The notes beneath the pieces are model-generated. The model was not told where the DNA came from. It did no database searches and saw only the letters and a program-made list of their open reading frames with translations. From contig NC_091125.1 of the NCBI RefSeq assembly GCF_040183065.1, forward strand, positions 129,773,121 to 129,837,120: a stretch of DNA of 64,000 nucleotides, in the 5' to 3' direction. Below, piece by piece: positions 1 to 64,000 of the stretch. The position numbers and the translations under genes were made by a program. The DNA comes from Periplaneta americana. Taxonomy: Eukaryota; Arthropoda; Insecta; Blattodea; Blattidae. Numbering within the stretch: the first letter of the stretch is position 1; every line of letters starts with the position of its first letter.

Positions 1-149
1 TCTAAAGTTGGCATCATGTTTATTATAAATCAGGGTTTAAACCACAATCGCATTTGTCGCATTTTGCTATTGGACTTTCAATGTGACAAACGTTCAATGT
101 ACATGTGCAATAATGCGAGACCCACAATGGACTTGAGAAAACTTTATTA

Positions 150-480
150 ACGAAGATTATGGAGGAAATTAGAGATGTGTATGAACTAATTAGTTCTGGA
201 GACTCTGCAGATTTAAATAAAATGTCAATGGAATGGACAACGTTCAAGAAGGTCTTGGGCACATGTTCAGGAATGGATTACAATTTATATATGTTAAGTT
301 GAGTAAACAGTTTTTGCTCTAATTGATTTGGTTGTGCAGTATGCTGCAACAATTCCATTGCATACTGTAAATTGTGAGCGAGGATTTAAACTGTGAAAAC
401 TGAAATTGGAAACCGCCTTTCAGTAATAAGAGTTAGCATTCTGCTAAGAATAAATCTTGGAGGGCCTACTCGTAAAGCAT
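150..480 (+). pseudogene. hAT-family transposase C-terminal remnant
   Basis: Short broken reading frames read EEIRDVYELIS, then IPLHTVNCERGF near 350, then NRLSVIRVSILLRINLEG-like residues near 415-465. The (T)VxCERxF plus LRxxL pattern is that of the C-terminal dimerisation region of hAT transposases. Frames change at least twice and stops interrupt, so nothing intact could be made. The first 150 bases may hold more of the same frame but I could not confirm it. Terminal repeats were not found. Confidence 0.4.
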
Positions 481-670
481 TTCATTTCCCAAGTGCACAT
501 AAACATACAGCCTAATCCGGTTTGTTATGAATAATATTAATTTATTATTATAAAGCTATTATGACAGTAGGAAAAATTTCTTGCTGGTTATGTTATGATT
601 AAAAGATGGGAGTTTCCATATATGACAATCAACAATGCTCAATCTGAAAGGACAAATGAAAATCGTAGAT
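481..670. other. Unassigned AT-rich spacer
   Basis: No gene, repeat or motif recognised between the hAT remnant and the next transposase remnant. Confidence 0.4.
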
Positions 671-675
671 AATTA

Positions 676-1840
676 AAGTGGCTGTTACAGATCAACAGCG
701 GGCACAATGTGTTCTTTGGTATGCTAAATTTGAAAGTGTTAAAAGAGTTCAAAGGGAATTTCGACGTGAGTATGGTGTACGTAAAGGTACGGTCACACGT
801 CGCTACTTTTGCAGCGCGACTTTTATACCGCAGCTGCAAAAGTTGCGTGTCGTGTTCACACGTAAGCCAAAAGTAGCGCGCTGCACGCTACTTTTCGTGC
901 TGCGCAACCCGAGTGCTGCAAAAGTTGCAACTGGAGGTTGCGAGTCTGTTCACACGCAAGGCGCTACTTTTGCAGCCGCAGTCATGCTGCAGGTTCCCAT
1001 CTCAGTGTTGACTTCTCAATATACATTTTGTGGTTATGTTCGCATTATTAAGAAACTCATGCGAAAGCTTCCTTATCTATTATTTGCTTTTCTGTCGTAT
1101 CTAGTATTCAGAAATTGGCATTATTTTTGCTATAAAGCTTTTAAAAACGCCTATATACTTAAATGATAACCAACAGTATATTCACGTAATCAATGTTGGC
1201 AACCCTCTTGTTTGGAACTACGCTACAGAAAATTTAAAAAATGAATTATATCGTCAGCACTTATGCTCAGACTGTGTTGTGTATTTAATAACTATTACAA
1301 ATAATTTATTTTCATCAAATTTAACATTAAAATATATCCAAACAATAAAAGTATCATTGGCACATTTGGGTGGTAACACTGGTTGCAACCGCAGCAAAAG
1401 TTTCAACAAAACCGATATCAAAAATGCTGCGGCTGCAACCCTGAGAACCCTGTTCACACGTCGCTACTTTTAAGTTGCGCGCAGCATGGAAAAGTAGCGG
1501 GCAGCAGGTTCGGCAGCCGCTACTTTTCGGGTTGCACCGTTGTTCACACGTCGCAGTACAAGAGTTGCGCAGTTTCTTGTACTGCAGCGCTGCAAAAGTA
1601 GCGACGTGTGACCGTACCTTAATGTACTTAAATACGATTTCATAATGTTGTGGTAGACATTATCTATTCACAGAAACCCAGGAACATCAATGATCTGAGA
1701 GTAAAAATTACTCAAGCTTTTCAACAAATCACCCCTCTTATGTCACAACGGACATGGGCTGAATTGCATCACCGTTATGAGTTGTGCAGAGTGCACAATG
1801 GGGGTCATGTTGAGCTGTGAGGAATCTCCCATCTTTCAGT
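676..1840 (+). pseudogene. Tc3/mariner-like transposase remnant, split by a MITE
   Basis: The left piece (about 678-781) reads VTDQQRAQCVLWYAKFESV then QREFRREYGV, the N-terminal helix-turn-helix typical of a Tc3-like transposase group. The right piece (about 1640-1818) reads TQAFQQITPLMSQRTW, then ELHHRYELCRVHNGGHVEL and a stop, matching the C-terminal end of the same group (RxxxCRVTxGxHIE). The DDE catalytic core is missing, so this was already an internal-deletion derivative before the MITE at 785-1619 landed in it. A sequence resembling this group's outer end (GGATCACCCTGTA) lies near 1920. Confidence 0.5.
785..1619. mobile_element. 835-bp Harbinger-like MITE with TAA target duplication
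   Basis: The ends are inverted repeats beginning AGGTACGGTCACACGTCGCT and continuing for about 33 bp. A TAA triplet flanks both sides (782-784 and 1620-1622), as expected for a PIF/Harbinger-type 3-bp duplication. The interior has no transposase frame. It holds several copies of GTTCACACG followed by GCTACTTTTGCAGC-like blocks in both orientations, near 853, 949, 1451 and 1542. Superfamily assignment is inferred from TSD length alone. Confidence 0.72.
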
Positions 1841-1929
1841 GTTGTATGCACAAAGTTTCAACAAATAAAGTTCAGTAGTAAATGTTTTACTGTATTTTTA
1901 TTTTATCCATACCCAAACGGATCACCCTG

Positions 1930-2610
1930 TATAATATTTGGAGTTTGAAGTGCTCATAAAATAGAATATTTTAATGTGATGTAAATTCAGCAATAAAAGA
2001 TTCTAAATATAGGTTTACTGATTCACTTATACACCTAGATATGGTAAGGTTGGTTTAAAGTATTAAAACTCAAAGAAGCAAATTACTTAATTATTTAGTT
2101 TATGCAAACCTTATTAATTTTAATTTTATGTAGGGCTACAATAAATTTATTTAGTGTTTTGCACAAGTTTTTCGTAATTTGCACAAATATAACTTTTCAT
2201 TTGTGTGTTTATGCGACAATGATGTATTTTATAGCTTAAACCATGTTATAAAACCGTCAGAAAAGTGCCACTATACATCATGCTTGAATTTATGCTTGTC
2301 TACATTTTATACTACATTTCTGTAATGCTCGGGAAAAGTGGCACAAGTCAAAAATGTTAATTTTGCAGGAAAAGGAAAAAAACTGTCTTCACACTGGTTT
2401 ATGTCGATTTGATTTTCTTCTGTATGAATTATTGTAATGGGAGAAATACTTACGTCTCTTCTCCCAAGCGAGCAGATGTTCCGTAAGTTGTCAATAAATT
2501 AATAAAAAAATGTTTGTGGAAACTGACTTATGCCACTTTTCCCAAGCATTGCAGATTTATCAACTGCCACAAATCATCGATACACTGATACGACGGTTCA
2601 CCTTGTATAT
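1930..2610. other. Unassigned intergenic sequence
   Basis: AT-rich sequence. Apart from the possible Tc3-like outer end near 1920 I see no coding, tRNA-like or repeat structure. Confidence 0.4.
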
Positions 2611-2619
2611 TAATGACCT

Positions 2620-2620
<1 letters not shown>

Positions 2621-2656
<36 letters not shown>
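2621..2656. repeat. (TG)n(TA)n microsatellite
   Basis: A short GT run passes into about 14 TA units and is followed by further imperfect TA-rich sequence to about 2680. Confidence 0.9.
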
Positions 2657-2660
<4 letters not shown>

Positions 2661-2671
2661 CATATTATATA

Positions 2672-2845
2672 TATAAACAATATAAAGCATTAATGACACA
2701 TTTGGGTGGAAACACTGCTCGTAACCGCTATAGAAGTTCAACAAATCAAATATAAAGTATGCTGCGGTGCAAACCTGTGTATACTTCAAACCTGCGTGCA
2801 GCAAGAAAAAGTTGCAATATAGCAACGTGTGGCCGCTGCTTATCA
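2672..2845. repeat. Diverged partial copy of the 835-bp MITE
   Basis: Sequence from about 2672 parallels 1330-1450 of the MITE upstream. Both read ACATTTGGGTGG, then AACACTG, a CGTAACCGC/TGCAACCGC block, TTCAACAAA and ATGCTGCGG in the same order. The copy ends in GTTGCAATATAGCAACGTGTGGCCG, a decayed version of the terminal repeat. The left half is absent. Confidence 0.55.
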
Positions 2846-2849
2846 AGCT

Positions 2850-3343
2850 TATAACAAGGTATTACGATGCTGTTACTTGGTCACGCCTTCATATTGGTTT
2901 AGAGATAAGTTGTTTTAAAGCAAAAGAAGTTGTTGTTTATCAGCCAAACAGAATTTGCGGGTCTGAAGTATGCTACGAAATCGAAAAAAATCGAAAGGGG
3001 ATAATTGGGAGGAAAAATTTAAAGGTACGCAAAACGCGTCCTTGCAAGGGGTTGGGGGCTGTAAGAAACTAAATATGTGAGCTCCAAGCCTGTTGGCCAC
3101 TAGTCTCACTCCGGGTTACGCTGCTCCACTGAAGGAGGTATAGAAAATTTTGAAGGGGAAAACCGAAAATGGACGTAACCTCTTACGTACCACATATGCG
3201 AGGGGGACGGAAATGTGATCAAGTGATCACGGGACGGGGCGAGGAGGAGATGGCTGGTGTTTGCCGTTAGGATGGCAGGTGTTATCTTGCACATTGAAAC
3301 CCCCTTAGCCATTTCGCAGTGCAAGTGGAGTCGTGAAGACTCT
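2850..3343. other. Unassigned spacer
   Basis: Locally more GC-rich (3040-3340) but no recognisable coding homology, tRNA-like box or repeat pair. Confidence 0.35.
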
Positions 3344-3356
3344 GTCATCTGTTGTT

Positions 3357-3608
3357 TTTTTTATTGGGTTATTTTACGACGCTGTATCAACAGCTAGGTT
3401 ATTTAGCGTCTGAATGAAATGAAGGTGATAATGCCGGTGAAATGAGTCCGGGGTCCAGCACCGAAAGTTACCCAGCATTTGCTCGTATTGGGTTGAAGGA
3501 AAACCCCGGAAAAAACCTCAACCAGGTAACTTGCCCCGACCGGGATTCGAACCCGGGCCACCTGGTTTCTCAGCCAGACGCGCTGACCGTTACTCCACAG
3601 GTGTGGAC
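3357..3608 (-). mobile_element. tRNA-derived SINE (family 1), full length
   Basis: Read on the minus strand, the element starts with CACCTGTGGAGTAACGGTCA, has a B-box GGGTTCGAATCCCGG, then a conserved body (GGTAACTTTCGGTGCTGGA, GACGCTAAATAACCTAG) and ends with GTAAAATAACCCAATAAAA. A 13-bp target duplication with one mismatch, GTCATCTG(T/C)TGTT, lies at 3344-3356 and 3609-3621. Three other substantial copies in the window share this structure. Confidence 0.9.
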
Positions 3609-3791
3609 GTCATCTGCTGTTCGATGACAAGGCGAGTGAAGGCAGTCAGAAGAAGCGCCGTGAAATCTAAATCTGCAATTTGAGAGGTTCTCTGTCCTTT
3701 CAAATTGCGACTACATTTAATAGACAATTTATAGGTCCTGAACTAGGGCATACGTCGTTTACAAGAAAAGGGGAATATATATGGGGAAGGG

Positions 3792-4166
3792 CATATAGGT
3801 CCGTGGCCCATTTCTTATAGGGCTCATCCCGACATTTGTCTTACGCCTTAGGAAAACCACGGAATACCTTAGGCAGGATGAGTTGTCTCATATAAGAGAC
3901 TAGCCAACTTGGCTATTAGGTAGGAGGTGATTGTTGTCATGAGCCTTTTTGAATCGTCTCAATTTAGAGACCAGCCATTTGGCTTTATGGTGACTCAATT
4001 ACGAAGAGAGGGGAGAGATGTAATTATTAATTAATTTAGAGTAATTAGGGGGATTCATGGGGATATGAGTGCAGGTCCGTGGCCCATTTCTTTTAGGGCT
4101 CATCCCGACATTTGTCTTAGCGCCTTAGGAAAACCACGGAAAAACCTTAGGCAGGATGAGTATGCT
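3792..4166. repeat. Two direct copies of a ~94-bp repeat
   Basis: Blocks at about 3797-3885 and 4075-4166 share GGTCCGTGGCCCATTTCTT, CTCATCCCGACATTTGTCTT, CCTTAGGAAAACCACGGAA and CCTTAGGCAGGATGAG. Between them a shorter motif (GACTAGCCAACTTGGCT / GACCAGCCATTTGGCT) also occurs twice. I cannot assign the family. Confidence 0.65.
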
Positions 4167-4335
4167 ACGCGAAGATGAGCCGCTTAAAAGACATGGCGTA
4201 GGTTCGAATGCCTTGTAGGTACCTACTGTGCTGTCTTGTATAGTGTAATGTCCTGCATTGTATTATGCAGTCTCGAACTTAACCAGAATCCACGACACCG
4301 AAATCGTGTCATGTGCCTGCATTATTATCGAATGA

Positions 4336-4395
4336 GAGCCCACCACTGTGGAGTAACGATTAGCATGTCTGACCGTGAAACTAGCGCTATGTAAC
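4336..4395 (+). repeat. SINE family 1 head fragment
   Basis: ACTGTGGAGTAACGATTAGC followed by TGTCTGACCGTGAAAC matches the A-box half of the family 1 SINE head. The B-box half and body are missing. Confidence 0.5.
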
Positions 4396-4561
4396 CATCG
4401 CAGATGTAAAATAAACCAATTAAAAATTTTCAAATGCATAAAAAAGGGACTTAAAGTAAAATCCTGCTGAAGATACTGATAACTACATCCATGCAGAAGT
4501 ATAAAGTTATTGTTGGCTGATATTCTATGTTCGTACAAGAAGGGAGTCTGTGTTTTTATAA

Positions 4562-4955
4562 TTGTGTCTTCGGTGGCTGAGTGGTAGACCTTCAGCCTGC
4601 CATGCAGGCTGTCCGGGTTCGAGTCTATACTGAAACATGGTGGACAAGGCCGCAGTTGGGATTTTTTTCGAGGTTCTCCCGTTTTTTCCCATATTAGGCA
4701 TCTACATCATTCCGTCAATACATTTCCATTTCGTCATAATTCCATATCATTCCCCGGACGCGGGCTGGGGACGCACGGAGGGGGCTGGCCTAGGGACGAG
4801 TAGGGTTGCCTGTTCCAAACGCAGCGAAGTTTAGTGTAGTTAGCCCGTGTGGGTTTTGAAGTGCGCCTAAGTTGAGGGTTAGCGCGATAAATCCTGAAAG
4901 GTGGCAGTGCAGGGTCATACTGCCTCCCTCCCGAAATTCCATTTCATTCCTGTGT
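4562..4955 (+). mobile_element. tRNA-derived SINE (family 2)
   Basis: The head carries an A-box-like TGGCTGAGTGGTAGA and a B-box GGGTTCGAGTC, 40 bases apart, with a palindromic anticodon-arm-like segment between. The body is unrelated to family 1, and the 3' end degenerates into ATTCCATTTCATTCC repeats typical of a SINE tail. No clear target duplication found. It could instead be a composite of two elements. Confidence 0.6.
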
Positions 4956-5012
4956 TATAACTAGCAATGTACTCTAAAAACTACAAACTATTTTAAACTA
5001 CATAATGGTTTA

Positions 5013-5187
5013 CAGCTGTGGAGTAACGGTTAGCACGTCTGACCGTCAAACAAGCGGACCTGGGTTCAAATCCTAGTTGAGATAAATTACCTGGTTGGAG
5101 TTTTTCCGGGGTTTCCGATTGAAGCAGAATTGCTGGGTAACTTTCGGTGTTGAACTTCGGATTCATTTCGCCATCATTAATTCACAT

Positions 5188-5220
<33 letters not shown>
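5013..5220 (+). mobile_element. SINE family 1 variant with (ATC)n tail
   Basis: Begins AGCTGTGGAGTAACGGTTAG, with B-box GGGTTCAAATCC and the body motif GGTAACTTTCGGTG, then diverges and ends in an ATC trinucleotide run from 5188. The tail differs from the AATAAAA-type end of the other copies, so this is a subfamily or a chimaeric 3' end. Confidence 0.75.
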
Positions 5221-5222
<2 letters not shown>

Positions 5223-5224
5223 TA

Positions 5225-5613
5225 CTTACCATAGCCAGGATTAAGTTCACGGTACAGCCTACGGTACTTGTACAAGAGCGCGACCGTTCGGCTACAAGTA
5301 TAATTCACAAAACAGAAGTGGTAAGCACAATAAGCATCAAGCTGAGGTGTAAATCCCTCGTCCGTAAAAGAGAGAGAGAACTACAGAATAATTAGATAAT
5401 TTGGAGATAATGGATTTTTTCGAAATATTAAAGCCTAATGAAAACTATCAAATTGATCATTTCATAGTTATATTCTACTGTCGAATAAGTTTCCAATACT
5501 TGCTATTAGTAAATTAACAAGTATTGATTATGTAGTGTGTTTTCCTATTACATTCTATTGTTTTTGGATAATTTATTTGTGCTTGCTTAAAGGATATTTT
5601 ATTGTCATAATAA
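5225..5613. other. Unassigned spacer
   Basis: No gene recognised. The stretch 5525-5560 (TTATGTAGTGTGTTTTCCTA) recurs imperfectly at 7019-7056, on the other side of the CACTG element. Confidence 0.35.
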
Positions 5614-5616
5614 TAA

Positions 5617-6778
5617 CACTGAACAAAATTTTGCTCCGACTTAAAACAATGCGTCCCTTATAGTTTGATGTGCGCTGAATTCGAGAATGCATCTCTTTTC
5701 TTCGTATCACGTAAGGTTTTTAAGATATGCTATGATTTCACTTTTCGATAAGTGCTTCCCCAGAAACATCTGGCGCGGTTTGGGAGCATAAACCTAAACA
5801 AAAGCTAATGCATTTTATGAGTTTATGGCTTATTTCCGGTTTCTTATGGTTGTTGGCATGTTGTTTTGTACTTCTAATAAATAAACAGATATTGGTCCCT
5901 TCTATTAAGTAAATTTCATAACAGTTCAAAGTGAGGTATATGCAATGAACAAACAAAGGTGTGGGTTTCAGTATTTAAAGGAAAAGTTTACCAGTTTGAG
6001 TGAAGGCGAATTAAAAGAGGACATTTTCATTGATCCACAAATTCACAAAGTTATGGCTGACCCTTTGTTTGAGGAAAAACTTTCCGTTACAGAAAGAATG
6101 GCATGGCGCTCTTTCAAAGATGTTTGCTCAAATTTACTTGGAAATTCTGGGGCAGAGCACTACATAGAACTTGTTGTGGAAACCATAAGTGCATATGACA
6201 AAATGGAGTGTAATATTTCTCTCAAAATACACTTTTTAGATTCTCATTTAAATTTCTTTTCTCCTAAATTTGGAGCGGTAAACGACGAGCATGGGGAAAG
6301 ATTTCATCAAGAAATATCTGATATGGAAAGGCGATATAAAGGAAGATCATCATCCAGTATGCTTGCAGACTATTGTTGGTTGCTTGTAAATGACAGTTCC
6401 GGGTCTAGTTATAAACAGAAGTTATTCAGAAAATTATTTTAAATATAAGTTCAAATTCCGAGATTTCTCTCATTATACGCATGAAATATTTTTACTGTTG
6501 TTGTGTTTTAAACTATGTAACATTTTTTGTATCCAGTACACATTTTTCAAGTATTATGAGGAGTTTTGAATCCCTAATGTGTTGTAATTTTATCAGTAGC
6601 GGTGAAAAATTAAAAACAAATTAGTTTTTTCATAAAAAATTAAATTCATTTTCCCAGGAAAATGGTACGTGATGCGGTAATTTGGATTTTAAATTTAGAT
6701 TTATGGCACACATATTAGTATTATTCACCTATGTTTTAATCCGGAGCAAGACAAAAAGTAAAAATTTGTTGTTCAGTG
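5617..6778 (+). mobile_element. CACTG-ended DNA transposon carrying a conserved ORF
   Basis: Both ends are inverted repeats. The left end reads CACTGAACAAAATTTTGCTC then CGACTTAAAACA. The right end, on the minus strand, reads CACTGAACAACAAATTTTT and, after a short extra segment, TTGCTCCGGATTAAAACA. TAA triplets flank it directly (614-616 of the 5-kb block, i.e. 5614-5616, and 6779-6781). The 1,162-bp unit encloses a 165-codon ORF at 5945-6442. CACTG ends with a 3-bp duplication suggest an EnSpm/CMC-like or Harbinger-like group. The class is inferred. Confidence 0.68.
5945..6442 (+). CDS. Conserved arthropod repeat-family protein, partial (putative transposase C-terminus)
   Basis: The frame encodes 165 residues ending in a stop before the right end of the CACTG element. 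Notable motifs are ISLKIHFLDSHLNFF (91-105), DEHGERFHQ (114-122), MERRYKG (127-133) and ADYCW (141-145). I recall similar multi-copy uncharacterised proteins from arthropod genomes, but they are usually longer, so the N-terminal part is probably deleted. The ATG chosen is simply the first in frame. A second diverged copy lies at 22681-22997 with the same residues in register. The K-x-H...H...E-x-G-E-x-x-H spacing resembles the last catalytic segment of some cut-and-paste transposases. That is inference. No function is established. Confidence 0.6.
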   Translation: MNKQRCGFQYLKEKFTSLSEGELKEDIFIDPQIHKVMADPLFEEKLSVTERMAWRSFKDVCSNLLGNSGAEHYIELVVETISAYDKMECNISLKIHFLDSHLNFFSPKFGAVNDEHGERFHQEISDMERRYKGRSSSSMLADYCWLLVNDSSGSSYKQKLFRKLF

Positions 6779-6781
6779 TAA

Positions 6782-7848
6782 TTAGTCCGAGGCCACAGGG
6801 TGAGAAATAATTATTTTATCGCAAGAAACATGAGTTTAAATTCTAAATTAAATTACCGAAGAAAATGTATTTCCTTAAATGAAATTCGGTCAGACATTTC
6901 TGAGAAAGGCGCCAGCAGTATGTTTCTAGTGACAAAATGCCATTAAGTACAGTTGTGGATTAGTTCCACAAATGTCCGTTTGCACAGATATTTCAATGAA
7001 TTATTAAATAACATATTCATTATGTAGTGTCTTTGTCCTATTGCATTCTATAGTTTTCTTCGAAATCAAGGATACAAATAAAAGCCTTGGTCTCCTGCAA
7101 TATGAAGTTCACTGGTAAATATTTGGTAATAGCCGTAGAAATTATGATTATTGAAATATCACAATATTCGACAAAATATATTTGACGTTATTACATTTTA
7201 TTCTAAAGTGGGTAGGTCTGCTTCTATTTAGTTGTTACATTTTACATTATTTTACAACCGTTTCTCTGTAATAATTCTCACCGTTCTTTATCTTCACATT
7301 ATACGTGCACGTAGCGGGACTCCTTGTACGTGTAATCAGCATGACGCCGGGTCTCCAGCTTGAGAGAACACAAAATATCGCAATCGCAATGGCAAAGGAC
7401 AAACACGCATTCTGGTTCGAGGACATGGCCGTGAATTTAACACAAGGGAAAGCTGAACTCTTTAGTCGTTGCAGACCAGCATCGTCACCAAATTTAAATT
7501 GTATTCTCAGAATTTCGTTTTGAGGTCTCTGAAACAAACTCTTTGAATTAAGGAATGCACTTGCGTTAGTCGTTATCTGTAAAGGTTTTGGAACGTGAAT
7601 CATTGAACCGATATGACTTCTCCGACCTAATCAAAGCGATTTGCTTCGATGGACGCAGAAAATCTCTCGTTACGATGCTGTTCTACATGCAGGAAAAGCT
7701 GATCGTGAAACAGTTCACGGTTCCTATAGTATCGTACTGTACAATCTTCTATAATTGATGATTTCAATAATTTCAGACTATTTTCTTCCAAAGGGGAATG
7801 AAGCAGAGAGAAATTACTACGGTACGGGTACTTGATGATTTTTAAGAA
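6782..7848. other. Unassigned intergenic sequence
   Basis: AT-rich, with no coding homology I recognise. It contains the second copy (7019-7056) of the short direct repeat noted at 5525. Confidence 0.35.
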
Positions 7849-7852
7849 GGTT

Positions 7853-8062
7853 ATTTTACGACGCTATATCACCATCTTAGGTTATTTAGCGTCTGAATGA
7901 GATGAAGGTGATAATGCCGGTGAAATGAGTCCGGAGTCCAGCACCGAAAGTTACCCAGCATTTGTTCAAGTTGGGTTGAGGGAAAACCCCGGAAAAAACC
8001 TCAACCAGGTAACTTGCCACTACCGGGATTCGAACACGGACTACCTGGTTTCGCGGCCAACT
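7853..8062 (-). mobile_element. SINE family 1, head-truncated
   Basis: The full body from GTTATTTTACGACGCTATAT through CACCGAAAGTTACCCAGCA and the B-box complement (GGGATTCGAACAC) is present. The A-box half of the head is lost at about 8062, where another repeat abuts. No target duplication could be defined. Confidence 0.8.
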
Positions 8063-8290
8063 TGTTGCTTAGTCAACTGTCCGAAGACAGGTTTGAATCT
8101 CATAAGTGACTATGCCAGGAGATAATAGGGTAGGATGGCCAGTTCCTTTCCGCCTCCATTGCATACATCGCTGACTAGTAACATATTACACTAATCCAGG
8201 ACTGGGCGCTATTAAATCGATTGAGTCACTGCAGACTACTCCTTATCTCCTCACTCCACCTTCCCAGGCTGAAACAGTTATGTTTTGGTG
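8062..8290. repeat. Dispersed repeat with inverted partner at 9512-9550
   Basis: TTAGTCAACTGTCCGAAG followed by ACAGGTTTGAA at 8068-8097 is repeated in inverse orientation at about 9514-9545 with one or two changes. The sequence up to about 8290 looks like a repeat body (locally GC-richer, no frame) but the family is unknown to me. Confidence 0.45.
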
Positions 8291-8299
8291 CGGTACTAG

Positions 8300-8670
8300 C
8301 GGACAGGAAGATCAGTGACGGACTGTATCAGGCTTTTACGAACTTTCGGCTCTCGCTGGTCGTCTAAAATCCACCACTGATGCACACAGCCTTACTCTAC
8401 TTTTATTTATAAGGCGGTGTAAGCGAAGGTTTCTGCGTCCCTTCCACTTCCCCTCTTATACCCAGGGCTGCACCAATCAGACTTCAGATATATACAAACA
8501 AATTGTTCTTCCTCTGACATATTATCAAGTGAGATGTACTGCCTGATAATAAATGTAGGTACATATCAGCCAGAACCTCAATCAGAGGTAATGGTACTAC
8601 TGGTACAGTTAAATATACTAGACGCTCGCTAATCTGAATCTTAGTAATCCAGTCTCTCAATTGAAATAAC
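8300..8670. other. Unassigned spacer
   Basis: Nothing recognised on either strand. Confidence 0.3.
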
Positions 8671-8689
8671 GAAAGAGGCAAAGAAAATT

Positions 8690-9152
8690 ATCCTACATGC
8701 AGTTGTAGAATCTATATTAACATTATGGCTCAGAAAGTTGGGTGATAACAGAAAAACAAAAAAGTAAAATAATGGTGTTGAAATGGATGACTTAAGACGT
8801 ACCGGTAGTGCAAGGGTATCCAGATTTCAGAGAATAAGGAACGAAGTGATTAGGGAAAAAAAGAATGCTGAAGAAAATGTTATTCAGAGAATACAGGAAA
8901 GAGCATCATTGCAATGGTATGGACATGTGAGGCGTATGTCTCAAGAAAGATGGCCAAGGAAGGTTTTGGAATGGTCGCCAACTGCGAAGAGAAAACGTGG
9001 ATGTCCTAGAACACTTTGGAGAAAAGGAACAATAGAAGTGATGAGAGATCGTCGACTGCAGGAAGGTGACTGGGAGGACCGGCATTTTTGGAGGACGGGA
9101 ATAAAGGGTAACCGCTAAAGATGTGGAGAAGCCCGTAAAGTAAAGTAAGAAA
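8690..9152 (+). pseudogene. RTE-like LINE 3' end, 5'-truncated
   Basis: Starts in broken frame with residues resembling the conserved YGCE(T/S)W segment (YGSESWVI) just after the reverse transcriptase domain. An open frame from 8783 follows, with RRTGSARVSRFQRIRNE, ASLQWYGHVRRM and GCPRTLWRK, the C-terminal tail of RTE-type ORFs. It ends in GTAAAGTAAAGTAAG, a short tandem tail typical of this clade instead of poly(A). It belongs to a different subfamily from the full RTE at 15491-18713. Confidence 0.65.
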
Positions 9153-9300
9153 ATAATTTTCAAATTATAGCCTAGACCGGTATATTTGGGAATTGAGGTT
9201 CTGTGGCTGATTGTAGACCTAAATCTATTTCCAGGCAGTAGCTACATTTCACTCTGCTGATTTTCCGTGTTTTGAATCTTGGTTTAAGCACTAGAATACT

Positions 9301-9552
9301 TAAAAAAAAAAAAAAAAAAAAAAAACAGTATACTTAATATGCGCTAAAAACTGAAATACGCATTAATCGCTTAAATATGCATAAATTATGCACTATAAAA
9401 TATTGACATTTAGTTCCAAATAACTTGAAACGCATTTATATAATGGTAGCATATGATTTGCAATTAAGGAATAAAACATGCAAATATCCCTAAAATCCGC
9501 ACCCAACTTAAGATGCTCAAACCTGCCTTCGGACAGTTGACTAAACAACAAT
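9301..9552. repeat. Poly(A) run and AATATGC-rich remnant
   Basis: About 24 A residues at 9301-9325 are followed by AT-rich sequence with repeated AATATGC/AAATATGC motifs. These motifs also occur near both ends of the hAT element at 54469-55674, so this may be a worn end of a related element. The 9514-9545 segment is the inverted partner of 8068-8097. Confidence 0.35.
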
Positions 9553-10330
9553 AACGCATTAACCAATTGTTAAATTATTTATAGGTTGGTAGGAAAGTTG
9601 TAACAATTTTGAAATATTGCCTTGAGGAAGACTTTTATGCCGTACTTCTACTATTACGATTTTATTTAAGCTGAATTAAATCTGAAAGCATGTTCAGAGG
9701 TTCAAATTTATGTAACTTTTGGGTTCAACAGCTGGTAAATAGTTAATCGAAAATGTGTAAGATAATGACAGTAGTGAATATTTTTTTACGTAAAAACTAG
9801 GCATTAAATTTTTCTCTTAACAGAGTAATGAGGAAATACAATAATAATATTGTTTTTTTTTTATAGTTAATACTGTAGCCTGAATATAATGTTCCTGCTA
9901 CTATATGTGTTAATTAAGCATTCTAAATGTGCTCATTTCTTAATTATAAAATAACTGATAATCTTAAATCATCTAAACGTAAAAATATAAATATTAAAAA
10001 ATCCATAAAGTACAGGCCTCATTTATTAAAAGACTCTTCTTACTTTCATTATTGTGCAATATTGTATAGTTTTGCAGTGGTACCAACATTGTAATGTATC
10101 TCACATTACCAGTTCCATGCTCAATTTTCCTACCTAAGCAGCAACATTGGCTGTTCCGGGTTTGATCCGTACATAAATTTTTCGAACGTACTCCTAAATA
10201 ATGTTATAATATTTATCGGTTATATAAGAATATAATTTATATTTATTTATAACGAAATAATATTAATTAAAATACACTATTCGTTAGTATTTTATATATA
10301 GTTTTAGCTGTAATACGTGTTCGGTAGAAA
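9553..10330. other. Upstream flank of the LAMP gene
   Basis: AT-rich and without recognised repeats or coding sequence. The promoter and 5' UTR start must lie somewhere here or in 10330-10501, but no TATA box, initiator or CpG-rich patch is distinctive enough to call. Confidence 0.3.
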
Positions 10331-10501
10331 CGTCATCTGGAATAGCTGTAGGGGGGACAGGCAGATAAGTAGAATTGCTGGTCACGAGTTGCTGTTGCGT
10401 GCTGGTTATGAGCTGTCTTGTTTTCTCTTTCATTTCACTGCATTGTTTCAGCTGTTGAAGATTTGTCTGGACAGATTTTTGGAGTGATTTGTTATACAAC
10501 C

Positions 10502-10559
10502 ATGGTTCCGAAAATAGTATTGTTCGCTGTATTGGCTAGTATACTAGCTTTATCGAACG
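10502..10559 (+). CDS. Lamp1: LAMP exon 1 (signal peptide)
   Basis: Nineteen codons plus one base, beginning at ATGG after ACAACC, a good start context. It encodes a hydrophobic signal peptide ending ALSNG with the first base of exon 2. The donor is CG|GTAAGA at 10560. An in-frame upstream ATG at 10418 would add a non-signal-like leader and is not preferred. Confidence 0.9.
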
Positions 10560-13500
10560 GTAAGATACAATATATCAATAATTATATGAGAATAAGTAAC
10601 TGAAACTGAAAGTATGATACAAAGTTCAAATGTACTGATCAGTGACCATAACTTGTTAAATGACAGGTTATAGAGGTAATGTATTTTGCAGTAACAGCAT
10701 AATTGTTCCCAAACATAATGATACAGTTAAGTTGGACGAATACCAAACTCAAAACAGTAGCATTGTGGTATGTTTTCTTTGTTGCTAACGTGCATTGGTT
10801 CGAATAATAAAAAAAAAAAAAAGACATTTGACATTTAAGGCACGACAAGGATGAAATATTATCGAGAGTACGATGTGTAAATGATTTCGAAGAGACGAAG
10901 TAGTAAAAACAAGAGTACCAAATCTAGGTTATATATATTCACTGTGTAGACCTAGTTATTTAATTTGTATGGTATGTAACTGAAAATATAATTTAAAATC
11001 GTCGATTCATGCTGTGGTTCGCAACATTTTATTACGTATTGCAATAGTAAGCTACTTTTATTTTAAGTTGCTGTAATACGCCTGGTATAAAAACATAATA
11101 CAGCTTCGAATTTATAGCCGTGGGTATACCTTCATTAATGGGTGATTAAGGTAATTTCCTGTTTTTCTGCGTAATGGGTACAGTCTACATTAGTGTGCCG
11201 TAGGTCTTTGAAATTAGAATAACTTTTTCTGCCAGTGGAGTACGTATTTTTTTTTAGTGATAATTTGTTGGAATTTTGTGTATTGGTTTTATAATTGCGC
11301 GTGACTCTTCAGAGCTGTGCGAGTAATATTAGTTGAAAATATTAAGAAAATGGAGGAATTCAAGTAACTCACTTTTAGCTACATAACTGGATTTTGGTTT
11401 GAATGTTGGAGTAAGCTCCGGGTCGAACTAAATCCTCACGCGGAATTACTTCGCGAAGGTAAAGAATATGACTGGTAGAGTTTAAAGCTTTTAAGATGTT
11501 CACAGTAACTCGGATCTTAGGCATTGAAAAAACATGCAACCTTTGAGGCTGAACTAGCGCTGAGCTAATTCCCTTCGTACTCCGCTTATACATCTTGCAT
11601 AATATAAGAATCTATGACAGGTTAGGTTTGGTTAGTTTAGGCTTTTATTATGCTTTTGATATACGACCAACTGCATCTTCAAAAAAAAAAAAAAAAAAAC
11701 TTGTAAATTAAATGATTTTCACTTCCGAAATCACCGGAACTACCTCATTGCTAGTTTCACAGCCTACTTACAGTAAAAGACGTTTCTACCATTCTTTGTG
11801 GATATGTCTGCTCGTAATGTCGACGAGAAAAAGGGGCAAATTCACTGTTGCATGGAAAGTTAATGAGTTGTGAGCGACAACAATAGAAACACAAATGAGG
11901 TAATACGATGTGTTTTTTTTTCTCCAGAAGTGTTTTTGGTTAAAACAGTGAAAATCGGCATAGGCCTATAGTTGAAATTACTTGCATTTCAAAATAGCTC
12001 AAAGATTAGTGGGTTTGAGGCTAATCTCTAGTGAACCATATGCTAGTTCTGTAAATCAGTAAATGAAAGCAATGTTTTCGTATAAGAAAAGTATTTTCCC
12101 TAGAATAAAAATACAATAGAACTGGATTAAAAATTAGTATTTTACCGTGGACAAAATTTGTTAAAATGGTTTAAGTATACATTACCATTGATCACTCACT
12201 ATAACTGTTCATTTTCAGAGTTTAGAATAAAATTGTGTGGGGAAAATCAACCTAGAATCTACATTAATTTGCAGAATAGGCTACTTCATCCTTCTCTAGA
12301 GAAATTACTTGGAATATTGAAGTATTGCGAGTTTTTAAAAATAGTTTTAGTATGAAACACATTTATGGCGGCCAGGTAGCTCAATTGGTAGAGCATCTGG
12401 CTATGGACTGGAAGATGCTCGGTTCGATTCCGTGTGGTGACTTCAAGAACGGTCCCGAAGTTCACTCAGCCTTCTGCCAGGTCTTTCCTGGGGGTAAAAG
12501 GCAGTAGGAATGTGGTGCCGACCACACAACCTCATTCTAGTGCCAAGATCACAAAACACATGGGCTCTACCTCCATGTCTCCCCCCTCCCCCAAGTGGCT
12601 TCATGGCATGTGAAGGGGATACCTTTACTTTTTTGGTTGCGCTTCCATGAACTTTCTGTACCTTACCTAACCTGTCACGTAACACACACACAATCGAACC
12701 TAACCTGTTGCATAATACTACACCCCTTTAGTAACATTCCTCACGTTTAGTTTAATTTCATTTGCATATATTGCTATTCCTGTTGTGTTGGTTGCCATCA
12801 AGTTTAAGTGGATCGTGATGGTGGGAAGAAAATGTGTTAATGTAGTGATAATTCAATAAAATATATAGCCTATATATAAGAATTGAAATGTGTTGTGGCA
12901 GTGTTGAAAGTGTTGAAGATTGGTTTATAGTTCCACATTGACAGTGATAAGTGTGCAATATTCGTTCAGTGGCTAGTGAATACCTTGTGCAAAGATAGTC
13001 TTAATAGTTCAGTGTGTCCAATTTATGGTTTGTTTCCATGAATTAATCACGTTGATTTAGAAAATGTGACTTAGGTTATGTAGCTGAACAAAGGTAATTT
13101 AGTGGTAAGTTGCTTTCTGTGTGTGGAAGAATCCTTGTGGCATTGTGGATGATTCAAGTGACCATATACACATATGATCATATACAGACCACGATTTCAG
13201 ACGCTATTAGCGAGATCTTGATGAAATATAATTGGTATTGCATTAGAAGAACTTTGACTAGATCTCTTCAATGAACGACCCACAGATACCTTGTGCTTGA
13301 TGGTTCATTGTAGGTTTATAAATAGTACTGAGACTCGTTATTTGAACATAAATAAAAATTGATCCTTTCTTCCAAGTAGTTTCGAGTCTGTGGTGTGGTC
13401 AGCTTCTTGTTGGCTTCGTTGCCTATTGAAAAGTTATTTTTCTTACCCGAATCTCGAAACTTCATCTTCAAAGCAAAGTACAGGCAGGCCTAATGTTCAA

Positions 13501-16500
13501 GTTTTTCTCCAGAAGAACTACACCAAAGGAGACTTTTATTTTTTTTCTTCAATGGCTTCTATGATGTGTAGGCCTATACAGTGATATGCACGTGGATTTA
13601 GTTAGCAGCTTAAAAATCGTTTGATACCTGTGTAGTCCAATGAACTGTTGCAGGCTCTCCCACCCCACTTGTTACCAACGTAACATGAGAGAGGTTCAGG
13701 ACGAGTTATTAGGGAAATGGCCAGTTAAAGCATTGTAGATGTACGTACTGTGTTAGATGGGCTTACGTAGTATGTAGAAACCTGCACCATCTGAAGGTCG
13801 TTTTGTGACATGTTTGATCTAATGAAACTATTCTATGAGAGGACGGTATACTGTATTTATGTTCCTAGCTTACTATGAAACTAAGCTAGCCTACAGCAAA
13901 CCTGTTGAGCATTTGTGACGTTCTGTATACAAAGCACAAACTGGAGAAGAGAAAGTGCGCTGACAGAGATGAAGAGCTGAAAGGGAAAAGGGGTGGGGCT
14001 GAAGAGAATGAGACAAAATGAAGAGCTTAGGATCAAATGATCCTATGCGACATTAAAAAAATGAGAAGTTTATTACCATTCATACAGTTGTAATAACATT
14101 TCAATGGATACCTAGTCATTGTGGTAGACCTGGAAACGAGAAAGTCGATAATACTGCAAAACAGGCAACATATTTGCAACCACGACCTCTTCAAGTGATA
14201 TCTCTATCCAATGCTTTTGCCTCAGTAAAGTTTCGTTTTACAAACCTATGGAACAACAATTGGCTCTCTTCTGACAAAGGAAACATTTTACAGTCTGTAC
14301 AAAAGAAACCAAATGACCTGGAAAAGTACAAAAACTTCCCCAGACATGTTCAAACATTTTTAACAAGAGCCAGAACAGGTTACATTGTCACTCAATTGTA
14401 CCTACACCAATTCACATTTCTGATAATCCTACTTGTCTGTGGTGTAATAATCATGATGAAGATCTGGAACACATTTTTCTATACTATCCATCCATAAACC
14501 ACAAAAGAAGTAAATTAAAATCATCAGTACCAGTTGCAGAAGACGCAGCCCTGCAGTATGTATTGAGTACACCACACCTCTGGCTACTAGCAACAGACAT
14601 TTATAATGAACACCGATCAAAATACCACTCATTTCTCGTGAAAAACAACTGAATAGACTACAGTGGACTATAGTGGACTTTATGTTGTCAGCAAACAGCT
14701 GGATACATTAAGAAGATTGATTGATACAGTTGTAACCCATCAGGCTTATGTTTGTGCAAAGTGTTGAATTTTGACAAGTGGCAGCAGTGTAATACATTAA
14801 TAGGTGTTAAGTCCAGTTTACCGTTTCATAAAAAATGGAGGAAATGCCATTTCAGCATGCTGACCTGCCATGATATGCATAATTATTATAAAGCCTTATA
14901 AGTACAGAAACCGGATGTTAGGTACTAAAAAATTCAAAATAGATAGGCAAAAGGCACTAAAATCTTCAAAATAGGTATTAAAATACTGTAGGCATTATTT
15001 TTTATTTTTTAAATTTAGTAATGAGTCTTTCAAAATAAGTAGTGACATTTTAGGTCAATGTAGGCTTCCCATTAACGCAGTATGTTTGGAACATGAACAG
15101 TTAAAACATGTATTACAAAGCACTTGCTACCAGATGAATCTTGAAATTATACTGCGAAACGTGGAACTTTTTGCGCAATTTTATTCACAGATGTTTCACA
15201 CACTTTGCAAAACAAGATTGATTTGTCAGTCGAAAATGCTTCACCGAATTCTTTCATAAAAACCTCAAAATCGTTCACACCTGTGGAGTAACGGTCAGCG
15301 CATCTGTCCGCGAAACCGGATTCGAATCCCGGTCGGGGCAAGTTACCTGATTGAGATTTTTTTTCCTGGGTTTTCCCTCAACCCAATACGAGCAAATGCT
15401 GGGTAACTTTCGGTGCTGGACTCCGGACTCATTTCACCGGCATTATCACCTTCATTTCATTTAGACGCTAAACAACCTAGATGTTTATACTTACTTACTT
15501 ACTTACTTACAAATGGCTTTTAAGGAACCCGAAGGTTCATTGCCGCCCTCACATAAGCCCGCCATCGGTCCCTATCCTGTGCAAGATTAAGCCAGTCTCT
15601 ATCATCATACCCCACCTCCCTCAAATCCATTTTAATATTATCCTCCCATCTACGTCTCGGCCTCCCTAAAGGTCTTTTTCCCTCCGGTCTCCCAACTAAC
15701 ACTCTATATGCATTTCTGGATTCGCCCATACGTGCTACATGCCCTGCCCATCTCAAACGTCTGGATTTCAAGTTCCTAATTATGTCAGGTGAAGAATACA
15801 ATGCGTGCAGTTCTGTGTTGTGTAACTTTCTCCATTCTCCTGTAACTTCATCCCGCTTAGCCCCAAATATTTTCCGAAGCACCTTATTCTCAAACACCCT
15901 TAACCTATGTTCCTCTCTGAGTGAGAGTCCAAGTTTCACAGCCATATAGAAGAACCGGTAATATAACTGTTTTATAAATTCTAACTTTCAGATTTTTGGA
16001 CAGCAGACTGGATGATAAGAGCTTCTCAACCGAATAATAACACGCATTTCCCATATTTATTCTGCGTTTAATTTCCTCCCGAGTGTCATTTATATTTGTT
16101 ACTGTTGCTCCAAGATATTTGAATTTTTCCACCTCTTCGAAGGATAAATCTCCAATATTTATATTTCCATTTCGTACAATATTCCCGTCACGAGACATAA
16201 TCATATACTTTGTCTTTTCGGGATTTACTTCCAAACCGATCGCTTTACTTGCTTCAAGTAAAATTTCCGTGTTTTCCCTAATCGTTTGTGTATTTTCTCC
16301 TAACATATTCACGTCATCTGCATAGACAAGAAGCTGATGTAGCCCGTTCAATTCCAAACCCTGCCTGTTATCCTGAACTTTCCTAATGGCATATTCTAAA
16401 GCGAAGTTAAAAAGTAAAGGTGATAGTGCATCTCCCTGCTTTAGCCCGCAGTGAATTGGAAAAGCATCAGATAGAAACTGACCTATACGGACTCTGCTGT

Positions 16501-19500
16501 ATGTTTCACTGAGACACATTTTAATTAATCGAACTAGTTTCTTGGGAATACCATATTCAATAAGAATACCATATAATACTTCCCTCTTAACCGAGTCATA
16601 AGCCTTTTTGAAATCTATGAATAACTGATGTACTGTACCCTTATACTCCCATTTTTTCTCCATTATCTGCCGAATACAAAAAATCTGATCAATAGTCGAT
16701 CTATTACGCCGAAAACCGCACTGATGATCCCCAATAATTTCATCTACGTACGGAGTTAATCTCCTCAAAAGAATATTGGACAAAATTTTGTACGACTTCA
16801 ACAAAAGTGATATTCCTCGAAAGTTACCACAGTTGGTTTTGTCCCCCTTTTTAAAAATAGGTACAATTATGGACTCCTTCCATTGTTCTGGTACAATTTC
16901 CTTTTCCCAAATAGCAAGTACAAGTTTATAAATTTCGCTATATAATGCACTTCCACCCTCTTGTATTAATTCTGCTGGAATTTGATCGATACCTGGAGAC
17001 TTGTACTTTTTCAGATTTTCTATCGCAATTTCGACTTCTGAAAGCGTGGGTTCGGGTATAAATGGCTCAGCAGTTTGTATTTCAATTTCGTCCCGATCAT
17101 TTCTATTTGGCCTATGTACATTTAGTAGTTGCGCAAAATAGTTTTTCCATCTGTTTAGGATTGATGGAGAGTCTGCAAGCAAGTCACCATTCTCATCCTT
17201 GATCACGTTTACCCTTGGCTGATATCCGTTCTTAAATTCCTTTATACCCTTATATAAATCTCGAATGTTTTTATTCTTACTATTTGTTTCTACCTCATTC
17301 AGTTTTTCCTTCAAGTAACCTCTCTTTTTATTCCTAAGTGTACGACTTGCTTCCCGTCTTTCATTGAAATAATTATCTCTCTTCTCCTCGACTGGATCCT
17401 GTAAGAATTTCAATTTTGCCTGTTTCCTTCTTTCTACTACCATGCAACAATCTTCATAAAACCACGGTTTCTTTTTCTTAGTTTCATAATAACCTATGCT
17501 CTGCTCAGCTGCAATTTTGATACTATCTCTGATATTTTCCCACACGCTATTAACATCTAATTCTTTCTCAACTTCGTCGGAACTTTCTAAAGTGGCAAAC
17601 CTATTCGAAATTTCGACCTGATAATTTTGCTTAGCTTCCTCGTCCTTTAATTTCAAAATATTGAATTTAGTAATATTAACTTGTTGCTCTACTCGCTTGG
17701 CTACTGATAATCTTTCTCTTAATTCTCCAATCACCAAATAATGGTCAGAATTACAGTCTGCACCCCTGAAAGTTCGAATATCTACTATACTAGTATGTCT
17801 CCGTTTATCTATCAAGATGTGATCTATTTGGTTGTGTGTCAATCCATCTGGAGAAGTCCAAGTATATTTATGTATATCCTTATGGGGGAATGTTGTACTT
17901 TTGACAATTAAATTTTTCGATGTGGCAAAGTTGACTAATCTAACTCCATTGTCACTACTAATTGCGTGTAGGCTCTCTTTTCCAATAGTTGGTCTAAAAA
18001 TATCCTCCCGTCCTACTTTAGCGTTGAAATCCCCCAATAAAATTTTCATATGATATCTAGGGAACTGATCAAAAGTATGTTCCAATTCCTCATAGAAGCT
18101 ATCCTTTATATAGTCGTCTTTCTCTTCTGTAGGGGCGTGAGCATTTATAACTATGATGTCGCACCATCTACCCTTAAGTACTAAATATGATAACCTGTCA
18201 CTGATAAATTCGACCTTTTTTACTGCTGATTTTATTCTTTTATGTACAAAGAATCCTGTTCCTAATTGGTGATTATTGTTTCCTTCCCCATAATACAACA
18301 AGTAATCTCCTATTTGTGATATGCCATTCCCATCTAACCTAACCTCTTGTACTCCTACGAAGTCTATTCTATATCTAGCTAGTTCTTTTGCTACTAATGT
18401 TACCCCTCCTGTTCTATAAAGACTAGTTACGTTCCAAGTGCCAAATCTCAAAACCTTATTCCTTTGCTGTGGTCGTGCCAGAGAATCAGTCCTATTCCGA
18501 GGCTTACTGTAGGAATTCGTAACAAGCTGTTTTTTACGGTGATGGGTTGTTAGCCCTTCGCCCAATCCCCAAGCTGGAGGACCACCCCTTATCGGCTGTC
18601 CACGACTGCTTATTCAATATATTCGCAGCTACCCTCCATATCTGGAGGCCGTCTCCTCTATCCGCAACCTGAGGACGCGCCATGCCGTGGTGATAGGGAC
18701 CCACCATACATGGAGATGTTTATACAGCATCGTAAAATAACCCAATAAAATAAAAAAAATAAAACCTCAAAATCTGTGCTTCAGTGGCTGACCATGACAA
18801 TATCTTCGAAAAATAATGGAGTGCAAGAGGTCAAATGACTTTGTCAAATGCCTGGCATTAGAAAACATTTTTTCATAAAATTATTTAGTTTTGATTTTTA
18901 TCCTGCCGTGTTCTGGTATTGTAAAACAGCTGCCCAGTAAATATCAACAAGAAACCACGGAACACTGCCTCACCACTTAACATAAAATACTATATCACTC
19001 TTCAGTGGACGAGCAAAGTGATCTGAGAGAAAGTATGTGAATGATGTTCCTCTGTCCCTTCTACACTATCCGCAGCCTGATATTCACATGTGTTTGCAGT
19101 TGAATGAAAGATAGTGGTTAACAGTTAAAGGAAGGAATGGAGGTGTTTATTGGCACCACTTTAACTGGAAGTAGGAGGAGACTCACCATACACAATAGGA
19201 GCCATGACGAGTTGGGAAAAACATACACTTCCAGAAACAAACTTTGCGTTGCCGGAAATGTAAGAGGAACATGAAATAGAATTTTTACAATACAATACAG
19301 ATTGAAAGAATGTTTTCAGAAAAATATTTGCCACTGTATATTTTAACTCCCTCCCAACTCCGGAGTTATTTTAAGAAAATCAAATTGACACTTATAGGCA
19401 TTATATATGAAAATTGGCAAAATTATATTTGCTCTGTGCAACCCTAATAACCTGGCATGAACTTCATCATATTGATATCTGCAACAATAAAATATAGGAA

Positions 19501-22500
19501 TTTTTTCCTAACATCCGGTCTCTAACTAAGCTATGAAAACTCTTAGCTGCTGAGTTTATCATGTAGTACTACTGCACTCTATCCTGGCAGACAATTCCCA
19601 GCTATCATAAATGTTTAAAATATGTAGGTCCTTCTTTAGATTGTCTAAATATCTAAGCCTATATCTTCCCAGTGGTGCTTTGCCTAAAGGATATTCTGTG
19701 AACACCCTTTTTACTCCTCTTTCTTCTGGAGGTCTTAGCACATATCCAATCCATCACAGTCAATATGGCATACTTAAGTGGTCCCAAAGTAATGAAGAGG
19801 TGATATGTGAGGAATTGTCTGACAGCCCTCCTGGCTGGGTCATATGGACCTGTCAACAAAGGCAGGTGTGGTCCTTCAAACAGTTTAGAGGTTATGTGTA
19901 GGTCTAAGTAATATAACTGCTACGAGGCGTGTTCTTAAAGTAAGTTCAAAAGGGTGTAGTAAGTAAACGGGAAGATATTTACAAACCATTTTTGTTGCAT
20001 TGTATTCCCCACACTTCAATTACTTCTCAATATAATTTCCACCATTATTGAGGCATTTAGAGTCGTGGCACAAGTCTTTCTATCCCTTCATTGTAGAATT
20101 CGCCTGCCTGCAATGCGAACCACTCCCAAACTGCTGTTTTCACTTAATCGTCGACATCAAAATGTTGACCACTGAGGAACTTCTTGAGGTGCAGGAAGAG
20201 ATGTCACTCGGAGCCAAATGCGGGCTGTAGGGGTGATGGTCAATTTGTTCCCAGCCAAATTTCGAGATGCAATTTTGGGTGTCACGAGCTGTGTGTGGCA
20301 GAGCGTTGTCATGAAGCAACACAACTCCGTCAGTCAGCATCTCACGTCTCTTGTTCTGAATTGCGTGATGGAGCTTCTTCATGGTCTGACAATAGGTTTC
20401 TCTATTAATGGTTTCACCCCGAGGCAAGAATTTTATGAGTAGGACTCCTTTTCTGTCCCAAAAAAACAGTGCACATGATCTTCCGTGTTGACATGGTTTG
20501 TTTGAATTTCTTTTTCCTTGGCAATGCAGTATGCCTCCATTCCATGGACTGCTGCTTTGATTCAGGTGTCATATGAGACACCCAAGTCTAGTCACCTGTC
20601 ACGATATGGTCAGGAAACTCATCGTCTTGCTCACTGTAATATGTGAGAAAGCTCAATACATTGGATGCTCGTTTAGTTTTGTGTTCCTTGGTGAGCATCT
20701 TGGGTACTCATTGTGAGCACAATTTTCGATATCATAATCAATCTGTTACAATTTTGTAGAGAACACTCCGCGACATTTGTGGAAAATTCAAGGAAAGCGA
20801 AGAAATTGTGAACCTCCTGTCCTCATGAATTTTTTCATCGACAGCACGCACCAAATCATTGATCAAAGATGGCCGACCAGTATGCTGCTCGTCATGCACA
20901 GACATGGGGCCCTCGTTGAACTTCCTAATCCATCTCCTGACCATTCCATCACTAATGGCATCATCACCATACACCTCACAAAGTTGACGATGAATGTCAG
21001 CTGGTTTGATGTTTCTTGCATTCAAGAAATGGATAACAGACTGCATCTCAGTCGGCAGGGTGCTCGATCACTTTAAACATTTCAACTGATCACAACTAAC
21101 CACACACACGGACTGAAGCTCTGAAACTGCATGCACAGCTTGCCTGAGGACTGAAGAAGAAAACATACATGCGCAAAATAACAATTGCAGCGATGCGAAG
21201 GCTATAATTGAAAATGGAACTTTAAGAAAATGCCTCGTATAATGTAAAATATGGTGCCTACATTAAAGCGGTTATATTTTTTTGCTACATCACCATCCAA
21301 TATCTTTCTTTATCTTTACTCTAAACCCACTCTGTGTAAGAAATATTTGAGAGCAAGAGAATTAATGGTTTTATTGCCAAGAACTCTGCTTTAGTTAATA
21401 ACACATTAGGATATTAAGGGGAGGTTGTAAGCCCTATCCTCGCCGTGTTAAATTTAGCAGCTTCAGGTACATTTATCTCAGAAACTATTCAATCTACATT
21501 TATGAAAATTTGCACACCTGTAGTTGTGATCTTCCTTAACCTACCGACTTTTTCTTAATTTATTAGTTCAGCTAAAAACCAAAAGATGTTAATTTTGGTC
21601 CAAATCAGCTTACAACCTCCCCTTAAGTGGTAGAGTGCTTACTATTCCAGTTGCTAGCTTAGGACAGTGACAGTGCTAAAGGCAAGAGCTGGCAGAGCAG
21701 ATTGTTGGCTTAATTTTAAGTAACTTTCTTTATTAGAAGAGAGAGAATGAGGAACATTGTTTACAGTTCTTAACCTTGTTTGTATTGGTATTTAATTTTT
21801 TTCTTTTTCTTCTACAGGACAGAATGACTCTACAGTTAGTGTTCCACCACCAGAACCCATCCCACATAACAAAACCACTACCGAACCACCAACCACTACA
21901 TCACCTACTACTACTACTCCTACTCCTACTACTACTAGTCCAAATAAAACCACCACCACCACCACAACTACTACAACTTCAACTACGCCATCTACCACTG
22001 TTACAACTCCAACCACCCTTGCTCCAAATACTACTCATGCTCCGAATACTACCTTTGCTCCTACTACTTCACCAGCTCCCCCTACAACTGCAATACCGCC
22101 TAAACCAACTCCAGAGAAGCCTGAAGTTGGTACTTGGTATATTACTAACGCCACCAACAATGTGACTTGCATCATGGCCAAGATGGCAATTCAGTTCAAC
22201 ATCACATATGAAACCACTAAAAATACGGTGAGTATGGACTACTGTGTTCTTAAAATCCATCATTATGGTACTAGACAGCGAAGTCTGGACTGACTGTCAT
22301 TCCTTCTAGCAATTGACGAGACTGAAGTTGAGCTAACTGGAGGCGAAACTTTGTTTTGAATTTGATATTTTCACATGAGAAAACTGGTTGAGATGAATGA
22401 TGACTAGATCCCTAATTGAAGAGTAGGATTGCTTGACAAGAGAATTGACAAATGTTGGTAGATTTAATATACTGGTACCGTATATGTGGGTAGATTTAAT

Positions 22501-25500
22501 ATACCATTTATGAGAATCTAATTTGTTGGAGAGGGATCACCACGTCCCAAAGATTAACGTTTAAGAAATAGAGAAGTAGGAAAGAATGCATTACAGAGTG
22601 ACATGAAAGTCTTGAGATTTCACTTCTTAGCTGGAGCCCATTTCACAAAGGTATGGTGTTGTATGTTATAGATTACTGATGCCTGGAACAACTTTGCCTT
22701 GGTTGTTAAACACTTTCTTGATAACCATAAGGTTGACAATTATGAGGAACTGGTATAAACTTAAAAAAATTTGGGTGCTACAATGAGCATAAAAGTTAAC
22801 TTTCTTCATAGACACTTAGAAGACCGGTTTCCAGATAATCTTGGTGCTTTTAGTGAGGAACAAGGGAGAGGTTTCCCCAAGATATAAAGGTAATGGAAGA
22901 AAGATACCATGAAAGGTGGGATGTGCATATGATGGCTGACTACTGCTGGAATCAACATGATTGCCCTGATTATCCACACAGAAGAAAATCAAATAGACTG
23001 GGATTTGTTGTGTTAATTGGGATTATTTTTCATTTTACTGAATTGACTGATATTTTTCATTTCGTGTACTTAGTCTAAAGCAGTTTGATTTTTTTTATGT
23101 AATTTGTGAATAGGTTACACCTTAGCATATACACCTTTATTTTTTGCATTGTTCATGTATTTTAGTGACATACTAAATATCTCAAAAACTCGAGCCAGTC
23201 TGACAAAACTGATGTCATATTTAGAACCAGTGCAACAAATTGACCCTAAAATAACTTTCAGATGATTGTCAACAAAATGTGTGTTGACCACTGTAATAAT
23301 TGTCTCGTTATTTTGCTACAAGAGTCTAATTTCATTTTGAATGTCTTCACCTGGTTTGTTTTCGGATCATGGATTTTTGCTATTGTATTGTAGCTCTGGA
23401 TTTACAAAATATGAATATATAAGGTGTTCATAAAGTTATTCCTGTGGTTTAATACAACTCTGATGATGTTATTTTCTCCTTCAAAATTACTGTGATAAGG
23501 TCCTATAGTGTCTGAAGAAGATTTTGCTGTGAATCCCTGTACCTAAATTTCAGTTTTTCTCCATTAATGAACCATCAGTGGAGGGGGAAAAAGACCTTTG
23601 ACGATGTCGAAACGTAGATGGGAAGATAATATAAAAATGGATGTGAGGAGGTGGGATATGATGGCTAGAGACTGGATTAATCTTGCTCAGAATAGGGACA
23701 GATGGCAGGTTTATGTGAGGGCGTCATTGAATCTCCGGGTTCCTTAAAAGCTATTTGTAAGTAATGACCCATCTGTATATTATATGTAGCCATTCTCCTT
23801 CAGGATATCTCAGGTGTACTGTTTCTATTGCTGCAGTTTTCGTGTATAGTTCATCTATTTTCCTCTTTTTGAGACTGTGTTCTGTTTCACATTGTATTTG
23901 TGGAAGTGTTATTGGCTACAGTGGGTAAATAAGCTTATCAGTATGAGCTCTTGGAGATCGTATTGTTATCTTAGGTGTTGAAACTCCATCTGTGATTTCA
24001 ATTTGTTTGCTATTGTTATCTTCATTACCATATTGTAACCATTTTGGGTCTTTGGTCAGTCTAATAATTTTTTTCATATTGTTCTCCCATAATATTGAAA
24101 AGTACTTGGACATCAGATTTCCTGGATGGACATCTGTGAAAAGGAGGATCTTGTTTGGAAGTTGCTCATTTGATTTTATTGTACTGTTAATGAAATTTTT
24201 TGAAAATATCAGTTGTTGCTGCAATAATTCCTATGTGCAAAATATATAATTTTTCAGTAGGAAGAAAAAACACATTTATTCATTCTGTGGCAGTGTTACA
24301 TAGGAGATGTGAATTATATTTTCTAAAGAAAGAAATACAATTACATATAGTAGATTTTATTATTTGCTGTATCACTATTTAAGTTGTTAAATAGAGCAAA
24401 ACCTGAAAATTGATAAATATGTTGCATAGGAGTTATTGCAGGAACGACAATGGTATGCAAAGGTGTGTATGAAAATATAAAAATTCGAACTCTCTACCAC
24501 CATGACTTTGTTAAAGGGACCAAAATTCTCTCTCCTGTTTTGTAGGTAAAATTACCAGAGAAGCTTAGATTATAATCTTATGGTTTCTGTTAAATGCTGT
24601 TTGCACTAAAAATTTCAACAATAATAACCTCTAGTGCTGCAAAATAGTAAGGTCATGTACCAGTACATTTCTCCTGGATGATGTAACATTTGCACTATCT
24701 TGAGCATCAGTTACGTGCCTAAGAGCTTTACTGGACGTCCATTGAAACTCTCTTTGCTTTATTGTATTGAATTTTACGATGTCGAATTTTTCTGTTAAAA
24801 TCATTTTCGATCAGATCAAATTAAGTCAATGCGATAGTCTTAAATATATATAATGTGTAATTTTGTTCAGAGTTAAAACCTAAAACAGATTTTATTTTTG
24901 AAATGAATCGTTGTTACAATGTTATTTAAATTATTATGTTATAGGCCTCTGGTTAACTTGGAATTTTCTGGAACAGAGTAATTATGCATTTCACTGTACA
25001 TACTTCAGTGCTTCATGTAGTTAGCTTTATTTTAGTTTGGAAACATTCTAGTTATACTGCATTAATTATCAATTACCTGTACTTTAGTTTAGAAAATGTC
25101 TGGATATGGTTCATAAAATGATACCTAACATTTTATAAAAGTGAATAACAAACTCGTAGTTACGTGATTATGCTTTTAATTTGGATTTTTCTGTTTTACT
25201 TGGTTCACTTTTACAGGAATTAATACACTGGTAATGGCGAGTTGATTGCTGAAGCATGAAGGGGTTTCGTGGCTGAAAAGAAAATAATCTAGAATTGAAC
25301 AGAAATTTGAACTCGAGAATTTTGTATTATCAGAAAATTTTCCTGGGTATAGTACTTTTTTGTGACTTAATGACTGTTACAAAACCTGTTGTGTATTAAG
25401 CTTATTTCTAATGTTAAAATACGATTAGTTAAACATTAATTTCTCAAGTGTGAACTGAAACTTCTGCATCATTTCGAGTTGATTTAATGAATGGATCCAG

Positions 25501-25713
25501 TAATCCTCTGATTAGGTTCAAGGCTTTATAAGTTAATGATGTTACCTCTGAAATTGCTCAAAATCCTTCTAAAAAGCGTTTCTCAAAGACTGTTCTGCAA
25601 AGAAATTCTAGGGGTTCTAAGAATCCTAAATGGTTTATAAATTTAATTTTGTACTTAGCAGATAGTACTACAAAATGTACACAAAATATGGATCAGTAAT
25701 GACATGATGAAAC

Positions 25714-25770
<57 letters not shown>

Positions 25771-28700
25771 TAATTCGTTCAGTTTTTTCTGCCCAAGGGC
25801 AGGTCTTTCACTGCAAACCCAGCATTCTCCGATCTTTTCTATTTTCTGCCTTCTCTTTTGTCTCTGCATAAGATTTATGTATCTGTCTATATTCTATGCC
25901 GAACTTTTCTCCCATATACCATCCTTTCCAGTGCAGTTTCTTCTCAGCCAGTGACCCAACCAATTCCTTTTTTCTGTTTCTGATAAGTTCCAGCATTATT
26001 CTTCCTTCACCCACTCTTTCTAGCACAGCTTCTTATTAAACAACTAATATTTATCATTAAATCACTCTCATTATTGTATTTTATGATAATTTCCTAGTAT
26101 TTGTGATTGGATAAATATGACCTGATATAGGATGTCGTGAATTACTTTCAAGCAGAGGTATGTGACAAGGTTAATGGATTGAGGGATTATTTAATTTTAA
26201 TTGATATAAGGCCGAGAAATTTTATAGTGTGGAGAGGCGGTACTGAAGTTTCACCAAACTTTATTTAGCCAATCACTGATACTGGGGGAGGGGGGGGGAG
26301 ATTTTTTACAGAAACAGAAAAATCAAGACTGCTGTTTTTTTAACCTTCTAGCTGCTTATGTAAAAATGTTTTTGCGAGAATACAACTTCGAATAAACGTT
26401 TTTGTTTGAAGAAGAAAAACAATGGACTTGGTTAATTTTGATTTACTTTAGGTTATCAAGGTCATTTCAAGGTAAACTTTGTTTTTATGAAATGAGAACA
26501 AAACTTTTCCATCAGATTTTGATTTTACTGACAAAACAAACATTTATCTAAAGTATTTATTTTATTAAACCTTAATTTTTTTTAAATATTTAACAGAATT
26601 GGAAAACATTAGTGATAATCAATACTTCGAAAGATTTTACTTTCGGATTTCCTTTGTTTACCTTAACTGCTTAGTTCCTATATAACTGTTGTGGAACTAT
26701 AATTGTTGAAACGAATGTTTATTATGGTGGTTGTGGTGGTGGTGGTGGTGGTGGATAATAATAATAAAACAAAGAAAATGGTTAATGAAGGTTCTGAGAT
26801 TGTAATGTAGATTGAATGGGGTTTCTTCGGTGGAAAGTTTCAGAAATAAATATTGTTCCAGATTTTTTTCGCATAAGTAAGAAATGTTAATTTACAGTCC
26901 AGTGTTTATTGAAGATGCATAGCTGCATATTTCTGAATAGAAATAAGTGCGTAATGATCAACTGTGGTCTGATGCTGAGCAATTTTGACTGCTGGCCGTT
27001 AGCCAAAAGTGGTTGAATGATCTAAGTCCAAATAGTGGACTGGGCAGCTGTCCAACTCTGTGCACTCATGCCGTTTGTAGCCGAAGTGGGAAATTGGAGA
27101 AGCATTAGTACTGGTAGTTATAAGATTTTAAGATTTGTGATTTTGCATTACAGACTGAATATGGAATATTTAATGTGCCTAAGAATAGCACTGCTACTGG
27201 AGTGTGTGGTAATGAGACCCAGATTCTGATTCTGAGCTGGCTAAATGACGACAACAAAACCAATTCTGTGAACTTCATCTTCGTTAATAAAAAAGATCAC
27301 TTTATGATCAGCAACATCACATTGATTGTCAATCAGTCCGATTCAGAGGTGTTCCCTGACATTAAAGGTGAGTGCTTAGTGTTTGATGTAGTGAATTTTG
27401 TATTAAGACTTTGTGTTAAGAGTTGGAAAGATATGGTCAAGTGATCTAAGTGTAACACAAAAACTGCATACTTCAGGTTGATGATGTAGGTGTGTGTATA
27501 TACACCTAGAAATTTTAAGGGAAGGTATTTTGAAATGTTCTTTAAATTGAGTTAAATTAATCAGAATTTTGTTTCATAAAGTAAGAGTGCATTATTTTTA
27601 AGATCTCTGTAGCAGCTATTCAGGGAAGCGTAACTATAGCATAAATAATTATTCGTAGTGTTAATCTGCCTTTTTGATCAGTGAATGGTGACAAATTCTT
27701 AATTCTTGAATTTCTTTTTTCGTAGTTTATCCTCCATCCATTTCGAAGACATGTACAGACTTTTTTATTGAGGAATCTAGTATCAGAGAAATGTTCATTT
27801 TAATCTTCTTATTACGTATTAAGCCTCATGGCTTATTATGGTCTCACGCCATCGTTTCAGCGGACGGCTCAAAGATCTTGTTAATGGGTGGTAATTTAGT
27901 GCTTGGCATGGTATCTTTGTTCTAGCCATCCTGAGTATATGAGATTTCCATGAATTTTCTCTAAAAAGGGTCAATATTTAATTCTTTCAAAATATCCTAA
28001 TTTTTCTATTGTCTACTCTACAGTAGCGTGCAAATTAATCCGAACAACATAATTACTTATGCAAAAACACTCAAACGGGATAAAAAAAGGATCTAAGGCA
28101 TACCTCGGTAATCTATGTGGCCTCCCTTGTTCCTAATAACAGCTCTGAGATGATTTGGCATGGATTCCACTAATTTCCCACAAATATTCTTCATTTCTTC
28201 ATCGCGAAACCATACACCAATGAGGGCAGAAATCATCTTCTCCTTTGTAGAACAATCTATTTTTTGCATTCTTCTTTTGCAAATTGACCACAAGTTCTCA
28301 ATGGGGTTGATGTTGGGTGAGTTGCCTGGCCAGGGGAGTACCTGAATATTCTTCTTGTTGAAGAATTCTGTAGTTTTTCGAGATGTATGGCATGGTGCCA
28401 GGTCTTGTTGGAACACATCTCTGCCATCTGGAAATGATTTTTGCAGCTGGGGTACAATTCTGGTTTCCAATAAGTGAATATATTTGTCAGAATTCATCAT
28501 TCCCTTGATAGGTATTAATGCTCCAGGCCCTTCATGTGTAAAACAACCCCAAAACATTACTTTAGGGGGGGTATTTGGGTGCTTGTTGGAGATGTGCTGC
28601 TGTTACTTTTTCGGATCCTTTCCGTACGTAAGAAACACGGTGGCCGTGGACCTCGAAATGAGATGCATCAGAAAAAAGTACATTCTTCCAGTCATTCACT

Positions 28701-31700
28701 GTCCAGTGTTGATGTAATTTTGCCCACATTAAGCTTTTTTGCACATAACAGGGGTTAGCAGTTGCTTCTTAATAGGCTTACGAGCCCTTTGTCCAGCTTC
28801 CAAAAGCCTACGCCGCACTGTTGTGACGTGAATATTCGCCCCAATGGTAGCCATTAACTCGTGGGTTAAGTTGACAGCAGTTAGTCTAGGATTTAATTTA
28901 CTTTTCCTGACAATTAAACGATCATCTGCAGGTGAAATCTTCTTTTTCCGGCCACAGTTTCCTTTTTTCTGGGGTGTGATGGATCCAGTCTCCCTGTATC
29001 GTTTTATAATCGAATTAACAGTAGCCAAACCGGTGTGACATTCTGCAGCAATTTGCCCCTGTGTCGTAGAAGAATGCCCTGCTAATGTTATAATTTTAGA
29101 CCGTTTTCGTGGAGTTGTATCCATTTGTGAAGACGACAGAATGTACACAGGATTGCAGTATTAAGTCTTCAACACAACTGAAATGCTTATAGGTACAAAA
29201 CGACATGCAAAATGTCACATATTATAAAAAAATGACAGACCTTCAACAATGGAATTACACGTACTACAGATGTCAATTAAAGCGGTTTGAGCAGCTGTGA
29301 GGCCAACAATGACAGAAAATGTAAAAATATGTCGTGTTCGGATTAATTTGCACGCTACCGTATATAGCCAGCAGTTCTTAAAAACTTCATTTCATTGGCA
29401 ATGATTTGGTGTTCATCAATTTACGTATGGTCCAAGCTTCACATCCATACATTATAACAAGTCCCGCCAATATTTTATAGGCTTTCATTCTTGTATGTTT
29501 TTGGACAAGAGAAGGTTTGAAAATTTTATTAATGGTATTCATTGCATAGTTAAAGTAATTAAGTTTTGTGGAAATCTCTCTTTCTTGTTCATAACTGAAA
29601 TAACCCAAATATTTAAAACATGAGACCTGTTCTACAGGTTTTATTATAAAGGCAGATTTTGCTGCAGAGAGATTTTCTGATGAATCCCATTACTTCAGTT
29701 TTATTAATTTAAATTTTCATCCCGTATTCCTCAGAAAGGAGTTTTAATTAGAAAACAGAACATTGGAGGCCATTTTCAGAATCTGCTAATAATATTACAT
29801 CATCTGCAAACAGTAATATATCTAACTTTAAATTTCTATTGATGTTCAAATTACCATGTTTTGATCTTTTCCAGTTTCTAATCATATGATCCATATATAT
29901 AGTAAATAGTAATGGGGATAGACACAACCTTGTCGAACACCTTGATTAATTGATTTCCACTCAGTTTGGTTGTTTCCAGTACATACCGAAATATAATTTT
30001 CGCAATATAAATTATAGGTTGCATTTATTAATTGTTTGGAACACTATCTTCTTTCAGGATTTCAAATAACTTTTTTCTATTAACTTTATCTAAAGCCTTT
30101 TTAAATTTTTATCTTATTTCATACTGTTAATAATAGGATAGTACTTGCTGTAAAATAATTTCACATTGCCAGAAATCTCTGTAATCAGAGAGGCTGGAAA
30201 TAACACTTAATGGAATCAGCAGTAGTAAGTGCAAACAAGATTCTTTGTACTCCAATCAGAACAGTATTTTAGTAAGGTGCATAGAAAATATTGGTTGTAA
30301 AAAAAAAAAAAACGATAAACTGAAACCATACGAGTAGGGGTGTGATTTTGTTGATTATTTTACCCTGATTTCGGTGATTAAAATGTACAATTTTGGTAAA
30401 TATTTCGTAAAAGAAAACTAGCAATTTCGTGAATATTTCGCACTCAAGAAAAGCTTAAAAATAATAATAAAAAAAAAATGACTTTAAAAATTATTATTCA
30501 AACAATACCTTTTAAATTAACAGAAAATTGTTTGCATCATTAATTCAATCATAATTAAATTTCATTAGACTGTGAGGGAGTGACGGCACTGCCTTCTTTA
30601 TCACATGAAGGCAGTTGTTGCGGGAAAGAGAAATGACCATTGTCTGTGCTGCTTTTAGTCCCTGAAACTATGCATACATTGTCAGATACCACATGTATGT
30701 AATGCTGAATGATCAGATATATAGAAATGTTCGTATATATTTTATAACTAAGGAAATTTTTACATTTTATTTCGAAGAAAGTCCTTTTTCGTGTGAATTC
30801 TCTGTCAAGCTTTTTTATCGTAAACAGCAGAAATAACTAAAATGCTCTCTCAATTAATATCACTCAATAAAAGAATTATATTCCAATGGATACCATCCCA
30901 TTGTGGAATCCTGGGAAACGAGAATGCAGATGCTTTAGCAAAGAAGGGCAGCACTGCTACTTACAGACCTGTTACTAAATCTACGTATTACTCTGTGAAA
31001 AGATTTATTAAATCTACATACTTAGACTTCAACAAACAAAATTTGATAACTCAATCCCAAGGGAAAAAATGGAACTCTCTGCATCAAAATCCACAGTTAA
31101 TTCCCGATTTACCACGAAAAGCGTGTGTAGCTGCATTTAGATTGGCAACAGGCCATGATTGTTTGGCCAAACACCTGCATAGAATTGGAATATATCAGTC
31201 CCCTAACGGTCCATTGTGAAACTCAAACCAAGAAATGGATTCGGAACACCTCAAAATCTGTGCTTCATTGGCTGGTCATGAAATCTTTGAAAAATATTGG
31301 AGTGCAAGAGGTCAAATGACTTTATTGTCAAACGCCTGGCATTAGAAAACAACATTTTTATCGTGATTATGAACTAATTTCGTGAATTTGTGTAGATTTC
31401 GCGAAAATTCGCGGATATATTTCACTTAATTTTGTACTTGTGTACATTAAGGGATTTGCAATTTTCCATGCATAAAATTGTTTCTAACAAATTTCACATA
31501 TTATAAAAAATCACACTTGTTTTTATGTGCATAGACACTCGAAACTGAAAAAGGAAAATATTTTGTGACAATATCGAAGAAAATATTATTCTTATTTGGA
31601 TATTGAAATTAGCTGCATTACAAAATGGGGGGAAATGTTGAAAAATAATTCATTTGCTGTATCTGTTCCATTAAATCTTTCCATGAAATTGTTTTCTTTC

Positions 31701-33006
31701 TGGAAATGATCCCAGGGAAACTTATTTTTTTACGGCCCTCATAATTTCACTCAAGGGGCCAAAATTTGTATAAGCACATGTTTTAACATTATTAACATGG
31801 TGGAAGAAAAAAATATATAGGCTATTTCTTATCTGTCCCCATGAGAATGTTTGCTTGTAAGTTTTGTTCTGTAGGATAGCACAGATGACTTTAAGGAGGA
31901 GGTAACAGAAGTACTTGTAGGTCCTTGTAAGCATGGCTGCTCTGAAGGTTTTACCTTTTTTTTTTTTTATCAGTCTCGTTTTCACTTCTTGCTGCTCCCC
32001 GTTTGTGATGAGATCTGTAGCCTTCACTTAAATCACGAATCTTGAAGGAGCACCACAGGTCACATTGATCTTTTCTTGGTGAAAATATGGCAAAGTTAAT
32101 CAAAAATATCATAAAATGTGAATAAAGAGCAGATGAGCTGTGATTTTTACTGTTCCTCACAATAAATTTGTATTCCCTGTACAGTCCTGACTTGGCCAAT
32201 TTGGTTCCAGGTACATTTTTGTGGATGACTTCCTCAAATAGTGCGACACTAGCTTAGGTAGCTTCCAAAAAAATTGAAGGACCAGGTTTCTAATTTCATC
32301 ATTTTTGCTCTTAGATATGTTTGCTTTCCCTGGATGTTATGTTTATTATTTTCATTCAGAATCGGATGTCCAGTTATGAATTGTCCATTCCCCCAAAGAT
32401 AATGTATTTAAGAACATAGTTTTAAATTTTACATACTGATATCGTGATAACTTAGTTTCACGTGATAAAATGGTTAACTATTACGACGAGATTCATCAGC
32501 TTCTTCCCTTCTTTGGCTTACATTCCTTCGACTAACAGATTGCTGTATTAGTGTCTTTGTTTCACCCCAATTAATTTTTCAAAAGCTTTAGGTAGTCACA
32601 TAAAAATTCTTATTTCCACCGCGAAAATCTCGTATGTTTAACTTGCGACGTTATTGCACAAAAACCCAATACTGAAGCCTACATACAAGGTTTTCATCTT
32701 ATTGTATGGTTTTGTAAACGAATTATGCTGGCATATTAAACAAAAAATGTAATTTTATTTCTCAAATTAAGATAATGCTTTAAGTTACATCCAGATATAA
32801 TATCTTCTTTCAGAGTAGAAATCTGCAGAAAAAAAATTTTCCAGTAACGTGCAGCACATTACAGAAATAATTGGAGGAGTTACGAGGTTATCTTTAGATT
32901 AAGACAAAAAATTTTTGTTGAAAAATTGAGATCAGACGTTTTCCTCCTTAGCAGACAATATGCTGATGAATGAAGTGATATACATAGTGAAGAGAAAATG
33001 GTTTCC

Positions 33007-33056
<50 letters not shown>

Positions 33057-33145
33057 GTATTAGTATTAGTATTAGTATTAGTATTATTAGTATTATTAGT
33101 ATTATTATTATTAGTATTATTATTAGTATTATTATTAGTATTATT

Positions 33146-33197
<52 letters not shown>

Positions 33198-33204
33198 GTA
33201 TTAG

Positions 33205-33236
<32 letters not shown>

Positions 33237-36200
33237 GTATTATTATTATTATTTATTAACTTTTGTTGCTATTTCAGTAGAAATTTTTGCCTTCTCTTAC
33301 CAGATTACTACATGCTTAAAAGGATTAATGGCTACTTGTTGTAAACCACGTGAATTTAACAAAAGCCTTTAATTTTAAGACGTGGTCTGTCTGAAAAACA
33401 ATATTCACATAATGTTCTTAAACTGTACAGTTCATAAATAATTGAATATCTTACTTTTAGGATTACAAAGGATACCTTTCATATTCAATCAAGGAAACGA
33501 ACGTTTATTGTATTAGATGCAAATTAAGTTATTTTGTTTAGATGTGTGATGGTTCATGAAAGCAAGAACATAATATTCCCAACATAATGAAATTAAATTA
33601 GTAAACATGTAAAAGCAGTTTAATTTTCTTGACATGCATTTATTTGTTTGTAATTCATGTTGTTCCAAGATATGTGACATTTATTCTGCTCTTACAACTT
33701 ACTGTGTGAAGAATAGATTTTTGAAAACTCTTCTCTATTAATGTTAGAATTGCATGTAATTTTTTGTTAATCCTCGTCAGATTAAGTGACAAAGGGGCCA
33801 AAATAGGTTTATCCATTTTTGTATGGATTTTCGTCTTAGTACATCATAATATGAATGATTTGTGATTGTACAGATATGCCTAGAAACCACGATTGGGAGT
33901 CTTGTTTTACTTTGGATATATTTATTCAGGGAAATCTAAATAAACCTGTTTGTAAAACGAATATTTTCTTATGTGAATGGTAGGAACCTAGCTTGTTAAA
34001 ATTCCTCTGATCACAGGCTCTTTACCCTTGGCCATCAGTGTCAACTGTGCTCCGAAAATGACTGCCAGTACACTGATAGATAAGACTGCACTATATTGTA
34101 ACTGTCATTTGTTGTGACCAAATAATTTTCGTTTATTTTCATTTGTACTATATTTTATCTCAGCTGTATACTTAATAGTGACAGTTTGAGGAATTAACTT
34201 CATTTCTTTATTTTCAGACAAGAACGTCACACTATATTACAGCAATAAGACCGAATTTTCGACTCCAGTAAGCAAGTCCTACGTCTGTGCTAAGGATCAG
34301 AAATTTGGACTGGAGAAGAATGGCACCAATGTGACTGTAGCAACCATAGATGTTAGTGAAGTGCAACTTCAAGCTTTCCACAAAGAGAAGAATGAGAAGT
34401 TTGGTGCAGGTTAGTATTGGCATTGTACAAAAATTTGTTACTTATTTTTTTTTTTCTTTAATCTTTGCCATGTGCATGAAAGTGCACTCCTGATGAGCAG
34501 CCTGATGTACCGAATCTTGGGAAAATGTTGCAGAACCAGGAGTTTTAGATATGGAAAATCGTAACCACATTGCAGTAGAGACTATCACAATTTTCCGAAT
34601 GGTCAAAAACGAACTCGTGAATTTCAATCATAAAGGGCCTTTCACCATTTCAATGGATGAATGTTATAAAAATGAGTTGTAATGTTATTCCTGTTAAGTG
34701 TTGAAAGTAGAAGTCGAACCTCGTTGCCATCACTGCAATGAGAATGAAACTGTCCCTTATGTTATTTGTTTCTGTCCCGTAGGGGAGCTATTAAGTAATA
34801 AGACACCACGCGTTCAGGAGTAACATTGCCATGCCCTATGAAATCTGAATTTTGTAGTCTATGAAGAAGTACCATGCATCTCAGCTGGTTTTCAGGAAGG
34901 TTCCAATAAACTAATAAACTTGTTGACATTGCAATTGACAGGAAAAACAACATTGGTTTTGTTATTGACCAAATATTAATCGGTGTTTTGAAAAAAAAAA
35001 AAAGATATGCAGAACAAAGAAGCGAATTGTGAAAGAAAGAGGAGGGGGGGGGAAAGAGGCATTATGAACCTTGCTTGAAATACCTAGAAGAAAATTACCA
35101 TGAAAATTCCTGCGAAGTGATTGCAGTATTATGGTTTGGAGCACATGCAACTATATGTTATCAGAAGTTTATGTAGATTTTCGTATAGATTTCATATTGA
35201 TACATCAATCTCCTGAATATATAAACACAAATTTTAATTTCTTTGTTGTTGATTGTAAATTACCGTTTCTAGTTTCATAAATAAACGAATTATTCGGTTT
35301 TAGGAATATGACTGCTGAAAAGAAGGAAAGAAAAACTTAACTGTGTGAAAATGTTTTTTATACATATACAAAGAAATTACGAGGCTGTAACCCCTGGCAA
35401 TAGTGCAATTATCCCTTTTTGGATTGTCATTCATTGACATTTCTATTTGGTTTCTGAGTGTATGAAATCAAGTTTTTTTTACTTATTTTAAATAAGTATA
35501 CTTACTTAAAAATGGCTTTTAGAGAACCCGGAGGTTCATTGCTCCCCTTATGTAGCCTGCCATTGGTCTCTATCCTGTGCAAGATTAATCCAGTCCCTAC
35601 CATCATATCCACCTCTCTCAAATCCATTTTTATTATTCTCCCATCTGCTTCTCAGCCTCCTCAAAGGTCTTTTTTTCCTCTGGCCTTCCAACTAACACAA
35701 CATCCATTTCTGGATTCGTCCTTAATGTGCTACATGCCCTGCTTATGTTTAACTTCTGGATTTAATATTCATAATTATGTCAGTTGAAGAATGCAATGTA
35801 CAGTTCTGCATTGTGCAACTTCATTCCCCTTAGCCCCAAATATTTTCCTAAGCACCTTATTCTCAGCCTCTGTTCCTCAAAGTGAGAGTCAGTTTCACAA
35901 TCATATAGAACAACTGGTAATATAACAGTTTTATAAATTCTAAATGTCAGTCTTCTTAAAGCAGACTGGATAATAAAAGCTTCTGAACCGATTAATAATA
36001 CATTTCCCATATTTATTTTGCGTTTAATTTCATTGCAGGTGTAATTTATATTTGTTACTGTTGCTCCAAGATACTTGAATTTTTCCCCTTTTTCAAACAA
36101 ATTTTCAATTTTTATATTTCCATTTCGTACTATGTTCTGGTCACAAGGTATAATCATATACTTTGTCTGTTCGGGATTTATTCCAAATCTATCTCTTTAC

Positions 36201-39200
36201 TTGCTTCAAGTAAAATTCCCGTGTTTTCTGGATTTTCTCCCAACATATTCACGTTCATTCACATAAGCAGCTGATGTAACCTGTTCAATTCCAAACCCTC
36301 TCTGTTATCCTGGACTTTGCTAAGGGCATACTCTAGAGCAAAGTTAATTTAAAATAAATATAGAAATGTTGAAAGTTGGGAGAGAGAAATAGCATAAGTA
36401 AATAAAAGCAATAGATTTCAAAGTACCTGACGGTAGTAATATGGAAAGAAGGAAGGAAGTGGGTGAAAAATTTATTTACTGTCATACTCGAGAACAGTCA
36501 GCTTGTGTTGGTAAATTTGTATTAGTCAGTTTTCTTCAGTCACAGGATAGCCTGCTTATGTGAATAGTTGAACAATCTTCCAAGTGACTTACTGTTTTTG
36601 TGAACAAACATAATGCCAATGGGAGTACTGGCGAAATATTTGTTATAATGGTAATCACATGGCAAGTGATAATTATTTAATGGCAAAGTGTGAATGTGTT
36701 ATTATTTTTGTATTACAGTTAATCATAGTTGGGTTGATAGTACTTTAAATTGTGATTTCTGGTCAAAATATAATTTTTTCATGGCTGTTAATGTCCTCTA
36801 ACTTCGATGAAGAACAGTGTTGGCTCTTGTCAGTGCAAGGCAGGACTAAAATAAATTTGAAGTAGAAGCAGAGATGGGTTTTTTATTATTTTCCTACACT
36901 TTTAAAACTGTTCTAGCATCCATTCATTCTTTTATATGTTTGAGTACCAGATATTTGCTAGAAAGTGACTGGAACAGTGTGCTGACTTAATGATCTATAG
37001 CAGGTCTGCCAAAGAGTCTCTCCGAGTGATTTCCTTCTCCCAATGCACTGCAGCAGTATTGCAGGTAGAGAAAGGAATGGGTAGAATGATACAATAGAAC
37101 CTCTATTATCTGTGGTAATGAAGAGGGTGGACTGGACGGTTAATCGAAAAAATCAGATAATCCGTACCATAAAATATTTGTGTAAGTCTATACTGCATCC
37201 TCATAATATTCCTCTGTAGTGCTGTGTTTAACATGCTAGATAGTGAATCAGAAGTTCACTAATTTAAGTCTGGTTGTCAACGACGGGTTTATAAGGGCCA
37301 AGCAAATTATGATGGTTGTTTGCGGAAGGATACGAATAGTAGAGGGCTCCTGTTGTAGATCTACATACGTTATACACTTTACCCTTATTTTTCATTAAAT
37401 CACTCACGCCAATCACATATTCCGATGCGAAATGAGCCGCGGTTTTTCTTTTCCCAAACCTCTCAATTATTTGCATTTTTATTTCAGTACTTAGCAAGAC
37501 ACTTTTGACACCCGTGGAAGATATTTCGCATAGAAATAATGAAGTATGGTCATTTGAGCAGCAGGACAAGGACTGAATGCTGCACAGCTTTGCTATATAT
37601 TGTGCGGAAGCTCTTGGGACTATTTTACAAGTTTGGAAAACACTTTCGAGTAACGTTCTTTTTTATTTTATTGGGTTATTTTACGACGCTGTATCAACAT
37701 CTAGGTTATTTAGCGTCTGAATGATATGAAGGTGATAATGCCGGTGAAATGAGTCCGGGGTCCAGCACCGAAAGTTACCCAGCATTTGCTCGTATTGGGT
37801 TGAGGGGAAAACCCCGGAAAAAAACCTCAACCAGGTAACTTGCCCCAACCGGGATTCGAACCCGGGCCACCTGGTTTCGCAGCCAGACGCGCTGACCGTT
37901 ACTCCACAGGTGTGGAGTAACGTTCTTATTGCTTGCAGTAGTACTATGTAAGGTAAAAGCTTTCAATGAAACACTCTAGAAAAAAAAATAGGACTATAAT
38001 ATTGTAAGATATAGTACTAAGTTTTTTTACATGTTTATTTCTGTAGTAAAGAAAGAAAGAAGAAACAGAAAAATAATCGGATAATCTGCCGATTGGTTAA
38101 TAAGGTGATGGATAATCGGGGTTCTACTGTAAATAGAAATTAAAAAACTCTTCACAGTAGTGGTAAGTTATTGAATACGCGAAGTTAGTCACCATTATAC
38201 CACAGTGTGTGTGAAAAAAAAAATCTTATTGCTCTAGAATACTAGAAGGTTCGCTGTCTTAATTTGTTCAACAGTTATACATTTCACTTCAATATCAGGA
38301 GACCTATTCAGAACATGCAAGCACAAGAATATGGTGAAGTCATACTGCTTGGTGGTGGTGTGAAAAATTAGTTCATTTGAAATCAAAAGTGGATATAGAG
38401 TTTCTAGTAACTGACTTCAATTTATGGCTGTTTCTAGTACCTGACTTCAATTTATGGCTTTTTTTTTTTATAACAGAAGGGTTTCACTAATTAGTTAGCT
38501 TCAAACTTTGTCAATGATGAAATTACAGACTAAAATTAAGTTTGTCAAAGATAACTTTCTTGCATAAATAGTTGTTTGTGATAAATGACCATATTAAAGA
38601 TTGTAAATGAAATGCAATTAGTGTTTAAAATCATTTTCACCATTCCAGTTTTTCACTAGAACTCAACAATACTGCACAAATAAAAACGTTTAGTATTCTT
38701 CTGCATTATTTCTTTAGGTCAGGTTAGTTACCACATTGTTTCAAATCTAGTATGACCTCAGACTGTAATACTACCCAAAGTTTTCAGATATTCTATAGAT
38801 ATGCAAAAATAAAAATATCTTGCTGTAATACTACATATTTACTTACTTAAAATGACTTTGAGAACTTTTATGTCTGTGCAATAAACTATTAATTTTTTTA
38901 CATTCAATTGTGAATTATTTATTAAAATTTACTAAATTCAATTTCTAATAAAAATTTATCAGTTCTGGTAAATTTGTAGAATGAAATGGAGTTTAAAAAA
39001 TTTCAATAAATCTAAGTTAACTGTATACAAAGTATATGTTTTCTTTTGACAACTGGGGAAGACATTTTGCATAGAAGTTATACAGATGGCTACTCGAATA
39101 GTAAGGTTATGGACTAAATGGAAGTGTCGAAAAAAATTACTTTAAAAATATAACGAAGTATTTAAAAAGTGCAGCCATTTAAATAAGACATTACTGACAG

Positions 39201-39535
39201 TTTCAAGTGTGATAGGGTTCTGAAACTTTGTGGACACATAGATCAGGATCTGTAGATTTTTCTGCAGTACAAGAAAGTGATTTTTGACCAGAAATGGTCG
39301 AAATTTTACCTGTCTCTCCCTTAAACCGTTTATCATAGTCTCTTAAAAAAAAGTAAAAATGAGATTTGACTGTAGTTGTGTGAATTTTTCAGCTGAAAAC
39401 TGTGAAAGCAGCAGCAGTCCCGACATAGTGCCAATTGCTGTGGGCTGTGCTCTTGTTGGACTGGTAGCAGTTGTGCTCATTGCCTACTTGGTTGGTCGAC
39501 GACGTTCTCAGGCCCGAGGCTACCTCAGCATGTGA
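10502..39535 (+). CDS. Lamp1: Lysosome-associated membrane glycoprotein (LAMP family), five exons
   Basis: Exons 10502-10559, 21818-22227, 27154-27367, 34218-34409 and 39393-39535 join in frame to 338 codons plus TGA. All four introns are GT-AG, with phases 1, 0, 1, 1. The product has a signal peptide ([20 protein letters not shown]), a Thr/Pro-rich stalk (about residues 25-120), and one LAMP luminal domain with cysteines in NVTCIM, GVCGNE, SYVCAK and AENCES, expected to pair as two disulfides. A membrane helix ([20 protein letters not shown]) and a tail [13 protein letters not shown] follow. About 18 N-X-S/T sequons are present. The terminal GYxxM is the Tyr-based AP-binding signal of LAMPs. 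Its role is coating and protecting the late endosome/lysosome membrane. A single LAMP domain below a mucin-like stalk resembles CD68/macrosialin and insect Lamp1, not the two-domain vertebrate LAMP1/2. The symbol is by family likeness. Confidence 0.93.
10560..12362. other. Intron 1, first part
   Basis: No exon or mobile element recognised. Poly(A) runs occur at about 10808-10822 and 11681-11699. Confidence 0.4.
12363..12634 (+). mobile_element. tRNA-derived SINE (family 3)
   Basis: A well kept tRNA-like head has A-box TAGCTCAATTGGTAGAGCA and B-box GGTTCGATTCC, followed by an unrelated body (CAGGTCTTTCCTGGGGGTAA, GGGATACCTTTACTTTTTTGG). The head could be mistaken for a tRNA gene, but the first stem has no complementary 3' strand after the B-box. 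Ends are approximate. Confidence 0.7.
12640..14090. other. Intron 1, unassigned
   Basis: No coding homology recognised. It may include the 5' part of the retroelement whose RNase H fragment starts at 14095, but I cannot show that. Confidence 0.3.
14095..14652 (+). pseudogene. Non-LTR retroelement RNase H / C-terminal fragment
   Basis: The frame opens with [20 protein letters not shown], the last conserved block of a retroelement RNase H domain (IPSHxGxxGNExxD). It continues through [11 protein letters not shown] and, after a frameshift near 14415, reaches a zinc-knuckle-like [14 protein letters not shown] and a stop at 14650. That is the layout of the end of ORF2 in Jockey/R1-like LINEs. The 5' portion is absent. 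Confidence 0.65.
14890..15258 (-). pseudogene. hAT-like remnant with BED/CGGBP1-like zinc finger
   Basis: On the minus strand 15147-15275 encodes [13 protein letters not shown] then [12 protein letters not shown], the start of a CGGBP1/BED-type finger found in some hAT proteins. The usual His pair is lost and a stop follows. CCGGATGTTAGG at 14911-14922 has an inverted partner CCTAACATCCGG at 19507-19518, which may mark the two ends of the host hAT before other elements entered. No matching 8-bp duplication was found, so the ends are uncertain. Confidence 0.35.
15520..15930 (-). pseudogene. RTE C-terminal segment in shifted frame
   Basis: Continues the RTE protein with [29 protein letters not shown] and [14 protein letters not shown], ending AAMNLRVP* a few bases before the tandem tail. 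The same residues appear in the 5'-truncated copies at 23588 and 35498, showing it is the true C-terminus. Confidence 0.8.
15905..18565 (-). CDS. RTE endonuclease-reverse transcriptase
   Basis: An 886-residue open frame. The apurinic-type endonuclease spans about 37-280, with [11 protein letters not shown] (39-49), [18 protein letters not shown] (176-185) and the catalytic SDHYLV (273-278). The reverse transcriptase spans about 520-820, with [19 protein letters not shown], the first aspartate in FIDFKKAYD (649-657), [14 protein letters not shown] (707-720) and the active-site YADD (748-751). The C-terminal KYLGA and YGCETWT follow. The frame ends early at TQRGT* because of a single-base shift near 15918. 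The missing C-terminal tail is in the adjacent frame. Catalytic residues look intact. The protein would nick target DNA and copy its own RNA. The shift may be decay or an assembly error. Confidence 0.88.
18762..18876 (+). repeat. 3' terminal segment of RNase H retroelement
   Basis: ACCTCAAAATCTGTGCTTCA through GGAGTGCAAGAGGTCAAATG to GCATTAGAAAACA matches the 3' end of the retroelement at 30822-31354. The left side was interrupted by the SINE insertion. Confidence 0.75.
18880..19555. other. Intron 1, unassigned
   Basis: No frame recognised. It contains CCTAACATCCGG at 19507, the possible right end of the hAT remnant. Confidence 0.3.
19559..19760 (-). pseudogene. LINE ORF C-terminal fragment
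   Basis: Minus-strand residues [20 protein letters not shown], then [10 protein letters not shown] and SWELSARI. This matches the arginine-rich RPxxRWxDNxxxDL tail at the end of RTE-like ORFs. Only about 60 codons remain. Confidence 0.55.
19923..21237 (-). mobile_element. Full-length but inactive mariner element
   Basis: A 1,315-bp unit with about 28-bp inverted ends (CGAGGCGTGTTCTTAAAGT at the left, CGAGGCATTTTCTTAAAGTT at the right read inward), flanked by TA at 19921-19922 and 21238-21239. Length and ends are those of the mariner family. It carries a broken transposase on the minus strand. Confidence 0.9.
20138..21046 (-). pseudogene. mariner transposase, broken
   Basis: The N-terminal HTH region is open from 21046 to 20738 ([38 protein letters not shown]). 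After stops and shifts the catalytic region shows HIVTGD followed by a TAG in place of the usual glutamate codon, then [19 protein letters not shown]. An open segment 20427-20140 has [14 protein letters not shown] (second aspartate) and YSPHLAPSD (third aspartate of DD34D). The frame is lost after SDISS. Several nonsense and indel changes make it inactive. Confidence 0.88.
21240..21815. other. End of intron 1
   Basis: No element recognised. The pyrimidine tract TTTTTTTCTTTTTCTTCTAC precedes the exon 2 acceptor AG at 21816-21817. Confidence 0.5.
21818..22227 (+). CDS. Lamp1: LAMP exon 2 (mucin-like stalk and start of LAMP domain)
   Basis: Encodes a Thr/Pro/Ser-rich stretch with runs of ACC/ACT codons and several N-X-T sequons, then [20 protein letters not shown], the typical opening strand and first cysteine of a LAMP domain. 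The acceptor is CAG|GA at 21817 and the donor ACG|GTGAGT at 22228. Confidence 0.93.
22681..22997 (+). pseudogene. Second copy of the DEHGERFHQ protein family
   Basis: Aligns residue by residue with the ORF at 5945-6442: [39 protein letters not shown], a decayed [12 protein letters not shown] in place of [20 protein letters not shown] and MMADYCW. Two in-frame stops lie near EELV. Terminal repeats of the CACTG type were not found around it. Confidence 0.6.
23000..23583. other. Intron 2, unassigned
   Basis: Probably the 3' remainder of the element carrying the preceding ORF remnant, but no boundary is visible. Confidence 0.3.
23588..23767 (+). mobile_element. RTE LINE, short 5'-truncated copy
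   Basis: GGGAAGATAATATAAAAATG, GACTGGATTAATCTTGCTCA and CTCCGGGTTCCTTAAAAGCT follow the last 180 bases of the full RTE element in order, ending in TTGTAAGTAATGA, the start of the tandem tail. Confidence 0.82.
23768..23895 (-). pseudogene. Retroelement RNase H start, fragment
   Basis: Minus strand [20 protein letters not shown] and [10 protein letters not shown], followed after one extra base by YTDGS, the first catalytic block of RNase H. The rest is cut off by the RTE copy. Confidence 0.45.
23916..24224 (-). other. Unrecognised 102-codon open frame
   Basis: Reads [30 protein letters not shown] and later [13 protein letters not shown]. Composition is protein-like, with weak resemblance to extracellular parts of insect ionotropic receptors, too weak to name. 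No splice context or neighbouring exon was found. Confidence 0.2.
24230..25712. other. Intron 2, unassigned
   Basis: AT-rich, nothing recognised. Confidence 0.35.
25715..26045 (-). pseudogene. LINE 3' end with (AAT)n tail
   Basis: Minus-strand residues [31 protein letters not shown] and [18 protein letters not shown] are the tail of an RTE-like ORF. They are followed by CCTTGGGCAGAAAAAACTGA and then an AAT microsatellite (25715-25770 on the plus strand as ATT), which serves as the element's tail. It is a distinct subfamily from the GTAA-tailed RTE. Confidence 0.6.
26050..27153. other. End of intron 2
   Basis: Contains a GGGGGAGGGGGGGGGAG patch near 26285 and a (GGT)n microsatellite at 26725-26754. 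Nothing else recognised. The exon 3 acceptor is TTGCATTACAG. Confidence 0.5.
27154..27367 (+). CDS. Lamp1: LAMP exon 3
   Basis: Encodes [20 protein letters not shown] through [20 protein letters not shown] to SEVFPDIK. It has the second cysteine, the L-x-x-x-W-x-D strand pattern of LAMP domains, and five sequons plus one across the exon 2/3 junction. The donor is AAAG|GTGAGT at 27368, phase 1. Confidence 0.93.
27368..28018. other. Intron 3, first part
   Basis: Nothing recognised before the Tc1 element. Confidence 0.4.
28021..29360 (-). mobile_element. Full-length, inactive Tc1-type transposon
   Basis: A 1,340-bp unit with inverted ends C(A/G) then GTAGCGTGCAAATTAATCCG and AACA, flanked by TA at 28019-28020 and 29361-29362. 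Coding is on the minus strand. About 26 bp of terminal repeat with one mismatch suggests a fairly young copy. Confidence 0.92.
28093..29118 (-). pseudogene. Tc1 transposase with two frameshifts
   Basis: Starts [20 protein letters not shown], a paired HTH ([29 protein letters not shown]) with a GRKKK hook between. After a shift near 28735 comes [14 protein letters not shown] (first aspartate), where the usual SDES is SDAS. After a second shift at a seven-G run (28564-28570) comes [12 protein letters not shown] (second aspartate) and [12 protein letters not shown] (glutamate of DD34E). The C-terminus is [11 protein letters not shown]. Only two indels disrupt about 340 codons. Confidence 0.9.
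29375..30110 (-). pseudogene. Non-LTR reverse transcriptase fragment
   Basis: On the minus strand, in changing frames: [15 protein letters not shown] (RT block with the first aspartate), [13 protein letters not shown], then [13 protein letters not shown] (active-site FADD), and finally [20 protein letters not shown] through [11 protein letters not shown]. The order is that of an RT palm-to-thumb region. Frameshifts and stops are frequent. It abuts the right end of the Tc1 element. Confidence 0.65.
30822..31354 (+). mobile_element. 5'-truncated retroelement with 10-bp target duplication
   Basis: TTTTTATCGT occurs at 30812-30821 and 31355-31364. Between them lies an RNase H frame and a 3' UTR ending GCATTAGAAAACAACA with no poly(A). 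The same 3' UTR is found at 18762-18876 and 49672-49748. The insertion sits in older AT-rich sequence with repeated ATTTCGTGAAT-like motifs on both sides (30380-30450, 31370-31420). Confidence 0.75.
30842..31219 (+). pseudogene. RNase H domain end of LINE ORF2
   Basis: A 125-residue open frame with [20 protein letters not shown] (RNase H last block with the catalytic-region His and Asp), ADALAKKG, and a C-terminal helical stretch [20 protein letters not shown]. It ends at a stop before the usual zinc-knuckle. The first ATG is simply where the truncated copy happens to start. Confidence 0.7.
31375..33000. other. Intron 3, unassigned
   Basis: AT-rich, with no coding homology or element boundary seen beyond the ATTTCG-rich flank noted above. 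Confidence 0.35.
33006..33256. repeat. (ATT/AGT)n compound microsatellite, 250 bp
   Basis: An unbroken trinucleotide array of ATT with frequent single-base variants to AGT, arranged in blocks of (ATTAGT)n and (ATT)n. It is the longest simple repeat in the window. It may be the tail of a LINE similar to the one at 25715. Confidence 0.95.
33260..34217. other. End of intron 3
   Basis: Nothing recognised. The exon 4 acceptor is TTCTTTATTTTCAG. Confidence 0.5.
34218..34409 (+). CDS. Lamp1: LAMP exon 4
   Basis: Encodes [54 protein letters not shown] and EKFGA. It carries the third cysteine and the S-x-x-C...V-x-x-x-x-V-Q-x-x-A-F pattern that is the most conserved part of LAMP domains, just before the membrane helix. 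The donor is CAG|GTTAGT, phase 1. Confidence 0.93.
34697..34990 (+). pseudogene. R2-like LINE C-terminal fragment
   Basis: [20 protein letters not shown] then CFCPVGELL is the CxxC...ETxxHxxxxC-like knuckle of R2-type proteins, here with the His lost. It continues after a frameshift with [18 protein letters not shown], corresponding to the downstream endonuclease start. Stops interrupt it. Confidence 0.5.
34995..35495. other. Intron 4, unassigned
   Basis: A G-run near 35042 and AT-rich sequence. Nothing recognised. Confidence 0.35.
35498..36346 (-). mobile_element. RTE LINE, 5'-truncated and decayed
   Basis: Follows the 3' 850 bases of the full RTE element with many substitutions and small deletions, from the GTAAGTAAG-like tail (35498) to the segment coding SPLLFN (36346). 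Recognisable residues are [20 protein letters not shown] and [16 protein letters not shown], where the usual Gly of YGCET is Asp. It is older than the copy in intron 1. Confidence 0.85.
36350..37088. other. Intron 4, unassigned
   Basis: Nothing recognised. Confidence 0.35.
37371..37524 (-). pseudogene. CENP-B/Tigger helix-turn-helix fragment
   Basis: Residues [39 protein letters not shown] then DLMKNK match the N-terminal DNA-binding domain of pogo-type transposases (K-x-x-L-x-x-x-x-K-x-x-I-I-x-R-x-E-x-G-x-x). The DDE domain is deleted. Confidence 0.65.
37661..37914 (-). mobile_element. SINE family 1, full length, inside the Tigger element
   Basis: The most intact copy in the window: head CCACACCTGTGGAGTAACGG, B-box GGGTTCGAATCCCGG, body, and tail CCCAATAAAATAAAA (minus strand). 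A perfect 13-bp target duplication GAGTAACGTTCTT lies at 37648-37660 and 37915-37927. Confidence 0.95.
38135..38400. other. Intron 4, unassigned
   Basis: Nothing recognised. Confidence 0.3.
38401..38460. repeat. 30-bp tandem duplication
   Basis: GTTTCTAGTAACTGACTTCA with AATTTATGGCT is immediately repeated with a single A/C difference. Confidence 0.85.
38866..39035. repeat. ~165-bp dispersed repeat, copy A
   Basis: TTTTATGTCTGTGCAATAAA through GAATGAAATGGAGTTT to TCTAAGTTAACTGTAT recurs in the same orientation at 45388-45560 with about 10% differences. There is no coding content and no ends I can define. Confidence 0.8.
39393..39535 (+). CDS. Lamp1: LAMP exon 5 (membrane helix and lysosomal signal)
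   Basis: Encodes the fourth cysteine (ENCESSSS), the transmembrane helix and the tail [13 protein letters not shown] followed by TGA. The acceptor is TTTTTCAG at 39391-39392. The tail Gly-Tyr at a fixed short distance from the membrane plus a bulky hydrophobic final residue is the LAMP lysosome-targeting signal. Confidence 0.95.
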
Positions 39536-40820
39536 GTGACACAAAGTGATGAGCAAGACAGAACAGGGGATGAAAGGAAGGAGATGAACTGAAAGCTAGT
39601 ACATCTAAAAACTGCTGCCGATGCACTTTGACAAAATAAACATCTTAGGGTACTGGCACTCTTCGGATATTTACCATAGGCTATAACTATTTTACTGGGA
39701 GTTGATTACAGTTCATTAAAGGAATCTCATTTTGAGATTCGTGATTTTCAAACTTAGGAATCAAGATTGTATAGTACCATTCTTCAAAAAAAATATTTCA
39801 TGCAGTGGTTTCTTTCAATATCAATGTTTAACAGTGTTTTATCACATGTTTGTGCCTGTTGTCTAGTCACTTACGAAGCTGACGTTTTGAGTAGGTGCAC
39901 TTTTTATTTGAAATTTGGAGGGAACTAATGGAAGAAACCTCTGTATGCACCTGTTAAACTGCTGTATCAACTTGTTGCAGTGGAACTGATAGGTACTGTA
40001 GTGAATAGATGACATTCTCTGGTAAACGGTGACGTTATTACAACTAGTACTAGCTCAGATCTGTGATTGAAGGGCTGTTTGTAGCATAATTATTATACTT
40101 GTATAAGAATTTCAGATACCTGTTTATCAAGCTCCAGTACCTAAATAAAGTGAGACTTTTTCAAGGCTTCCGTGCCATTCCAGAGGAGTTTGTTTTGTTT
40201 GGGAGATGTTTTGTAGCATGTTCTTGTTCAAAGAAAGGAGGAGAAATTTGATTGTTGCTTTAAATTTAATTTGCTTGTCATTTTGAATTGTGTTGCAATT
40301 TTTAGTTTTGTCCTTTTTGTTTTAGAAGAGATAGTGAAAGTTTTGCATGCGCTGTAAAATAGAGATGATTCTAGTCCTTTGACTCCTTCCTTTCATTTGA
40401 GTAGCGGAACATTTATCAAAGGCTGATGAGTTGCTTGTGATAGCAACACCATGACAGTTCGCATGTCATTGTGTACTCGGTTTTGTAAAACAAAGGACAA
40501 GAATCATCTTCTGGGACAGCTTTCTTGGCTTTTCTTAATTTTTCGTAAGGGGTATGTCTATATTTAGGAAAGCTTTAACATGGAAGACTGTACACATTTG
40601 ATGAATGAGTCATTGTCAGAGTTACTTTGCTTGAATGTTCACTTTTCTATTTTACGTAAAGGGTTAAAAATCTGTTAGTATTTGAATTGTTAATGTAAAT
40701 TTGTTTTTTTTTAGGGGGGAGGATAAGAAGCCTTGCACTAATTAACGTTACGTGAAGTTGACCCTCTTTTGTACAGGATGTAATGTCTCGAAATAAAAGT
40801 CTTTTATGGGGGAGCCTCGT
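39536..40820 (+). other. Lamp1: Probable LAMP 3' UTR
   Basis: Two AATAAA hexamers stand out: 40144-40149 and 40792-40797. The second is followed within 30 bases by TTTTATGGGGGAG and a T/G-rich stretch, a better cleavage context. The UTR would then be about 0.6 or 1.28 kb. No transcript evidence is available. Confidence 0.5.
40792..40797 (+). terminator. Lamp1: Candidate poly(A) signal AATAAA
   Basis: Canonical hexamer with a downstream G/T-rich element (GGGGGAGCCTCGTTGATTT). Chosen over the weaker one at 40144. Confidence 0.5.
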
Positions 40821-40824
40821 TGAT

Positions 40825-43800
40825 TTATTGCAACTTGGGGTTCTTTCCTCAGGGTGTCCTTTGAATTATCTGCTGCTTTCCATTCTTTTAACTGTGATGG
40901 GAATTATCTAGTTGATCTGTGTAAGATGGTTTGTGAATTCATTCCAGGGTGTATGTGAACAGATTTTTATTTTGATATAAAATGTGATATTTCGTAGTTG
41001 ATATGACCTGTATTCGTGTGGTTTATGAAATCTCTTGCTTTGTTAGAAGCTACTTTGAAGAGAGTTTGGTCATGGTTAGATACTTTCATTGATTACATTA
41101 ATGTCGAGCTAATTGTAGAGTGAAATTAGTCTTGGAATGTTCAGTTGCCCAGTTCAGTAGTGTCATTCAGATGAAGACTTCTGTTTCCAGACTAGTTAGC
41201 GGCTTAACTGACCATACATATTGAAAATATTATATGAAACCTTAATAAGAGTATATATTTATGGTACTACACTGTGATGTAAGCATTCGCCATTAAATAT
41301 CTTTAGAGAAAAGTAAAAAGGAACCACTACAAAAATTAAGCTTCAATGTCAGATCTTTGCATGTTTCCTTCTAACTCCAGAAAACTTCATTTCTGTAGTG
41401 AGATTGTTGTGTGTGATACTTTCTATATTAAACTTCATCCATTTTAGTCTTAACTAATCTATAAAAGTAATCCCTAGATTTGATTACTGATGGAATCCGT
41501 TGTCGCATTTAACCAACTCCATTCCCTGTGTCTAACCTGTAAGCTATTGTTAATATCCTACCAGCAGTAGCATCAACAGATAATCAGAAGTTGGTTGGAC
41601 TTTAGATGTAAATTTCCTTCTATCACCCAAGCCCCCCTGCACCCAGAGATCTGAAGGAGGAAGAGGACTGTAGCTCCAGAAGGCTTAGAATTACGGTTCA
41701 TAAAGGGATTTCATGGATGCAAACATTATTCATTTTTGCATCAGTGTTGATAGGAGTGAAATGGCTTCATTGCCATATGACGAGCATTAAAACCACCTAA
41801 CATATTTTCGCAAGAATTGATTCTCTTCTATTGGAGGGATGATTCTTAAATTCAACTAAAAATTGTTCCCAAACCATAATCAATTGCCATATACTTCGAA
41901 AGTGGAGAGGAAGACTTCTTGACAAGTAGTAGGAGTGGGGGGGGGGGGGGGAGATTGTGCTGTTATCATATGTGATGTGAAGTGACGTAAGGTGGTTTAG
42001 GTTTTCTCTTAGTATTGGTTTTGGAATTAATTATTCGTATTATTATATTATTTATTAATAAAGGGTAGTTCGCCAGTCGGAAATGAGATTTTAATGAAAT
42101 ACATGTCAAGTCGTAGGGTATAAAGAATAGATTCCAACATCATTACAGGTGTATACTGCCATTAAGGGGGAAGATTATATTAACTACTGTTAGGTTTGAC
42201 TTTGCTTTATATGCAGTTGATTCTCGGTCAGAGGACCTACATGTGTGAGATAACTTTCTTTTCGTCAGTAATTCTGAAATTACCGTATGTGTATGTTTTT
42301 GACTCTCTTAACATTTCCGTATATACTAGTCGTTTTGGAAGTTACAAATATTATGATAGTGTAATAATTATTGAATAATAAATAGTATTTAAAGTAAGAA
42401 AGAGGAAAATTGGATAGGGAATAGGTCCTAGAACCTCATGTATACTAGAATGACTTGACCACTCGATAGTATTAGATTCAATTGATGTGTAGTCAATAAA
42501 CCTAATATTGGTACCAAAAGGCTACTCTTTAAATTCAAAAACTCTGTCGGGGTTTCATTAAAATGTATTTTCTGTTGTAATTATTAGTGGAGAGACTGCT
42601 GTAATTAGTTTTTTTTATATTCAGATTTATTTAGTGTTGATGAGAACTAAATTTGATGTCATCAACAGAACTTTGCAGCACAAGTACGGTTGTACCTGTA
42701 CTTCTTGTTGTGGAGATATAAAATGAAATGTTAATGGCTGAAGATAGACTTTTTCCTGTGACTTTCCTTATGTTATAAAATTTCATTTCACTTTCAAGCA
42801 CTTTCGCAGTCTGTTCTTCCTGTGTAGGAAATACAAAGATAAACTTAGAGTTGTACATGATGATAAATTGGTTCAGCCTCACTTAGGCTCATTGGCTTCA
42901 CCCAAGTGAAAGTGACTTACTTGGCACATCTTCTTTTATAAGAGAAATTGGAAGGCCCATGTCATAAATTCATGAGACACACAAAAAAAAATCCTGTCCC
43001 TGAGTGAGATGACTTGACACAAAATTTATAGTTCCTTGCTAGTGACAACTCTGATAAATTTTTATTTGAAGTTGGGAGTAATGAATTGCACTTTTACAAC
43101 TATACCCTCACTACAGAAATGAAATTAGTACTACCCAACTAGAGGGATGTAGGTGTTTTTTAGATGCGAATCTTGTTAGAAGACCAAGAATCGATCATAA
43201 TATTCTTCTGAATTGCTGTTGTAACAGAGCAGTATTTATGTAAAGATGTATCAGGTGAGCTTGAGATTTTGAGCTCAAATTTGCTTCTTGTATTTTTTTA
43301 GGGTGGAGGGTAAAGGGAGGACTGAAAGCAGAAAATAAAAATTCGAACATTTGTAGGAAAAAAAAAAGTACCAGGTGCTCCACATTAACAGGATCAAAGG
43401 ATGACAAACTATAGAGGAGTCAATTATGGGTATCTGAGATAGGGAACTAATGTTTGGAGAAGTCTTCTTAATGCTACACGAACTCTTAAACTCTGGTGAA
43501 TACAACAATGAGTGTGTAGAGCATTTAAGCTACTTTATTTTCAAAATATTTAAAAACCCTCTGCAACTATTTTAAGTTGCACCCATAGACTTCGACTCCA
43601 GCAGTATGAAGGTGTAAGAAATTCTGACCAACTCTGTCAAATATGCTTGGTGCCTGTTGTACAAGATGGGCAGCTGGAATGCTGGAAAAAGTTTGTTGTG
43701 AGTTTTCATTTGGGTTTTATATTTAGGAAGTTTGCGTGCATCCATAGGAAGTTTGGAGGGGAGGTATGAGGTCTGGTGATCTGAGTGGCCAAGGGATATC

Positions 43801-45230
43801 TCCTAGTTCAGATTATGCCTGTTGAAGTAGAGTTGTCTGTAGATTTATTTAGCAATGCCCTGCATCAAATGCATGTCTGCCAGTTCCGCTGTTGCTTCAT
43901 ATCATATAACCATTCAAAATGAGAACATAAACATGAATTTATTTAAATAGTGCATTGGTTTACCGTGGAAGCATAAAGGCCAGTGTGTGTTCTTGAAAGT
44001 TAGTACCACTGAAGTCTGTATTCGAACTTTGACGCAGCAGGCATGCTAACAGGGTTGCATATTGTTCAGATACTTCAGAAGTTACTGTGTATCGCTTAAT
44101 ACCTTAAAAATGACACCTCTGACCATCAGTTCCCTATCTCAAAATACTCGTGTTTGACCCCTCTATCGTCTCTATCCTTATGACCCTGTTAATCTGGAAC
44201 ACCTGGTATAAAAATCTCCAGATTTATCTTTAATAGTTGAAAAAATTAACTTATAAATGTTAAAACTTCGAATCTATGAAGCCCTTGCATATTGGCATGT
44301 ATACTTCACATAAACTTACTGGTGATGGGATGTTTTCTATGTGAGGAGGCATCTGAAGATTGTTCACACATTATAAATAATAAAACTCTTATTCTCTACA
44401 TTTAATGATTTGAAATACAACACTAGCATTTTTTGTACACCAGTGTTAATGTGTGACAAATTGAAGTAAAACCCTGGCTTGAATCTCGAACACTATTTGT
44501 TAAAAACGTGAGAGAAACTGATGTAAGAGTGCTGGTTGCCAGATTTACTGCATCTCATACAGTAAATAAATAGACAGGCTAACACAGTTACTGAAGTAAT
44601 TGATTAGATATATTTGGTGAGAGATAAGTTATTGATAATATTTCTAAACTTATACTTCAATATAACACAAGGATACAATATAACTCAGCTAGAATGTACT
44701 TATACACACCCTCTGATACTTACAGGGACCATTCTGGCATCTGGTAGGGTGAAGTGCATATGTTAAGTTTGCAATAGGATATTAAGCCAAAACAGTGATT
44801 TTTATATAGTAAATTATACTTTATATTTCATTAATGTCAAAGGTAATAGCATTTTATAGTGACCATGAGTTTGTAAATTGCTAAGTGAGACATCAAAATC
44901 TTCCGTAATGGGGAATATGGTATAATTAAATGATATGGGGGTTGGTGTCTGAAGGACAAGGGGAGAAGAAAAGAGAGAAGAGACCAGAAGTTGCATATTT
45001 TACGGGGTTTTACTTCAAGTTGTTAGGCTGTACACTATCTTCAGAACACGTTAAAAATTTACTACCTTTCTCTCTTTGTCTCAATAAAAATTGGATAAGA
45101 ATTTGCAATAGAAGTAATCTATTAACAACTAGGTATTGTAAAAGTTTACATCACATCAATTCTTTATAAATTACATAAGACGAAATAATAAATGCTCATT
45201 TTATATTTCAGTATATGGTTAAAACTGAAT
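40825..45230. other. Gene-free intergenic stretch
   Basis: About 4.4 kb in which I recognise no exon, RNA gene or mobile element. There is a 15-G run at 41937-41951. Short open frames here lack family motifs. Confidence 0.4.
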
Positions 45231-45235
45231 TCACG

Positions 45236-45312
45236 TGTTTAGACTTGTGAACTGCTTATGCAGTGCAGAAAAAAATGTTCAGACTTGTGAACTGCTTATG
45301 CAATGCAAAAAA
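45236..45312. repeat. ~40-bp tandem duplication
   Basis: AGACTTGTGAACTGCTTATG then CA(G/A)TGCA is present twice in a row, each followed by an A-run. Confidence 0.8.
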
Positions 45313-45387
45313 AAAAAATATGCTCCCTGTATGATTTTTGTCATGTATTTGTGTAACTGTCACTTGCTCTAGAGTTCGTGAAAATTT

Positions 45388-45560
45388 AATTTTATGTCTG
45401 TGCAATAAACTATTAAATTTTTTTTTACATGCAATTGTGAATTATTTATTAAAATTTACTAAATGAAATTTCTAATAGAAATTGATCAATTCTGGTAAAT
45501 TTATAGAATGAAATGGAGTTTCAAAAAATTTCAATAAATCTAGGTTAACTGTATTCAAAT
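45388..45560. repeat. ~165-bp dispersed repeat, copy B
   Basis: Same-orientation partner of 38866-39035, starting TTTTATGTCTGTGCAATAAA and ending with TCTAGGTTAACTGTAT. Confidence 0.8.
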
Positions 45561-45564
45561 TATA

Positions 45565-46340
45565 GTGTGTTCAGTAACGAAATTCTTAAACATTTTATTT
45601 TATGCATCAGAATCGAGGTGGCTACTTTTTTTAAGCTTTGCACCAAATTTGTTCAACAGTGTGAACAATAAGTAACAATATTGAAAGAATCTTAAGTGTT
45701 GCAGAATATAGTCCATTGGCATATAAATCACTTCTAGAATAAAAATTATTGTTTAAACTGTAGATTAAATCTAAAACAGTATGTCTTATAAACCCGTTTA
45801 GGTGAAGAATACTGTTCAATAAATTCGCTACTAATGAATTTTATTATTTAGGAGTTCTGATAGGCGAGGCTAATTTACTATTTCTTGTTTGACTGTTGGG
45901 ATGCGAAAATCATGATAGAATATCTGTTTGTGGTGTATCAAGGGATGTTGCCAATTGTTAGACGTGTCTTTGATTGGAAGCATTCCAGTATCCCGATGTT
46001 AGAGTTGCTTGCAATGCCCCATAGTTGAATTCCGTATGTCCAAACAGATTTTTAGAAAGGCTTTATAGAGGATTACTTTACTAGTTACTGATAACTGTAA
46101 TTTACGTCCAATTAACCAGTGTAACTTGCTGAATTTAAGATTGCTGTTTTTGTTTAGTCAGATATGTTTCTTCCAAGTTAGCAGATCTATATCAGCCTTG
46201 GGCATAAAGGTGAAGGGAAAGGAGATACCTCTGCCCATATCCTTTCCACTTCATAGCTTTAGAAACGAACACACAGTAAATCACTCTGCATTGTGAATTT
46301 TAGGCAACCATCAAGAGCTGAAAGCTATGATGCATGCCAT
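45565..46340. other. Unassigned spacer
   Basis: Nothing recognised. Confidence 0.3.
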
Positions 46341-46561
46341 ATACAGGATGGTGCATGATAAATGGACACTTTGAAAACTTCCATAGAAATGTTATTTCTT
46401 GTAATAATGTAAGTGTTGGAAAGTTTTATTTATGCGAGTATCGTATTCAATATGTGTACCATTTTGATTCAGATCGTGTTGAAATCGCACACGCACTTTT
46501 GAGACTACTCGGCGACAGATCTCCATCATATACATATATATTCATATAAGAGGTCTCGTCG

Positions 46562-47120
46562 TTCTCATTGAATACATTGACTAAAAGTAGCCATACTGTA
46601 GATATATCTATTAAATTGAGAAAAATTCGTTCCGGCACTGTTCTCCATCAGTTTTGTTGTACAACTGAACAATTTTGGCTCTCATTTCAAGAAGTGTCCG
46701 AGGTCTCTTTGGAAACAACTTTTCCTTCAAGAAACTCCATAAGAAAAAATCACAGGGATTCAAGTCTGGACTAGGGGTTGCCAAAACTGTTCAGTTGTGG
46801 CATGCTGGATAATGATGCGATATCACTTGAGGGCCGAAAAGATTTGCAGGCACTTCAATACGACATTAACGGTGTGTGGGACGGCATCGACGTGCATGAA
46901 CCATTCACTTTGCTTGCTGTCGTTTTCCTCTTTTACTCTACCTTTCTGTTCAAACTTATTGCAAAGCCGAAGAATGGTGTTTCGTGCTGGTGCCCAAGTG
47001 AAAAAATGCCCGAAATTATTCTTTGGGTAGCAGTAACACTCCTTGTTTCAGTGAAAAAGAGAACAACTTTAACTTGATACGCAGTTGACAAATGACCATG
47101 ATCTGCCATTTCTCTCAACT
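46562..47120 (-). pseudogene. mariner/Tc-like transposase remnant
   Basis: On the minus strand the left-most (N-terminal) frame from 47107 reads MADHGHLSTAYQVKVVLFFT, ETRSVTATQR and, after a shift, RNTILRLCNKFEQKGRVKEE, an HTH region. The catalytic part jumps to SPDLNPCDFFLWSFLKEKLF, RPRTLLEMRAKIVQLYNKTD and a stop at about 46602. The middle is deleted. A possible outer end, ACAGGATGGTGCATGATAAA, lies at 46344, but its partner on the right was not found. Confidence 0.6.
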
Positions 47121-47409
47121 GACTGCTATGTGGTATCAGCAATGTCTACAGCAATCTCGTGTTCTCTAGTGACACTTTCAGAAACGACTCTAGGCTAGAG
47201 CTTTCCATTAAATGTTTTCCTAATTATTTCAAATGTATCAACCTGTACAATTCGTCACTCAGCAGTGCTTGCATTCTGATCTACTCGTATCAGTCTGATA
47301 CATAACTCTCTGCTGGGGAATGTGGAGGGGGGGAGTTAGGGGTAGTCTGCAATACTTCAATTGATGTATTAACATCCAGGCCTGATCTAGATGCATTGCT
47401 AAGTTTTTC

Positions 47410-48790
47410 ACATCATTTTGGGATATATTTTGATTGTTGTTGTACAGGTAGATTAAGTTGTACAGGCAGACAGGAACTCGCAACGAGCACAGAATACATA
47501 GAGTAGACACTAGCATCTTAATATCATTGGACGGAGTGAAGCCGGTTTGATGGACCTGACGCCATCTTGTTGCTACCAAAACATTGCAAAATAGCTATTA
47601 CGTTATAGAAGATCTTACGATAATAAGAATTCCATATGTTCCTAATTTCCTGGAGGACTCACACTTTCTTGTTTGTTTCGTAATACAGAATCGCTAGGCA
47701 CTTATTTTTAGCAAATTGACAGCTCTTCAAATTGCAGTATGGTATTAATAGGTAATCTGGAAGGTTAAACAAACAATAATGATAAAAAAAAGGAAGATTA
47801 CAGTTTGACCTTATTTTGTTACTAGTCCAATAAAAATGCTACCCTATAATAATTACTTTTATAGGTTGATCCATTTGCTTCGATTTAATAATGCAACTTG
47901 CTTCTTAACGCAAATTAGCATTCTCTTCCTTTTGCCAGTATTTCATATAGATGTCCCGATTTTGTTTAGAGAAAAAGTGGGATGCTCTTAACCATTGATA
48001 GACTCTTCGTTTATAGTATATAATTAGATTATAACGGCGAACAAAAGTGAAGTTTTATTACCAAGTGGGTTCAGTTAGTTCACGACTGAGTTAATGAAGC
48101 TACTAAGTCTGCATAGCATAAGTCTGATTTCGTGATTATAAAAATTAATTACAATAATATTAATACACTATTTCTTTTTCATCAAACGAATAGGCCTATG
48201 TGCATTCGGTTGAAGAGAAACCTCGGTACACCCATTTTCTATAGCACGCGACATAAACTTCCAACTTGGGTTGTTAGGTTAGCTTTGCTCGTAAATGCTA
48301 AGTTTACAAAGCGTGTCTGATTTAGTGATTATAAAAATTAATTACAATAATATCAATACACTAATCCTTTCTCTTAATCAAACACATACGTGAACAATAC
48401 GAATCTAACCGACTAACCTAGGCTAAATCATTCATTATCTACCGGTAATAAGTACATTTCACACATGCATATTTACCTGTGAAAAGTTATTCCAGGAATT
48501 TTTTTGAAAACCTGTTTGTGCAGCAATACGCAGCACATGTAGGCATATTGAAATTACTTCATTTATTAATTAAAACAACGATGCAACATCACAATCAACT
48601 GTCCATGTGCTAACCGGGAGCCCAATGTTTTGGTAGCATCATAATGGCGACGGTCTACAAAAGCGGCTTCACCTCCAAGCTGTTCATGTCTACTCTATGC
48701 ATTCTGTGCTCGTTGGGAACTCGTTTTTCACATCTTCATTTTCGGGTATATTTTTTACAGGTACAGGTAGACAGGAACTCGTTTTTCACA
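47410..48790. repeat. Inverted-repeat pair ~1 kb apart
   Basis: The segment 47450-47585 (read minus) and 48622-48760 (read plus) share CCAATGTTTTGGTAGCA, AAAACCGGCTTCAC/AAAAGCGGCTTCAC, TGTCTACTCTATG and ATTCTGTGCTCGTTG. Between the arms, 48115-48190 and 48312-48385 are direct repeats (GTGATTATAAAAATTAATTA, CAATAATATTAATACACTA). This could be a non-autonomous element bounded by the arms. Exact ends not seen. Confidence 0.6.
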
Positions 48791-49145
48791 TCTTCATTTT
48801 CAGGTATATTTTTTTTATTAAGTTGTACAGGTAGACAGGAACTCGTTTTTCACATCTTCATTTTCAGGTATAATTTTTTTTTTTTATTAAGTTGTACAGG
48901 TAGACAGGAGCTCGTTTTTCACATCTTCATGTTCGGGTATATTTTTTATTGTTAAGTTGTACAGGTAGACAGGAACTCGTTTTTCACATCTTCATTTTCA
49001 GGTATATTTTTTATTAAGTTGTACAGGTAGACAGGAACTCGTTTTTCACATCTTCATTTTCGAGTATATTTTTATTGTAGACAGGAGCTCGTTTTTCACA
49101 TCTTCATTTTCGGGTATATTTTTTATTAAGTTGTACAGGTAGACA
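48715..49145. repeat. Minisatellite, 7 units of 50-69 bp
   Basis: Units start at about 48718, 48776, 48840, 48909, 48974, 49036 and 49086. Each contains (A/G)(A/G)CTCGTTTTTCACATCTT and CATTTTC(G/A)GGTATA, then a variable T-run, TTAAGTTGTACAGGTAGACA. Length variation comes from the T-run and from loss of the GTTGTAC part in unit 6. The single-copy precursor is visible in the inverted arm near 47460-47490. Confidence 0.92.
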
Positions 49146-49149
49146 GCTG

Positions 49150-49670
49150 TTCATATAAACAACTCATAGTATATCCACAACTATGAGTGGATGACTCTAG
49201 TTGCTACATTACTGCCTTCTTCAAAATCTAAGTCAAGTATCCATTATAATTATTTTCGATATACTGTATGCATAATGTTGGTATGTTGCAATATCTCTTC
49301 AAGCAATTGAGTTTCCTATAACAATCATTCTGCTGAAGTCAAGAAATTTGGAAATGACTGAAACCGTGAGATATGTGGAAGAATAATATTGTTCAAGTAT
49401 ATTTACCAATCTGCAGAAGTCCCAATAGTCGTTAAAGCAAATATGAAAAGTATCCTTGAAAAGAATTGTGGATTTTAATATGATGTGCCACATATGAGAA
49501 GCACTATTAGATTCACAAAGCTATTGTTCACTTGATATAGTCTAGTAAGAAATACTGCATCATATCTCAGATTTGCTCCAGTCACGTCTTGTGACATAGA
49601 AGGAACATCTACATAAAATAGTTTCTCGGAACATAGGAGTACCGGTATTTATTTTGATAAACTGAAAATG
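49150..49670. other. Unassigned spacer
   Basis: Nothing recognised. Confidence 0.3.
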
Positions 49671-49671
49671 T

Positions 49672-49748
49672 TGTTGTTTTCTAATGCCAGGCATTTGACA
49701 ATAGAGTCATTTGACCTCTTGCACTCCAATATTTTTCAAAGATATAAA
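49672..49748 (-). repeat. 3' terminal segment of RNase H retroelement
   Basis: Minus strand: CTTTGAAAAATATTGGAGTG, CAAGAGGTCAAATGACTCTA, GCCTGGCATTAGAAAACAAC. A third copy of the 3' end seen at 18762 and 31247, here very short. Confidence 0.75.
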
Positions 49749-49754
49749 CTGAAA

Positions 49755-50590
49755 AAGTACATTATTAACTATTGTAACAAGTCTAGAGACTTATCACTAT
49801 GTATCTGAGTTCTTATTTTTAGACTGAAAATTACGAAGGTTCTAATTGACAATTAGTGTCTTCTTATATTATTTGCGTATTGTGTTTCTTCTTCTGTGGC
49901 CATGGAGCATTGGCACAAAGACAAATTTGGTTACCACCCAACTGTACATGTTTGTTGTACTGGTTTGTTGATGTTTAGAACTGCGTTACTAGTGTTCATT
50001 TGGCAGAGATATAGTCCAAACTCTCACAACTTAATTGTTTCGGTACCAACTTCCTAGCTCTGTTGGTTACCATCTAAAATTGTTGCCATCAAACCTTCTG
50101 ATATCCATTTCTAAAATATTCAAAGTGGCTAAAACTTAATCCAGTAAACTATCAGCCTAATTTATTTATTATAGGCTCCTTAAAAATGCTCCAGTTTTCA
50201 TTTAATTTTCTTTCAAAACTAAATAGGCTCATAGTCTGACAATTTTCTATATATATGTGAATTGTAGCTTGGGTAACTAGTAATCATGTGAAAACATTTT
50301 GAGTGTATCTCCATGGACATCCAAAATTATCTGCAACTGGTTTCTGTAGTTCTCTACAACTTCAACTAGAGTGTCTCCTGTGATGTTATCCTTCAAGAAA
50401 CCCTGTAAGTGATCAACAAGGATTGTGGTGTGTGAGTGATGGAAGGACCAGCTTGAACAGAATTGTTCTGGAAACTGGTAATACAATTGTCCCCTAAATG
50501 CTTATTTCCTTATTGAGAATATTCAAGATTGCATTTTTCACATTATCTACTGTATACTTTTCAAATATTGGTCTAACAATGCTTGAGATG
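49755..50590. other. Unassigned spacer
   Basis: Nothing recognised on either strand. Confidence 0.3.
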
Positions 50591-51474
50591 TGAAATTAAC
50601 AGGGGCGGTTATTCAGGTAAAGTAGGTGAAGTGCGACTTCACCTATTTACGCCTAAAACACAATTTTATCTCGTATTAATAAATAATTAATTCTAGTTAT
50701 TACCGGTACCACTTCTAAAATAAAAAAGTTCTATTTTCAGTCGTTATCAATAGTGTTTAGTTGTATAAATACTACCTGTAACCATTCGCTGAATAGAATG
50801 TCAACTGTTATGAGCACCGAGCGGTGTCTATTGGAACTTACAATACTGTAGAGGTGAAATTAATTGGGCTCCCATTCTCATACAGCACTTGGTTGCCATG
50901 GTAACGTGACGTCACGCACTAAGATTGTATGAGAACTGTCAAGACTTGTAGGTGGAGTAACCAGTTTGCAGATCTAACGGTAGAGAAGGGTTGAAGCTGA
51001 TCTCCAAGGCCGGGGGCTATTGTGTGAGGGCTGTGAAATATTAGAGTATGTACTACCTGACTCGAGAATACTATCATTCATTGTGTCCAAGCAGCCACCC
51101 TGCAGCGGTAAATTAGCTGACTCTATGTTATTTTTATCAGGAATACACCGCATATACATTCGTAAAGTTTAAAAGTTCTTTTCTGCAGCATGTATTATTT
51201 CTTCTCATGAGCTCATCAGTTTTGTATTTGAAAGTAAATACATGCGTTAAACTTTCAAATACAATAACAAAACTGGCGCGCGTAAATGTAGACATGTAGT
51301 TTAATACTATGTACGTATATATTAACTTATTAGATAATCTATTTAGAGTATATTAGTGATTATAGAGTATTAATCCTACATCATAGTGTATATTATATGT
51401 TTAATCACTGTAGTGCTATTATACAAATACTTAGGTACCAGTCCATAGAAGATATTGATAAATGGGTGTGAAAT

Positions 51475-51609
51475 ATGGATCCCGAAAATGACACGGTTTG
51501 TAATTTATTAGAAATGCCGTTTTGTAGACTTAAATTTGAGGTTAAAGAAGATGTTTTAAATTCTGGACGACATACAATTCCATTTGTTCTTTGTTTTAAA
51601 AAGAGCTAA
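51475..51609 (+). pseudogene. ZMYM1-like hAT transposase, N-terminal stub
   Basis: A 44-codon frame MDPENDTVCNLLEMPFCRLK, FEVKEDVLNSGRH and a stop at 51607. The N-LLExPFxxLxFExK pattern is the usual start of ZMYM1-type hAT proteins. Continuation is deleted. Confidence 0.5.
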
Positions 51610-51654
51610 GAATATAGAGAACTTGTATAAAGTAACTTTAAAAAAATCTTTTGA

Positions 51655-51868
51655 TGAAAGAAGCTTTTCTGTTTGAAGAGATCTAAAATTTCACTCGGAA
51701 TGCTACATCACAGGAGAGACTTTCATCATTAGCTCCATAGCTTTGCATAGAGATATACTGTCCACCCTCAGTTAAAGTCGGACATTTTATGAAAACATCA
51801 TCGACAGGTTTGCTACTTTAAAAGATAGGAGGATTGACTTGGTATGCAAGAAATTGAGTGAGTCCTGA
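51655..51868 (+). pseudogene. hAT C-terminal dimerisation domain remnant
   Basis: Broken frame with ERSFSV near 51658, ECYITGETFIISSIALHRDI, LSTL and ENIIDRFATLKDRRIDLVCK. This matches the ERSFSxLKRIKTYLR...QERLxxLALLxI...RRI end of hAT transposases. Confidence 0.6.
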
Positions 51869-52034
51869 AATAAATTAATTTTCCTGTTTGCATGTGTTCT
51901 ATAACTATTCAAATTGTACGCAGTTTACGAATAGTAGGCCTACTCATTATATTGGTAAAACTGATTATGCATTTATGTATGCAAACAGGACTTCACCTAT
52001 TTTTTTTACGGCGAGCCGCTACTGGAAATTATAA

Positions 52035-53490
52035 CATTAATTTTTTTGTATTCATAGCAAAATTAAAATAAAGGCATTTTATAGCATTATTTGAAGAAAT
52101 AGCATTTATTAGCTGAAACCTCTTTTGTTATTTTATGCATTTGAGAGGGGAAATGAAAATAAGATAAATAATTGGTAATTGAGGTATCTGATGAATGTTA
52201 CTATGTTTGGTTAAATAACTAGTTTCAATTATGTTGCCAAAAAAAAAGACCAAAATTATGGTTTTATTATGTTTCAGTAGTTATAAAGTAAAAAATAATA
52301 AGTGCGATAAATGTGCCTCTGAACTCTACATTTGATACACATGCACTGGTATCATTTTTAATTTCAAGGAAGTTTCTCACTTTTGTTTCGATGACAGACA
52401 TAGATGAGAAACTTATTTTGCATAATACAAGTCTGCAAATGCTATAAAAAATCCAAGAGTTTCTTTTGCACGCTAGAGGATTCTTGCACTCTTTTGATCC
52501 ATAACTGGTCTATGCTCTGCGAAAAAAAAAAAAAAAAAAAAGTACAGTTTCAACATTCCATCAGTAGGCACATATTTCAATGAGTCTTAACTTTTTTTTC
52601 TTTTCTTGTCAGTCGGTTGAATGCAACTGTCTAAAATGTATTCGATATCCTTCTGTGACTGTCGTAATTGTTTCGAGTTTCTACTGGAGCATATCTGCAC
52701 AAACAAACTCAGTATTGTCATATCATACATAGCTAAATTTTTCGTGAGTTATTTATATTTTATACACAGGAATGAATCAATTTTCCTTTTTGCCAAGGCG
52801 ATGTTGATCAGAAATCGGGTTTCCTTATAAATCAGTCGATTTTATTTCTGGTTGTTGTGTTAATATATTTGCTTTGTTAACTGTTACCAGTATTCAAAGT
52901 GTTGTGTTCAAAAAAATATATTGGCAAAGAAGGTTGGTCTAAGAAAGAGAATTGGAAAATATGTTCCCAATTTCTCGTCTCACAGGTACATACTTTAGAA
53001 GTTGGGTGGTATAGGTCTTGCAAGCAAGGAATACCGACAGAAGGAATGTGAATGAAACAATGCGATAAAGAAGAGAGGGTGACTGGAAAGCTCACGAGAC
53101 GGCTTGAATGGTATTCAAGAGTACAGTCGGAAGAGAAATGACAGATAGAATCAGTTTTGCGTTGTGATAGTTACATTACGACTTTAGTTTGTTCCATTGC
53201 ATGTGAATATGTGTCATATCACAAGGTATTATTATTTCATTCATAAACATACATTGCGCATTTAATTAGCTTCGAATTTTTCTCTTACTATGTTCTTTAT
53301 TTCCACAGCGATGTCGTCATTTGTTCATCTTCTTAGAAGAGATTGTACCTCTCGCCCCCTCAGCATGCCTACATACACACGCCAAAACAGACAGCAATGC
53401 CACCATCGCGTTTAGGTAATTGTTCTTTGCGCGAGCTATACCCACTGGTTCTGAGTAAAATTATCGTTTTCGATTTTACAGGGATTTGTA
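52035..53490. other. Unassigned spacer
   Basis: No element identified. A-run at 52521-52540. Confidence 0.3.
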
Positions 53491-53499
53491 TCTCCCCCC

Positions 53500-53580
53500 C
53501 CCCTCCCCTCGAATGGGGTTAAGGTAGTGAGGGGGTCGCCCAGAAGTGGGTCGTGCCTTCAAAAATTTTGGGAACCATTG
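53500..53580 (-). repeat. hAT-type terminal segment
   Basis: Read on the minus strand from 53579: CAATGGTTCCCAAAATTTTT then GAAGGCACGACCCACTT, a well-known style of hAT end (CAGTGGTTCCCAAA). The other end was not found, so only this terminus is claimed. Confidence 0.45.
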
Positions 53581-53589
53581 CTTTATGCA

Positions 53590-54459
53590 ATTGATCGCAT
53601 ATGCACAGTTATAAATCGATGACTCATCTTATTATTAGGGTAAATATGGTAATAGGAATTAAGCACATGATGCAAGTTCTAAATTGAGAAGTGGTGTAAC
53701 TTGGTCTTCTTCCATTGAATATGAGAATTTTGCAATTTGTTGAAGGTTGACTCAACCTTTATCTTAAACTGGATATAAAAAAGGAAGGGAGGGAGGGAAG
53801 AGTCGAGGTTATCCTGCTTGTTCGGGTTGTTACAAGTGTCTAAATTCATGCAAGTTTTAGCACGATTTAGCTAGAATTTTATCAGAGATACTGTTTAGTT
53901 GCACTCCAGCACATGGTACTATTCACCTTTTTTTTCTGCACAGTTCATAATGCATTATTTGCATATTTGTTGAAACTTGGCTGTGTGCAGATCTTGTGAT
54001 GAGTTATAAGTGGCAGTTTATGTCATCACTTGTGACTGTGGCATGAATGGGTCTATTGTGCATAGGGTGGCATTAATGCAGTAGTTGCTTTTAGCCTTCT
54101 GGAGGTGACTGTAATAATCGACTTTGGCCATCAGTGAAATAATTCTTCAGTGACTGTGTGAATGTCCAAGAGTGTATCTTGATAGGTAATTCTTCGTCAT
54201 AGGAATGTTGCTTTGATCCCGTGTTGAGATCTCCCTTGAAATGATACCGAGATAAATTCCATAGTATATGCTGTGATATATTTTTAAATTGAATGTGTTC
54301 AATCCTCATTCCATACAAGAAGACTGCATCTCAAACATAACGCATAATCCTTTTGCATCCTGACTCCCTGATTGGTCCTATGTTTGCGCCAGAAAATGAG
54401 AGCAACATCGACACATGTGGAGCAATGATAGATGACGTGACATGGCAGAATTATTTTAA
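53590..54459. other. Unassigned spacer
   Basis: Nothing recognised. Confidence 0.3.
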
Positions 54460-54942
54460 ACTAATAACTAGGGCCAGGAAGTTCATGCTCTAAAAATCTA
54501 CTAAATATGCATGCAAGTATGCCTTTAAAAACTTTAAAATATGCCAATAAATATGCACTAATAAAATGCTATATTGGTTGATATCAGTAATTAATAATAA
54601 TAATAATAATAATAATAAGTAATAAATGTAATAACAATATAGGTCAAACTAGATGAGATTAAACTTATATTTATTGAATGTAATCTTCATCATTACGATG
54701 TTTGGTGACGTAGTCAGGAAGTCGCAGGTTCGATTCCCGCTCGAGGTTGTGAAATTTTTCTTTCATACCATGGCATGATTGTGACTATAATAGTATTTAA
54801 ATTCATTATATTTATTGTTGAGAGCTGTGGCACACTACTGTATTGAGATTCGCTAGGTGTACTGTGAACCTTTCAATACTTTTCTGGTAAAAATAATAAT
54901 ATAATACATCTTGATTACACAACTTTTAACACTGTATCACTT

Positions 54943-55373
54943 AGGAATATGTATGATAAGTACATAAAGATTATTAAACACGTTACAAAGAACACATCAC
55001 AGCCATAACAAAATTACAAAACACCTCCACATATGCAGAACACATCACAAATGCCAACCACACCTACAGAGACATCAACACAGACATGGAAATACTGCAC
55101 ATCCAACCAAAAAGCCAGAAACTCAACACACTGGAACAATATGAAATATACAGACACACGAAAACACACCCCCAACGATATTCTCAACACACAACTCAAT
55201 TTCAAAACACATATACTCTTTGACTCTACATTATGAATGCACCCACACAGGAAACAAAAGGCACCAAGATCAACAACGACCAGTTCCGAAGATGACCGAA
55301 AATAGGTCGAAACATGTTAACAAAGTACGTTAATATTTAACACAAGAAAGTACTTATCATACATATTCCGAAA
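54943..55373 (+). mobile_element. Penelope-like retroelement, 5'-truncated, inside the hAT
   Basis: Flanked by an inverted GGAATATGTATGATAAGTAC (54943-54962 and 55350-55369) continuing imperfectly (TTAAACACGTTACAAAGAA versus TTAACGTACTTTGTTAAC). The coding remnant on the plus strand and the CGAAAC-type motif at 55287-55312 resemble the 3' portion of Penelope-like elements, whose terminal repeats may be inverted. Confidence 0.55.
54985..55236 (+). pseudogene. GIY-YIG-like end of a Penelope-like protein
   Basis: Residues YAEHITNANHTY, TDMEILHIQPKSQKLNTLEQ and YEIYRHTKTHP, then after a one-base shift in a C-run near 55167, NDILNTQLNFKTHILFDSTL and a stop. The H...H...E-x-Y-E-I spacing with a following Asn block is that of the C-terminal GIY-YIG region. 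Confidence 0.45.
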
Positions 55374-55684
55374 TAATATAATAATTTCACTCAATACCAG
55401 TTTCCAAAAATAGAGTATGATGGTTTTATTTTAAAAATCTAAACTATACATTTTTATGCAACATAAAATCACCTTTAATGAGCTGTAACGCGAAAATATG
55501 CCACAGTAATATAAATATTATGAAATATTATGCATTTATAAAAAAAAAGCTAAAATATGCAAATATTTACAACAGAATTTGGTTTGATAAACTTAAATGT
55601 TGATAGATAATTAATCAGCAATTAATTACAGCTAATGGGAAAATATATGAAAATGCATGAACTTCCTGGCTCTACTAATAACCT

Positions 55685-56298
55685 AACATAAAGCATAGAA
55701 TGCATGCAGAACTTTTTACAAGAACGTACTTGCATTATAAAGGACTGCTGGCATGTTGAAATGCTTTACCCTGAATTACCGACAACTGGCTCGACCATTA
55801 TAAATTACATTATCACATATGTTGCAGGACGTCAGCAACAAGCAATTTCAAAACAGCACAGTACTGATACCATATTTTGCAAAGTACAAAGAGCGCACAG
55901 AAACTATCTGTTTGAGCAGTGTTTCCATCTCCGTGTTTGGTTTATGTTGTGAGTTGTGATGCCACCATATATGAATTACACAATCTGCCTGTTATCTTAT
56001 CATGCCTCATTGCCAATGGTCTCTGTTCATCTCTACCTCATCGCATTCTTTCTTGTCAGCCATTAATACTTTCTCAGTGGCTTCATATATTTTTTCTTTT
56101 CGTGTTTAGAAAAACAGCACTTTCCTATCAAATCTTCTAAAATATATCTCAGGTTGTTTTCAGACTGGCAACTAATTAACGTCTCATTTTAGAGTCATAA
56201 AGAGGTTTCTTGTCCTGCAGCCAATAGGATGGGCTTCGGACATGTGCAGAGTCTTCTTGTATAGAATGAGAATTAGAGTGCCAACAACGTTTCACTGA
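55685..56298. other. Unassigned spacer
   Basis: Nothing recognised. Confidence 0.3.
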
Positions 56299-56302
56299 GG
56301 AT

Positions 56303-56552
56303 TATAATTGAATCGGTTATTGTTGAAAGGAACTAAGTCCACTTTTTAAAGTTTTGAGATAATCGAAAAAAACTGTTTTTGTGAATTATCTATCGAAGAT
56401 TAAACCACAATATATTGTACATATATATTTTATGTGTACAATATATTTTGGTTTAATCTTCGATAGATTATTCACAAAACAGTTTTTTTCGATTATCTCA
56501 AAACTTTAAAAAGTGGACTTAGTTCCTTTCAACAATAACCGATTCAATTATA
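56303..56552. repeat. 250-bp near-perfect palindrome (fold-back MITE)
   Basis: Arms of about 120 bp begin TATAATTGAATCGGTTATTG and run through GGAACTAAGTCCACTTTTTA, ATAATCGAAAAAAACTG and TATCGAAGATTAAACCA to a centre near 56428 with almost no spacer. Only a handful of mismatches and one 1-base length change separate the arms. A transcript would form a long hairpin. Confidence 0.92.
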
Positions 56553-56814
56553 TTTGTGGCTGTGAACACATTTTCTTTATAGATATTTATGAGAACACAG
56601 AAATTCCTCTGGAGAATTGGCAGTGAAGAGTAAATTGTGGGTCTAAAAAGAGCAGTGTTGCAATAATTCTCTTGGTTGGCATTGACTTACAGTACCTATA
56701 CTCTTTCCATTGTAAGACAAATACTAATGTAAACACAAGCACGTGGCTGTCATACCCATGATTGGCTTCCAGTCGAAACATTCACACAATGCAGGAAAAT
56801 GTATATATTATTTT

Positions 56815-57900
56815 AATGTACCGAAGTACATATGATATTTTTCCATGCAGATATTCTGTGTCATCATACGATGAAAGAGTAATGGAACGGAGAAAAATTC
56901 TTTCCGGCGCCGGGATTTGAACCTGGGTTTTCAGCTCTACGTGCTGATGCTTTATCCACTAATACAATGTTAAAATTGAAATATACCGTCTATATTTATC
57001 TAGTATTATATGATTAATTATAACATAAACGTTTTCGGCAGTAATGTGCCATTTTCAAATGTATGAAAATTTGCCTAATTACATGTTCAAATAGGTGCAC
57101 ATAAACTGTGTGAATGAAACATATAATGTGTACCCTGGTGATATTTCAATAGTGAATATCTTAGTGTAAGGTTACAACATTTCAAGTAAATGAATAACTG
57201 CATTTGACCACACAATACGTCAAGACAACTCCAGTGTTCCACAAATTGATGGATAATTGCAGCAGAAAAACAAATTTTAAATGTTGGTAATAAGTGTGTG
57301 TTTTTAATTTTTAATCATTAATTATCTACAAACAGATTGTTTTATATGTGACATGAAATCACCAGGGTACACATTATATGTTTCATTCACACAGTTCATG
57401 TGCACCTATTTGAACATGTAATTAGGCAAATTTTCATACATTTGAAAATGGCACATTAGTGCCGAAAACGTTTATGTTATAATTAATCATATAATACTAG
57501 ATAAGTATAGACGGTATATTTCAATATTAACATTGTATTACAACCTGCTTATCGGATAAATCATACAACATGAAATTTATCCACTAAGCCACACCGGATA
57601 CCCACCCCGGCATCGGACAGAATCATCTCAGTTTAAGTTCCAACTCTTGGGTTCCCTCTAGTGGCCGCCCTCTTCACTACGTCATAGATGTCTATGAACG
57701 TAGGACTGAAGTCCATACATGTGCTGAGGTGCACTCGTTATGAGTGACTAGTTGGCCAGGATCCGACGGAATAAGCGCCGTCTTAAATCACGAAGTGATT
57801 TACGCATATCATTAATGTACCGAAGTACATATGATGTTTCTATGCAGATATTCTGCGTCATCATACGATGAAAGAGTAATGGAACGGAGAAAATGTAGTT
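56815..57900 (-). mobile_element. tRNA-derived SINE (family 4), duplicated and interrupted
   Basis: A unit containing TAATGTACCGAAGTACATAT and ATACGATGAAAGAGTAATGG appears at 56816-56895 and 57811-57890. On the minus strand, the left copy has a tRNA-like head AGTGGATAAAGCATCAGCAC...B-box GGTTCAAATCCCGG. The right copy has CCGGGGTGGGTATCCGGTGT then GGCTTAGTGGATAAA. The interruption at 56963-57575 splits the head at TTTATCCACTAA. Confidence 0.6.
56963..57575. mobile_element. 613-bp inverted-repeat insertion with 12-bp target duplication
   Basis: Two ~180-bp arms (TACAATGTTAAAATTGAAAT, AACATAAACGTTTTCGGCA, TTCAAATAGGTGCACATAAA...) face each other around a 200-bp unrelated core, plus a 35-bp extension at the right. 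The flanking SINE sequence TTTATCCACTAA is duplicated at 56951-56962 and 57576-57587. Long target duplication and the asymmetric extension fit target-primed reverse transcription better than a cut-and-paste MITE. It lacks coding sequence. Confidence 0.8.
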
Positions 57901-58196
57901 CTGTATTTGGAAACCATAACCTTGTATTATTTGAAAATAAACATTCAATTCTAGTTATTAAATACGATGAAACACATAACTTCATTCATATATAAAATGC
58001 TATGTAAAAGAAAAGCTACTTTTATATTTTATTTGTTTTGAAAGCAGATGAATACTAAGAGTAATACCAAGGTAGTCTGTTCTTGTAATACGCTGGCGCC
58101 ACTTGAGCTTGTTCATGGAAGCACGTGACAGTATGGCTTGAAAACCCTCTCAAAAGTGGAGAGAAAGAAATAGTGTTGAATATATATGTAGAGCTG

Positions 58197-58502
58197 GGAA
58201 TTTTAGGTGCTAAAAGTTAATATTGTTCCTTGGTATAGTTTATGAAATAGAAGCCATGCCGCCACTTCTTTGACACGTAATTCAGTATTTTCCTTTTGGT
58301 ACTGTTAACGGTCTGTAATGCTCTTAACTACCACTTACAAATTAGCGCACTGTTTACAAGATTCATTATCCAGTCCTTGTGACTCTGTTGTCTATTATAT
58401 ATTGGACTCCTGTGAACTAGGCTTAAATCCCTCCTCACGGGCACCACATCTATTCATCTACCACTCAGTGTCATTCTTAACTTTTAGCACCTAAAATTCC
58501 GG
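58197..58502. mobile_element. 306-bp MITE-like element
   Basis: Ends GGAATTTTAGGTGCTAAAAG then TTAA (left) and their exact inverse (right). No clear target duplication. The interior has no frame. Confidence 0.6.
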
Positions 58503-58509
58503 ACTTTAA

Positions 58510-60295
58510 TAATAAGTGAGTTGAATCCAATTAATTAATTATAAAGTAACAGTTTCCTAAGCAAACGAATGCATAGTAGTGAGGTTAGGTCTACTTTGAC
58601 GAGTAACGGGAAATGTATAACATGACACAGAATGTACAACAGTGGGTGGGGTCACTTATTGAGAATCTCTGGTGCCAAACTGCGGCCAATCAAGCCTCAT
58701 TTCAGTCACGTGCCATTGTTTACTGTGGTGTTATTCTTACAATGAAAAGATTATACAGTAAGTTCAATACAGACAATGACAGTAACTTCTTTCTTTAGGC
58801 TCTGGTTATGTCAACAGATATTAACAGAGGAGGCAGCGTATTGTGCATTTGCATTCGAATGTGATTATGGAAAGCATCTTCACTCATTTTGACACCCATT
58901 TACGAATTTGTCTCTTCAGTTTACAAATGGACAGTATGGGTATATGGGAAGAGAAAGAACTTATGAAGGACATACAAATATATTTTCTCTTCATATGAAG
59001 TGACATTCCGGAATTAGTCCCAGGTCATAACAAATATTCCACTTCGGTTCAAGCAAAGTATATTATCTGTGGACTTTTTTAATCGACAGTTCTGTAGTTT
59101 TAATCAAACGAGTGTTCGCACAGGTCTGTCGCTGCTCTTGATACAGAGATATTACTGAGAGGAGCTGTGCAACATAGCTAATTCTATACACAACTTTGGT
59201 GCCCTCATTCCCATAGCAAGGGGATGTGGCGTTATTAGGTGTGATCACACAAGTTACATTGGTTCATGGCCTAACTGCTAGTAACATTAGCATTCGTCTA
59301 TGGCTCATAATGTTGTTACAGTAAGCATTTGAAATTCTACCATTTTTTGTTTACCACAGATCTTCGTACAGGTACCCAGTTTCAGTGTGAGGGAAGACTT
59401 ATTCTGCCTCAAAATACTTTTCTTTGATTTACAAATAAGACATTTATCATTCTACACTTGCCAGTCATTTATTATAGAGGCGGGTATGACAAGTGTCTTG
59501 CCATCACTGCTTCGAAAAAATCGTTGTGACAGATAATAGCGATTTTGTCACTAATTTTTGTGTTTGGATGATTCTTGGTGATTGTGAATGTTTGTCATCA
59601 CAAGCCAACAGATGTATGTTTATCCTCTTCTGCAAATTGAATTGATATACTTATGCATGTCTTATGTCAACAATAGTGATTAGTACAGTGAGTACTGAAA
59701 ACAAAACACGTTTTGAGCTGTGTTATCGCGATGTGCAGATGCGTATATTTGCCGAAGAATGTTTACAAATGATTAGGTAAATCATTCTAGAAGAATATAG
59801 GAGTGCATTGTACAGTACCTTCAGTATCGAAGAGTTGCTGACTTTAACCTTTAGAGTGGGACAATAATTAGATCCCAGTTATGTTGTCCTTCAAGTTAAT
59901 CTTCTTGCTTGCAATTGTCTGAACTCCGAAGCTGTCACTATGAATCATATCAGTCAGAGATGACGATTTCTTGGAGCTGTGTCTTTGGAACTATAGTCAT
60001 AGTCGGAACCAGTGACAATTGTCACAGCAAGAACATCACAGGTCTTCAGATCACACCCCACCACAAATTTATTATACACGAACATTTAATTTTGTAAGGA
60101 TATGTATTCTTACTGCCAATTCTCTGTAGGTGATTTTAGGTTCGAGATGGTCAGTAGATGTCATTTCTGTGGAAAATTGTGTAGATCAGCTTCTCTTTAA
60201 GTACCGTAACTGGAATTTTTTCAGTAACAGTTCGTTCGTTCTCTGTCCAGTTCATTGGTTGGTTGTCTGTTGTTTGGGATGTCATCAGCATATAT
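58510..60295. other. Unassigned spacer
   Basis: Nothing recognised. Confidence 0.3.
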
Positions 60296-60299
60296 ACGC

Positions 60300-60515
60300 A
60301 GTGAACCATAAGTAATGTCATTAATTGCAAGGGGTTTTTCTTTGATATATTTCAGACAAAAAAAAAAAAGATTAATACAATTTTGCTCGTTTTTGCTTCC
60401 TTTTCGAGAAAATAAATTATTTTATAATATGAAACATTTCATAGTGTATTTTGGGAAAGCTATTGAATTAATTCCCAATATGCTCAGTCAGTTTAAGAGA
60501 GCAGTGTATTGTAGT
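60300..60515 (+). repeat. Left arm of a 2.7-kb-spaced inverted repeat
   Basis: GTGAACCATAA, CGTTTTTGCTTCCTTTTCGA, ATGAAACATTTCATA and TTAATTCCCAATATGCTCAG recur inverted at 63184-63372 with about 15% differences. The match continues across the Harbinger-like insertion into 62325-62352. Confidence 0.8.
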
Positions 60516-60518
60516 AAT

Positions 60519-60927
60519 AAATGATTAAAGGAATTTTAGTTTCGTCCTTTAAGTATGAAGAAATTTGACCTGAACAAATAAAACTTTTCGTTCTGAAAAG
60601 GAATTTTAAAATGTTACATTTGAAGAGTCCACTGCAAGAATGATGGATGTCATTTGGAATGCATTTTTCAGGAGAAGCAATTGAAAGTTCTTAGCGCTCA
60701 AAGCTTAACTGTGATTTTCCGATCATTACTGGACAATGACTATCAGTGTTAATACCATATAACTCTCTATGTACATTCTATATGTCTTAAGCTGTGCATT
60801 GACAGTCTTGGTTCATTTTCGACAAGAAAGTGACCTCCATCATTCTTGCAGTGGACTCTTCATTTGTTCTGATCAAATTTCTGCGCATTTAAATGACAAA
60901 ACTAAAATTCTTTCAATCATTTATTAT
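60519..60927. mobile_element. ~410-bp fold-back element
   Basis: Left arm AAATGATTAAAGGAATTTTA, AGAAATTTGA and AAGAGTCCACTGCAAGAATG. The right arm is its inverse at 60825-60927. The left arm contains about 35 extra bases. No frame. Confidence 0.65.
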
Positions 60928-60929
60928 CA

Positions 60930-61520
60930 AAAATAAATAAAATCGATAATGTGTTAAATTGGAAAAATCATATTAAAGAAATTACATCTAAACTAAATTC
61001 GGCTTGTTTTGCTATTAGATCTATGCAAAATATAGTAAATATCAATACCTTAAAAACAATATACTTTGCATACTTCCACTCGGTAATGAGTTTTGGAATA
61101 ATATTCTGGGGAAACTCCACAGATAGTAACAGTATATTTCTATTACAAAAAAAAGAGTAATTATAATAATAGTAGGTGCCAAATCTAGGGAATCTTACAG
61201 GACTATTTAAAAAAAACTACAAATAATGCCCATGGCTTGTCAGTATATCTTTTCATTAATAGTCTTCCTCGTATGTAATCGTGAAAACTTTGTAACTAAT
61301 TCAACAGTTCATAGCATAAATACACGTCAAAAAATGACTTTCATACTCCATCGGCAAGTCTGTCGTGCTATCAAAAAGGAGTGCGTTATATGGCAGTAAA
61401 AATTTTTAATAGCCTCTCTATTGATGTAAAAAATGAAACTCAAAACATAAGATTATTTAGGGCCAAATTAAAGAAGTACCTAATTTCTCACGCCTTCTAT
61501 TCTGTAGGTGAATTCATGAC
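60930..61520 (+). pseudogene. Jockey-like reverse transcriptase C-terminal fragment
   Basis: LNWKNHIKEITSKLNSACFA, IRSMQNIVNINTLKTIYFAY, HSVMSFGIIFWGNST, then shifted frames with IIVGAKSRESYRT, LPSQYIF-like residues, and AVKIFNSLSIDVKNET to KLKKYLISHAFYSVGEF. This is the thumb and tail of a Jockey/CR1-type RT. At least three shifts. Confidence 0.65.
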
Positions 61521-61741
61521 ATTCAATAACACTTCATGAAATTGATACTAAGACTATGTATTGTACTAGTAGACTATATTGTAAATCTCGTCTGTATATA
61601 TATTTCATCTAGACTGTGACTATAAATTAAGACTTTATAATAGTATTAAGTTTTTTGACTTGTTCCATATTCTAGCTGTAAAGCAGTGTATGAATACCAT
61701 GGAATCTTGTAGTGTAGGCTTTCACGGCCAGAGTCTATAGA

Positions 61742-62284
61742 TCTAGATTCATTTTCCGGGCTGAGAGGCCGTGGTCTATTGGTTGGTTTTATACCAGACG
61801 TTTCGTCCGCAACTGCAGCAGACATCTTCAGTGGAGTGGTATCCGAGGTCACAAAACTCTTATTGGCGTACCTGAGGCAACTGATCCTGTGGCTGGTTGT
61901 GTGGGCGTATTTATAGTGCAACTAGCAGGCCGAGGTAGTTGTAGTGGCTTCTTATCTGTTCTGTTTAGGACCGGGTACCAACACTTGTTTAGCTTTACGC
62001 CTTCTTCCTTGCGATTAAAGTTGTCATGTTTGTATATTTCGATCGCTTCTCTATGTAGACGGGGGAAGAAGTGCGTCGTTGTGCTCAAGATGTTCGTGTC
62101 CTTGAATCGTATGTTGTGATCGCCCTCTTGATAGGCATGTGCTGCCACTGCCGATTTGTCGATCTGTCCTAGGCGACCTCGGATACCACTCCACTGAAGA
62201 TGTCTGCCACAGTTGCAGACGAAACGTCTGGTATAAAACCAACCAATAGACCACGGCCTCTCAGTCCGGAAAATTAATCTAGAT
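61742..62284 (-). mobile_element. Penelope-like retroelement, truncated, with inverted terminal repeats
   Basis: About 110-bp inverted arms (61742-61851 and 62175-62284) share GAGAGGCCGTGGTCTATTGG, TTGGTTTTATACCAGACGTT and TTCAGTGGAGTGGTATCCGA. Between them a minus-strand frame codes the GIY-YIG end of a Penelope-like protein. The arrangement (terminal repeat, 5'-truncated ORF, terminal repeat) is known from Penelope-like elements. Each arm holds a CTGAAGA...GAAAC motif. Confidence 0.72.
61849..62148 (-). pseudogene. GIY-YIG endonuclease end of Penelope-like protein
   Basis: Residues AHAYQEGDHNIRFKDT, ILSTTTHFFPRLHREAIEIY, KHDNFNRKEEGVKLNKCWYP and VLNR. The H-x-I-x-F, then R-E-A-I-E-I-x-K and N-R-x-E-E-G-x-x-L-x-x-x-W-x-P-x-L pattern is the conserved C-terminus of Penelope-like GIY-YIG domains. 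The RT and the GIY-YIG start are missing, so this is inert. The open frame enters the 3' terminal repeat and stops there. Confidence 0.7.
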
Positions 62285-62352
62285 CAATATCATGGAATGT
62301 TAATAAATACAATACAATCATAATACCCTGCTCCGTTAGTTAGATTGACTGA

Positions 62353-63183
62353 GGCCCGGTTTCTTCAACCTTTGTTATAATGCTCCTAACATAGCGTTAA
62401 TTAACTGTAAGTTAAAAGTATGAGTTGCTGTTAAAAATATTGCGTTTCTTCGACTTTACATTTCACATTTTAACATTCTATTTGTTAACTCTCTGTTAGG
62501 ACCAGAGATTCTAGAGTTTAACCATAACCTATAACCAAGTATAGGCTCACTTCTGTTTTCTGAACTCTGACAATTGCGATTCACGCTTGTTTCTGTTGTT
62601 TGATTCAGAGAGAATAGAAGTCTTCTTATTCTCTCAGGTTTGATTTCTGCTTCTTTCCTCATCTGTACCACAATAGCGTGGAGTCGCGTATTGGCATTGC
62701 TATTATGAAATGGGAAACACTGGAACAAAAAGAAATCTTGGGACTAATTTCTCTTCGTTCGAAAGAAACCTTCTGCTGGCAATTATTTCTCAGTATAAAC
62801 CAATTAATGAGAATAAACAAACAAACGGATCTAAGTTGAAAGCGAAAAGTGAGGCTTGGCAGAAAATAGCCTGTACCTTTGTATGAACTTCTGGTCTGTC
62901 AAATCACAGAAATCATCTGCTCTGTTTATGTATTCATGGATATTATTTTCTAAATAATGCAGATATATAAGTTCAGCATCTAACGCACCAGCCATATTGG
63001 ATACTTCTATGCTAACAGAGAGTTAAATGATTTAACTGCATGAAATTGGGCAGTTAAATTAACATAGGTTTTAACAGCCTGTTAGTACTAACAGTAGTTG
63101 AAGAAATGCTTCAACTGTTAAGTTTACAGTTAAAATGGAATAACACACTGTTATTATTTAACAAAGGTTGAAGAAACCGGGCC
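62353..63183 (+). mobile_element. 831-bp Harbinger-like element with Myb/SANT ORF remnant
   Basis: Ends GGCCCGGTTTCTTCAACCTT then TGTTA in inverse orientation, flanked by TGA (62350-62352 and 63184-63186). Further imperfect terminal symmetry extends over 100 bp (AACTCTCTGTTAG...). The 3-bp duplication and the Myb-like frame inside fit PIF/Harbinger, whose second gene codes a Myb/SANT protein. The uninterrupted target is preserved in the inverted arm at 60470-60500. Confidence 0.82.
62710..62886 (+). pseudogene. Myb/SANT-like DNA-binding domain, 58 codons
   Basis: Frame MGNTGTKRNLGTNFSSFERN, LLLAIISQYKPINENKQTNG, SKLKAKSEAWQKIACTFV and a stop. The NFS-x-x-E-x-x-L-L-L...ENK-x-T...K-x-x-AW-x-x-I-x-x-x-F pattern matches the Myb/SANT-like domain seen in FSBP-type proteins and Harbinger second ORFs. 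It ends after the third helix starts, where the family continues with an Asn-rich strand, so it is truncated. Confidence 0.65.
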
Positions 63184-63372
63184 TGAGTATATTGGGAATT
63201 AACTGAATGGTTTTCCCAAAACACATTATGAAATGTTTCATATAAAACAATTTTATCTCGAAAAGGAAGCAAAAACGAGAAAAATTGCATTGAACTTTTC
63301 TGTTCGAAATATCTCAAAGAATAACACCGTGAAATTACTTACATTAATAAATTATGGTTCACTGTGTATACA
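63184..63372 (-). repeat. Right arm of the inverted repeat
   Basis: Inverse partner of 60300-60515: TATATTGGGAATTAACTGA, TATGAAATGTTTCATATAAA, TCTCGAAAAGGAAGCAAAAA and TATGGTTCACTGTGTATAC. Confidence 0.8.
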
Positions 63373-63374
63373 AT

Positions 63375-64000
63375 TGTGGCAGTAGCTTTGGAAATGTCTA
63401 GTGACTATTATGCATAATGACAGGCTGAGTGAGGTTCTCCCTGGAGTAGGCAATTGTCTTCAAAATTTGTAAGAGAAAAGAAGCTATCTCAAAAGTGCGT
63501 TTTATTGTGTTCGTCCTGTGTTGTCTGAGCTGTGGCCATACTGAGTATGAACAGGGGAGTCTCACTATTTGTGACTCTCTAGTGTTTCAGACTACTCAGA
63601 AAGTGAGGACGGAACAGGCCAAAGGACTCAGTTCTTCAAGTAGGTGGCAATGAAGATGGTGATGAAGATAAAATAATGTAATGTAATGTCCAGTTTTATA
63701 TAGAATTTTTGTGCTGCAATTATTGACTATAATAAGAATTTTATTTGATGGGCAGAAATTTATACAGTGGTAAATAGCATACTAGTGCTTTATAATTTAC
63801 TTCAAAAATGTATGTAGAGGTGAGATCGTGATTATTATACCATGGGGGTTCAGTAACTTACAGTATGGAGGCTTTTCAACCCTCTCATTCTTGATAATCC
63901 ATTTTTAATTTTGCGTACACTACTTTTAACACTTGAATATAAGTAATTGATTAACTAGCGGACTTACTCGTATTAATTATGTAAGTCTGTGCGGCTTACA
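63375..64000. other. Unassigned end of window
   Basis: Nothing recognised. Confidence 0.3.

Follow-up and report, generated by a model that had tools for sequence, protein, structure and literature searches.

The window, the 64,000-nt stretch of the American cockroach (Periplaneta americana) genome analysed here (contig NC_091125.1, GC content 35.5%), contains at 5617-6778 a short element with paired inverted ends, a TAA triplet on each side and a single enclosed ORF encoding DEHGERFHQ, all as described in the initial annotation. The features of the element, together with a related relic, are the following:

5614-5616, no strand: left target-site duplication TAA, preceded by A (window sequence, copies, empty sites)
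5617-5648, plus strand: left inverted end, with the outer block CACTGAACAA at 5617-5626 and the inner block TTGCTCCGACTTAAAACA at 5631-5648 (repeat search, consensus alignment, the 39-base consensus form matched exactly at 335 genome sites)
5649-5944, plus strand: 5' non-coding part, with the putative internal-deletion junction at its downstream limit, immediately before the ORF (copy alignment; similarity to longer transposases starts at 5909-5963)
5945-6442, plus strand: ORF of 165 codons, the likely C-terminal third of a Chapaev3-type transposase (a passenger, neutral among copies)
6230-6247, plus strand: H(4)H motif HFLDSH, residues 96-101 (alignment; motif named in the Chapaev3 passages of PMC4079192)
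6284-6310, plus strand: DEHGERFHQ, residues 114-122, presumed to hold the third catalytic acidic residue (alignment; the predicted fold of one longer relative resembles HzTransib/RAG1)
6732-6778, minus strand: right inverted end, with the inner block at 6732-6749 and the outer block TTGTTCAGTG at 6769-6778 (repeat search, consensus alignment)
6779-6781, no strand: right target-site duplication TAA, followed by T (window sequence, copies)
22681-23006, plus strand: second relic of this transposase C-terminus, derived from a different copy or family, decayed and frame-broken, with no ends found (E 4e-9, down to 6e-20 with a longer relative)

The left boundary reads TAA followed by CACTGAACAA (5614-5626), and the right one TTGTTCAGTG followed by TAA (6769-6781). 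A repeat search of the window gives inverted arms of 16 nt (5611-5626 and 6769-6784) with 94% identity. The inverted ends exceed those first described: beyond a spacer of unequal length, TTGCTCCG, two differing bases (AC or GA) and TTAAAACA are found at both ends, forming an inner block matched by eye at 5631-5648 and 6732-6749; TTGCTCCG and CGGAGCAA were located in the window, and the block was also aligned on the family consensus. The inverted repeat alone is little proof of an element, since its perfect outer core comprises 10 bp and many longer perfect inverted pairs occur elsewhere in the window.

Some of the further perfect inverted pairs, with arms 0.5-2 kb apart (784/1608, 28023/29346, 47481/48703, 56960/57528, and 62352/63172), are possible ends of further DNA elements. 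A direct repeat of about 60 bp (85% identity) flanks the element at 5505-5564 and 7000-7057, and may be part of an older dispersed repeat hit by the insertion. The window also carries a broken mariner-type element (20140-21067, minus strand), in which a Mos1-type HTH domain (PF17906, E 1.6e-9) and a partial DDE domain (PF01359, E 1e-15) lie in separate frames, and a LAMP-like exon frame (21796-22290, plus strand) with a threonine/proline-rich stretch followed by the start of the luminal domain (PF01299, E 5e-5, below Pfam's cut-off).

The genome to which the window belongs (3,231,669,367 bases in 91 contigs) was searched for copies. The DNA search gave 3,365 first-look candidates, 40 of which were scored; by hand count, 31 of the 41 matches listed extend end to end, with 85-100% identity. 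The 39-base consensus left end has those 335 exact matches in the genome, compared with 0 for the reversed control. Among the copies examined with their flanks (ranks 1-28 of the matches, L001-L028), both ends could be placed in all 28, with 7-9 of 9 bases on the left and 6-9 of 9 on the right, point changes allowed. The element is therefore not a chance arrangement. Identical 3-bp flanks, all of them TWA, are present in 21 of the 28 copies; on the left the triplet reads TTA in 15 copies and TAA in 11, with A before it in 27 copies and T after the right one in 25. The copies diverge from their own consensus by 2.7-5.5%, and 335 exact ends at this divergence suggest a copy number of about a couple of thousand.

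The window copy sits inside another dispersed repeat, and its flanks joined by one TAA were used as a query for empty sites (129 first-look candidates, 40 matches listed). Twenty-seven of the 40 listed matches run across the junction with at least 10 bases per side (hand count), two are the window's own flanks, and 11 fall short of the 10-base span. Three of the listed matches, L093, L094 and L095, were aligned base by base; all three are continuous through the site and lack the element, L093 being gap-free near the junction, and L094 and L095 having one TAA unit fewer in the adjoining short TAA run. Insertion is demonstrated by these sites, as they read through without the element, while it is the 28 copies, not the AT-rich empty site of the window, that support a duplication size of 3 bp. 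The copies and empty sites thus bear out the initial reading of a transposon with CACTG ends, and the TAA/TNA duplication proposed for checking at many insertions is a 3-bp TWA.

A Pfam search with the 165-aa protein assigned it to no family, the best hit (E 0.088) lying under that family's cut-off. Longer relatives in the same genome were sought with a longer query; with 129 of 22,982 candidates scored, the best relative is 74% identical over 304 aa (E 6e-157). The relatives form several families, A, B, C and D. The family A consensus, of 2,306 bp with the ends CACTGGTCGACAAG and CACTAGTCGACAAAAATG, contains a 564-codon frame with MPRKC near its start; in none of the 18 copies used is this frame intact, the longest comprising 535 codons, and an exact 3-bp duplication is present in 6 of the 18, an irregular picture. 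In family B, L092 is 2,320 bp long, with the ends CACTGTACAACA, the flanks ATTA and TTAT, and a frame of 529 aa, and there are four short versions, L084-L087, of 1,546-1,548 bp; direct comparison shows that L084 lacks an internal stretch of L092. The family B duplications are of 3 bp in all five elements and TWA in four. Family C comprises L080, L081 and L088, with CACTG or CACTC left ends, and family D L089 and L090, with frames of 587 and 576 aa from stop to stop and the right end CCAGTG. Ends of the CACTG/CACTA type are thus found on both sides in families A and B and on the one identified side in C and D. Neither full-length copies without CACTG ends nor conserved single-copy orthologues with introns, the two findings named beforehand as speaking against a transposon, were seen among these relatives, and the protein is multicopy.

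The short versions L084-L087 are about 98% identical to one another and represent a deletion class of about 1,546 bp without the N-terminal part. L084 has a single open frame of 349 aa in which D, D, E and the zinc motifs are all retained, and on its sequence appears to be a truncated transposase whose catalytic core looks complete; L085 and L087 contain stops. A 38%-identical relative, L091 (JAIRTY010000394.1, 32-407), lies on a short contig within a Nocardiopsaceae genome assembled from a metagenome and is probably insect host contamination.

The aligned relatives have in common FID, a second Asp of the CGD type, C(2)C, LH, H(4)H and the GERFH motif, with some exceptions: CSD in L070, CED and DDMGE in L089, PPLP without LH and RFLHSH with the first His of H(4)H lost in L090, and SFLC for CFLC in L080. 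C(2)C, LH and H(4)H are all present in L060, L070, L084 and L092, and also in L089. No transposase family was reported by Pfam, which includes a CACTA transposase family, for four long relatives at E values up to 10. In its predicted fold, one of the longer relatives can be matched to HzTransib and RAG1 along about 300 residues, at 8-12% sequence identity, and the longer proteins show a DDE triad in an RNase H-like fold.

The window ORF is 43-55% identical to the longer relatives and aligns only with their C-terminal region, which starts shortly before GFxYL, runs through to the terminus and contains H(4)H and the Glu motif; of C(2)C, LH and H(4)H it carries the last alone. By alignment it is the C-terminus of a transposase with longer relatives in the same genome, as first supposed. 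Its predicted model is all helix, with the RNase H strands absent, and neither Asp is present; a complete short enzyme was rejected on these grounds. DEHGE lies in the predicted helix where a RAG1/Transib-like DDE enzyme would hold its last acidic residue. The suggestion of a possible catalytic Glu in this motif is supported as to its position, the choice of residue being presumptive.

The superfamily can be named from published descriptions. According to the passages on Chapaev3 and Chapaev in PMC4079192, these elements have CAC and GTG termini and TWA duplications between A and T, and their transposases carry C(2)C, LH and H(4)H; Garfield_BM is 2,289 bp long with a 556-aa transposase encoded by two exons, and internal-deletion derivatives of Chapaev3 have been amplified to high copy number. 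The window family shows the ends and duplication, namely CACTGAACAA and TTGTTCAGTG as CAC and GTG termini, present in the window and, when point changes are tolerated, in all 28 copies, and TWA between A and T, which family A fits less well; the transposase features are found in the longer relatives. The initial annotation spoke of a poorly described superfamily, a view that gives way here, as the ends, TWA between A and T, lengths and motifs are those given for Chapaev3 in these passages. It is unlikely that the element belongs instead to EnSpm/CACTA, Plavaka or an undescribed lineage of the CMC clade. EnSpm too is described with CAC and GTG ends and 3-bp duplications (in the relevant part of PMC12730594), which the present elements share and which, being common to Chapaev3, do not discriminate; moreover, the Chapaev3 assignment goes by published descriptions of the group, Pfam names nothing, and the family A duplications are irregular. 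Against this stand the TWA of the window family inside A and T, and an element of 2.3 kb whose transposase, about 560 aa long, carries C(2)C, LH and H(4)H, as in Garfield_BM (as described in PMC4079192). The 3-bp duplication of the copies does not fit Transib.

The ORF shows little sign of selection and has drifted neutrally since the copies were made. Singleton changes in the 28 copies comprise 47 synonymous, 179 replacement and 14 stop changes, compared with 50.3, 174.9 and 14.8 expected when the same changes are placed at random, and shared changes comprise 22, 65 and 3, compared with 20.2, 65.0 and 4.8; the replacement/silent ratio is 1.1 and 0.92 of the neutral expectation, respectively. 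Fourteen of the 28 copies have a premature stop or a frameshift; among the other 14, two lack the start codon, two run through the aligned frame without a stop, and in one the stop comes ten codons too soon. It is nevertheless conceivable, and very unlikely, that the 165-aa protein is itself functional as a truncated transposase repressing or helping the full-length enzyme, the element being kept as its carrier. The consensus ORF is intact (178 codons from stop to stop), as are, with regard to early stops and frameshifts, half of the copies, and substitutions (3.5% compared with 4.5%) and deletion events (7 in 501 bp compared with 41 in 670 bp) are rarer in the ORF than outside; this is the sole hint of selection, and base composition and AT-rich runs outside the ORF may explain it. 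Compared with families A and B, pN (0.27-0.28) is far below pS (0.85-0.98), a pattern attributed here to selection that acted on the full-length enzyme of the ancestor. The near-neutral replacement, silent and stop counts, together with the all-helix model, speak against this function, and selection for a short protein was rejected on those counts; the accessory protein initially offered as an alternative to a transposase is thus not upheld. That the fragment is a separately encoded Chapaev3 regulator, dominant-negative or a subunit, and that the element spread by carrying it, is highly improbable. A conserved host gene or domesticated transposase lying between inverted repeats deserves almost no credence, as the protein is conserved across families but occurs in at least hundreds of dispersed copies with the same ends, empty sites and neutral drift.

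Very probably, then, 5617-6778 is a non-autonomous, internally deleted member of Chapaev3, in the CMC clade of DDE transposons, with the ORF as a passenger; it is non-autonomous because its ends are conserved and its coding part is truncated. The ancestor would have been about 2.3 kb long with a transposase of about 560 aa. A deletion would have removed the N-terminal part and most of the catalytic core, including both Asp residues, C(2)C and LH, leaving both ends and the last 165 codons, in which H(4)H and the Glu motif lie. Mobilisation would presumably be in trans, by a full-length Chapaev3 transposase that binds the CACTG ends and cuts and pastes the element into TWA sites between A and T, duplicating TWA. 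The retained ORF has drifted neutrally after the copies arose. A plausible helper is a family B-like transposase, since the right end of the window family consensus is 87% identical to that of family B elements over the outer 30 bp. When a direct full-length parent was sought with a chimeric query (150 of 20,138 candidates scored), none above 60-64% identity came to light; the upstream part was reached by 20 of the 150 scored rows, all at 60-64% (hand count).

What is new is a non-autonomous family whose ends, duplication and empty site are now described, along with the evidence that its ORF is a passenger, the superfamily itself being already known. A multicopy insect protein that is not known to be annotated can now be named as a Chapaev3-type transposase or a piece of one, and gene counts of large insect genomes could be purged of it. 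In the paper on the P. americana genome, the section on repeats lists Tc1-Mariner and hAT as the main DNA elements and leaves Chapaev3 unmentioned (PMC12774602). The predicted fold link to Transib and RAG1 may offer a comparison point for the origin of RAG1.

Among known systems, Garfield_BM and other Chapaev3 elements (Merrow, Conan) are alike in their CAC and GTG ends and TWA duplication between A and T, and Chapaev3 also in high-copy internal-deletion derivatives, as far as these passages of PMC4079192 describe them. Garfield_BM further resembles the present families in the autonomous length of about 2.3 kb and in a transposase, about 556 aa long, that bears C(2)C, LH, H(4)H and DDE; it differs in host, in terminal sequence and in its two exons, and the likeness is one of published description. 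These passages make no mention of a C-terminal ORF kept by its deletion derivatives. The duplication of Transib is of 5 bp, not the 3 bp found here, and the predicted fold of the longer relative is alike over about 300 residues at low identity only. Transib and RAG1 also have C(2)C and H(3-4)H motifs in common with these proteins (relevant part of PMC12730594). The element at 5617-6778 can finally be set beside truncated P elements. KP is reportedly a truncated transposase acting as a repressor or helper. The short Har-P elements of Drosophila, likewise strongly truncated, make new insertions with the help of the full-length transposase (as outlined in the pertinent part of PMC6917496); they and KP belong to another superfamily, whereas the element described here retains the C-terminal part.
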